DNA of 41,023 nucleotides from Shackletoniella antarctica. Its GTDB lineage: Bacteria; Cyanobacteriota; Cyanobacteriia; Phormidesmidales; Phormidesmidaceae. Of the stretch, positions 1 through 41,023 are shown piece by piece (the stretch's first letter is position 1; every line of letters begins with the position of its first letter). The DNA is taken from assembly GCA_003241845.1 (NCBI GenBank), contig QBMN01000015.1, forward strand, positions 1-41,023. Reading direction: 5' to 3'. The notes under the pieces were generated by a model. The model had not been told where the DNA came from and did not search any database. It was given only the letters and a program-made list of their open reading frames with translations. The position numbers and the translations under genes were made by a program.

Positions 1-54
1 CCACTCATTGACCCGAGGGCAGACCCATGGGTCTGCCCTCGGGTCAATGAGTGG
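1..54. repeat. 54-bp perfect palindrome downstream of menD
   Basis: The first 54 bases equal their own reverse complement, giving 27-bp arms. The core at 17-38 (GGGCAGACCC then ATGGGTCTGCCC) recurs in slightly changed form at 20872-20893 and 20910-20931, so this is probably a member of a dispersed palindromic family. It sits about 45 bp past the menD stop and could help end that transcript. The run of T expected of an intrinsic terminator would lie outside the window. Confidence 0.85.
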
Positions 55-97
55 GGGGCATTACTTTAGGAAGCATGGCTGGGCTGGGATTCTTGGC

Positions 98-1903
98 CTA
101 GGACTTTGGGGCTAGATGATCGGGTGGGGTGAGGAGCTGTTGGCGGCGGGCGTGGGATTGTTTGCGATCGCACCTCACCTCCAGCACTCGTACCCCCCGC
201 TGGGGCAGACTGGCCACGCTGGCCTCTAGCTGACCCCAGGTCTCTACCCGCTCGTAGCTGACCCCGTAGGCGGCACAGAGGCGGTTGAGGTCAACGGTCT
301 GGGGAGTGGCAAAGAAATCTTCAAACAAATTTTCTGCGGTAAGCGAGTTTTCTTCAGCAAAAGCTATCTGGGCGATGGGCAACCGCTCAAAAATACCGCC
401 GCCTCGGTTGTTGATCACCACCACAGTGAGGTGGCCCCGCAGGCGGGGAACGCTGAGCCAGCCGTTGGTGTCGTGGAGCAGGGCCAAATCTCCCGTCAGC
501 AGCACCGTGGGTAGGCCACCGTGGGCAACACCCAGCGCCGTAGACAGGGTGCCGTCAATGCCGTTGGCTCCCCGGTTACAGTAGGGGCGAATGCCGCGAT
601 CGCCCCGGCTGTAGTCAGGGGGCCAAAACCACTCCACGTCGCGAATCGGCATGCTGTTGGCAATCACCAGAGGCGTGTCGGCAGGTAAACAGCGGGCCAG
701 CAGCCAGGGCACCTTGCCTTCAAAGAGTTCCTCCACAGCCTCTAGGGCATTGTCTAGGTGGGGTCTGAGGCGGGCTTCTAAAGCTAGCCACTGCTCCAGG
801 TAAACCGTATTTCTAGGCGGCTGGTCTGGGGTAAGGGCCAGCGCTAGGGTCTCTAGGGATAGGGGTACGGGCGTAGTCGGGCCGTGGAGAGGGTCAAGAT
901 TAGCGCCGGTAGGCTCCACCACCCAGCGCTGGGGCTGGGTCGCTTGCAGCCACTGACGCAGTCGTTTACTGGTGGGCAGCGGGCCCAGCTGAATCACCTG
1001 TTCAGGCACCAGGTCTACCATCCAGTCGGGCTGGCCCAGGGCCAGATCGTAGGTCGTCACCAGATTGGGGTTGAGGGCGGCGGCATTGCGCAGCGGCGAC
1101 AGCCCCTCCGCCAGCACCGGACAGCCTAAATGACCAGATAGAGCGGCGACGGCCTTGGCGTAGGCAAGCGCATCTACGGGCTGGGCCGGGCCAGCGATGA
1201 TCAAGGTGCGATCGCACCCCTGCCACCGCTCTAGCCAGGGCAGCGCCGACTTAGCCAACCCCATCGGTTCAGGGCCTCCTCCCACCGCCAGCCCCACCGC
1301 CATCAAAAAGCGGTCGTCCAGTTCAGCTTTCAGGTGTACCACCGAGTCATCAGCTAGGGGCTCTAGGGGATCACGAAAGGGGCAGTTGAGGTGTACTGGC
1401 CCTGCCGCCGGGTAGAGCGATCGCCCCCAGGCCTGCACCAGCGTCTGCCTCAGATAGCGCAGCATCGCTACCTCGGCCCCCGGCACCGCCAGTTCTGTAT
1501 ACCAGTTAGGAAACGTGCCAAACAGCCTTTGCTGATCAATGGTTTGGCCCGAGGCACAGTCCCGCAGTTCAGGCGGGCGATCGGCGGTGAACACCAGCAG
1601 CGGTAGGCGGCTTTCGCGCGCCTCAATCAGCGCCGGGTAGTAGTTGGCCCCGGCGGTGCCCGAGGTGCAGACCAGCGCCACCGGCAGCCCCGTCCGCCGG
1701 GCTACCCCCAGGGCAAAAAACGCCGCCGATCGCTCATCTAGCACCGGCACCGCCTCGATCTTAGGCTGCTGCACCAGGGCCACCGTCAGCGGCGTCGACC
1801 GAGAACCCGGCGAAATCACCGCCGTTTTTAGCCCCAGCCGGGCCAGGGTGGCCGCCAGCACCGAGGCCCACAGGGCATTGGTATTGCGAAAATCAAAGCT
1901 CAT
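98..1903 (-). CDS. menD: 2-succinyl-5-enolpyruvyl-6-hydroxy-3-cyclohexene-1-carboxylate synthase MenD
   Basis: This thiamine-diphosphate enzyme joins 2-oxoglutarate to isochorismate, the first committed step to phylloquinone (vitamin K1), the photosystem I quinone. The 601-residue protein has the usual MenD length and order: an N-terminal TPP/pyrimidine domain with AVISPGSRSTPL and the DERSAAFFALGVAR segment carrying the conserved Glu, a central domain, and a C-terminal PP-binding domain with GDLALLHDTNGW and VVINNRGGGIFERLP. The ATG at 1903 fits the family start. It lies 36 bp after menF, which makes its substrate, and both follow flv1 on the same strand, so an flv1-menF-menD transcript is likely (inference). 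Confidence 0.97.
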   Translation of the reverse strand: MSFDFRNTNALWASVLAATLARLGLKTAVISPGSRSTPLTVALVQQPKIEAVPVLDERSAAFFALGVARRTGLPVALVCTSGTAGANYYPALIEARESRLPLLVFTADRPPELRDCASGQTIDQQRLFGTFPNWYTELAVPGAEVAMLRYLRQTLVQAWGRSLYPAAGPVHLNCPFRDPLEPLADDSVVHLKAELDDRFLMAVGLAVGGGPEPMGLAKSALPWLERWQGCDRTLIIAGPAQPVDALAYAKAVAALSGHLGCPVLAEGLSPLRNAAALNPNLVTTYDLALGQPDWMVDLVPEQVIQLGPLPTSKRLRQWLQATQPQRWVVEPTGANLDPLHGPTTPVPLSLETLALALTPDQPPRNTVYLEQWLALEARLRPHLDNALEAVEELFEGKVPWLLARCLPADTPLVIANSMPIRDVEWFWPPDYSRGDRGIRPYCNRGANGIDGTLSTALGVAHGGLPTVLLTGDLALLHDTNGWLSVPRLRGHLTVVVINNRGGGIFERLPIAQIAFAEENSLTAENLFEDFFATPQTVDLNRLCAAYGVSYERVETWGQLEASVASLPQRGVRVLEVRCDRKQSHARRQQLLTPPDHLAPKS

Positions 1904-1939
1904 AGATCACGGTGATGGTCACGGTCACGGGCGGGTAGC

Positions 1940-3430
1940 CTATACCAAAGACTCTCCCAGGGCGCGCAGCTTGAGCTTGATTTCAGCCCACTCGCGATCG
2001 GGGTCAGACCCTGCCACAATACCAGCCCCAGCGTATAGACGCACCCAGGTTTTAGCCACCAGCGCCGAGCGAATGCCCACAATAAACTCGCTGTCGCCGT
2101 TGGCCCCGACCCAGCCCAGCGGTGCCGCATACAGCCCCCGGTCAAAGTCTTCAAACCGCAGAATCTGGTCACAGGCCTCCCGGGTGGGCACCCCCGCCAC
2201 CGCCGGAGTCGGATGCAGCGCCTCCACAATGTGCAGGGGGTGAACGCGGCGAGGCACCCTAGCCCACATCGGCGTGTGCAAGTGCTGAATGTTAGACAGT
2301 CGCCGCACCCCAGGCACCGGCTGGCAGTGGGGCCGCAGACCGATCGCCCGAATCTGTCGGGCCAAAAACTCTACCACCAGCCGATGTTCGCCCCGTTCCT
2401 TGGGGCTGTTCAGCAGCCCCTGGGCCAGGCGGTCATCTTGCAGGGCATCTTGCCCCCGCGGGGCCGAACCCGCCAGCGCATCGGTAATCAGCTGCCCCCG
2501 AGCTAGACTCAGCAGTCGTTCGGGGCTAGCCCCCATAAACGTCTGACCATTGCCCTGGCCGAGGGAAAAGATGTGGCAGTCGGGATAACGCTGCCGCAGT
2601 CGACCCAGGGCTACCAGGGGCTGAAACGGCTCAACGCTGCCCCAGTCTAGGGCATGGGCCAGGACAATTTTTTGCACCGGATGACAGTCCATGTAGCCCA
2701 GGGCACGGTTAACCGCCGCCCTAAATCGCTGACCGGTCTCGGCCGCCATCTGTACGGGCAGCATGGCCGAATGCAAAGGCTCTCGCCAGGGCATCATCTC
2801 CAGCCGCTCCACCGTCCGCAGTTGAGCGGCCAGGTCATCGATCAACGCCCCCACGTCCGTTGTTGCGGTCACCAGGTAGTTCAGCGTGAGCACCCCCTGG
2901 GTGCCCTGACGCACCAGCTGCCACTGGGGCAACACCACCGTCGCCCCCGGAAACCCCCCCGTCTCGCCCTGGGGTTCGGCAAAAAAGGTAAACGCACAAA
3001 AAAACCGAGACCAGTTGCTCCCCCGACGGCCCGCAGACCCACCGGCTTCACCATAGCAGCGAGTTTGACCGCGCCATTGCTCGATAAACTGACGCGCCTG
3101 GGCAAATCGGCAGTGCCCCGCAGTTTCATAGGTCAAAGCCGCCCCAAACCCCACTACCGAGGTCTGAGCTACGGGGTTTTCAATATATAGGTGGCGATCG
3201 CCACTCGGAGCCAGCTGAGCCAGCACTAGCAGCGGATCTACGGGCGGAATATCAAAGCTCAGACTCACCAACTGGGGCTGATGATCTTGCCGGGCCTGGC
3301 TGAACCAGCGATCTAAAAATCGATAGGCCGATTGCAGCCTTTGGCCGCGGTCGGAGCCGTGAGAGACAACAGGCATAAACCTTTGATTGAGTATCCCTAC
3401 TGGTAGCATATTCAGCTGGGGCGTAGCCAT
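1940..3430 (-). CDS. menF: isochorismate synthase MenF
   Basis: Converts chorismate to isochorismate, the entry step of phylloquinone synthesis. The 496-residue protein has the chorismate-binding fold in its C-terminal two thirds: ALAGSAPRG, SPKERGEHRLVVEFL, the HPTPAVAGVPTREA motif, and DRGLYAAPLGWVGANGDSEF near the end, which marks the isochorismate synthase rather than the anthranilate synthase branch. The first 200 residues are the variable N-terminal part typical of cyanobacterial members. The ATG at 3430 lies 24 bp after the flv1 stop, and menD follows 36 bp after menF's own stop. Salicylate-type isochorismate synthases are similar, but the menD neighbour decides the role. Confidence 0.95.
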   Translation of the reverse strand: MATPQLNMLPVGILNQRFMPVVSHGSDRGQRLQSAYRFLDRWFSQARQDHQPQLVSLSFDIPPVDPLLVLAQLAPSGDRHLYIENPVAQTSVVGFGAALTYETAGHCRFAQARQFIEQWRGQTRCYGEAGGSAGRRGSNWSRFFCAFTFFAEPQGETGGFPGATVVLPQWQLVRQGTQGVLTLNYLVTATTDVGALIDDLAAQLRTVERLEMMPWREPLHSAMLPVQMAAETGQRFRAAVNRALGYMDCHPVQKIVLAHALDWGSVEPFQPLVALGRLRQRYPDCHIFSLGQGNGQTFMGASPERLLSLARGQLITDALAGSAPRGQDALQDDRLAQGLLNSPKERGEHRLVVEFLARQIRAIGLRPHCQPVPGVRRLSNIQHLHTPMWARVPRRVHPLHIVEALHPTPAVAGVPTREACDQILRFEDFDRGLYAAPLGWVGANGDSEFIVGIRSALVAKTWVRLYAGAGIVAGSDPDREWAEIKLKLRALGESLV

Positions 3431-3454
3431 TTCAAGGCCAGTCGTTCACGCAGC

Positions 3455-5167
3455 TTAATAGTGGGTGGCGGTGCTGCGATGGTGAACAGCGGTTTTGCCG
3501 TTGCCGTCTAGCACTTGCCCCGCCTCGACCGTAGCGTAGACCAGCCAGTGGTCGCCGCACTCCATGCGCTGGGCCACGGTGCACTCCAGATAGGCGATCG
3601 CCTCAGTCAAAATGGGCGCGCCATTCTCTGCTACCTCGGCCTCTACCTCGGCAAAGCGATCTTCCCCTGGGGCAAAGGGCTTCAGAAAATGTTTCATCGG
3701 TCCCAGGTGACGCCCCTCCGCCAAAATATTCAGCACGAAGGAGTGACCGGGGTACAGCAGCGACTCGATCGCCCGATCTTTGGCCACCGCCACCGTAAAC
3801 CCCGGCGGCGCAAAGGAAGCCTGGGACACCCACGAGGCTAGCATGGCGCTCGACACCTCGCCGTGGCGGGCGGTGACAATGCACAGCGACCCCACAATGC
3901 GGCCTACAGCCTGCTCCACCGATGAGGCGGGAGTCCGGGGCTGCTTCGCCCGCGTCGCCTTTTTAAGGCCCTGGGCAAAGTCGGTGCCCACTTCTTCGCA
4001 GTACTTGAGGGTGACATCGGTGGGCTTAAACTTAACCCGAATTGGCTCAAAGGCCAGGGTATAGCCGCCATCCTTCAGCTTGCTCTCTAGCAGATCGATC
4101 GCCTCACCACTCCAGCCAAAGGAGCCAAATACCCCGGCGGGCTGCGCCTTAGAGGCGGTCGACAGCACAATGCCCAGGGCCGTCTGCATCGGGGTCGGGG
4201 CATGGCCCCCCAGCGTCGGCGACCCCATCAAAAATCCGGCAGATGCAGCCACGGCGGTTTTAATATCGTCGGGGCTAGCCTGCTCAGCGTTGATCGCCTC
4301 AACCGCCACCCCAGATTTGGTAATGCCCCGAGCCAGGGCCTGGGCGATAGTCGCCGTATTGCCGTAGGCCGAGGCATAGATCAGCGCCACCGAAAGGTCT
4401 TGGGCCGTTTGGGCCTGGCTCCAGTCGCGATAGCTCTGAAACAGCTCGCGGGGGCCATAGCGCACCACCGGCCCGTGGCCCGGCGCAATTGTCTGAAACG
4501 GTAGCGCCTCCAGCTTGCCTAGGGCGGCCAGCACCTGCCGGGTACTAGCCGCAAATAGACAGTCAAAGTAGTATCGGCGATCTTCTAATAAATCCTCCCA
4601 GCTGAGGTCAAAGACGGCATCATCACAGCGGTGGGCACCAAAAAACTTGTCGACGTACAGGACGTTGGCGTAGGGATCAAAGGTCGCCAGCCCCCCAGGG
4701 TAGCGGGGTGTGGGCATCAGCTCAAATTGCAGCCGATGCCCCTGGCCTAGATCGAGACTGTCATCGCCGCCACGGATGACTCGCAGCCGGGGCGACACAT
4801 CGGGCAGCAGGTCTTTAAGGGCAAGCGCAGCCGGGTTAGAGCACACCACTGTGATCTCGGGCAACCGCTGAAGCAAGATTTTTAAGGTTACGGCCCGGTT
4901 GGGGTTGACGTGCCCCAAGACAATGTAGTCTAGCTGAGGCAGGTCGAGGTGGCCTTCTAAAGCAGCTAAAAACACCGCGCTAAAAGACTCCCCAGGGGGA
5001 TCTATCAGCGCGGTGCGATCGCCCTGGATGAGATAGCTATTAGCGGTGGTACCCCGCTCCAGGGCGTACTCAACCTCAAAGCGGAGGCGGTTCCAACTGC
5101 GGCAGCGCAGCACAGTGGTATCTGCGGCCATAGAGTAAAGTTGAACATCGCGATTTTGGGGATTCAT
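3455..5167 (-). CDS. flv1: Flavodiiron protein, Flv1-type (diflavin flavoprotein)
   Basis: Flavodiiron proteins of oxygenic phototrophs reduce O2 to water with photosystem I electrons. The 570-residue protein has three domains: a beta-lactamase-like domain (about 30-240), a flavodoxin domain (about 258-405, IYASAYGNTATIAQALARG) and the C-terminal flavin-reductase domain (about 425-565) found only in the cyanobacterial class. The iron-ligand positions are non-canonical. Where Flv3 has HTEPDH, this reads HVNPNR (H86, N88, N90, R91), and a later ligand His position reads TPRYPGG (R155); D173 and H231 are kept. Neutral or basic ligands mark the Flv1/Flv2 side of the family. Flv1 works with Flv3, whose gene is not in the window. 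An alternative start is Met13. Confidence 0.93.
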   Translation of the reverse strand: MNPQNRDVQLYSMAADTTVLRCRSWNRLRFEVEYALERGTTANSYLIQGDRTALIDPPGESFSAVFLAALEGHLDLPQLDYIVLGHVNPNRAVTLKILLQRLPEITVVCSNPAALALKDLLPDVSPRLRVIRGGDDSLDLGQGHRLQFELMPTPRYPGGLATFDPYANVLYVDKFFGAHRCDDAVFDLSWEDLLEDRRYYFDCLFAASTRQVLAALGKLEALPFQTIAPGHGPVVRYGPRELFQSYRDWSQAQTAQDLSVALIYASAYGNTATIAQALARGITKSGVAVEAINAEQASPDDIKTAVAASAGFLMGSPTLGGHAPTPMQTALGIVLSTASKAQPAGVFGSFGWSGEAIDLLESKLKDGGYTLAFEPIRVKFKPTDVTLKYCEEVGTDFAQGLKKATRAKQPRTPASSVEQAVGRIVGSLCIVTARHGEVSSAMLASWVSQASFAPPGFTVAVAKDRAIESLLYPGHSFVLNILAEGRHLGPMKHFLKPFAPGEDRFAEVEAEVAENGAPILTEAIAYLECTVAQRMECGDHWLVYATVEAGQVLDGNGKTAVHHRSTATHY

Positions 5168-5205
5168 GGGAACTAGGCGAAAGAAACTAAGCCAAACAGC
5201 GGGTA

Positions 5206-5266
5206 CCCATAGAACGAGATCCCATAAAACGAGATCCCATAAAACGAGATCCCATAAAACGAGATC
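5206..5266. repeat. 15-bp tandem repeat upstream of flv1
   Basis: Four near-identical copies of CCCATAAAACGAGAT stand head to tail about 40-100 bp upstream of the flv1 start; the first copy has one change (CCCATAGAACGAGAT). They lie in the flv1 leader or promoter, so copy number could alter spacing or transcript structure. The minus strand reads through them as a repeating ISFYG peptide, but nothing suggests that reading is translated. Confidence 0.9.
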
Positions 5267-5372
5267 AAGGTAAACCCCACAGCTTTAGAGTATAAGGCGC
5301 GCTGTTCAGCTGGTCTCAAGCCATCATTCCAGCGACCGGGGTCACAACTCCGCAATCCTCAGAGAGCAGGCC

Positions 5373-5597
5373 CTAGCTGTCTCTCCGAGTTCGTACCCAA
5401 CGCTGCTCAGGATTGACGTGCACCCTGGCGGCATCGTCTCCACTGGGTAGCCGACTGGTCACCCGAGCATCGGGCAGAAACGTGGGCGCATGACCTGCCA
5501 ATGCTAAATCCAATCCCCATTTCATATCTTCAGCGATGTGACCACTGGCCACATCAACTGCGATCGCCTCGTCCCATATTAGGCTCAGAATAGAAAT
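5373..5597 (-). pseudogene. Remnant of a family 2 glycosyltransferase
   Basis: With no start codon of its own, the minus strand from about 5576 reads VDVASGHIAEDMKWGLDLA and then LAGHAPTFLPDARVTSRLPS before drifting to a TAG stop at 5373-5375. This matches from memory the part of membrane glycosyltransferase 2 proteins where an ED motif is followed by GLDLALAGHAPLFCPEARVTS and then a QRTRWEHGH block. The catalytic QxxRW block is reduced to EQRWVRTR, and the N-terminal GT-A half is missing. About 70 codons remain, so this is a gene fossil. The in-frame sequence beyond 5576 is not recognisable. A profile search with the translation would settle it. Confidence 0.6.
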
Positions 5598-5668
5598 CTC
5601 TGTAGCCTCCAGGAAGCCATTACCTCAGCGTATTCCGACGAGTGCATCTCACTTTTGCAAAGTTGGCC

Positions 5669-5758
5669 TCTCATCCCCCAGGCCCTTCTCCCATCGGGAG
5701 AAGGAGAGCCGAATTTCAAAGTCCCTCTCTCCTCGGGAAAGGGATTTAGAGTGAGGGC
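5669..5758. repeat. Dispersed intergenic repeat (CCCTTCTCCC / GGGATTTAGAGTGAGGGC type)
   Basis: This 90-bp piece has the look of a repeat scattered through many cyanobacterial genomes: TCATCCCCCAGGCCC, a hairpin at 5684-5704 (CCTTCTCCC, loop ATC, GGGAGAAGG), then CCCTCTCTCCTCGGGAAAGG and GGATTTAGAGTGAGGGC. The minus strand is open across it and reads LTLNPFPEERG, a peptide often mis-annotated as a small protein. Recognition is from memory of the family, not a search. Confidence 0.65.
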
Positions 5759-5775
5759 TAAAAAACTGGGCTGCA

Positions 5776-6034
5776 CTCAAAAATGTGAAAGGCAATGACG
5801 AGGAGGATGCTTAGTTTTTGCTCTATTTAAGGTTGCCAAATCTGCACCTCTGAGGCCTGAACGGTAACTAGAAAAAGGGGCTCTTCCGGCCTGACTATGT
5901 TGGGTTAAGACCCAAGAGGCCTAAAACCCTCTGATACCAATGCTTATAGGCCTTAGTCCCATAAAAGGAGCCTTGAAGACTTAATTTTGGCTGAAAGCCC
6001 TGTATAGCAACGCTTTCAGGTCATCGTAGAGTAA
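5776..6034. other. Intergenic sequence without recognised content
   Basis: No convincing reading frame or RNA structure was seen. A short AGGCCT-rich patch near 5908-5960 repeats the word AGGCC several times, but it forms neither a clear array nor a long hairpin. Confidence 0.5.
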
Positions 6035-6388
6035 TTAGGCATATTTAAGCCGGAAGAGCCGAAAAAGGTTGTTAGAGCTGAAGCTAATCTGTTGGGTGTT
6101 GGGGATAATGGACAATCTGTTGCCGGTTACAACTTCATGTAAATCGATACCAAACCCGGACGGAATTAGTGGGCTGGCTAGCCCACTCAGCGGAACGGCA
6201 AAGGTGTCGCCGCTGGCGCTAAGGGTGATAGGATTGGGCGTGGCAGCCGCACCCGAACTACTCACCAAGCTGCCATCTACAGAAATATCGCGATTACCAG
6301 AGGCTACGCTAATGATGGGGAGCATGTCTTCCTTTCTGAGAGAAAAATCAAATCCCCAAACCATGTCCTCTGTCGTTGTTTCGGCCAC
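6035..6388 (-). CDS. Hypothetical protein beside an inverted leader duplication
   Basis: I do not recognise this 117-residue product. It starts at GTG 6388 (or ATG 6364) with AETTTEDMVWGFDFSLRKED followed by MLPIISV, then a Ser/Gly/Ala-rich stretch (about 40-75) and a basic tail NNLFRLFRLKYA. There is no signal peptide or membrane helix. Its first about 25 codons resemble a broken copy that reads the opposite way from GTG 6487 on the plus strand, and a 19-bp segment (6317-6335) is repeated exactly in inverted order at 6564-6582. It lies among gene remnants, so it may itself be a fragment or chance frame. Confidence 0.35.
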   Translation of the reverse strand: MAETTTEDMVWGFDFSLRKEDMLPIISVASGNRDISVDGSLVSSSGAAATPNPITLSASGDTFAVPLSGLASPLIPSGFGIDLHEVVTGNRLSIIPNTQQISFSSNNLFRLFRLKYA

Positions 6389-6582
6389 CTACGACCACCA
6401 ATGCATAGTTCATCTGAACTATAAAACTCTAAAGCCTTGTCCCACAAGGGCTTCGGCTTCCTGGGGACTAAGCTTGCCTAGTCTGAGTGGCCGAAACGAT
6501 GGTTAACGCCCAAAACACGTACTTCCATTGAGACCAATTTATGGGCTTTTAATCTTCTCTGGAAAAGGAAGACATGCTCCCC
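6317..6582. repeat. Imperfect inverted duplication with 19-bp exact ends
   Basis: AAAGGAAGACATGCTCCCC reads on the plus strand at 6564-6582 and on the minus strand at 6335-6317. Further inward, GTGGCCGAAAC reads at 6487-6497 and, inverted, at 6388-6378. Between these anchors both arms carry a T-rich stretch ending in TCTCT then AGAAAGG or GAAAAGG, so the arms look like diverged copies of one segment, the right arm about 24 bp longer. Both copies translate to a similar start (AET...M, then K-EDMLP), but the plus-strand copy has two stops. It may be a duplicated gene start or the ends of a small degenerate mobile unit. Confidence 0.6.
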
Positions 6583-6621
6583 GCAACCTTTCGCATTTTG
6601 CTAGCCATGGGCGATCACCCG
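6487..6621 (+). pseudogene. Broken plus-strand copy of the leader of the 6035-6388 gene
   Basis: From GTG 6487 the plus strand reads VAETMVNAQNTYFH, a stop, DQFMGF, a stop, then SSLEKEDMLPATFRILLAMG. The words AET, GF, SL-KEDMLP match the start of the minus-strand protein that begins at 6388. Two in-frame stops within 30 codons mean it cannot give that product. The resemblance is visible at both DNA and protein level, but the parent family is unknown. Confidence 0.4.
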
Positions 6622-6829
6622 GCGTAAACTGGATCTGCCCCGACGCGCAGTTGACGGTGCAGGGGGCGGCCACCGCAGCGGGCACGCTCCACAGCCAGGC
6701 CGCCAGACCCAGCACACATCCCCCAATCAAAAAACTAGCAGGCAAAACTTCTTCAAAGCGACGATCCTCACACAGCGGAACAGATCTTTTGTAGCCGCTG
6801 GCGGAATGCCTATAGACATACCTACACAA
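6539..6829 (-). pseudogene. Truncated secreted protein (signal peptide plus short mature start)
   Basis: The centre of this 96-codon frame is a clear signal peptide: a basic/acidic lead, the hydrophobic run FLIGGCVLGLAAWLW, then VPAAVAA before APCTVNCASGQIQFTPGDR. The mature start CTxNCASGQIQFxPG resembles a family of small secreted cyanobacterial proteins (recognised from memory). After PGDR the sequence loses the pattern and runs into the right arm of the inverted duplication, ending at 6539. The gene was therefore probably cut by that rearrangement. The true start may be a GTG or TTG just before LPASF rather than the ATG at 6829. Confidence 0.45.
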
Positions 6830-6867
6830 CTTGTAGGAATTGGTCTGCCTTCAACCACCACTGAGCT

Positions 6868-6906
6868 TAGCTATACTTCAGGTACCTGGTCTAACCCTAG
6901 CTATAC
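6868..6906 (+). promoter_or_regulatory. Candidate operator/promoter of the mazEF-like module
   Basis: TAGCTATAC occurs twice, at 6868-6876 and 6898-6906, exactly 30 bp apart, just before the antitoxin ATG at 6909, with the small palindrome AGGTACCT between them. Antitoxins of this type usually bind repeats over their own promoter. Assignment as an operator is inference from position and spacing. Confidence 0.4.
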
Positions 6907-6908
6907 CT

Positions 6909-7166
6909 ATGACTGAACCCTCCGCCAGTCTACCTATTCAAACAGAGTTGATTGACGACACCAAATCGCTGGCTAAGGAGCTTGGGGTCTCTTGGAACCA
7001 GTTGGTTACCCTTGCTTTGCAAGAGTTTGTTCAGCGATACCGCAAACAGCAGAACCTGGTAGAACGTATTAACGCTGCCTGTGCAGATGAACTTGAGCCA
7101 GAGGAAGCCAACCTCTTACAAGCTATGCGCTCTAATCATCGCCGCATTGTCGAAGGCGAATGGTAA
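6909..7166 (+). CDS. Antitoxin of a MazEF-like module (ribbon-helix-helix type)
   Basis: This 85-residue protein should bind and neutralise the MazF-like toxin encoded next and repress their operon. The middle, ELIDDTKSLAKELGVSWNQLVTLALQEFVQRY (about 13-44), has the pattern of a ribbon-helix-helix DNA-binding domain, and the acidic tail with EPEEANLL is the likely toxin-binding part. The ATG at 6909 is preferred over an in-frame ATG at 6840 because the longer version only adds an unusual hydrophobic lead that crosses the repeated promoter words. Its stop overlaps the toxin start (ATG at 7160), the classic coupled arrangement. Confidence 0.8.
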   Translation: MTEPSASLPIQTELIDDTKSLAKELGVSWNQLVTLALQEFVQRYRKQQNLVERINAACADELEPEEANLLQAMRSNHRRIVEGEW

Positions 7167-7528
7167 TCAGTCAGGGGGATGTCTACTGGGTTGACTTGGG
7201 TGAGCCAGTTGGGTCAGCGCCCGGCTTTCTTCATCCCCACGTTGTCATTCAAAACGACGCTTTCAACCGCAGCAACATTAGAACTGTTGTGGTCTGCGCC
7301 TTAACGTCAAATCTAAAGCGGGCTTCTGCCCCAGGGAATGTGCTTTTGGATGTGGGAGAGGCTAACCTCCCTAAACAAAGCGTGGTGAATATTTCCCAGA
7401 TTTTTACTGTTGACAAGAGTCAGCTAGGCGAAAAGATTGGCATGCTATCGACCAGAAGGGTACGTCAGATTCTCGACGGGGTGCAGCTCTTACTAGACCC
7501 CTACGAGCTAACCGATTGGGAAAGCTGA
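7160..7528 (+). CDS. MazF/PemK family endoribonuclease toxin
   Basis: MazF toxins are single-strand-specific mRNA interferases. The 122-residue protein has the PemK pattern: QGDVYWVDLGEPVGS at the start, VVIQNDAFNRS, then VVVCALTSNLKRA and a C-terminal helix. The conserved Thr of the active site is present (T49). The usual catalytic Arg before Pro (R-P-V-V) is replaced by His: here GFLHPHVVIQ, with H25 at the position of R25 in the Bacillus enzyme. Activity may be weakened or altered. It is translationally coupled to the antitoxin. Family assignment is firm; activity is uncertain. Confidence 0.88.
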   Translation: MVISQGDVYWVDLGEPVGSAPGFLHPHVVIQNDAFNRSNIRTVVVCALTSNLKRASAPGNVLLDVGEANLPKQSVVNISQIFTVDKSQLGEKIGMLSTRRVRQILDGVQLLLDPYELTDWES

Positions 7529-7581
7529 TACATCTAGAATCTTGTCCTATTTTTGGAAATGTGGTCGTAGGTTAGAGTGAT

Positions 7582-7660
7582 CTACTCTGCGGGCACTGTG
7601 ACCATGCGCGACTCAATGCCCGCCCACACCTGGGTTGACACCCGCACCGCCGCCTCTTTG
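7582..7660 (-). pseudogene. Orphan 3' end of a second NACHT gene
   Basis: The 70 bp at 7591-7660 match 8559-8628, the end of the intact NACHT gene, at 64 of 70 positions by eye. On the minus strand they read KEAAVRVSTQVWAGIESRM and then VTVPAE and a TAG stop, in the same frame as the real gene's KEAAVRVSPQVWEGIESRM and VTVPNGVF. Only this tail is left; nothing upstream resembles a NACHT protein. The two copies flank the relBE/DUF2442 cluster as direct repeats about 970 bp apart. Confidence 0.85.
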
Positions 7661-7687
7661 CGTTTGACCTCTTTGCGTCTAATAAGA

Positions 7688-7936
7688 CTACCCACTGATT
7701 AGAGGGAATCGCTCTGGGTGCTGGATGACCTCAAGGGATAGATCAACGTCTAGTTCGGGCCAGTAGAAATGGCCCGGATGGGGTTTTTCCAGGTTGAAGA
7801 TGTGCTTGATGGGCGCATCTTTAAACCAGGGGAATTGGTCATAGGGCAAGAAATACTCGCGATCGCCGCAGAGCAGCCACAAACCGTTAGCTGAAACATT
7901 GCTAACCTTTGTCCGGGAAGTCATGATTCCATGCAT
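7688..7936 (-). CDS. DUF2442 family protein
   Basis: This 82-residue protein matches DUF2442: KVSNVSANGLWLLCGDREYF followed by the hallmark LPYDQFPWFKDAPI, and near the end GHFYWPELDVDLSLEVIQHP. The function is not established. Members often sit beside a small toxin-like protein (commonly DUF4160) and are suspected of antitoxin or DNA-binding roles. Here it lies 27 bp after a RelE-like toxin gene on the same strand, so it may be a third member of that unit. Starts at ATG 7936 or ATG 7924 are both possible; the family usually starts near the second. Confidence 0.85.
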   Translation of the reverse strand: MHGIMTSRTKVSNVSANGLWLLCGDREYFLPYDQFPWFKDAPIKHIFNLEKPHPGHFYWPELDVDLSLEVIQHPERFPLISG

Positions 7937-7963
7937 TTATGAAGTGGTCATATTGCTCCTTAA

Positions 7964-8230
7964 TCAGCTTTTGTCTCTGTAGACCTCTCTACGGTGTTTG
8001 CATTGTAAAACTTGAATCTTGAGTTCTTCGTCAAAAATTTCGTATCTGATACGATAATCTCCAACCCTGAGCCGATATTGATGGTCATAGCCTTTTAGCT
8101 TCAAAGCTCCAGACGGACGCGGTTCTGATTTGAGTGCTAAAATCTTTTCCTGAATCTTGAGTTTGACTGAAGCTGGAAGTTGAACAATCTGCTTCTGCAC
8201 CGATTTGGAAACAATCACTGAGTAAGGCAT
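7964..8230 (-). CDS. RelE/ParE-like toxin
   Basis: RelE-type toxins cut mRNA on the ribosome. The 88-residue protein has the fold's usual order: an N-terminal strand MPYSVIVSKSVQKQI, helices with LPASVKLKIQEKILALKSEP, then LKLKGYDHQYRLRVGDYRIRYEIF and a final strand with VLQCKHRREVYRDK. The Arg/Tyr-rich RLRVGDYRIRY segment and the C-terminal HRREVYR are typical of active members. ATG 8230 is preferred over GTG 8239 because AGGTGA sits at ribosome-binding distance before it. It follows the antitoxin gene by about 15 bp. Confidence 0.88.
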   Translation of the reverse strand: MPYSVIVSKSVQKQIVQLPASVKLKIQEKILALKSEPRPSGALKLKGYDHQYRLRVGDYRIRYEIFDEELKIQVLQCKHRREVYRDKS

Positions 8231-8244
8231 GATGTTCACCTAGC

Positions 8245-8484
8245 TCAGTTTGATTGGGTCTGAATAAAATCATCAATAGTCACAAAGTCACCTTGCTGAT
8301 ACTCAAGTCTGACGGACTCTATTTCGGCTTTGGTCTCGGAGTCTTCTATATAGCTATCTTCTTCCGCTTCAAAGATCTGCTGCTCAATGATGTTGAGTAG
8401 ATGTCGCTTCGCTTCTAGATCAAGAGAGGAAACGGCTTGGATGAGTGAGTCCAGGGAGATTTGCAGGCTAATGGTTGTGGTCAT
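8245..8484 (-). CDS. Antitoxin of the RelBE-like module
   Basis: This 79-residue protein precedes the toxin on the same strand, as expected. An N-terminal stretch ISLQISLDSLIQAVSSLDLE leads into a helical region LLNIIEQQIFEAEED, followed by an acidic tail ending in GDFVTIDDFIQTQS, a common toxin-wrapping ending in short cyanobacterial antitoxins (compare the YxxGxxxxIDDFI style). No clear DNA-binding fold is visible. A strong Shine-Dalgarno AGGAGG stands 7-12 bases before the ATG, and AT-rich promoter-like sequence lies at about 8500-8525. Confidence 0.75.
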   Translation of the reverse strand: MTTTISLQISLDSLIQAVSSLDLEAKRHLLNIIEQQIFEAEEDSYIEDSETKAEIESVRLEYQQGDFVTIDDFIQTQSN

Positions 8485-8543
8485 GATATTTGCCTCCTAG
8501 GGTATTTAATTTAATATATAATCCAAAATTGCTAATCCAAAAT

Positions 8544-10739
8544 CTAAAATACTCCGTTGGGCACCGTGACCATGCGCGACTCAATGCCCTCCCATACCTG
8601 CGGCGACACCCGCACCGCCGCCTCTTTGCAGCGCACCATGAGTTCTAGGGTGTAGAAATAGTCACTCAAATAATGTGCTTCCTCATCTGAAATCTTTACA
8701 TTCTCTGGATGAGCATTCAAACCTTTGAGAAAATTTTCCACGACAAACTCCATGAAGTCTATATAATTCTCTTCAGAAAATTCTTTAGTTAGGATCTTAC
8801 CTTTCATACTTTCAAGCCTATTTAATGAATTCTGAATAAGACATTCACTAAATACTCCAATTCTTTCATAATTTTTAGCACTATTCCAGATGGAAGCAAA
8901 AGTCAAATTAGAAAGAAGGTTTAACTTCCCAGATCGATTGATACTCTGGCTATTGAAGCCTCCCTCTTTGCTGAGTTCATCTTCGAGATCTAGAAAGCAT
9001 GAATAGGCAAAATCCCTGATGAATCCACATGCACAATCAATAGATAGATTAAAAGCAGGATACAAATCAATAACTAGGTATATTGCTGAAGCTCGTTTTG
9101 CAGGGGACTTGATTGCACCTGATGAGACTTGAGTAGCTTGGGTAGCCCAGAATATGAGTGCTTTTAGCTTGTCGTTAATAATGCAGGTTTGAGCCTGTCG
9201 CTCCATCGCCAGTAGCAGTTCGTCGGCTCCACGCTTGCCGGGTGCTAACCCTGCCAATAGCAAAAATATCTCTCTCCAGTGCTGCTGGGTGACGTGGTCG
9301 TGCACAAGCTGATCGACCTTTTGGTTATCAACAATGCACTTTGCGGTCAAATATTCCTGAAAGGTCAGGTGCGAAAAAGAGTAGGCATTTCTAGCCCGCT
9401 CCACCAAAATGCCCTGCTGAATTTCGATTTCTCGCAGCACGGTTTCGGCATCTAGGTGGCTGGGCACGTTGAGGTTCTCGACCAAAAATTCTCGAATTTG
9501 CTGCACCAGCCTTTCTTTAGCAAAAAAGAGTTGGTCGTCGGCAAAACTGGTGTAGGCGATCTCTGCCAGCATGTCTAGCTCTAGCTCAGCACTCAGCTCT
9601 TGATAAATCGGGTTACGCTGTATTCGCTTTTCAGAGGCCCATTTTCGCAGCAGCACATCCAGCGCTTCGCCATAGAGCGCATGACGCTTTTTTGGGAAGT
9701 CTTGAAATTCGTCGTAGACCACGCACAGTAGGGTCAGCAGTAGCGGGGTTTGGGCCAGTTCTTTGGCGGCCTGGTAGTCTTTGCCGTTCAGGAGTTCCCA
9801 GCAGCGTTCGGCGGTGTTGGTTTCGGAATCCCGTTCTTTTTGAAACCAATTTTTGATGAACTGCTGGATCTGCTCATCTTCAAAGGCGGCCATGGCTACA
9901 TCTTTGAAACGTATAAAGCCGCCAAAAGTGTCAGTCGGTACTCGACAAGAGGCGATGTAGCGGTTGTCGCTGTAGCGATCAACCAGGCTCCTAATTTCCT
10001 TGAGGGTGTGATCTAAAGTAGATCCAGGCACTTCGTCTAGGCCATCCAGTAGCACCAGCAGCTTGCCATTTTTCAAAAATAACTCGGTCAACTCTTCCGA
10101 TTCCGGGAAGCCACAGGTTTCTAGCTCAGCTGCAATTACGGCCTGAATGCTGACATTGGCCTTGTCGAACTGGCGCAGCTCCAGCATCACCGGAATGCAG
10201 GGGTGCTGGTAAAAAATGCCTTGGGGCACCAGCAGATTGCCTGGGTCTCTGCCTGCAAAGTCTCTGCGTCCCAAAGTTCGCAGCGCTTCTAGGCCCACTT
10301 TTCGCAAAAAGGTAGACTTACCGACTCCTGGCCCGCCTAACACCATGAGATGTTGCTGCTCGTTAGCGACTTGCAAACCTGGTTTTTTGTCAGCTCGCGT
10401 AACGCTGAAGCTTCGCTTGCCGCTGTTGCGGTATTGCGTTTGCAGGGCAGCTTCCGACTCAAAATATCGCAGAGCTGAGCGATCAAGCAGTTGTACGGCG
10501 GTGTAGATTTCGTCGAGCCGCACGGGGTAATCCATCCGCACGCAGGCGACTTTGAGGGTGCCGTGGCGATCAATGTAGCGTCGCACGTAGTCCACCATCG
10601 CCTTTCTCAGGGCCAGGTTTTTGCCGATGTCCCAATCGAGCTTTTTGAGGGTTTCGGTGCCCTTGTCTTTGACCAGGCTGGTGATTAGGCCACCCAGGCC
10701 AGCGGCGGCGGCTCCGATTAGGGGTTCAAATCCGGTCAT
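8544..10739 (-). CDS. NACHT-domain STAND NTPase, candidate antiviral sensor
   Basis: STAND NTPases of the NACHT class oligomerise on sensing a trigger; several bacterial ones are shown to be antiphage proteins related to animal NLRs. In this 731-residue protein the Walker A is GGPGVGKST (135-143), Walker B LLVLLDGLDEV (227-237), with sensor-like IASCRV and winged-helix SHLTFQEYLTAKCIV later. Residues 1-115 form an N-terminal effector-like region opening with a small-residue hydrophobic stretch (PLIGAAAAGLGGLITSLV) that could touch membrane. The C-terminus is a helical domain ending LELMVRCKEAAVRVSPQVWE, not LRR, TPR or WD repeats. It lies 58 bp after TenA, beside two toxin-antitoxin modules. 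The defence role is inferred. Confidence 0.9.
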   Translation of the reverse strand: MTGFEPLIGAAAAGLGGLITSLVKDKGTETLKKLDWDIGKNLALRKAMVDYVRRYIDRHGTLKVACVRMDYPVRLDEIYTAVQLLDRSALRYFESEAALQTQYRNSGKRSFSVTRADKKPGLQVANEQQHLMVLGGPGVGKSTFLRKVGLEALRTLGRRDFAGRDPGNLLVPQGIFYQHPCIPVMLELRQFDKANVSIQAVIAAELETCGFPESEELTELFLKNGKLLVLLDGLDEVPGSTLDHTLKEIRSLVDRYSDNRYIASCRVPTDTFGGFIRFKDVAMAAFEDEQIQQFIKNWFQKERDSETNTAERCWELLNGKDYQAAKELAQTPLLLTLLCVVYDEFQDFPKKRHALYGEALDVLLRKWASEKRIQRNPIYQELSAELELDMLAEIAYTSFADDQLFFAKERLVQQIREFLVENLNVPSHLDAETVLREIEIQQGILVERARNAYSFSHLTFQEYLTAKCIVDNQKVDQLVHDHVTQQHWREIFLLLAGLAPGKRGADELLLAMERQAQTCIINDKLKALIFWATQATQVSSGAIKSPAKRASAIYLVIDLYPAFNLSIDCACGFIRDFAYSCFLDLEDELSKEGGFNSQSINRSGKLNLLSNLTFASIWNSAKNYERIGVFSECLIQNSLNRLESMKGKILTKEFSEENYIDFMEFVVENFLKGLNAHPENVKISDEEAHYLSDYFYTLELMVRCKEAAVRVSPQVWEGIESRMVTVPNGVF
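8559..8628. repeat. Direct-repeat partner of 7591-7660
   Basis: These 70 bp at the end of the NACHT gene match 7591-7660 with six differences. The pair brackets the DUF2442, toxin and antitoxin genes. The differences are at scattered, partly third-codon positions, so the duplication is not brand new. Confidence 0.85.
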
Positions 10740-10797
10740 GGCGGGGGTGGGGGTGGCGTTTGCCCACTACTATAGCCTGGGCTTTTTTGTGGCGGGG

Positions 10798-11424
10798 CTA
10801 CAGCGCGACTTGCCAAGCGGCCTCAAAGAAAGCGAGTTCGCAGTCCATGGCGTAGCGGTAGGCAGCGTGGTTGCTGGGGGTATCGGCTGCGTGATTATCC
10901 AGCAGATCTTCGAGCTGCGCCGCCAGCGGCTCAAACTGGTCGCTGCTGTAGGTGTCAATCCAAGGGCTGTAGCGGTGGGGTGGCAAGTCGAGCTGCGCCA
11001 GTAACTGGCCCAAAAAAGCATAGAGCCGCATGCAGGGGGCCATCGCCACTGCCGTGGCCCCAGGCGCTTGCCCCCAGGCGGTGCTGAGCAAAAAATCCGT
11101 ATAGCGACGGGTCGCGGCACCGGGGGCGACGGTAGCCAGGTCTACCCCCCACTCCTGGGCGTAGCCGCCGTGCAGGGTCAGCTCGGCCAGCACCCCGTCG
11201 GCGAGCTGGTGAAACACCTGAAAGGCTTCCCATGTGGGGGCTTTGGCGGCGGCGATGCTGTAGGCGCGGGCAAAGGCTTCGAGGAAAAAGGCGTCTTGAC
11301 CCACGTAGTAGGCGAATTTTTCTTTCGGCAGGGTGCCGTCGCCGAGGCCCTGCACAAAGGAATGATGCAGGCAGGCGGTGGCGAGGTCTTGGTTAGCGTG
11401 CCAGAGGGTGTCGGAGAGGGGCAT
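10798..11424 (-). CDS. tenA: TenA family aminopyrimidine hydrolase (TenA_C type)
   Basis: TenA enzymes hydrolyse thiamin breakdown products, giving hydroxymethylpyrimidine for thiamin salvage. The 208-residue helical protein has FAYYVGQDAFFLEAFARAYS, the catalytic Cys in MAPCMRLYAFLGQ, then SPWIDTYSSDQFEPLA and a final AMDCELAFFEAAW, the layout of the Cys-containing TenA_C group. ATG 11424 (MPLSDTLW) is preferred; the frame is open 18 codons further up, but only over low-complexity sequence. It lies between a CbbY-like gene and the NACHT gene on the same strand. No TPP riboswitch was seen. A second TenA of another subtype is at 18344-18973. Confidence 0.93.
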   Translation of the reverse strand: MPLSDTLWHANQDLATACLHHSFVQGLGDGTLPKEKFAYYVGQDAFFLEAFARAYSIAAAKAPTWEAFQVFHQLADGVLAELTLHGGYAQEWGVDLATVAPGAATRRYTDFLLSTAWGQAPGATAVAMAPCMRLYAFLGQLLAQLDLPPHRYSPWIDTYSSDQFEPLAAQLEDLLDNHAADTPSNHAAYRYAMDCELAFFEAAWQVAL

Positions 11425-11498
11425 AGGGGGGTAGGGAGTCGAGGGGCGAGGGGTTAGCTTGAGGAGATTATTGATCATAAAAAAGGTAACCCCCGTAG

Positions 11499-11517
11499 GG
11501 GCGCACCGCGTGCGCCC
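11499..11517. repeat. Short palindrome GGGCGCAC-CGC-GTGCGCCC
   Basis: An 8-bp perfect stem with a 3-base loop lies just after the stop of the HAD gene, next to GTAGGGG. The same design (8-bp GGGCGCA-type stem, 3-base loop) occurs at 39112-39130. These look like members of a small dispersed palindrome family and might also stall transcription after the HAD gene. Confidence 0.7.
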
Positions 11518-11518
11518 T

Positions 11519-12283
11519 TCATACTGGGGATGGCAGCAGGGTCTGGGCCAAGTCTAGGGAGAAATAGTAGGTCTGGGCGGCTTGGCCGCGGAGCACTTCA
11601 AAGGGCAGGTTGGGTTCGCCCAGGTGGTTGATCACCAGGCGGGCGCTAGTGAGGGCCTGTTTGCGGGTGTAGTCGTTAACAGTGACAACGGTAGTGAGGC
11701 CAGCGGCAGTGGCCGCCTCTAGCCCCTGCTGGCTGTCTTCAATCACCAGACAGGCGGCGGGGTTTAGATCCATCGTGCTGACCACCAGGTTATAGATATC
11801 GGGGGCGGGCTTTTTGGCGGGCACCATGTCTCCGGCGGCGATCGCCTCAAACCAGCCGGGCGACTCTGGCCCCAGCAGCTGCTCTAACAACGGCATGACG
11901 CTGTCTTTGGCGCTGGTGGTGGCGATCGCCAGCCTAATCCCCTGCTTTCTCGCCGCCTCGATCAGCCGCCGCACCCCAGGCCGCAGGGGAATCACATTGC
12001 CCTCGACCAGGGCTTGAAAGTGCTGGGCCTTGGCCTGATGCAGCGCGATCACCAGCCCATCGATATCCTCGGCCTCAAATTTGGGCTGGTAGCGGTGCAT
12101 GTAGTAGCGAATGCGCTCTTTGCCCCCGGCTACCCGCAGCAGCTGCCCATAGAGGCCCACAGGCCAGTGCCAGGGCAGACCAAACTCCTGAAACGCCTGG
12201 TTAAAGGCGACTCGATGGCCGTCACGTTCGGTTTCGGCTAGGGTGCCATCGACATCAAAAATCAGCGCCTCAAGGGTTTTCAT
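11519..12283 (-). CDS. cbbY: HAD hydrolase, CbbY-like (xylulose-1,5-bisphosphate phosphatase)
   Basis: CbbY removes xylulose-1,5-bisphosphate, a misfire product that blocks Rubisco. The 254-residue protein has HAD motif I IFDVDGTLAETERDGHRVAF (Asp nucleophile D10 and D12), the cap-domain word GLYGQLLRVAGGKERIRYY that is characteristic of CbbY proteins, motif II AIATTSA, and motifs III/IV with AKKPAPDIYNLV and CLVIEDSQQGLEAA. Start ATG 12283 gives the family length. It is divergent from cysK; TenA follows 94 bp downstream on the same strand. General sugar-phosphate phosphatase activity is the alternative. Confidence 0.88.
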   Translation of the reverse strand: MKTLEALIFDVDGTLAETERDGHRVAFNQAFQEFGLPWHWPVGLYGQLLRVAGGKERIRYYMHRYQPKFEAEDIDGLVIALHQAKAQHFQALVEGNVIPLRPGVRRLIEAARKQGIRLAIATTSAKDSVMPLLEQLLGPESPGWFEAIAAGDMVPAKKPAPDIYNLVVSTMDLNPAACLVIEDSQQGLEAATAAGLTTVVTVNDYTRKQALTSARLVINHLGEPNLPFEVLRGQAAQTYYFSLDLAQTLLPSPV

Positions 12284-12563
12284 TGGTGGTTTTCATCGTC
12301 TTTACCATCGTCACAGAGGCCAAAAGCTGGGGATAGATATGGTTCTTTAGCTCTTTACCCTCTAGAAGCGTTAAGGTCAGGGCGGCATTCCCCGTGGCCA
12401 AACCAGATTGATGCGGCGATCGCCCCCAAAAACCGCAGAAAGCACCCCGATTCTAGCCGAGAAGCCCGCCGTTTCGCCTTAGGATAAAGGGGCGATCTGC
12501 GCTGAAGAGCTGGGTCAGAGTCGGCCCCGGCGCAGCAGGCTGTTGTCAACGGTTACGAAAGGC
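12284..12563. other. Divergent intergenic region between cbbY-like and cysK
   Basis: This 280-bp stretch should hold promoters for both flanking genes. A minus-strand open frame at 12355-12549 has no recognisable product, and its coding look is poor. A HIP1-type site lies near 12417. No riboswitch or long hairpin was recognised. Confidence 0.5.
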
Positions 12564-13583
12564 ATGGATATTAAAAATGGTTTTGTCGCCACAGTCGGCA
12601 ACACCCCCCTAATTCGCCTCAACAGCGTCAGTGAGGCCACCGGCTGCGACATTCTGGGCAAGGCAGAGTTTCTCAACCCCGGCGGGTCGGTCAAAGACCG
12701 CGCCGCTCTCTATATTATTGAAGACGCCGAAGCCAAGGGCCTGCTCAAGCCCGGCGGCACGGTGGTCGAGGGCACCGCCGGCAACACCGGCATTGGCCTG
12801 GCCCACATCTGCAACGCCAAGGGCTACCGCTGTCTGATCGTCATTCCCGACACCCAGTCCCAAGAAAAAATTGACCTGTTGCGCACCCTGGGGGCCGAGG
12901 TGCGCACTGTGCCCGCCGTGCCGTACCGCGACCCCAACAACTACGTCAAGCTCTCGGGCCGCATTGCCGCCGACCTCGACAACGCCATCTGGGCCAACCA
13001 GTTCGACAACTTGGCCAACCGCCTGGCCCACTACGAAACCACCGGCCCCGAAATCTGGGCTCAGACCGAGGGCACCGTCGACGGCTGGGTGGCGGCCACG
13101 GGCACCGGCGGCACCTACGCGGGTACGGCGATGTTTCTCAAAGAGCAAAACCCCAAGATTCGCTGCGTCGTGGCCGACCCCATGGGCAGCGGCCTCTACA
13201 GCTACATCAAAACCGGCGAGGTCAACATTGAGGGCAGCTCGATCACCGAGGGCATCGGCAACAGCCGCATCACCGCCAACATGGAGGGGGTGCCCATTGA
13301 CGACGCCATTCAAATTGCTGACCCCGAGGCGCTGCGCACCATCTACGATCTGCTCTACCAAGAGGGGCTGTTTATGGGCGGCTCGGTGGGCATCAACGTG
13401 GCGGCGGCGGTCAAGCTGGCCCAGCAGCTTGGCCCCGGCCACAAGGTTGTGACCGTGCTGTGCGACAGCGGCTCGCGCTACCAGTCGCGCATTTACAGCC
13501 GCCCCTGGCTTGAGGCCAAGGGCCTGTGGTCTGAGGCTCTGGCCCCGGCAGGTGGTGACCAGATCGCGTCTCAGATCGCTTAG
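12564..13583 (+). CDS. cysK: Cysteine synthase A (O-acetylserine sulfhydrylase)
   Basis: A PLP enzyme that makes cysteine from O-acetylserine and sulfide. In the 339-residue protein the PLP lysine is K44 in NPGGSVKDRAA, the substrate loop is EGTAGNTGIGLAHI, the phosphate-binding loop is ATGTGGTYAG, and the C-terminal serine motif is VLCDSGSRYQSR. The loop reads GTAGNTG instead of the more common TSGNTG; this version is found in a distinct group of cysteine synthases. ATG 12564 (MDIKNGF) is the natural start; an upstream TTG at 12543 is in frame but unlikely. It is monocistronic as far as can be seen, with lepB 180 bp on. Confidence 0.95.
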   Translation: MDIKNGFVATVGNTPLIRLNSVSEATGCDILGKAEFLNPGGSVKDRAALYIIEDAEAKGLLKPGGTVVEGTAGNTGIGLAHICNAKGYRCLIVIPDTQSQEKIDLLRTLGAEVRTVPAVPYRDPNNYVKLSGRIAADLDNAIWANQFDNLANRLAHYETTGPEIWAQTEGTVDGWVAATGTGGTYAGTAMFLKEQNPKIRCVVADPMGSGLYSYIKTGEVNIEGSSITEGIGNSRITANMEGVPIDDAIQIADPEALRTIYDLLYQEGLFMGGSVGINVAAAVKLAQQLGPGHKVVTVLCDSGSRYQSRIYSRPWLEAKGLWSEALAPAGGDQIASQIA

Positions 13584-13763
13584 CTGGCCGCCTAGCTCTG
13601 CGCCCTGCCCCACGGGCGGGTACCCGTGGTTGCCAAGGAGATCGACTACACTAGGACAGGCTTGGCCGATAGAGGGCTGGGCTAAGATTCTGAGTCAGAA
13701 TTCTGAACCTCAGTTCTAAGGCTCCTCCGAGTCAGCTCTTTTTACACTTTCGGGGACACACCT

Positions 13764-14372
13764 GTGACCGATCAGTCTGATAAACCTTCGCTACCACCCG
13801 AGCCTGGCCTCCACTCAGCTCCGACGGAGAAAAAGCAGGTGGCCCAGCCTAACCCTTGGGTAGAAGGGCTGCAAACCATCGGGCTGAGCGTGGTATTAGC
13901 CCTGGGCATTCGGCATTTTGTGGCAGAGGCGCGCTACATTCCCTCTGGCTCGATGGAGCCGACTCTCCAGGTTAGAGATCGCCTGGTGATCGAAAAAATC
14001 AGCTACTACTTCAACCCCCCGGCCCACGGAGATATTGTTGTATTTTGGCCACCTGAGAGCCTGACCGTGCCCGGTAGGCGACCCGATGCCTACATCAAGC
14101 GCATTATCGGCCTGCCTGGCGACGTAGTAGAAGTGCGCGACGGCGAAGTAATTCGCAATGGCGAAGTGCTGGTAGAACCTTATATCGCGGCTCCGGCCAA
14201 TGAACCCTGGGGACCAGAGGAGGTGCCGCCAGCCTCTTACCTGGTGCTGGGAGACAACCGCAACAGCAGCTACGACGGTCGTGCCTGGGGCTACATGCCA
14301 GAAGACAATATCATTGGCAAAGCCGTGGTGCGCTTTTGGCCTCTGGGTCGTCTGGGCCTGATCGGTGACTAG
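13764..14372 (+). CDS. lepB: Signal peptidase I (LepB)
   Basis: Membrane serine protease that removes signal peptides from exported proteins on the thylakoid or plasma membrane. The 202-residue protein has a polar N-terminus, one membrane helix (about 36-55), the catalytic Ser in IPSGSMEPTL (S63), box with GDIVVFWPP, the catalytic Lys in YIKRIIGLPGDVVEV (K112), and the C-terminal LGDNRNSSYDGRAWG box. The GTG at 13764 follows GGGGACAC at ribosome-binding distance and gives a typical cyanobacterial LepB length. Confidence 0.96.
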   Translation: MTDQSDKPSLPPEPGLHSAPTEKKQVAQPNPWVEGLQTIGLSVVLALGIRHFVAEARYIPSGSMEPTLQVRDRLVIEKISYYFNPPAHGDIVVFWPPESLTVPGRRPDAYIKRIIGLPGDVVEVRDGEVIRNGEVLVEPYIAAPANEPWGPEEVPPASYLVLGDNRNSSYDGRAWGYMPEDNIIGKAVVRFWPLGRLGLIGD

Positions 14373-14664
14373 CCCAGGGGCCAATAATGCCTATGGGGCG
14401 GACAAATAGCCAGATGATTAAGTCTTCCGGGGCTTATCTAGAGAACTCTGAGGGGTAGGTTTAGGATGGAAAGGATTGCTTTATGCTTTAAGCCCGTGCG
14501 AACTTAGCTTTTCCTAGCGCTGCTATCCTGAGTTTTATTAGGTTTAGCGGCTAGAAGAAAGACAGCTGACCTCCCCAGGTAGCTTGGGTAATCGTTCTCA
14601 ATGCCGTTGTTGTTTCTACCGTTACTGATGGGCCTCTTTGAGGTCTGATCTCGTCAACTACTCT
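14373..14664. other. Intergenic region between lepB and metG
   Basis: This 292-bp gap holds no convincing gene. It probably carries the metG promoter; no T-box, hairpin with T-tract or tRNA-like cloverleaf was seen. Confidence 0.5.
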
Positions 14665-16272
14665 ATGACTTTAAACCCCGTCGATCAGCCGACTTTTGCG
14701 ATCACTACGCCGCTGTACTACGTCAATGGTTTGCCCCACATCGGCAGCGCTTACACCACCATTGCCGCTGACGTAGTGGCCCGGTTTTATCGCCTGATGG
14801 GCCACCCGGTGCTGATGATTACGGGCACTGACGAGCACGGCCAAAAAATTCAGCGCACCGCCGAAGAGCGCGGCATGTCGCCCCAGTCCCACTGTGACGA
14901 GGTTGCCGCCGGGTTTGAGCGTCTGTGGGAGCTGCTGAACATTGATTGCGATCGCTTCATTCGCACCACCGCCCCGCGCCACAACGTCATCGTCAACGAG
15001 TTTTTTCAGCGGGTGTGGGAGCAAGGCGATATCTACCAGGGCCAGCAGCAGGGTTGGTACTGCGTCTCCTGTGAAGAATTTAAAGAAGAGCGCGATCTGC
15101 TGTCCGACCAGCGCTGCCCCATCCACACCAATAAGTCGGTGGAGTGGCGCGATGAGTCAAACTACTTCTTTAAGTTATCGAAGTATCAGGAGCAGCTCGA
15201 TCAGCTCTACGCTGATCGCCCCGACTTTATTCAGCCCGAGTCGCGCCGCAACGAGGTGCTGAGCTTTGTGAAGCGAGGGCTGCAAGATTTCTCGATCTCG
15301 CGCATTAATCTCGACTGGGGCTTTCCGGTGCCCACCGATTCCGGCCACACCCTCTACGTCTGGTTTGACGCGCTGCTGGGCTACATTACGGCCCTGCAAG
15401 ACCCTGACGAAGACCCCAGCCTTGAGCAGGCCGTTGCCCGCTGGTGGCCGATCAACATTCACCTGATCGGCAAAGACATTCTGCGGTTTCACGCGGTTTA
15501 CTGGCCCGCCATGCTGATGTCGGCGGGGCTGCCGGTGCCTGGGCGGGTCTATGGCCACGGCTTTCTCACCAAGGACGGGCAGAAAATGGGCAAGAGCCAG
15601 GGCAACACCCTCGACCCCGTTGAGCTGGTAAAAAAGTACGGTGCCGACGCGGTGCGCTACTACTTTGTGCGCGAAATTGAGTTTGGCAAAGACGGCGATT
15701 TTAACGAAACCCGCTTTATCAACGTGCTCAATGCCGACCTAGCCAATGACCTGGGCAACCTGCTCAACCGCACCCTTAAAATGGCGGCGCGCTACTGTGG
15801 AGATCGGGTGCCTGAGATCGATCCTCAAACCATCTCCGCCGACAACCCCCTGCGGGCGATCGGGGTATCGTTGACTAAAACTGTTGCTGAAGCCTATACC
15901 CATCTGGCCTTTAGCCAGGCTTGCACCGCCATTTTGGCCCTAGTGCAGGCCAGCAACAAGTTCGTCGATGACCAGGCCCCCTGGAGCCTGTTTAAGCAGG
16001 GCAAGCAGGCCGAAACCGAGGCCGTTCTCTACGCTGTACTAGAGTCGGTGCGTCAGGCCGCCTACCTGCTGTCGCCGATCATTCCCGGCATTAGCAACCA
16101 GATCTACGCCCAGCTCGGGCTAACCGCTGACTTTAACGACAAAGCCATTGGTCAAGGGCTCAACTACGCTGAGCAAGCCACCTGGGGCTATTTGCCCCCC
16201 GGCCAGCCCCTCGGGGTTGCCTCCCCCGTATTCCAGCGCCTAGAGCCGCTGGAGCCAGTGGCTAGCTCCTAG
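14665..16272 (+). CDS. metG: Methionyl-tRNA synthetase
   Basis: Charges tRNA-Met with methionine. The 535-residue class I synthetase has the HIGH-type motif PHIGSAY near the start, the CP domain with a reduced zinc site (CVSCEEF and a later CPIH), the specificity region DWGFPVP, LIGKDILRFHAVYWPAML, and the KMSKS-type loop as KMGKSQGN. The anticodon-binding helical domain follows. It lacks the C-terminal dimerisation domain of the E. coli enzyme, as usual for this shorter form. ATG 14665 (MTLNPVDQPTF) is preferred over the in-frame upstream codon at 14638. Confidence 0.96.
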   Translation: MTLNPVDQPTFAITTPLYYVNGLPHIGSAYTTIAADVVARFYRLMGHPVLMITGTDEHGQKIQRTAEERGMSPQSHCDEVAAGFERLWELLNIDCDRFIRTTAPRHNVIVNEFFQRVWEQGDIYQGQQQGWYCVSCEEFKEERDLLSDQRCPIHTNKSVEWRDESNYFFKLSKYQEQLDQLYADRPDFIQPESRRNEVLSFVKRGLQDFSISRINLDWGFPVPTDSGHTLYVWFDALLGYITALQDPDEDPSLEQAVARWWPINIHLIGKDILRFHAVYWPAMLMSAGLPVPGRVYGHGFLTKDGQKMGKSQGNTLDPVELVKKYGADAVRYYFVREIEFGKDGDFNETRFINVLNADLANDLGNLLNRTLKMAARYCGDRVPEIDPQTISADNPLRAIGVSLTKTVAEAYTHLAFSQACTAILALVQASNKFVDDQAPWSLFKQGKQAETEAVLYAVLESVRQAAYLLSPIIPGISNQIYAQLGLTADFNDKAIGQGLNYAEQATWGYLPPGQPLGVASPVFQRLEPLEPVASS

Positions 16273-16328
16273 GCCTGGTTTTCAATCTACCTTTTTCGCT
16301 TTCTGTTTAATACACCGCATAAAAAACC

Positions 16329-16970
16329 ATGTTAGATTCCCATTCTTTGCTGAACGACGATTCTATCTTTACCCCTGAGCAGGTGCTCGACAACCGGGGC
16401 CGGGTAGCCATTTTTATCGACGGCTCTAATCTGTTCTACGCGGCCCTGCAGCTGGGCATTGAAATCGACTACACCAAGCTGCTGTGCAAGCTCACCGCCG
16501 GTTCACGGCTGTTTCGCTCATTTTTCTACACTGGGGTAGACCGCACCAACGAAAAGCAGCAGGGCTTTTTGCTGTGGATGCGTCGCAACGGCTACCGGGT
16601 GATTGCTAAAGACCTGGTGCAGCTGCCCGATGGCTCTAAAAAAGCAAATTTAGATGTCGAGATCGCCGTTGACCTGGTGGCTTTGGTCAACTACTACGAC
16701 ACCGCTGTGCTGGTCAGCGGCGATGGCGACCTGGCCTACGCCGCCGATGCCGCCAGCTACCGGGGCGCTCGGGTAGAGGTGGTCAGCCTGCGGTCAATGA
16801 CCAGCGACAGCCTGATCAACGTGGCCGATCGCTACATTGACCTCGAAGGGGTTAAAGACGAGATTAGAAAACTGCCCCGCAGCGCCACCCAGGGCTACAC
16901 CTACCGGCCTCTGTCTAACGTGACGGCCCCGGTAGCGGCGGCTGAAAACAGCCTGACCGTTAGCGAATAG
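16329..16970 (+). CDS. NYN-domain protein, LabA/DUF88 family
   Basis: The NYN fold is a PIN-like nuclease domain. LabA of Synechococcus elongatus, in this family, affects negative feedback of the circadian clock protein KaiC on gene expression. The 213-residue protein keeps the acidic cluster: D31 in AIFIDGSNLFY, D109 and D115 in NLDVEIAVDLV, and D132 and D134 in VSGDGDLAYA, so nuclease activity is possible. An N-terminal 25-residue extension includes DDSIFTPEQVLDNRGR, common in cyanobacterial LabA-like proteins. It lies 56 bp after metG and 34 bp before lptC, so the three may share transcripts. Whether this is the clock LabA or a paralogue cannot be told here. Confidence 0.88.
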   Translation: MLDSHSLLNDDSIFTPEQVLDNRGRVAIFIDGSNLFYAALQLGIEIDYTKLLCKLTAGSRLFRSFFYTGVDRTNEKQQGFLLWMRRNGYRVIAKDLVQLPDGSKKANLDVEIAVDLVALVNYYDTAVLVSGDGDLAYAADAASYRGARVEVVSLRSMTSDSLINVADRYIDLEGVKDEIRKLPRSATQGYTYRPLSNVTAPVAAAENSLTVSE

Positions 16971-17004
16971 CCCTGGCAGCGAATAACCCTACAGGCCCAG
17001 CGGG

Positions 17005-18153
17005 ATGGCGAAATGGCGGCAGTGGATGATGGGCGGCGTTGCGATCGCAGCCCTGGCGATCGGGCTCTATGGCCTGGTCACCCGGGGGCCTAGCCCTGAT
17101 CAGATCGTCAACCCCAACAGCGACGACCCAGAACCTGGCCTCACCCTGCGCGATGTCACCCTAGAGCAGCCCGACGACCAGGGGGTGCTGCTCTGGCGGG
17201 TTAAGGGTAGCGAAGTCACCTATAGCTCTGATCGACAGGTGGCCCTGATCACTCGCCCCGATGGCGAGCTGTTTCAAGACGGCGAGGTGATCTACGAAGT
17301 CGTGGCCGACACAGGCGAGGTGAGCGAAAACGGCAGCGTTATTTTGCTGCGGGGCAACATTGTCGCCACCGGCGTCAAGAATGGCTCTGTGCTGCGGGGC
17401 AACGAAATGGAGTGGCGACCCGACGATGACGTGCTGATCATGCGCGATCAAATTACCGGCACCCATCCCCAGCTGCGGGCCGTAGCCAACGAAGCCCGAG
17501 TGTACAACCGCGAAAACCGCATGGAGCTAGAGGGCGACGTGGTGGCCAGCACCATCGTGGAAGACCCTCAAACCGACCCCTGGCTAAAGCTCCAGGCCCA
17601 GGAACTAGTCTGGTTTTGGGCCGATGAACGCATCGACAGCGCCCAGCCCCTGCGGGTAGAGCAGTTTAAGCAAAACGCCATCACCGACGTAGTTACGGGC
17701 CAGCAGGGCACGGTGAACCTAGCCGATCAGCTGGTGAAGCTGCGGGGACAGGTGGCCATGCAAATGCTGGAGCTGCCGCTGAATATGACCAGCGCTGCCC
17801 TAGACTGGCAGGTGCCTGAAGAACTGGTGATCGTCAACCAGCCCCTCACCCTGGTGCAGCCCGAAAATAGAATTAGAGTCACCGCCCGCCAGGGTCGGAT
17901 GGATTTGGCCAACGAACAAATCTACCTCTCCCAGGATGTGGTGGCCGTGGGTGAAGCCAACCAGGCCCGCATGACCAGCGATCGCATGAACTGGAACGTC
18001 GACACCCAGACCGTCGTGGCCGAGGGCCAGGTCAACTACCGCCAGGTCGACCCCAGCATCAACCTCAACGGCTCCCGCGCCGTGGGCCGCCTGGACGATC
18101 AAACTATCGTGGTCGACGGGGGCCGGGTGGTCACAGAGATCGTGCCGAATTAG
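17005..18153 (+). CDS. lptC: LPS export periplasmic protein LptC
   Basis: LptC hands lipopolysaccharide from the inner-membrane LptBFG pump to the periplasmic bridge. The 382-residue protein has one N-terminal membrane helix (about 9-26, MGGVAIAALAIGLYGLV) and a long periplasmic beta-jellyroll region with the repeated signs GSEVTYSSDRQVALI, LRGNEMEWRPDDDVLIMRD, MELEGDVVAS and ANQARMTSDRMNWN. It is about twice the length of E. coli LptC, as in other cyanobacteria, apparently with a doubled OstA-like region. The start at ATG 17005 follows GCCCAGCGGG. Confidence 0.87.
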   Translation: MAKWRQWMMGGVAIAALAIGLYGLVTRGPSPDQIVNPNSDDPEPGLTLRDVTLEQPDDQGVLLWRVKGSEVTYSSDRQVALITRPDGELFQDGEVIYEVVADTGEVSENGSVILLRGNIVATGVKNGSVLRGNEMEWRPDDDVLIMRDQITGTHPQLRAVANEARVYNRENRMELEGDVVASTIVEDPQTDPWLKLQAQELVWFWADERIDSAQPLRVEQFKQNAITDVVTGQQGTVNLADQLVKLRGQVAMQMLELPLNMTSAALDWQVPEELVIVNQPLTLVQPENRIRVTARQGRMDLANEQIYLSQDVVAVGEANQARMTSDRMNWNVDTQTVVAEGQVNYRQVDPSINLNGSRAVGRLDDQTIVVDGGRVVTEIVPN

Positions 18154-18197
18154 AGGTGTCAGGCGATAGGTCTCTGGCAAAAGGCGTCCGACATAAA

Positions 18198-18265
18198 TTG
18201 TCCGGCACAAGGTTGTCCGGCACAAGGTTGTCCGGCACAAGGTTGTCCGGCACAAGGTTGTCCGG
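18198..18265. repeat. 15-bp tandem repeat between lptC and tenA_E
   Basis: TTGTCCGGCACAAGG occurs four times without change (18198-18212, 18213-18227, 18228-18242, 18243-18257), followed by a partial copy to 18265. Each unit is nearly self-complementary (TTGTCCGG then ACAA), so the array can fold into many alternative small hairpins. It lies 45 bp after the lptC stop and about 80 bp before the next start. Confidence 0.95.
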
Positions 18266-18343
18266 TCAAAGGGCAAGCCGTAAACCGTAAACCCGATACC
18301 CAAACCGCGATTCTCCAGCCCCCTTGTCCATGAGAAAAACTCC

Positions 18344-18973
18344 ATGCCTCTGACCTGTCAATCGCTCTTGCAAGCCCACCCCACCGCCTGGGAAAAGGCC
18401 ACCGTTCACCCGTTCTTGACCGACTGCCACAGCGGCACCCTGCACCCGGCTCAGTTCAACACCTGGCTGGGGCAAGACTACCTATTTGTCAAAGACTTCA
18501 CTCGCATGGTGGGGCGCGTGCTAGGGGCCGCCCCTGACGAGCACATTGACGTGCTGCTAGCTGGCCTAGGTGCAATCAAAGACGAGCTGCTGTGGTTTGA
18601 GGCCAAAGCCGCCGAGCGCTCCCTTGACCTAGCTGCCCCGCCCCAGCCCACCTGCCAGAGCTACTGCGAGTTTATGGCCAGCCTAGCCACCCAACCCTAC
18701 CCAGTGCAGGCCACCGCCCTGTGGGCGATCGAGTACGCCTACAACCAGGGTTGGCAGCTCCCTGGCCCCATGCCTGAACCCTATACAGAATTTGCCGATC
18801 GCTGGGGCAATCCCGGCTTTACCGACTATGTTCATCTGCTAGGTAGCCAGGCCGACGCCGCCCTGGCCACTGCCAATGATACAGCCCAGGCAGAACAGGC
18901 TTTTCTACGGGTTGCCGAGCTAGAGGCCGCCTTCTGGCAAATGGCTTTTGCTACGGCAATTGTGCCTAACTGA
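18344..18973 (+). CDS. TenA family protein (TenA_E type)
   Basis: This second TenA protein, 209 residues, lacks the catalytic Cys of the classical enzyme: the segment reads ALWAIEYAYNQGW, with Glu in the active-site region, the mark of the TenA_E group. Other family signs are TWLGQDYLFVKDFTRMVGRV near residue 40, KDELLWFEAKA, and the last helix VAELEAAFWQMAF. TenA_E proteins are thought to act on aminopyrimidine derivatives in thiamin salvage, possibly on a different intermediate from TenA_C. The TenA_C gene at 10798-11424 makes two subtypes in one window. Downstream, glutathione reductase starts 59 bp later. Confidence 0.9.
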   Translation: MPLTCQSLLQAHPTAWEKATVHPFLTDCHSGTLHPAQFNTWLGQDYLFVKDFTRMVGRVLGAAPDEHIDVLLAGLGAIKDELLWFEAKAAERSLDLAAPPQPTCQSYCEFMASLATQPYPVQATALWAIEYAYNQGWQLPGPMPEPYTEFADRWGNPGFTDYVHLLGSQADAALATANDTAQAEQAFLRVAELEAAFWQMAFATAIVPN

Positions 18974-19032
18974 AGATGCCTGAAAGAAGGCTTTGGTTCA
19001 TCCTGTAGACATAGGCAAGAACCGGAGAAACA

Positions 19033-20424
19033 ATGACCTACGATTTTGATATGTTTGTAATTGGGGGTGGCTCTGGGGGCATCGCGGCGGCGCGGCGGGC
19101 TGCGGAGCACGGTGCCAGGGTCGGCTTAGCCGAGGCCAGTCGCCTCGGGGGCACCTGCGTCAATCGCGGCTGCGTGCCCAAAAAGCTGATGGTCTACGCC
19201 TCCCATTTTCCCGATCAGTTTGAGGCCGCTGCGGGCTACGGCTGGGCTGTAGGCGATCGCAGCTTCCACTGGCCCACCCTGATGACCGCCATCAATGGCG
19301 AGGTCAGCCGCCTCAACGGCATCTATCAAAACATGCTCGACAAATCGGGGGTGCAGCTCTTTCGCCATCACGCCCAGTTTACCGATGAGCACACCCTGGC
19401 GGTGGGCGACGCCACCATTACCGCCGCCAAGATCTTAATCGCCGTCGGCGGTCAGCCCACCCGCCCCGACGATATTCCCGGCATTGACCAGGCGATCACC
19501 TCCGACGATATTTTTCATCTGCCCGAGCAGCCCCAGCGCATCGTGATCATTGGCGGCGGCTACATTGGCAGCGAGTTTGCCTGCATTCTCCACGGGCTGG
19601 GCAGCGAGGTCACCCAGCTCATTCGCGCCGACAAGATTTTGCGCGGCTTTGACGACGATCTCCGCGCAGAGATTCACGGAGCCATGCAGCGGCGCGGCAT
19701 CAAAATCATTGACCATATCGAGCAGGTCACGATCAACAAATCCGACTCTGGCCTGACCGTCAAGGTCACCCGCCGGGGCAGCGAGGCATCAGAAAGCGAG
19801 GCATCAGAAAGCGAGGAATCAGCCACCGTTTTCTGCGATGTGGTGAGCCTGGCAGCCACGGGGCGATCGCCCAACCTGCAAGGGCTGGGGCTAGATTGCA
19901 CTGGCGTTGAGATCAAACAGGGAGCGATCGCCGTAGACGCGCACCACCGAACCGCCGTGCCCCACATTTTTGCCGTCGGTGATGTGACTGATCGGGTCAA
20001 CCTCACCCCGGTGGCGGTTAGAGAAGGGCGCGAAGTTGCCGACACTGAGTTTGGCGATGGCCCCAGCCCTATGAGCTACGACACCATCCCCACCGCTGTG
20101 TTCACCACCCCAGAGATGAGCACCGTGGGCCTCGGCGAGGCCGCCGCCATCGAAAAATTTGGGGCCGCAGATATTCAAACCTTCAGCTCGCGCTTTCGGT
20201 CTATGTACTACACCCTGCCCGATATCAAAACCAAAACCCTAATGAAGCTGGTGGTACAAAAATCTACTGATCGCGTGCTGGGGGCGCACATGGTGGGCGA
20301 TCACGCCGCCGAGATTATTCAGGGCATTGCGATCGCCGTCAAAATGGGCGCGACCAAGACCGACTTTGACGCCACCGTGGCGATTCACCCCAGCTCAGCA
20401 GAGGAGTTTGTAACGATGCGGTGA
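19033..20424 (+). CDS. gor: Glutathione reductase (NADPH)
   Basis: A flavoenzyme that keeps glutathione reduced. The 463-residue protein has the FAD loop GGGSGG (11-16), the redox disulfide GGTCVNRGCVPKK (C42, C47), the NADPH loop GGGYIGSEFA (174-183), the NADPH-selecting arginines in IRADKILRGFDDDLR, the second FAD motif FAVGDVTDRVNLTPVA, and the catalytic HPSSAEEFVTMR end. An acidic insert at about 249-263 is made of three 5-residue repeats (SEASE-type), coded by a 15-bp tandem repeat at 19781-19825, in a surface part of the NADPH domain. It is probably neutral but unusual. ATG 19033 follows ACCGGAGAAAC. Confidence 0.96.
   Translation: MTYDFDMFVIGGGSGGIAAARRAAEHGARVGLAEASRLGGTCVNRGCVPKKLMVYASHFPDQFEAAAGYGWAVGDRSFHWPTLMTAINGEVSRLNGIYQNMLDKSGVQLFRHHAQFTDEHTLAVGDATITAAKILIAVGGQPTRPDDIPGIDQAITSDDIFHLPEQPQRIVIIGGGYIGSEFACILHGLGSEVTQLIRADKILRGFDDDLRAEIHGAMQRRGIKIIDHIEQVTINKSDSGLTVKVTRRGSEASESEASESEESATVFCDVVSLAATGRSPNLQGLGLDCTGVEIKQGAIAVDAHHRTAVPHIFAVGDVTDRVNLTPVAVREGREVADTEFGDGPSPMSYDTIPTAVFTTPEMSTVGLGEAAAIEKFGAADIQTFSSRFRSMYYTLPDIKTKTLMKLVVQKSTDRVLGAHMVGDHAAEIIQGIAIAVKMGATKTDFDATVAIHPSSAEEFVTMR
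19781..19825. repeat. 15-bp tandem repeat inside glutathione reductase
   Basis: GCGAGGCATCAGAAA is present twice exactly (19781-19795, 19796-19810), followed by a diverged third copy to 19825. The period keeps frame and encodes a Ser/Glu/Ala-rich stretch. Confidence 0.92.
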
Positions 20425-20497
20425 GGGGGGAGAGAATTCAAACGGCAGAATTCAAACGGCAAGACTCAATATTGTTTACTCATCTACCCCCAGTTGC

Positions 20498-20833
20498 CTA
20501 CTCGGGTTGAGAAACCGGGGGGCGATCGCCTGCTGCCGCCGCTGCCCCGGCCCGCCCCTGTACCACGGCCTGGCGAAACCCTAGCACCACCAAAACATTT
20601 GACAGGGTGAGAAAGGCTTCTGCACCGCCGTGGAGCCAGTCTACATTGGCCAGTTCTTCTCTCAGGCCCACCTTGGCGTAGATGCCCGCTGGAATCGTGA
20701 TCGCCACAAACACCAGCAGCGCGTAGAAACCAATCAGCGCCAGCCGAGGCGTTGCTTTATTGCGGGTCATGAACCATAAAAACCCCAGGTAGGGGAAGAG
20801 GGACACGGCGAAGAGGGTGTTTTTGTCGAGCAT
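20498..20833 (-). CDS. DUF3593 membrane protein
   Basis: This 111-residue protein has two to three membrane helices (LFAVSLFPYLGFLWFM; ALIGFYALLVFVAITIPAGIYA; AFLTLSNVLVVLGF) and the family words LFPYLGFLWF and VDWLHGGAEAFLTLSN. DUF3593 occurs in cyanobacteria and plants; its role is not established to my knowledge. The start MLDKNTLF at 20833 is used; in-frame codons further up lie in low-complexity repeat DNA. It follows a DUF2499 gene on the same strand, and these two families commonly occur as neighbours. Confidence 0.88.
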   Translation of the reverse strand: MLDKNTLFAVSLFPYLGFLWFMTRNKATPRLALIGFYALLVFVAITIPAGIYAKVGLREELANVDWLHGGAEAFLTLSNVLVVLGFRQAVVQGRAGAAAAAGDRPPVSQPE

Positions 20834-20950
20834 TTCGGGGTGGATGGGTGGATGGATGGATGGATGGGTAGGGGCAGACCCATGTGTCTGCCCTGGGGTG
20901 GATGGGTAGGGGCAGACCCATGTGTCTGCCCTGGGGTGGATGGGGTGGAG
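20834..20950. repeat. GGAT microsatellite and tandem palindrome unit
   Basis: A short run of GGATG units (20840-20870) leads into a unit of about 38 bp present twice (20864-20901 and 20902-20939), each containing GGGCAGACCCATGTGTCTGCCC (20872-20893 and 20910-20931). The 8-bp stems GGGCAGAC and GTCTGCCC match the core of the palindrome at the window start. The array separates the DUF2499 and DUF3593 genes and may form two hairpins in their shared transcript. Confidence 0.9.
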
Positions 20951-20998
20951 GAAGATTTTGGGCAGAAAGGCCCCCGGCCAAAATCTAAAATTCAAAAT

Positions 20999-21313
20999 TT
21001 ACTCCGGGTTTTCCGCCGACCCTGGGCTTTGTCGCCAGATCCACCAGGCCGCTAGGCACAGGGTGCCGTTGCCGATCACCGTCAGCGCCGCTTGCAGAGT
21101 GACCAGCCAGTCGAGGCTCGGGGCATTGTCAAACAGGTGCCAGGTGCAGGCGGCCATGGCGCTCACCAAAGCAGGGATCATGCCAATGGCCAGCCAGCGC
21201 CACACTAGCCGCTCGGTCACCGCCGCAAACTGCCAGATAAACCACATCGCCGCCATCCACTCCAGCACGCTTGAGATGTGAATCATCCAGGTGGGCAGCG
21301 AGAGGGCGTGCAT
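20999..21313 (-). CDS. DUF2499 membrane protein
   Basis: A 104-residue membrane protein with three likely helices. It carries the DUF2499 words MHALSLPTWMIHISSVLEW, the LVSAMAACTWHLFDN segment, and LVTLQAALTVIGNGTLCLAA. The family is restricted to cyanobacteria and plants and has no assigned biochemical role that I know of. ATG 21313 is the usual start; the frame reaches back to a TTG at 21331. DUF3593 follows about 165 bp on, after a repeat array. Confidence 0.88.
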   Translation of the reverse strand: MHALSLPTWMIHISSVLEWMAAMWFIWQFAAVTERLVWRWLAIGMIPALVSAMAACTWHLFDNAPSLDWLVTLQAALTVIGNGTLCLAAWWIWRQSPGSAENPE

Positions 21314-21404
21314 GAGGTTTAGAGGTAACAACAGCCTCTATTGTAGAGAGGTCGGTGAGATGCGTATAGCGGTTGACCAGCGGTTTTAGTGGGGGTAGGT
21401 GAGA

Positions 21405-22463
21405 ATGCGAGCGGTTTTGTGCGGCTACTACGGCCTGGGCAACGGCGGCGACGAAGCCCTGCTGGCCACTCTGCTGCAAATGCTGCCCCCCTCGGTGACC
21501 CCCGTGGTGCTGTCGGGCAGCCCGGCGGAAACAGCCCAGCGCTACGGGGTCGAAGCGGTGCCCCGCAAAGCTCTGGGGCCGGTGATCAAGGCTCTGCGCG
21601 GGGCCGATGCGCTGATCTTGGGCGGCGGTAGCCTGCTGCAAGATGCCACCAGCCTGCAAAACCCGCTCTACTATAGCGGTCTGCTGGTGCTGGCCCAGTG
21701 GCTGGGGCTAAAAACCATTGCCTGGGGGCAGGGCATTGGCCCCCTCAACCATCCCCTTAGCCAGGGGGTGGGGCGCTACGCCCTCGGCCACTGCAACGCC
21801 GTCAGCGTGCGCGATCACGGGTCGGCGGCCTGGCTGGCCCGCTGGCAGGTGCCCAGCATGCAGGCCCCCGACCCGGTGTGGGCCTTAGACTCAACCCCGG
21901 TAGAAGGTCTGTGGGAACTGCCCGCCCCCCGAGTGGCGGTGGCGCTCCGCCCCCACCCTTGGCTCACCGAAGCTCGCCTTGACCAGTTCACCCAGGCGCT
22001 GGCCTCGTTTCAAAAAGCCACCCATACCTGCCTACTGCTGGTGCCCTTTCAGCCGATCAAAGATCTAGCCATAGCCGAATACATTCAGCCCCGACTGCCG
22101 GGGCCAAGCCGGATTTACACCCTCAGTGACCCGCGCCAGCTCAAGGGGCTGTTTCGCGGTGTAGAGATGACCATTGCCATGCGGCTGCACGCCCTGATTA
22201 TGGCGGCAGCGGCAGGCTGCCGCTGCTTTGGCCTCAGCTATGACCCCAAGGTCAGCCACCTGATGGCCGACCTAGATCTGCCCTGGGCCGACCTCAACCC
22301 CCAGGGGGCCAGCCACCGCTGGCCCGATACCCCAGAGCAGCTCACCAGAGCCTGGCTAGAGGTCTACGCCAACGGCGACCCGCTCTCTCCCGACCAAATC
22401 AAGTCGCGGGTAGACCGCGCCCTGATGCACCAAGACCTGCTGCGGGATGTGTTAACTCCCTAG
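21405..22463 (+). CDS. csaB: Polysaccharide pyruvyl transferase CsaB
   Basis: Adds a pyruvyl ketal to cell-surface polysaccharide; in Gram-positives this anchors S-layer proteins. The 352-residue protein starts MRAVLCGYYGLGNGGDEALL, the signature opening of CsaB, and continues with ADALILGGGSLLQDATS, KTIAWGQGIGPL, AVSVRDHGS, and VEMTIAMRLHALIMAAAAG near the C-terminus. ATG 21405 matches the family start; GTG 21399 two codons earlier is also possible. In cyanobacteria the acceptor polysaccharide is not defined. The gene stands alone, divergent from DUF2499 and convergent with the glutathione peroxidase gene. Confidence 0.94.
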   Translation: MRAVLCGYYGLGNGGDEALLATLLQMLPPSVTPVVLSGSPAETAQRYGVEAVPRKALGPVIKALRGADALILGGGSLLQDATSLQNPLYYSGLLVLAQWLGLKTIAWGQGIGPLNHPLSQGVGRYALGHCNAVSVRDHGSAAWLARWQVPSMQAPDPVWALDSTPVEGLWELPAPRVAVALRPHPWLTEARLDQFTQALASFQKATHTCLLLVPFQPIKDLAIAEYIQPRLPGPSRIYTLSDPRQLKGLFRGVEMTIAMRLHALIMAAAAGCRCFGLSYDPKVSHLMADLDLPWADLNPQGASHRWPDTPEQLTRAWLEVYANGDPLSPDQIKSRVDRALMHQDLLRDVLTP

Positions 22464-22467
22464 GTGA

Positions 22468-22602
22468 CTAGCCCAACGCCGCTTTGATCGGCAATTAGCC
22501 CAACGCCGCTTCGATCGCCAATTAGCCCAACGCCGCTTCGATCAGCAATTAGCCCAACGCCGCTTCGATCGGCGATTAGCCCAACGCCGCTTCGATCGCA
22601 GC
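22468..22602. repeat. 27-bp tandem repeat made from the 3' end of the gpx gene
   Basis: Five copies of a 27-bp unit (start points 22468, 22495, 22522, 22549, 22576), each close to TTAGCCCAACGCCGCTTCGA plus seven bases. The last copy is the true gpx end, coding IEAALG and the stop. The other four follow the stop, each bringing its own in-frame IEAALG-stop. The unit keeps the gene's frame (27 = 9 codons), so stop readthrough would add repeats of the same tail. Confidence 0.95.
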
Positions 22603-23040
22603 CTTGAGAGCCGAGTCGTTGGGAGCAATTTGAGGCTCAAAGCGGGCAATCACTTCGCCATCGCGCCCGACTAGAAACTTGCCAAAGTTCCAGCCGATGT
22701 CGGGGCCGCTGCCGACTAAAAACTGGTAGAGAGGGCTGCGGTCAGCGCCGTTGACATCCTGCTTTTCGAGCAGGGTGAAGTCAACGTCGTACTTGGTTTT
22801 GGCGAAGTCTTTGATCTCTTCTGGGCTGCCGGGTTCTTGCTTGCCAAACTGGTTGCAGGGCACGCCCACAATCATCAGACCGCGATCGCCGTAGGCTTGA
22901 TCAAGCTCCACCAGGCCGCTGTACTGGGGGGTCAGACCGCACTTGCTGGCCACATTCACAAAGAGTACAACCTTGTCAGCCAGCGAATCGGGAGCTAAGA
23001 GAGCACCGTCTAGGGTAGAGAGATTGGTAGGAAAAGCCAT
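22576..23040 (-). CDS. gpx: Glutathione peroxidase-like peroxidase
   Basis: Thiol peroxidase of the glutathione peroxidase fold that reduces lipid and hydrogen peroxides. Cyanobacterial members studied use Cys and accept electrons from the NADPH/thioredoxin side rather than glutathione. The 154-residue protein has peroxidatic C34 in NVASKCGLTPQY, the second signature VPCNQFGKQEPGSPEEI, and the active-site Trp in IGWNFGKFLV; there is no selenocysteine. ATG 23040 (MAFPTNL) is chosen over an in-frame codon at 23061. Its end is tandemly duplicated downstream. Confidence 0.95.
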   Translation of the reverse strand: MAFPTNLSTLDGALLAPDSLADKVVLFVNVASKCGLTPQYSGLVELDQAYGDRGLMIVGVPCNQFGKQEPGSPEEIKDFAKTKYDVDFTLLEKQDVNGADRSPLYQFLVGSGPDIGWNFGKFLVGRDGEVIARFEPQIAPNDSALKAAIEAALG

Positions 23041-23140
23041 AGAAATTAACTGTCTGCACAACGTTTTTATTATCGGTCATCGCCGCCCTGTTGTCGGGCG
23101 ATCGCCCAGGCCCAATCTCCCGCCCCTCACCCCCTACTCC

Positions 23141-25582
23141 TTATCCTCCACCTCTCTCCGCCTGCCACACTGCTTCCAGCGTAAACGGCAGCGCGGCGGC
23201 TTCCACCGAGATTGAGCCAATTCCCCAGGCCACCAGGTCGGCAATTAGCTCGGGGTGGCGCACCGGGGCCTGACCGCAGATCGAGCACAGCAGGCCGCAG
23301 CGGCGGGCCTCTTGCACTAGGTGGCCCATGGCCAGGCGCACCACCGGGTGGCGCTCGTCGTAGGCGCTGGCCATGATCGGCTGGTCGCGGTCGACCGCCA
23401 GCAGCAGCTGGGTGAGGTCGTTAGAGCCGATCGCAATCCCCTGTACCCCGGCCTGGGCGTAGGCGGGCAGCAAAAACAGCACCGAGGGCACCTCCGCCAT
23501 GATCCACAGGGCAAAGCCATTGTGGTCGGTGAGGCCAGCCCGCTGAATCAGCGGTTGGCAGGCAATCACTTCTTCGACGGTGCGCACAAAGGGCAAAATC
23601 AGCTGAATGTTGGCGTGCCCTGCCCGCTGTAGGGTGGCTAAGGCCGCTAGCTCGACCTCAAACAGGCGGCTGTCGATGTCGTAGCTGAGGGTGCCCCGCA
23701 GGCCCAGCATGGGGTTGGGTTCTACCGGCGGGCTACCCGCTAGGCCCTGCCATTCGTGCGATCGCAGATCTAGGCTCCGGTAGCGCAGCGGCTTCGGCCC
23801 CAGGGCCTGCAAAATTGGCTCTAGCTGCTGCACAATCCGCCCCTGGAGCTCGGCCTCCTGGCCCCGGTTGACCCAGTCCCAGGGGTGGCGGCCTTCTAGA
23901 ATATCGAGCAGCAGCCACTCAGAGCGCAGTAGCCCCACCCCAGCGACATCCTCTAATGGAAGGGTTTCGAGCCGCCGGGTTTGGCTCAGATTGATCATCA
24001 CCTGGGTGGTCAGCCGCTGGTAGCGCCCCCGCTGCTCAGCGGAGAGAGGGCCGTTGGCGGCAGTGGGGTCAGTTTGAAACTGGGCCAAGACGGCCTGAAA
24101 CTGGTGATGTTGAGCGGCCTCTTCGCTGAGGCCATAGATCACCCCGCGATCGCCATCGAGCCAGAGCACCATGCCATCGTCTAAAAGCTGAGTGGCCAGG
24201 GGTGCCCCCACCACCGCTGCAATGCCCATCTCTCGGGCCAAAATAGCCGCATGGCAGGTGGCCCCGCCTCGCTCAGTAACAATGCCCCGCACAGATCCTA
24301 GCTGCAAGAAAGCATCGGGCTGGAGGTCGGGCAAAACCACCACACAACCCGGCGGCAGCGGCCTGGGCAAAGTTTGAGAGTCTTTGGCCACCACCGCCAC
24401 GCCCTGAATTCGCCCCGACGACGCCCCAATGCCCTGTACCACGGTGCTGGCCAAGGGCGACAGCGCTGGCTGGCTGCGGCGCGGTGGGCGCGATGCTGGG
24501 CTGAGCCCCGTGGCGTTATACCAGGGGTCGGCCTGGGTGATCACCAGGGTGGGCTGGGCCGGGTTGGCGCTGGGATACAGCAGCCACTCTAGGCGCACGC
24601 TGGCGGTGCCCAACGCCTCTTGAGCCGCACTGCCAATGGCCAAAAAATGAGCCAGCTGGGCGCTGTTGAGACGGGGCGATAACTCCGGGCGATCGCGCCG
24701 CACCACTTGAATAGGCTGGGCCATCACCTCCTGATAGCTGCGGTACCGAGAGGCCGGCATCAACTGGTAGCGACGCTCCTGAAACCCCGCCTCCCAGGTG
24801 GCGGTAGCCACCTTGCCCTGACTGATCCAGCAGCGGGCCGGAATCGCCTCGCCCTGGCTGAGGGCTAGCCCCAGCCCCTCGACGAGGGTCAGGGCAGATT
24901 GCCCCTGGGAGAGGGTCAACGTACCCGACAGCAGCGCTGGGTATATCGGCATCACCAGCGTGGCCAGATTTAGCTCATGCAGTCGCTGTCCGTAAGCCTG
25001 CCAAACGACCAGACAGCGCGCCGTCAGCGCCTGGCTCCAAAACTGGGGCAGCACCTGGGGCAAGGCGCTCAAATCGGCCTCGATTTGGGCTGGCAGCAGA
25101 CCGGCTGCCGACGGATATTTTTTTTCGGTGGCCTCTGCCCCACCGAGCCAGAGGGAGGCCCGCAGCATCCAGGCCGGGGGCATAAATTCTGCGATTTCTG
25201 GGGTTGGCTGCCAGTCTGCCGAGGTCGGAGTTACCCCTGGAATGGCTCGCATGGCCTGCTGCCACCGCTGACTGATCTGCTGCAGAGCCTTAGATTCGCC
25301 CTTAGATTCGCCCTTAGATTCGCCCTTAAATTCGCCCTTAAACTGGCCCTCAAATTCGCTCTCAAATTCGCCGTAGCGAAGGTGATGATCAGTGGCAGCT
25401 AGCTGCTGACCCCTGGACTTCACGATTTGCCCTAGGCAGTGGTGCCAGGCGGCTGCCGTCAGCACCCATCCCTGGGCCACGGGCAGCCCCTGCTGCTTCA
25501 GCACGCCCAGATTATAGGCCTTGTGGCCAACGGCGCACAGATCAGCCCCATCTAGCTCATCCAGAGATCGAAGCCAGGTCAT
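23141..25582 (-). CDS. PEP synthase-like protein with degenerate ATP domain
   Basis: The 813-residue protein has the central phosphohistidine domain (GIVTERGGATCHAAILAREMGIAAVVGAP, H444) and the C-terminal PEP-binding barrel with LLRSEWLLLD, LGLRGTLSYD, GIAIGSNDLTQLLLAVDRD and the catalytic CGQAPVRHPEL. The N-terminal ATP-grasp half is strongly changed: the usual VRSSATAEDLP motif is absent (MLRASLW stands there) and the glycine loop reads EGLGLALSQGEAI. ATP-driven PEP synthesis therefore looks doubtful. A 28-residue Gly/Glu/Lys/Ser repeat lies at about 71-98. ATG 25582 starts the conserved MTWLRSLDELDG. It may be a regulatory or partner-dependent phosphotransferase. Confidence 0.85.
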   Translation of the reverse strand: MTWLRSLDELDGADLCAVGHKAYNLGVLKQQGLPVAQGWVLTAAAWHHCLGQIVKSRGQQLAATDHHLRYGEFESEFEGQFKGEFKGESKGESKGESKALQQISQRWQQAMRAIPGVTPTSADWQPTPEIAEFMPPAWMLRASLWLGGAEATEKKYPSAAGLLPAQIEADLSALPQVLPQFWSQALTARCLVVWQAYGQRLHELNLATLVMPIYPALLSGTLTLSQGQSALTLVEGLGLALSQGEAIPARCWISQGKVATATWEAGFQERRYQLMPASRYRSYQEVMAQPIQVVRRDRPELSPRLNSAQLAHFLAIGSAAQEALGTASVRLEWLLYPSANPAQPTLVITQADPWYNATGLSPASRPPRRSQPALSPLASTVVQGIGASSGRIQGVAVVAKDSQTLPRPLPPGCVVVLPDLQPDAFLQLGSVRGIVTERGGATCHAAILAREMGIAAVVGAPLATQLLDDGMVLWLDGDRGVIYGLSEEAAQHHQFQAVLAQFQTDPTAANGPLSAEQRGRYQRLTTQVMINLSQTRRLETLPLEDVAGVGLLRSEWLLLDILEGRHPWDWVNRGQEAELQGRIVQQLEPILQALGPKPLRYRSLDLRSHEWQGLAGSPPVEPNPMLGLRGTLSYDIDSRLFEVELAALATLQRAGHANIQLILPFVRTVEEVIACQPLIQRAGLTDHNGFALWIMAEVPSVLFLLPAYAQAGVQGIAIGSNDLTQLLLAVDRDQPIMASAYDERHPVVRLAMGHLVQEARRCGLLCSICGQAPVRHPELIADLVAWGIGSISVEAAALPFTLEAVWQAERGGG
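25290..25373. repeat. 12-bp tandem repeat inside the PEP synthase-like gene
   Basis: Seven 12-bp units stand in tandem, three identical (TTAGATTCGCCC, 25290-25325) and four progressively changed (TTAAATTCGCCC, TTAAACTGGCCC, TCAAATTCGCTC, TCAAATTCGCCG). On the coding strand they give GESK/GEFK-type four-residue repeats. The gradient of change suggests growth from the 25290 side. Confidence 0.95.
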
Positions 25583-26010
25583 GCAGAAGAGAGGATGAGT
25601 AACCCTCACGCAACCGTGGCTGAGGGAGGTGAATAAATGACTGTTCTCAAGATTAAATGCTATCTACAACAGCATTACCCCTCGCTAGGAGCTGGGCAAT
25701 GGCTTGTCTTTTCAATCCAGGGCACGAGCGCCTCATCACTGGTTTGTAGAATTTGTATCTTATAGTTACCGATTCTACGCGATTGAGATTCTGCGAAACG
25801 GCAATCGGCCTCAATATGCGCTCCAGGTTCCTTAGTTTTACCCACGACTTGGCCCTACACCTTGGCCAACAATAGACCCAAAGGAATAAACCCAGAAGGG
25901 TTGCTCTCGGCCCATCCCCTCAGGGGTATGACAATGATCGAGGGCCGCGATCGCAATTCAAAAATAGTCCTACGCACCAAGTCTATGCACCAAATCTATG
26001 CACCAAATCT
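25583..26010. other. Intergenic region between PEP synthase-like gene and comFC-like gene
   Basis: These 428 bp between divergent genes hold no convincing reading frame. Promoters for both sides should lie here. Near the right end, three 13-bp tandem units run into the next start codon. No RNA fold was recognised. Confidence 0.5.
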
Positions 26011-26016
26011 ATGCAC
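25978..26016. repeat. 13-bp tandem repeat over the comFC-like start
   Basis: CAAGTCTATGCAC (25978-25990) is followed by CAAATCTATGCAC twice (25991-26003, 26004-26016). Each unit carries an ATG. Because 13 is not a multiple of three, the three ATGs fall in three different frames; only the last one (26011) opens the long gene. This could affect translation start efficiency. Confidence 0.93.
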
Positions 26017-26775
26017 CGATTATTGCCGGCAGCGTTAATTAACCAGGGGCAGCAGCAGTTGCTCGGCCTGTTTCTGGCGAACCACTGCCCTCTTTGCCAG
26101 CGGTCTACCCCAGCGGCCCTGTGCCCCAGCTGCTGCCGTCAGGTGCGTCAGTGCCAGAGCGTTGCCCCCTGCGATCGCAGCCAGCCGGGCCTGTCGGTAG
26201 TTAGCTGGGGGCGCTACGAGGGCGGCCTGCGTCAGCTAATCGGCAGCCTTAAATACGATGGCCACAAAGATATCGCTCAGTTTTTGGGCACCGAGCTGGG
26301 GCAAACCTGGCTAGATCAGCGGCCTGCCCTGCCGCGATCGCCCCGTCCGACAGCGATCGTGCCGATTCCCCTGCACCCCACCAAGCTTCAGCAGCGGGGG
26401 TTTAACCAGGCTGACTTAATCGCCCGCTGGTTTTGTCGGCTCGCCCAGCTGCCCCTTTACAGCCAGGGTCTGCTGCGGGTACAGGCCACCCAGGCCCAGC
26501 ACAGCCTGGGCTACGGCGATCGCCAGCGCAACCTGGCCCAGGCCTTTGCCGTCGCCCCCGGCCAGGTCAACCAGCTGCGAAACACCACCGTGTGGCTAAT
26601 TGACGATATCTTTACCACCGGTGCCACCGCCCAATCAGCCGCCCAAACCCTGCGCCGCAGCGGTATTTCTGTCGGTGGCGTTTGCACCGTAGCTCGAGCG
26701 ATCGCGTGGTCTGACGCCGCTTCTGAGACTAGCCCTGCTGAGACCGGCCCTGCCAATATCTCGGCCCTGGGGTAG
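26011..26775 (+). CDS. comFC: ComF/ComFC family phosphoribosyltransferase-like protein
   Basis: ComFC-like proteins combine a zinc finger with a phosphoribosyltransferase fold and are needed for natural DNA uptake in several bacteria. The 254-residue protein has paired cysteines CPLCQRSTPAALCPSCC (about 29-45), SLKYDGHKDIAQFLG, the substrate region IVPIPLHPTKLQQRGFNQAD, and the PRPP loop VWLIDDIFTTGATAQSA. A Ser/Ala/Glu-rich tail of about 25 residues follows. The start is the third of three repeated ATGs; an internal start is less likely since the zinc finger begins soon after. Confidence 0.92.
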   Translation: MHRLLPAALINQGQQQLLGLFLANHCPLCQRSTPAALCPSCCRQVRQCQSVAPCDRSQPGLSVVSWGRYEGGLRQLIGSLKYDGHKDIAQFLGTELGQTWLDQRPALPRSPRPTAIVPIPLHPTKLQQRGFNQADLIARWFCRLAQLPLYSQGLLRVQATQAQHSLGYGDRQRNLAQAFAVAPGQVNQLRNTTVWLIDDIFTTGATAQSAAQTLRRSGISVGGVCTVARAIAWSDAASETSPAETGPANISALG

Positions 26776-26894
26776 ATTTGCGCCGCCGCCCCCTGGGCGA
26801 TGGCAGTGCCAGGCAATGTTAATAATTCTTTGCCATTGCCTTATCAGCAGACGACTGGACTAGTATAAATCTAAAAAAATTATTAACAGTTTCT

Positions 26895-27104
26895 ATGAAC
26901 CCCCATCTTCTGCGGCACCTATGGTCTTTGGTAGAGCGCTCCCAGAGCAGCCACCTTTTAGCCTTAGATGACAACAGCCTGGCGTGCTGGCTGCTAGAGC
27001 AGTTCTCCGGGCAGCAGCACATTGACCCTGCCGAAACCGATCAGCTCCATCACTACATTCGCGCCAAAATCCCCCTCATTCGCGACCTAGCGCAGGAAAG
27101 ATAG
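26895..27104 (+). CDS. Small conserved cyanobacterial protein of unknown function
   Basis: This 69-residue protein begins MNPHLLRHLWSLVERSQSSH, continues LLALDDNSLACWLLEQF and ends DQLHHYIRAKIPLIRDLAQE. It looks entirely helical, with no membrane segment or cysteine motif. Its composition and even pattern suggest a real gene, and I recall similar small proteins in other cyanobacteria, but no function. An AT-rich promoter-like stretch (26860-26890) precedes it. Confidence 0.7.
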   Translation: MNPHLLRHLWSLVERSQSSHLLALDDNSLACWLLEQFSGQQHIDPAETDQLHHYIRAKIPLIRDLAQER

Positions 27105-27229
27105 GTTATTTCGACTCGCCCACAACTGCTGTGACAAAAGTATTTAAGGATGGATCCTGCTGGTGACTACTTAGTTATCTAAATCTGGATCTCCCCCCGG
27201 CATCTTGTTGCCTGTGATACAAAATGAAA

Positions 27230-27280
27230 ACTCAAACCGTTGGAGTGTTAAGCAAGTGCAACACTCCGACGGTTTTGAGT
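27230..27280. terminator. Long hairpin ahead of the amino-acid transporter operon
   Basis: A stem with arms 27230-27249 (ACTCAAACCGTTGGAGTGTT) and 27260-27280 pairs over about 19 positions with a short bulge, loop of ten bases, and is followed by AAAAAC rather than T. It may stop transcripts from the upstream 69-residue gene, in the minus direction as well, or act in the leader of the transporter mRNA. Confidence 0.6.
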
Positions 27281-27343
27281 AAAAACATCAGCCGGTTCGG
27301 GTATAAATTTTGCAATGTTTTTTACGTGAGTGAGGATTGATTC

Positions 27344-28399
27344 ATGCGTAAGTTGGGTTTACTCGCAGCTGCCCTAGGGCTAACTCTAGCCGCCTGCGGT
27401 GGCGCCACCACCACCACCGATGGCGACGAGGGTGCAACCTCTTCAGGCGGTGGCCGTCTAGATGTAGTGAAAAGCCGAGGCCAGCTTATCTGTGGCGTTG
27501 ATGGCGGCATTCCAGGCTTCAGTTTTGTCGATGAGAGCGGTACCTATATGGGGCTCGACGTAGATGTTTGCAAAGCCGTAGCGGCTGCTGTGCTAGGTGA
27601 TGCCGAGGCGGTAGAGTACCGTCGCCTTGACTCGACCGAGCGCTTTACCGCTCTCTCTGGGGGTGAGGTAGATGTGCTCTCCCGCAACACCACCTGGACC
27701 ATCAGCCGCGACACCAGCGTGGGCCTTGAGTTTGCGCCCACCACCTTCTTTGACGGTCAGGGCATGCTGGTGAAAACCGACAGCGGCATCACTAGCCTAG
27801 AAGATTTCGCTGGCAAAGCCATATGCGTTGAAACTGGCACCACCACCGAGCTCAACCTGACGGACCAAATGCGCCAGCTCACCGTTGATTTTGAGCCAGT
27901 GGTGTTTCAGGATGCCGACGCGGCCTACGCCGCCTATTCCGAAGGCCGCTGCGAGGGCATGACCTCCGACAAATCGCAGCTAGTGGCTCGCCGCAGCACC
28001 CTGCCCAACCCCGACGAGCACGTTCTGCTCGAAGTCACCATGTCAAAAGAGCCGCTGGGGCCTGTAACCACCAACAACGACTCCGCCTGGTTCGATGTGG
28101 TCAAGTGGACCACCTATGGCCTGATTCAGGCTGAAGAATTTGGCATCACCGCCGACAATGTGGCTACCTTTGAGGGCACTGATAACCCCGACATTGCCCG
28201 CTTCCTGGGCCAAGAAGGCACCCTGGGCACCGACATGGGTCTACCCAACGACTTTATGGCGCAGGTGATCGCCCAGGTGGGTAACTACGGCGAGATCTAC
28301 GAGCGCAACGTGGGCGCTGACTCTGAGTTTGCCCTCGAGCGCGGCCAAAATGCGCTGTGGACTGAGGGCGGTCTCATGTACTCTCCCCCCTTCCGCTAG
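27344..28399 (+). CDS. natF: Amino-acid ABC transporter substrate-binding lipoprotein (NatF/AapJ type)
   Basis: Captures amino acids in the periplasm for the permeases encoded next. The 351-residue protein opens with a lipoprotein signal MRKLGLLAAALGLTLAAC (lipid-modified C18), a Thr/Ser/Gly-rich tether (20-37), then the family 3 solute-binding fold: GQLICGVDGGIPGFSFVD, MGLDVDVCKAVAAAVLGD, DVLSRNTTWTISRD, KAICVETGTTTELNL and GRCEGMTSDKSQLVA. This matches the AapJ/BztA group with broad specificity; in Anabaena the N-II system uses NatF with NatG, NatH and BgtA for acidic and neutral amino acids. A terminator follows before natG. Confidence 0.92.
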   Translation: MRKLGLLAAALGLTLAACGGATTTTDGDEGATSSGGGRLDVVKSRGQLICGVDGGIPGFSFVDESGTYMGLDVDVCKAVAAAVLGDAEAVEYRRLDSTERFTALSGGEVDVLSRNTTWTISRDTSVGLEFAPTTFFDGQGMLVKTDSGITSLEDFAGKAICVETGTTTELNLTDQMRQLTVDFEPVVFQDADAAYAAYSEGRCEGMTSDKSQLVARRSTLPNPDEHVLLEVTMSKEPLGPVTTNNDSAWFDVVKWTTYGLIQAEEFGITADNVATFEGTDNPDIARFLGQEGTLGTDMGLPNDFMAQVIAQVGNYGEIYERNVGADSEFALERGQNALWTEGGLMYSPPFR

Positions 28400-28504
28400 A
28401 GAACAGGGCTATCTAGAGCTGATTACCCAGCAATGGGGAGAGAATTTCTCCCCTCTGGATCTTGCTTGACCTTGCTCACCTCAGGTCGAGATCAGAAACT
28501 CTCT

Positions 28505-28531
28505 AAAGGCGCAGTCGGGATGCGCCTTTTT
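28505..28531 (+). terminator. Intrinsic terminator between natF and natG
   Basis: Arms AAAGGCGCA (28505-28513) and TGCGCCTTT (28521-28529) with a seven-base loop and a run of five T at the end make a textbook intrinsic terminator. Lying inside a transporter operon, it probably lets more binding protein than permease mRNA be made. Confidence 0.85.
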
Positions 28532-28639
28532 CATAAATCCTTGTAACAAATTGAACTTTTCTTGACATCCCTCTTAGATTATTTTGCTTAAAGCTTTTGT
28601 ACTGAGCTTTTGCACTGAACCTAGCGCAGGTATTTACAG

Positions 28640-29818
28640 ATGGCCCACGACAGCGGCGGCAAGTCCTTTGACCTGAAGGCAATGCTGCGGGATGAACGAT
28701 TCTGGAAGATTGCCTTTCAGGTGATTACGTTAATCGTCGTTATTGCTCTGCTGAGCTTTTTTCTGGGCAACCTCAACCGCAACCTGTTGCAGCAGGGGCG
28801 CGCCTTTAGCTTTAACTTTTTGCTCAGCCAGGCGGGTTTTAGCATTGGCGAAAGCCTGATTCAGTACCTCCCCACTGACCCCTACTGGCGAGCGCTAATG
28901 GTGGGGTTGGGCAATACCCTGACCCTGGTAGCTGGCGGCATTGCCCTGACTACGCTGCTGGGGGTCGTGGCTGGGGTGTCCAGTTTCTCTAAAAATTGGC
29001 TGGTGCACAAGCTCAGTCGGCTGTACGTGGGGCTGGTTCGCAACATTCCGCTGCTGCTACAGCTGTTTTTCTGGTATTTCGCCATCTATGGGGCTCTGCC
29101 CCAGCCTGAGGAGCAGATCAATGTGCTGGGGCTGGCCTTCTTAAATAACCGTGGGGTTTATATTCCCTGGGCGAGCAGTGCGGTGCTGGCAGTGCTGGGC
29201 ATTGCGGCGACGGTGGGGGCGGCGATCGCCGCCCTCTGGCTCTGGCAGTGGCGCACCAAAATTCGCATTGATACTGGCGTCGGCGGTCAGGCCCAGTTGA
29301 CCGCTCTGGCGGTGCTGGGGCTGGTGTGGCTGGCGATTATTACCCTGGGCATGAACTGGACGGTTCCTGAAGGCGTCGAAGGGGGTGGTGTAACTGGCGG
29401 GCTGCGGCTATCGCGGGAATACGTAGCGGCCCTGAGTGCCCTGGTGTTTTATACCTCGGCCTTTGTGGCCGAAATTGTGCGGGCGGGCATTCAGTCGGTG
29501 TCGAAGGGCCAGTGGGAAGCGGCCCGTACCCTGGGGCTAAATGCGGGCATGGTGATGCGGCTGGTGGTGTTTCCCCAGGCGATGCGGGTGATTATTCCGC
29601 CGATGAATAGCGAGTACATGAACCTGACTAAAAACACCAGCCTGGCCTTTGCGATCGCCTTCCCCGAGATGTATTCCATCGCTACCACCACCTACAACCA
29701 AACCGGTCGCCCGGTAGAAGTGTTTGTGGTGCTGATGGCCACCTACCTGATTCTTTGCCTACTCATCACCCTGGTGATGAACCAGCTCAACCGCACTGTG
29801 CAGTTTAAGGAGCGCTAA
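28640..29818 (+). CDS. natG: Amino-acid ABC transporter permease (NatG/AapQ type)
   Basis: One of two inner-membrane permeases of the transporter. The 392-residue protein has about eight hydrophobic helices. The C-terminal permease core carries the EAA loop as EAARTLGLNAGMVMRLVVFP then AMRVIIPPMNSEYMNLTKNT, which contacts the ATPase. The long N-terminal part and the extra loop between the two halves are typical of the AapQ/BztB/NatG group, as against short HisQ-like permeases. It ends 3 bp before natH, so the two are translated together. Confidence 0.92.
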   Translation: MAHDSGGKSFDLKAMLRDERFWKIAFQVITLIVVIALLSFFLGNLNRNLLQQGRAFSFNFLLSQAGFSIGESLIQYLPTDPYWRALMVGLGNTLTLVAGGIALTTLLGVVAGVSSFSKNWLVHKLSRLYVGLVRNIPLLLQLFFWYFAIYGALPQPEEQINVLGLAFLNNRGVYIPWASSAVLAVLGIAATVGAAIAALWLWQWRTKIRIDTGVGGQAQLTALAVLGLVWLAIITLGMNWTVPEGVEGGGVTGGLRLSREYVAALSALVFYTSAFVAEIVRAGIQSVSKGQWEAARTLGLNAGMVMRLVVFPQAMRVIIPPMNSEYMNLTKNTSLAFAIAFPEMYSIATTTYNQTGRPVEVFVVLMATYLILCLLITLVMNQLNRTVQFKER

Positions 29819-29821
29819 GCC

Positions 29822-31039
29822 ATGACCTCTGCAACCCCTGATTCTTTCTCATCTGCACGCCCCGATGCGATCAGTCTAGGCCCCGTGGCCTGGGCTAAAA
29901 AGAACCTGTTCAGCGACTGGTTTAACAGTGTGCTCACCGTAGTGATTGTGACCACCTTTGGCTCGGGTCTCTTTCGCCTAGTGTCGTGGGCCTTGACCAC
30001 CGCCCAGTGGGGGGCAATTCCCAACAACTTTGGCCTGTTTATGACCGGCACCTTTCCCTCAGCGCTTTACCCGCGCATTTGGGCGCTGCTGGCGATTGTT
30101 TGTGGCCTAGCCGGTTTGTCGTGGGGGGTGCTGGGGCGCAATGTCTCGACGCTATTTAGCCGCAGCGTGCTGATTGGTCTAGCCGTAGTGTGCGCCTTTA
30201 TCATTCTGTTTCCGCCCACTCGACCTAGCTCCCTCAAGCTGTTGCCGATGGTCGCTTTAGTCGCGGTGGCGGCGGCGGCAGGGCGGCAGGTGGCGCGCAA
30301 ATTTCCGGGGGTAGGCCAACTGCTCTCGTTGGCCTGGTTTTTGTCGTACTTTGTAGCCCTATGGCTGATTGGCGGCGGTCTAGGATTGACCCGCGTGTCT
30401 ACCAACGACTGGGGCGGTCTGGTACTGACCCTGTTTACGGCGGTGAGCGGCATTGCCCTGTGCTTTCCGCTGGGGCTGCTGCTGGCCTTGGGGCGGCGCA
30501 GCGCTCTGCCGATCGTGCGGTGGCTGTCGACGGGCTACATTGAGCTGGTGCGGGGGGTGCCGCTGGTGGCTCTGCTGTTCATGGGCCAGGTGATGATTCC
30601 GCTGTTTTTGCCCCTGGGGTCGCGGCCCGATCGCATCTTGCGGGCGATCATTGCCCTAGCTCTGTTTAGCGCCGCCTACCTGGCCGAAAACGTGCGGGCA
30701 GGGTTGCAGGCGGTGCCCCGTGGCCAAAACGAGGCAGCGGCTTCCCTGGGGCTAAATACCCCCATGACACTGGGCTTTATCGTGCTGCCCCAGGCGTTAA
30801 AAATTGCCATTCCGGCGATCGTGGGTCAGTTTATTAGCCTGTTTCAAGACACCACGCTGCTGTCAATTGTGGGCTTGGCAGAGCTTTTGGGTATTGGCAA
30901 GTCAATTCTGGCGAATCCTACCTACCTGGGTCGCTATGCCGAAGTCTATCTATTTTTAGCGGTCATTTTCTGGTTCTTTTGCTACGCCATGTCGTTGGCC
31001 AGCCGTAAAATTGAGGAAAAGCTCAATACCGACCACTAA
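29822..31039 (+). CDS. natH: Amino-acid ABC transporter permease (NatH/AapM type)
   Basis: The partner permease of natG. The 405-residue protein has an N-terminal half with four or five helices (for example SVLTVVIVTTFGSGLFRLV and LWALLAIVCGLAGLSWGVLG) and a conserved permease half with YIELVRGVPLVALLFM, AENVRAGLQAVPRGQNEAAA, and the EAA loop EAAASLGLNTPMTLGFIVLP followed by IVGQFISLFQDTTLLSIVG. It matches the AapM/BztC/NatH group. The ATPase gene follows after 249 bp, longer than expected for tight coupling, so it may have its own promoter. Confidence 0.92.
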   Translation: MTSATPDSFSSARPDAISLGPVAWAKKNLFSDWFNSVLTVVIVTTFGSGLFRLVSWALTTAQWGAIPNNFGLFMTGTFPSALYPRIWALLAIVCGLAGLSWGVLGRNVSTLFSRSVLIGLAVVCAFIILFPPTRPSSLKLLPMVALVAVAAAAGRQVARKFPGVGQLLSLAWFLSYFVALWLIGGGLGLTRVSTNDWGGLVLTLFTAVSGIALCFPLGLLLALGRRSALPIVRWLSTGYIELVRGVPLVALLFMGQVMIPLFLPLGSRPDRILRAIIALALFSAAYLAENVRAGLQAVPRGQNEAAASLGLNTPMTLGFIVLPQALKIAIPAIVGQFISLFQDTTLLSIVGLAELLGIGKSILANPTYLGRYAEVYLFLAVIFWFFCYAMSLASRKIEEKLNTDH

Positions 31040-31288
31040 AATGTCGCTTAAATATCTCTGCGTGTAACAGTTAACAGTCTGGAATCTCGAAACCCCCTAG
31101 GGTTAAGGAAAACTAGCACTATTCGCCTGTTATGAACCTTATCCAAGTCCAGAGGTGGAGTTCTGCCCGCGGGAAAACCACAGATCCCGAGCTGAACTTG
31201 GTATACAAGGTGTCTCAAGCTTTGTGATTTGTTGTTTATGCGTCGTTAACGGCCTAACTGAAAGGCTAAATTTAAGAGGAAAACGTTC

Positions 31289-32068
31289 ATGACACAGTTT
31301 CAGACGGAGCAGCCATCGGCTCACCACATGACCGCCGAGCCAGTCATCGTCGCCCGCGACGTGGAAAAATGGTACGACAACGGCTTCCATGTGCTTAAAG
31401 GCGTTAGCATGACCGTCTACAGAGGCGAGGTGCTGGTGGTGATGGGGCCGTCTGGTTCGGGCAAATCAACCTTTATTCGCACCTTTAATGCCCTAGAGCC
31501 TTACCAAAAGGGCAGCATTGAGGTTGACGGCATCACCATTTCCCACGATCTCAAAAATATCGAGGCCATCCGCCGCGAAGTGGGCATGGTGTTTCAGCAG
31601 TTCAACCTGTTTCCTCACCTAACGGTGTTGCAAAATGTTACCATGGCCCCGATTTGGGTACGCCGCTGGCCCAAGGCCAAGGCCCAAGAAGTGGCCATGC
31701 AGCTGCTAGAGCGGGTGGGCATTTTAGAGCAGGCTCACAAGTTTCCCGGTCAGCTGTCGGGGGGGCAGCAGCAGCGGGTGGCGATCGCCCGTTCCCTAGC
31801 CATGCAGCCCAAGGTGATGCTGTTTGACGAGCCCACCTCAGCCCTCGACCCCGAGATGGTGCGCGAGGTGCTCGACGTCATGCGCGGCCTGGCCGACTCA
31901 GGCATGACCATGGTGTGCGTCACCCACGAAGTTGGCTTTGCCCGCGAGGTTGCTGATCGCGTGGTGCTAATGGATGGCGGCTACCTGGTCGAAGAAAATA
32001 CGCCCCAAGAGTTCTTTAGCAACCCCCAAGAAGATCGTACTCAAAAGTTTCTCTCTCAAATTTTGTAG
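31289..32068 (+). CDS. bgtA: Amino-acid ABC transporter ATP-binding protein (BgtA/AapP type)
   Basis: Powers the transporter. The 259-residue ABC ATPase has Walker [11 protein letters not shown]-loop [20 protein letters not shown], signature [16 protein letters not shown], Walker [16 protein letters not shown] and the switch His in VCVTHEVGF. It belongs to the polar amino-acid (GlnQ/HisP) group. In Anabaena the equivalent BgtA serves both the NatFGH and the basic amino-acid systems; here it sits with the nat genes. ATG 31289 follows AAGAGGAAAACG. Confidence 0.93.
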
Positions 32069-32174
32069 CGCACTGCCCAAAAACTCCGGTGCCCGGTCGT
32101 TGGCGACAAAGTTCCAGCATCCGTAATGCAAACTTAAGGGGTAGGCCACGGCATTTACCCACAGGTTAAATTCT

Positions 32175-32561
32175 ATGGATATCCTGGAGCAAATTCGCCT
32201 GGACTACCAGCGGTTTCCCCACGACCAAAGCTACCATCTGTACGCTGAGGATGTGTATTTCAAAGACCCGCTCAACCAGTTTCGCGGCGTTGATCGCTAT
32301 CGGCGCATGGTTGGCTTCATCAGCCGCTGGTTTAAGGACATCGATTTACAACTGCACGAGATCAAGTACGCTCAACCCAATCAGATCGAGACTCGCTGGA
32401 CGCTGAGTTGGGTGGCACCTGTACCCTGGCAGCCCCCCATGAGCATTCCTGGCCACAGCGATCTAGAGCTCAGTGAAGATGGCCTAGTGATCTCCCACAT
32501 CGACTATTGGGATTGCTCTCGCCTATCGGTATTAGGGCAGTTGTTTGCAAAAAATGGCTAA
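32175..32561 (+). CDS. DUF2358 protein (NTF2-like fold)
   Basis: This 128-residue protein matches DUF2358, a cyanobacterial and plastid family: DYQRFPHDQSYHLYAEDVYFKDPLNQFRG near the start, then FISRWFKDIDLQLHEIKYAQ, IETRWTLSWVAPVPWQPPMSI and GHSDLELSEDGLVISHIDYW. The pattern suggests a small NTF2/SnoaL-like cone fold; the ligand and role are unknown. It begins 106 bp after the transporter ATPase gene, and its last four bases overlap the end of the opposing Uma2-like gene. Confidence 0.85.
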   Translation: MDILEQIRLDYQRFPHDQSYHLYAEDVYFKDPLNQFRGVDRYRRMVGFISRWFKDIDLQLHEIKYAQPNQIETRWTLSWVAPVPWQPPMSIPGHSDLELSEDGLVISHIDYWDCSRLSVLGQLFAKNG

Positions 32562-33184
32562 AGTTGGTCGGGGTCAACGCCGAGCTCTCGCAGCCGCTGA
32601 GCGAGACGATTAGCCCGTTCTTGGGCTGTCTCAGTATCAGTGGGTAGCCAACACCCCTCAGCATTACACCATCGCAGCCAGTGACCCCAGATACCTTCAA
32701 ACTCCCCTTCCCAAATGCCCAGACCGATATTTAAATCTTCTAACCAAATGGCTTTAGGAAGAGAGTCTATGGCTTGCTCTTTATACTGACGACCGATTAG
32801 CTTGAAATAGCGCAGTCGTTGGGTGTATCGACTGTAGACTACGTAGCTGCGGCGCAAATCGTGGCCATCGTAAAGCCGAGGCACGCCCACGGCCAGAAAC
32901 CAGTCGGGCCGCTTGTGCCAGAGGGGATGGTGAACGTCGTAATAGACGTTTAGATCAGAGCCAGTGAAATACTGGTCGCGGCTGTAGTCACTGAGGGCTA
33001 GGGTACGGCTCAAGAGCTGGGGCTGAAGGTCGTGAAATACGTCTCGGGACGGGCTCGCGCCAACGTCGGGCAAGCCGGGCTCCTCCGGGAACTCGCTGGG
33101 GAGGTCGTACATGGTGGGCAGCGTTTCGCGCGGCGACTTCGGCGGATCGCTTTGCCCTATGGAGTATCCGGTGGGATAGGTCAT
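32558..33184 (-). CDS. Uma2 (DUF820) family protein with internal deletion
   Basis: Uma2 proteins are abundant cyanobacterial proteins with a restriction-endonuclease-like fold, function unclear. Both ends of this 208-residue protein match well: LPTMYDLPSEFPEEPGLPD, YFTGSDLNVYYDVHHPLWHK and PDWFLAVGVPRLYDGHDLR, then YSRYTQRLRYFKLIGRQYKE. In the usual protein, 40-50 residues with the VVELLSPGTE-type catalytic segment and IPYYVV lie between LRRSYVV and VYSRYTQRL. Here these join directly at about 112-118, an in-frame loss between similar SYVV and YYVV codons. The nuclease core is therefore incomplete and activity unlikely. ATG 33184 is chosen over 33199. Confidence 0.85.
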   Translation of the reverse strand: MTYPTGYSIGQSDPPKSPRETLPTMYDLPSEFPEEPGLPDVGASPSRDVFHDLQPQLLSRTLALSDYSRDQYFTGSDLNVYYDVHHPLWHKRPDWFLAVGVPRLYDGHDLRRSYVVYSRYTQRLRYFKLIGRQYKEQAIDSLPKAIWLEDLNIGLGIWEGEFEGIWGHWLRWCNAEGCWLPTDTETAQERANRLAQRLRELGVDPDQL

Positions 33185-33316
33185 AGCTTGCCAGAGCAAC
33201 AGAGTTGATTTCTATTATAGAGAGGGTTAGAAGTGGGCCAATCTCTATGGATTAGCTAGAGAAACAAGGGTTACAATAACCTTCACAATCGAGAGCGACC
33301 GGGAGAGAATACGGCG

Positions 33317-33730
33317 ATGCGGATGCTGCAAAAGGCTCTGGCTGGGGGGTGTTTACTGTTTGGGCTGTGGATCACGCTGCTAGCGACAACCGAACTGGTC
33401 AGCTCCGATGAGGATTTTGAGGATCGGGCTGAGGCGGGTGTGGCCCTGGTGTTGTTTGGCCTAGCCCCCACGGCCCTAGGCACATGGCTGGCGTGGAATC
33501 TGCGCCACAATAGCCAGCGATCATCCCAGACGCTGGCGCTCCAGCAAGAACAACTTTTCTTACAGTTGCTTCAGGGTCAGGCGGGCGACCTTACGATCGT
33601 GCAGTTTGCGACTGCGGCACAGGTACCGGTGGAGCAGGCTAAGGCGTTTCTCGATCAAAAAGCTCAGGTGCTCAACGCCTCCTTTGATGTCAAAGATACT
33701 GGGGCGATTGTCTATCGTTTTCCGCTGTAG
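33317..33730 (+). CDS. Two-helix membrane protein with small C-terminal domain, unknown function
   Basis: The 137-residue protein has two membrane helices (about 7-24 GGCLLFGLWITLLA and 42-62 ALVLFGLAPTALGTWLAW) enclosing an acidic loop SSDEDFEDRAE. After a Gln/Ser-rich helix, residues 85-137 read LLQGQAGDLTIVQFATAAQV then VEQAKAFLDQKAQVLNASFD, ending AIVYRFPL; this resembles a small winged-helix-like domain with a final strand. I know similar proteins in other cyanobacteria but not their role. It is convergent with serS, 4 bp apart. Confidence 0.7.
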   Translation: MRMLQKALAGGCLLFGLWITLLATTELVSSDEDFEDRAEAGVALVLFGLAPTALGTWLAWNLRHNSQRSSQTLALQQEQLFLQLLQGQAGDLTIVQFATAAQVPVEQAKAFLDQKAQVLNASFDVKDTGAIVYRFPL

Positions 33731-33734
33731 AGGT

Positions 33735-35021
<1,287 letters not shown>

Positions 35022-35078
35022 CTAAATCCTAATCATCCAAAACCGGGCAACCCCGCTGCCAATACAACAGAATATCAG

Positions 35079-35143
35079 CAAACACAGCGAATCCCCTTGG
35101 CTTGGCGACACTGTACTCGGGCTGAGGGGATTCGCTGTGTTTG
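35079..35143. repeat. 19-bp perfect inverted repeat between nfu and serS
   Basis: CAAACACAGCGAATCCCCT (35079-35097) is matched exactly by its reverse complement at 35125-35143, with a 27-base loop. There is no T-tract directly after it on either side, so it is not a classical terminator. It may be a transcript stabiliser or dispersed repeat. Confidence 0.85.
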
Positions 35144-35166
35144 CAAGTTCAAACGGTCTAAGATTT

Positions 35167-35191
35167 GATCCCCCCTTATGAAGGGGGGATC
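35167..35191. repeat. GATCCCCCCTT-ATG-AAGGGGGGATC palindrome
   Basis: An 11-bp perfect stem with a three-base loop. GATCCCCC/GGGGGATC palindromes of this type are spread through many cyanobacterial intergenic regions; a partial copy GGGGGGATC follows at about 35218. It lies downstream of the nfu gene and may end its transcript. Confidence 0.75.
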
Positions 35192-35285
35192 TGATGGGCC
35201 TTCTACAGCAAGAGCCAGGGGGGATCGGATTCCCGCAGAAACGTATTTACCTCATTTGAGGCGTCTCAGTCAGGACAGATTGGCC

Positions 35286-35525
35286 CTAAAACACCTGCTC
35301 GATCTCAGCGATTTCAGGAATAAACTCGCGCAGGCGGCGCTCGATGCCCATGCGCAGAGTCATGGCCGAGCTGGGGCAAGAGCCGCAGGCCCCCTGCAGG
35401 CGCAGCTTAACGATAGGGCCGTCGATTTCGACTAGCTCCACATTACCGCCGTCGGCCAGCAGGTAGGGGCGCAGCTCGTCTAAAACCTGCTCCACATTGG
35501 GAGGAGTAAGGGCAAGGGTTTCCAT
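35286..35525 (-). CDS. nfu: NifU-like (Nfu) iron-sulfur scaffold protein
   Basis: Carries and delivers iron-sulfur clusters; in cyanobacteria the small NfuA/CnfU protein is the main scaffold, important for photosystem I and ferredoxin. The 79-residue protein is a single Nfu domain with [19 protein letters not shown] and the cluster-binding CxxC in [20 protein letters not shown]. Length and motif match CnfU exactly. ATG 35525 is the start. It is transcribed away from ocp. Confidence 0.96.
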
Positions 35526-35875
35526 GGGTGTATATCTGCCAAACGCAATGGTGAACTATTACCATTCTAGGGATTTTGCCCGCAAATCAAAGCACTTGAT
35601 CAAATCCTTTCCATAAACGGAGGGCTAGGAAGATGAGGAGGGGCCACCGAGCCAGGGCCAAGCCCGTCGGAGATGAGCTTAGATATATCCCTCCCCCCCG
35701 GATATACCTAAAACCCTCTGCATTCAAGGCGATCGCGCTTCTCATTTCTTCATGGGAGCCTGCTGCCGTATTGTCATAGACTAAATTTGGGATAGTCAGG
35801 TTTTAAACACAAAACGACTTAATTGCATTGTTTGTTAATTGACAACGCTCCCATCAGCCCCTGAGGAAATTACCT
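35526..35875. other. Divergent promoter region between nfu and ocp
   Basis: This 350-bp stretch contains an imperfect hairpin (TAGATATATCC at 35680-35690 and GGATATACCTA at 35700-35710 around a C-rich loop). Nearer ocp it is AT-rich (35790-35850), likely promoter and leader. No HLR1-type box was recognised here. Confidence 0.55.
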
Positions 35876-36835
35876 ATGCCGTTCACTCTCGATTCCGCCC
35901 GCAGTATTTTTCCCAGCACTCTCACCGCCGACGCAGTGCCTGCAACCATTGCCCGCTTTGGGCAGCTCACGGCAGAAGACCAGCTGGCGCTAATTTGGTT
36001 TGCCTACCTTGACATGGGTAAGGGCATTACCATTGCAGCTCCTGGTGCGGCCAGCATGCAGTTTGCCGAAGCCACCATGAATGATATTCGGGCCATGTCG
36101 TTTCAAGAGCAGTCTCAGGCCATGTGCGACTTGGCTAACCGGGCCGACACCCCCGTTGGCCGCACCTACTCTACCTGGTCGCCCAACATCAAGCTGGGGT
36201 TTTGGTACAAGCTCGGCCAGTGGATGGAAGAAGGCTACGTAGCCCCGATTCCCGAAGGCTATCAGCTGTCGGCCAATGCCTCGGCGGTGCTGCAATCGAT
36301 TCGCAATTTAGAGTCGGGCCAGCAGATTACGGTGCTGCGCAATTCTGTAGTTGACATGGGCTTTGACCCCAATCAGATGGGGAATTACACCCGTGTGGCT
36401 GAGCCGGTGGTGGCCCCCCAAGCCACCGACAAACGCCGCCAGGTAACCATTGAGGGGGTAGACAACCCCACCGTGCTGGCCTACATGAATAACCTCAACG
36501 CCAACGATTTCGATGCGTTGATTGAGCTATTTGCCCCCGACGGTGCATTACAGCCGCCATTCCAGCGGCCGATTGTGGGCAAAACTAACGTGCTGCGGTT
36601 CTTTCAAGAAGATTGTCAGAATCTCAACCTGATTCCTGAGCGGGGGGTTGTCGAACCTGCCGACGATGGCTTTACCCAGGTCAAGGTAACCGGCAAGGTG
36701 CAGACACCCTGGTTTGGGGCCGGGGTCGGCATGAATATCGCCTGGCGCTTTTTGATCAATCCCGATGGTAAGGTCTTTTTCGTCGCTATTGACCTGCTCG
36801 CCTCACCCAAAGAACTGCTCAACCTAGTCCGCTAG
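35876..36835 (+). CDS. ocp: Orange carotenoid protein
   Basis: A blue-light sensor that binds a ketocarotenoid and, once photoactivated, quenches phycobilisome energy. The 319-residue protein has the helical N-terminal domain (about 15-165), a linker, and the NTF2-like C-terminal domain (about 192-317). Carotenoid and interface residues known from the Synechocystis protein are present: W41, Y44, W110 and R155 in ITVLRNSVVDMGF, Y203 (Y201 there), W279 (W277) and W290 (W288). The partner of R155, E244 there, aligns by eye to D246, a conservative change. It looks like the OCP1 group, which needs FRP for recovery; frp lies next. Confidence 0.97.
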   Translation: MPFTLDSARSIFPSTLTADAVPATIARFGQLTAEDQLALIWFAYLDMGKGITIAAPGAASMQFAEATMNDIRAMSFQEQSQAMCDLANRADTPVGRTYSTWSPNIKLGFWYKLGQWMEEGYVAPIPEGYQLSANASAVLQSIRNLESGQQITVLRNSVVDMGFDPNQMGNYTRVAEPVVAPQATDKRRQVTIEGVDNPTVLAYMNNLNANDFDALIELFAPDGALQPPFQRPIVGKTNVLRFFQEDCQNLNLIPERGVVEPADDGFTQVKVTGKVQTPWFGAGVGMNIAWRFLINPDGKVFFVAIDLLASPKELLNLVR

Positions 36836-36881
36836 AGCATCGCAGCAGGCGAGACAGCGGCGTGCTGGTCAGCTCAGGCTC

Positions 36882-36921
36882 AAACAACAAACCACCCTTA
36901 TCTAGGGGTGGTTTGTTGTTT
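36882..36921 (+). terminator. Intrinsic terminator after ocp
   Basis: A 16-bp perfect stem, AAACAACAAACCACCC (36882-36897) with GGGTGGTTTGTTGTTT (36906-36921), closes an eight-base loop, and the right arm is T-rich. It should end most ocp transcripts, so frp is probably expressed mainly from its own promoter. Confidence 0.85.
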
Positions 36922-37131
36922 ATGAGAGTTTGCAAAATTCTGTAATATATCCTTAATATAGATATATATACATGGTTGCTAGACGGGTAAGGCTAGGGGC
37001 TGATGACCACTGATGGTTACCTTACGGCCTTAACCTGACTCATCATCATTCTGATATCTCTGCGGACATCAGAGCGATGTCTCGAGTAGTTATCTGTAGT
37101 AGCTTTCAATCCTCTTTCTTTCAATCTTCTA
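36922..37131 (+). promoter_or_regulatory. Probable frp promoter region
   Basis: After the ocp terminator lies a very AT-rich run (36940-36975, with TAATATATCC and TTAATATAGATATATATA), unlike its surroundings, followed by about 150 bp of leader. This supports independent frp transcription. No specific transcription-factor site was recognised. Confidence 0.5.
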
Positions 37132-37464
37132 ATGATGCACACTAGCGAACTCCAGTGGACAGCTCAGGAGCAGTCCATTGCTAAGGCCGCCTTTGACAGG
37201 GCTTATCAGCGAGAAATTCAGGCGCTAGTGCAGCTGGTGAGAGACCAGGCCGGGTCTATTGCAGGCACTGACGATGTTTGGCGTCTACACGACTTTCTCA
37301 GCGCTCGCCGCCATGAACTCGACGGCAAATACGACGAGCGAGAATCGGCGCTGCTTTTCGTGTTCGCTGACCTCCTTAAGGCTGGCTGGCTTAGCTTAGA
37401 CGATCTAAATGGGCTAGATGCCCTGAAGCTATCTAAAATAACCGCCCTAACCCGCCTGATGTAA
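37132..37464 (+). CDS. frp: Fluorescence recovery protein FRP
   Basis: FRP binds activated OCP, detaches it from the phycobilisome and speeds its return to the orange form. The 110-residue helical protein matches the family closely: AFDRAYQREIQALVQLV, then DDVWRLHDFLSARRHELDGK followed by YDERESALLFVFADLL, and a final KLSKITALTRLM. Residues known to matter in Synechocystis FRP fall at the same numbers: W50, H53, D54 and R60. The start is ATG 37132, with a second Met next to it. It follows ocp by 296 bp on the same strand, the arrangement seen with OCP1-type genes. Confidence 0.95.
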   Translation: MMHTSELQWTAQEQSIAKAAFDRAYQREIQALVQLVRDQAGSIAGTDDVWRLHDFLSARRHELDGKYDERESALLFVFADLLKAGWLSLDDLNGLDALKLSKITALTRLM

Positions 37465-37503
37465 GGCGGCAAGCCTGCTGCTTGGCATCAGAGGTTGAAG
37501 GCA

Positions 37504-37550
37504 AAGAAGAGGGGAAGTGAACATTTGTTCGCTTCCCCTCTTCTTGTTTT
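37504..37550. terminator. Bidirectional terminator between frp and hli
   Basis: Arms 37504-37522 (AAGAAGAGGGGAAGTGAAC) and 37527-37545 pair over 19 positions with one wobble and a four-base loop, followed by TTTT-rich sequence on the plus side; the minus side also reads into T after the stem. It serves the converging frp and hli genes. Confidence 0.85.
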
Positions 37551-37593
37551 ATTCGTCAAACTTATCTAACCGTTGAATAAACCGGCAGATCAA

Positions 37594-37740
37594 TTACATC
37601 AGGCCAATCTGAGACAGAATGCCCTGACCGGTTAAGTACTCGGTAGCAATGCCAATCACGAAGCCTAGCATGGCCAAACGACCGTTCCAGGTTTCTGCAA
37701 AGTTGACAAAACCAAACTTGTTTTCGGTAGATTCAGTCAT
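37594..37740 (-). CDS. hli: High-light-inducible protein (one-helix Lhc-like)
   Basis: Hlips are single-helix relatives of plant light-harvesting proteins that bind chlorophyll and carotenoid and protect photosystems and chlorophyll biosynthesis in strong light. This 48-residue gene begins MTESTENKFGFVNFAETWNG and continues RLAMLGFVIGIATEYLTGQG. The chlorophyll-binding motif is ExxNxRLAM/LGF in ETWNGRLAMLGF, and the helix is about 18-38. It ends ILSQIGLM. ATG 37740 has AGGAGT at good distance upstream. An HLR1-like box lies 46-61 bp upstream. Confidence 0.95.
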   Translation of the reverse strand: MTESTENKFGFVNFAETWNGRLAMLGFVIGIATEYLTGQGILSQIGLM

Positions 37741-37785
37741 GATGGATAACTCCTAAAGGATGAGAGGGGTAGAAAATCAATATCC

Positions 37786-37801
37786 TGTTACTTAACGTAA
37801 C
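37786..37801 (-). promoter_or_regulatory. HLR1-like box upstream of the first hli
   Basis: On the minus strand these bases read GTTACGTTAAGTAACA. The HLR1 element bound by the response regulator RpaB is (G/T)TTACA-(T/A)(T/A)-NN-(G/T)TTACA; this site departs at two positions and is also a near-palindrome. The position just ahead of the likely core promoter fits. Function is inference. Confidence 0.55.
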
Positions 37802-37892
37802 ATAAATTTTTGTGGGCGTGTGCAGAGGGGTCACATTTTTATCAATGGGTGCGATTTGATCGCCCTATGGCCCATCGGACAGCGCCTCTGCT

Positions 37893-38105
37893 CTAGAGGT
37901 TGGTCAGCCAGGTGACGATGCCGTTGCCGGTCACAGCCTCAAACAACACAGCGGACACAAAGCCAATCATGGCTAGGCGACCGTTTAATTTTTCGGCGTA
38001 CTCGTTGAAGCCAAACTGCTGGCTGTCGTCAACATAGACCTTAGGCTCAACGGCGTAGTTGTTTAGGCGACCGCCGTCTTCAGTGGTATATCCGCTAGTG
38101 GTCAT
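37893..38105 (-). CDS. hli: High-light-inducible protein with N-terminal extension
   Basis: This 70-residue Hlip has a polar N-terminal extension (MTTSGYTTEDGGRLNNYAVE then PKVYVDDSQQ) before the conserved FGFNEYAEKLNGRLAMIGFV segment and the helix VSAVLFEAVTGNGIVTWL. The chlorophyll-binding residues E and N-R in EKLNGRLAMIGF are present. ATG 38105 is chosen; the frame is open for 25 more codons, but those cross the HLR1-like box, so they are promoter, not protein. It lies 152 bp upstream of the other hli on the same strand; each appears to have its own promoter. Confidence 0.95.
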   Translation of the reverse strand: MTTSGYTTEDGGRLNNYAVEPKVYVDDSQQFGFNEYAEKLNGRLAMIGFVSAVLFEAVTGNGIVTWLTNL

Positions 38106-38140
38106 GAGTGAGGGCCTCCGATTTATTTGCCTGGCGCCAC

Positions 38141-38156
38141 TGTAGCGCAATGTAAA
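38141..38156 (-). promoter_or_regulatory. HLR1-like box upstream of the second hli
   Basis: The minus strand reads TTTACATTGCGCTACA, which fits the RpaB-binding HLR1 pattern (G/T)TTACA-(T/A)(T/A)-NN-(G/T)TTACA with a single mismatch in the second half. It lies 36-51 bp before the ATG, where an RpaB site would control high-light induction. Confidence 0.68.
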
Positions 38157-38327
38157 TAAATATTGCAAATTTTGTTGCAACTTGCCGTTGCGATCGCCGT
38201 TGTAGAGTGTTTGATGTGTTGGCGGTATCGGTTCTCGGCGAGATATTAGGGGGAGATATGGGGGGCAGCTCCCAGTAGTGCCTGGCCACGACAGTTATCT
38301 CTCGGCAGCAATCTAGGGAAAGCAGCA

Positions 38328-39092
38328 ATGACCTTGATCGATCTACAGGGCAGCACGGTTTTGGTAACGGGGGCTTCGCGGGGCATTGGCGAGGCGATCG
38401 CCCGCACTCTGCACGGGGCTGGGGCATCGGTCTTGCTCCACTACAGCCAGGGAGCAGCTGAAGCGAGGCAGATTGCCGCTGACCTAGGGCCAGAGCGATC
38501 GCAGCTGATCCAGGCAGATCTGGCTGCGCCGGGGGCCGCGATAGATCTGTGGCAGCGGGCGTTGGTCTGGCGGGGCAGCATTGCAGCGGTGATCAATAAC
38601 GCGGCGACGATGCCTAGCGCCCCGATCAGCTCCGATTGGCATAGCTGGTCTAGGGCGTGGCAAGACACGCTCCAGGTGAACCTGGTGGCGGTGGCCGATC
38701 TCTGCCGGGAAGCGATTACTCATTTTCAAACCCAGGGCGGTGGCACGATTGTTAACCTGGCCAGCCGGGCGGCGTTTCGGGGCGATGGGCCAGAATACAT
38801 GGCCTACGCGGCCTCTAAGGGTGGGGTAATTGGCCTGACCCGCACCATCGCCAAGGGCTTTGCCCAAGATGGGGTAAGGGCCTATGCGATCGCCCCTGGG
38901 TTTGTGCGTACCGACCGCATCGAGCAGTTGATGGCAGAGCGGGGGGCAGAATACGTCACCCGTGACATTCCCATGGGTGCTCCGGCGGAGCCGCAGGATA
39001 TTGCTAATTTGGTGGCGTTTTTGGTGGCGGGGCTAGCGCCCCACGCGACGGGGGCAACGTTTGATGTAAATGGGGCGTCGTATTTTCATTGA
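38328..39092 (+). CDS. SDR family NAD(P)-dependent oxidoreductase
   Basis: The 254-residue protein is a classical short-chain dehydrogenase: cofactor loop VTGASRGIGEAIA (about 13-25), NNAA motif (INNAATMP), catalytic Ser in NLASRAAF and YxxxK in YAASKGG, then APGFVRTDRIEQL and the C-terminal TFDVNGASYFH. It resembles FabG-like 3-oxoacyl reductases, but the substrate cannot be told. The catalytic Ser-to-Tyr spacing includes RGDGPEYMA, a loop shared with several sugar or acyl reductases. It is divergent from the hli genes; a shared light response is possible but unproven. Confidence 0.9.
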   Translation: MTLIDLQGSTVLVTGASRGIGEAIARTLHGAGASVLLHYSQGAAEARQIAADLGPERSQLIQADLAAPGAAIDLWQRALVWRGSIAAVINNAATMPSAPISSDWHSWSRAWQDTLQVNLVAVADLCREAITHFQTQGGGTIVNLASRAAFRGDGPEYMAYAASKGGVIGLTRTIAKGFAQDGVRAYAIAPGFVRTDRIEQLMAERGAEYVTRDIPMGAPAEPQDIANLVAFLVAGLAPHATGATFDVNGASYFH

Positions 39093-39111
39093 GTCTACCC
39101 CTGATGCCACC

Positions 39112-39130
39112 GGGCGCATGCGATGCGCCC
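39112..39130. repeat. Short palindrome GGGCGCAT-GCG-ATGCGCCC
   Basis: An 8-bp perfect stem with a three-base loop, followed by CTAC, stands between the converging SDR and amidohydrolase genes. It has the same layout as 11499-11517, including the flanking CCCCTAC/GTAGGGG edge. Confidence 0.7.
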
Positions 39131-40411
39131 CTACAGTTTGGCGTTTTGGGCATCGGGGTTATGTGATTCGAATTTGGTATGACTCCACTTCACCACCTCC
39201 GGCCTCGTCTCGACCAGCAGTTTGCCCCGCGAGAAAACATGGGTCACGGTCGCCCGACGGCGGATCGCCTCGTAGGGGCTGTCGGCGTCGAGGACGATCA
39301 GGTTGGCGGGTTTGCCGACTTCGAGGCCGTAGGTGTCTTCTAGGGCGAGAGTTTTAGCGCCATTGGTGGTGATCATGTCGTAGCAGGCGGCGATTTCGGC
39401 TTGGCCGGTCATTTGGCAGACATGCACGGCCATGGAGGCGACATCGAGCATGTTGCCGTTGCCCAGGTTGTACCAGGGGTCTTGGATGCAGTCGTGGCCC
39501 AGGCTGACGTTGAGGCCCTGCTGCCAAAGTTCTTTGACGCGGGTGACGCCGCGCCGCTTGGGGTAGGTGTCGGTGCGGCCCTGGAGGGTGATATTGATCA
39601 GCGGGTTGGCGATGAAGTTGATGCCTGAGCGAGACAGCAGGCCCATGAGCTTAAAAGCGTAGGCGTTGTTGTAGCTGGCGAAGGCGGTGGTGTGGCTGGC
39701 GGTGACCCGAGGCCCAAGACCCGATCGCACTGCACAGGCGGCCACTACCTCTAGAAAGCGCGACTGGTCATCGTCGATTTCGTCGCAGTGGATGTCGATC
39801 AGGCGATCGTAGCGCTGGGCCAGCTCAAAAATTTGGTGGACGGACTGCACACCATCTTCGCGGGTCATTTCGTAGTGGGGAATGCCGCCCACGGCGTCGA
39901 CCCCCAGCTCTAGGGCTGCTTCCATCAGTTCAAGATTGCCGGGGCTGCCGTAGAGACCATCTTGGGGGAAAGCCACCACCTGCACGGTGATCCAGTCTTT
40001 GACGGCGTCGCGGACTTCGAGCAGGGCTTTGAGAGCGGTCAGACTAGTTTCGCTGACGTCGGCGTGGCTGCGCACAAACAGCACCCCCTGCTGGGCCTGG
40101 AGCTTGAGGGTGGCGATCGCTCTTTCTTTTACGTCCTCTAGCGTGAGGGACTGCTTGCGATCGCGCCAGATTTCAATGCCTTCAAACAGAGTGCCGCTTT
40201 GGTTCCAGCGGGGCTGCCCGGCGGTCAGGGCCGAGTCGAGGTGAATGTGCGACTCAACAAAGGGCGGGCTGACGAGCTTGCCCGCCAGGGGAATTTCTTG
40301 AATGGCCTCGGCGTTGAGATTGGGCTCCATTGCCCGAATCATGCCGCCATCAAAGCCAATATCCACCGCCTCGCCGCTGGGCAGTCGACCATCGCGCAAA
40401 ATCAGTTCCAT
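39131..40411 (-). CDS. codA: Cytosine deaminase-like amidohydrolase (CodA family)
   Basis: Likely deaminates cytosine or a related ring compound for pyrimidine salvage. The 426-residue protein aligns with E. coli CodA along its length. Metal ligands are H55 and H57 (ESHIHLDSALTAGQPRWNQS), H208 and D307 (GHDCIQDPWY), catalytic E211 is in HCDEIDD, and the substrate-binding Gln is Q150 in VAFPQDG. The one notable change is next to D307: E. coli has a second Asp (D314) contacting the substrate area, here Cys308. Many CodA homologues have this Cys, and their substrate may be different. ATG 40411 is the start. Confidence 0.92.
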   Translation of the reverse strand: MELILRDGRLPSGEAVDIGFDGGMIRAMEPNLNAEAIQEIPLAGKLVSPPFVESHIHLDSALTAGQPRWNQSGTLFEGIEIWRDRKQSLTLEDVKERAIATLKLQAQQGVLFVRSHADVSETSLTALKALLEVRDAVKDWITVQVVAFPQDGLYGSPGNLELMEAALELGVDAVGGIPHYEMTREDGVQSVHQIFELAQRYDRLIDIHCDEIDDDQSRFLEVVAACAVRSGLGPRVTASHTTAFASYNNAYAFKLMGLLSRSGINFIANPLINITLQGRTDTYPKRRGVTRVKELWQQGLNVSLGHDCIQDPWYNLGNGNMLDVASMAVHVCQMTGQAEIAACYDMITTNGAKTLALEDTYGLEVGKPANLIVLDADSPYEAIRRRATVTHVFSRGKLLVETRPEVVKWSHTKFESHNPDAQNAKL

Positions 40412-40502
40412 GCCCGTCCGCTACAGTTCAGCTATCGTTCTGGCCTTGACTATACCAAGTCTGCCAAGGCTAAAAGCCCCTGTGATGAAGCCGCTGACCA
40501 AA

Positions 40503-40537
40503 ATCCCCGGCTTTACCGCAGGGGCAAAACCGGGGAT
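40503..40537. terminator. Hairpin between the zinc-ribbon gene and codA
   Basis: ATCCCCGG (40503-40510) pairs with CCGGGGAT (40530-40537) across a 19-base loop; on the minus strand the stem is followed by TTTGG. It is a plausible weak terminator for the zinc-ribbon gene, which ends at 40594. Confidence 0.5.
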
Positions 40538-40593
40538 CACTCGGACTAGTGCAGAAATACTGATGATATCGCCCCGCGCTACCGCCAAGAGGT

Positions 40594-40782
40594 TTAGCAG
40601 ACTGAGGCGGCGAATAGGCCTGGGGCATAGGCCTCAATCACCTTGCCAGTGCGGGCACAGGTGATCATCAGATAGTCACAGGCGGCGCACTGGGTGCGCA
40701 CTAGCTGGTCAGGTTCAATGTGGTGCCTTTCGGCAAAATGTCCACAGTTGGGGCAATGTACCTGTTGAGTGTGGCCAATCAT
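40594..40782 (-). CDS. Small zinc-ribbon protein, conserved in cyanobacteria
   Basis: This 62-residue protein has two CxxC pairs: VHCPNCGHFAERHHI and TQCAACDYLMITC, forming a zinc ribbon, followed by ARTGKVIEAYAPGLFA. The same short protein occurs in many cyanobacteria and is sometimes labelled as PriA helicase in databases because of zinc-ribbon similarity. It has no helicase domain, so that label should not be used. Function unknown. The ATG at 40782 starts the conserved part. Confidence 0.85.
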   Translation of the reverse strand: MIGHTQQVHCPNCGHFAERHHIEPDQLVRTQCAACDYLMITCARTGKVIEAYAPGLFAASVC

Positions 40783-41023
40783 TCTTTATGACTCCGGCGG
40801 CGTTGTGAGAAAACAAATCAAAAAAATTATCTGAAGTTTGGAAACTAGGTTTAGTCAAAAATAAACTCGCAATGGTATAAGTTACTGCGAGAATTTCTCT
40901 GGGTGCTGTTGAAAGATCGCAAGCCAAAAGACTGGGTTCCTCACTTATTATTATGTCTTTGATTTTTTGGCCTCTATCATCGTTTCGGTCACAGAGAGGC
41001 CAGCAGTCCAGGGGAGGGACTAG
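40783..41023. other. End of window, upstream of the zinc-ribbon gene
   Basis: No gene recognised. A hairpin (GGCCTCT at 40970-40976 and AGAGGCC at 40997-41003) lies near the edge. AT-rich sequence at 40805-40870 is likely the promoter of the zinc-ribbon gene. Confidence 0.45.

Follow-up and report, generated by a model that had tools for sequence, protein, structure and literature searches.

Bacterial STAND/NACHT proteins act against phage and carry highly variable C-terminal sensors (PMC10907252, PMC12169576), and the DUF4160 and DUF2442 genes form the toxin-antitoxin pair dhiTA (PMC8198452). Rapid turnover is a known property of defence loci, and the order of the replacements is usually erased. 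Here we describe a stretch of 41,023 nucleotides from the cyanobacterium Shackletoniella antarctica (the window), in which gene stumps beside a NACHT gene appear to preserve the traces of two or more consecutive overwrites, and relatives still show stages of this series. We regard the locus mostly as ordinary defence-gene turnover, in agreement with the earlier note on this DNA, with a record that is unusually legible, Table 1.

The window protein shares with the bNACHT proteins (PMC12169576) the central NACHT STAND NTPase, the C-terminal helical domain and the variable C-terminal region, however it has an NCH2 domain, not NCH1 or SNaCT, and by the tools used it is not close to the tested members. 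As in other variable defence loci and toxin-antitoxin hotspots, the flanks on the ispH side and on the gene X side (see below) are conserved and the contents vary by species, but in the window the contents leave gene 3' ends from which the replacement order can be read. The dhiTA pair (PMC8198452) is intact in the alleles L051 and L053; in the window the DUF2442 gene is intact, whereas only the last 25 codons of the toxin are present. Polymorphic toxins have orphan modules from their C-terminal ends (PMC3482391), which are similar in that the C-terminal part of a conflict gene varies and leftover ends lie downstream, but the orphan in the window is the conserved end and not a usable alternative module.

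Table 1. Features of the locus, with positions in the window, strand and the evidence for each assignment.
Feature	Position	Strand	Evidence
NACHT STAND NTPase gene, 731 aa	8544..10739	-	ORF, Pfam domains, Walker motifs
Hypervariable C-terminal region, residues 566-703	8631..9044	-	low amino acid identity to congeners
In-gene conserved tail, last codons of the NACHT gene	8559-8629	-	repeat and congener alignment
RelB-like antitoxin, 79 aa	8245..8484	-	homologue neighbours RelE in L045, L058
RelE/ParE toxin gene	7964..8239	-	PF05016, 37.9 bits, cut-off 23
DUF4160 toxin remnant, last 25 codons, 5' part replaced by relBE	7905..7979	-	tblastn E 3.9e-7 to DUF4160 of L051
DUF2442 gene, antitoxin-type partner of the vanished DUF4160	7688..7936	-	PF10387, 46.8 bits
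Orphan NACHT tail, probable remnant of an earlier NACHT gene	7591-7661	-	repeat, in-frame reading, shuffle scores
MazF/PemK toxin, convergent with the NACHT gene	7160..7528	+	PF02452, 94.2 bits
MazE-like antitoxin	6910..7166	+	PF07704, 21.6 bits, below cut-off 28.3
Gene X 5' end (secreted protein), cut after codon 48	6611..6844	-	comparison with congeners

In Pfam the NACHT domain (PF05729) covers residues 181-302 with 37.6 bits (cut-off 26.7) and NCH2 (PF22727) residues 641-724 with 41.9 bits (cut-off 27); the Walker A motif GGPGVGKST is located at residues 135-143 and LLVLLDGLDE at 227-236. The conserved tail is the end of NCH2. No N-terminal effector of known type was found in the protein, and PADLOC gave only a marginal mad8 match in the window (17.6 bits over 43 residues). 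This match and one to EruA in NCBIfam, far below its cut-off, were set aside. A sequence search against solved structures returned nothing at E 0.01, and the predicted structure of the protein (9 sequences, mean pLDDT 49.6, pTM 0.34) is too poor for a fold comparison. By analogy with known bacterial NACHT proteins, we infer that the protein is an antiphage receptor and that the variable region is its likely sensor.

When ten NACHT proteins of the genus are compared in bins of 20 residues, the mean identity is 62-97% as far as residue 520, falls to 20-44% at residues 521-700 and rises to 84-89% beyond. The same pattern is seen in the family among congeners as a whole, where the first 500-540 residues are 75-90% identical and are followed by a stretch of about 140 residues, mostly 16-48% identical, and then by the conserved end. 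For the window protein, residues 585-694 are only 16-24% identical to congeners that share 79-89% over the first 500 residues. Identity in the variable region barely tracks that of the N-terminal half (Spearman 0.19, 171 pairs), with means of 20-29% in all bands. Identity of the third base at 4-fold sites, taken over five genomes, reaches 0.76 in codons 1-60 and 0.72 in the tail, 0.45 in codons 61-500 and 0.37 in the variable region; the core gene cysK has 0.69. This pattern fits a replacement of the gene interior between ends that follow the species; alternatively, it would reflect strong constraint at the gene ends. Short degenerate repeats of Ala/Leu/Asp/Arg or of Ala/Ser abound in the variable stretch of several alleles (L049-L051, L101), therefore slippage may add to the divergence. 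Diversity-generating retroelements act on short variable repeats, unlike the divergence here, which extends over about 140 residues with indels. No donor of the window's variable region was found in 388 genomes of the class, the best matches having about 45% identity, partly borne by the tail. One NACHT gene in G028 (L144, 2241-3035) has lost an internal segment in frame, so that its beginning and the conserved tail now form a single frame of 264 aa.

The last codons of the NACHT gene occur twice in the window. A direct repeat of 70 bp (64 identical), with a second in-frame NACHT end and stop about 970 bp away and relBE and DUF2442 in between, had been proposed from the sequence; the repeat is real, and we measure it as 71 bases with 65 identical and 968 bases from start to start, with the RelB-like, RelE/ParE and DUF2442 genes all lying between the copies. 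Read on the minus strand, the in-gene copy gives KEAAVRVSPQVWEGIESRMVTVP followed by NGVF*, and the orphan copy gives KEAAVRVSTQVWAGIESRMVTVP followed by AE*, both in the NACHT frame. Of the six differences, four are at third codon positions and one each at a first and a second position. The orphan tail obtains alignment scores of 112-117, against a shuffle maximum of 30 (0 of 2000 shuffles reach its score), and its homology may extend weakly to about position 7687.

The 4.7-Mb draft genome of the organism holds two copies of the tail, the pair in the window. Nearly all copies in relatives end a NACHT gene or mark a dead one, and across the order the DNA matches fall on the ends of NACHT genes or on what remains of such ends, except for one match of 29 bases in G023. 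A dispersed repeat unrelated to NACHT, the reading that the earlier note had set against its own, is refuted by the copy number and these matches. The orphan tail is very likely a 3' scar left by an earlier NACHT occupant, and it is probably functionless.

The two stops are followed by different DNA. Downstream of the orphan stop, 100 nt align to the mazF alleles L043 and L044 of G004 and G020 (scores 46 and 45, all others 6.5 or less), whereas the corresponding 100 nt behind the in-gene stop match the relB alleles L045 and L048 (66 and 41.5) and score 4.5 against the orphan flank. As one flank is of the mazF type and the other of the relB type, the orphan is best read as a 3' scar that a former NACHT gene left behind, and judged by its flank it marks where that gene ended, beside mazF.

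The DNA between the tails is itself composite. The relE frame runs into the last 25 codons of DUF4160 and stops there, an intact DUF2442 gene follows, and the DUF4160 stump is also present in G016. No intact DUF4160 toxin exists in the window, and the stump is a second orphan gene end, absent from the earlier note. Since relE is joined to this stump, the bracketed cluster is made of two layers, with relBE on top and, below it, a DUF4160-DUF2442 pair whose toxin gene has lost its head, and the full stacking in the window is relBE / beheaded DUF4160-DUF2442 / NACHT tail / mazFE. The RelB-like ORF, located 5 bp upstream of relE, has no match in Pfam, and no transposase is found among the ORFs between the tail copies.

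In most congeners that keep the gene on a long enough contig, NACHT is the neighbour of ispH (an assignment made from the ispH sequence) and is transcribed away from it. A short slot follows, and then, in several congeners, a conserved gene for a secreted product of about 148 aa that we call gene X. Across species the slot holds relBE, dhiTA-like, hicBA, vapBC or mazEF genes; for instance, it is vapBC-like with a PIN domain in G009, hicBA in G013, a hicB remnant in G011 and DUF4160-DUF2442 in G023. The earlier note suggested looking for NACHT directly followed by mazEF without the insert, and G004 and G020 have this arrangement: a convergent mazF directly follows an intact NACHT gene with its tail, and relBE and DUF2442 are lacking, however the mazF is a C-terminal remnant only. 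In G021 (L051) the order is NACHT, tail, DUF4160, DUF2442, decayed tail, hicB remnant and gene X, the decayed tail lying directly behind the DUF2442 stop with a score of 31-36 against shuffle maxima of 24-29; no tail-like match is found behind DUF2442 in L053 and L047. G001 has two extra NACHT copies on contigs that start at the gene; their slots hold a relBE remnant and DUF4160-DUF2442, in which DUF4160 contains one stop.

Similar remnants are present elsewhere, also outside the genus. In G032 (L045), another genus, a decayed NACHT gene is followed by tail, relBE, DUF2442 and a second tail; the insert is 80% identical in DNA to that of the window and the core gene cysK 79%, so that vertical descent and transfer are indistinguishable. 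In G007 the NACHT gene is gone and 55-70 nt of the tail remain before DUF2442. Short frames that hold only a NACHT end occur in other cyanobacterial genera (L133, L135, L136, L137, L139, L141, L143), and no NACHT N-terminal half was recognised within at least 3 kb upstream of these seven, although the opposite strand of L141 gives a weak match to NACHT. No other part of the C-terminal half is as well conserved as the tail, therefore its remnants are the easiest to find, a detection bias. Two NACHT genes in tandem, the other arrangement to look for, were found in other genera, intact in G065 (L101, 5137-7344 and 7658-9889) and probably in G071 (L098), where a tail lies 178 bp upstream of an intact NACHT gene at a contig end, but at the window locus none of about 25 congeners has them. 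Both genes of the L101 pair encode NACHT and NCH2 and are followed by a convergent gene resembling a phage terminase large subunit; judged from sequence, the pair is probably located in a prophage.

In the window the whole block, bounded by positions 6611 and about 10787, adjoins the stop of tenA and not the usual site between ispH and gene X, therefore its history includes a move. The genome has ispH (contig C221) and an intact gene X (C287) elsewhere, and the gene X stump is 87% identical to this resident copy and 74-81% to those of other congeners. Six relatives match the window up to the tenA stop and have different DNA beyond it. The block was probably copied or transferred and later cut. 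By the cut end of gene X lie the arms of a 40-nt inverted repeat (6317-6356 and 6543-6582), which are 83% complementary, have 186 nt between them and may form a small inverted-repeat element.

A leftover NACHT end and a leftover DUF4160 end imply that the locus was overwritten at least twice. With a probability of about 0.75, the orphan tail is the 3' scar at a locus overwritten repeatedly from the NACHT side. The oldest layer would be an earlier gene, NACHT-B, with its tail, mazFE and gene X. A NACHT allele with DUF4160-DUF2442 would then have replaced NACHT-B down to the tail, leaving DUF2442 beside the old tail, and finally relBE, arriving directly behind a NACHT tail, would have replaced DUF4160 except for its last 25 codons. 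The likely route is homologous exchange in the conserved 5' part of NACHT with illegitimate joining on the opposite side, so that each replacement would leave the 3' end of the gene that was cut, and, as suggested by known bacterial NACHT proteins, toxin-antitoxin genes would help to fix the cassettes. Both scars and the allele-specific flanks are present, and homologous intermediates occur elsewhere: the NACHT-tail-mazF arrangement without insert in G004/G020, G021 as the predicted stage before relBE, the double-tail bracket with a decayed NACHT in G032, the DUF4160 stump shared with G016, and the reduction to a tail in G007 and to NACHT-less orphan tails in several other genera. The use of one slot by differing toxin-antitoxin types agrees as well. 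Against this, the first two layers with mazFE itself are seen in no genome (G021 carries hicB instead), the mazF of G004/G020 is a remnant, and the block in the window is off its usual site. As the variable regions match no donor, toxin-antitoxin insertion behind the tail plus later changes may, though less probably, have produced the locus.

The same outcome would be reached, by a different route alone, if a complete second NACHT gene with its cargo had arrived on the upstream side of the old gene and the rest of the latter had then been lost by a deletion from DUF2442 into its tail. The tandems in G065 and G071 and the decay of NACHT genes by internal deletion (L144, L045) make this conceivable, but the lack of tandems at this locus in about 25 congeners leaves it rather unlikely. 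Of the two options in the earlier note, the loss of a NACHT gene except for its tail is clearly better supported, by the allele-specific flanks and by G004/G020. The other, a relBE-DUF2442 cluster inserted in one step with duplication of the NACHT end, is largely refuted and improbable: the direct repeats bracket the cluster cleanly in the window and in G032, yet the two tails carry different downstream flanks, 71 bp far exceeds usual target duplications, and an insert that contains a beheaded DUF4160 was not placed in one piece. We rejected a transposon insertion with target-site duplication, as there is no transposase and the copies are joined to different flank types. Equally improbable is the tail as a functional recombination anchor, at which toxin-antitoxin cassettes are gained and lost and C-terminal regions are exchanged between conserved ends. 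The high third-base identity at both gene ends and the tail-relBE-DUF2442-tail unit common to two genera speak for it, however gene-end conservation can have other causes and exchange events were not seen. The breakpoints differ in the window, G007, G032 and G016, therefore there is no fixed site, and site-specific recombination at the tail was rejected. A dedicated exchange site, where receptor C-terminal regions and the attached toxin-antitoxin cassette would be swapped between strains through the conserved ends, with orphan tails as footprints and next landing sites, is a doubtful idea to which we give little weight.

The NACHT allele series offers tractable natural material for what the variable region recognises. 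The window also contains other repeats: a perfect 27+27-nt palindrome at the start of the contig (1-54), likely an assembly end artefact, a 15-bp tandem repeat, CCATAAAACGAGATC, at 5192-5266, and just past the NACHT stop (about 8520-8550) a short TTTTGGATT-type repeat with relatives of about 30 nt dispersed in many related genomes.
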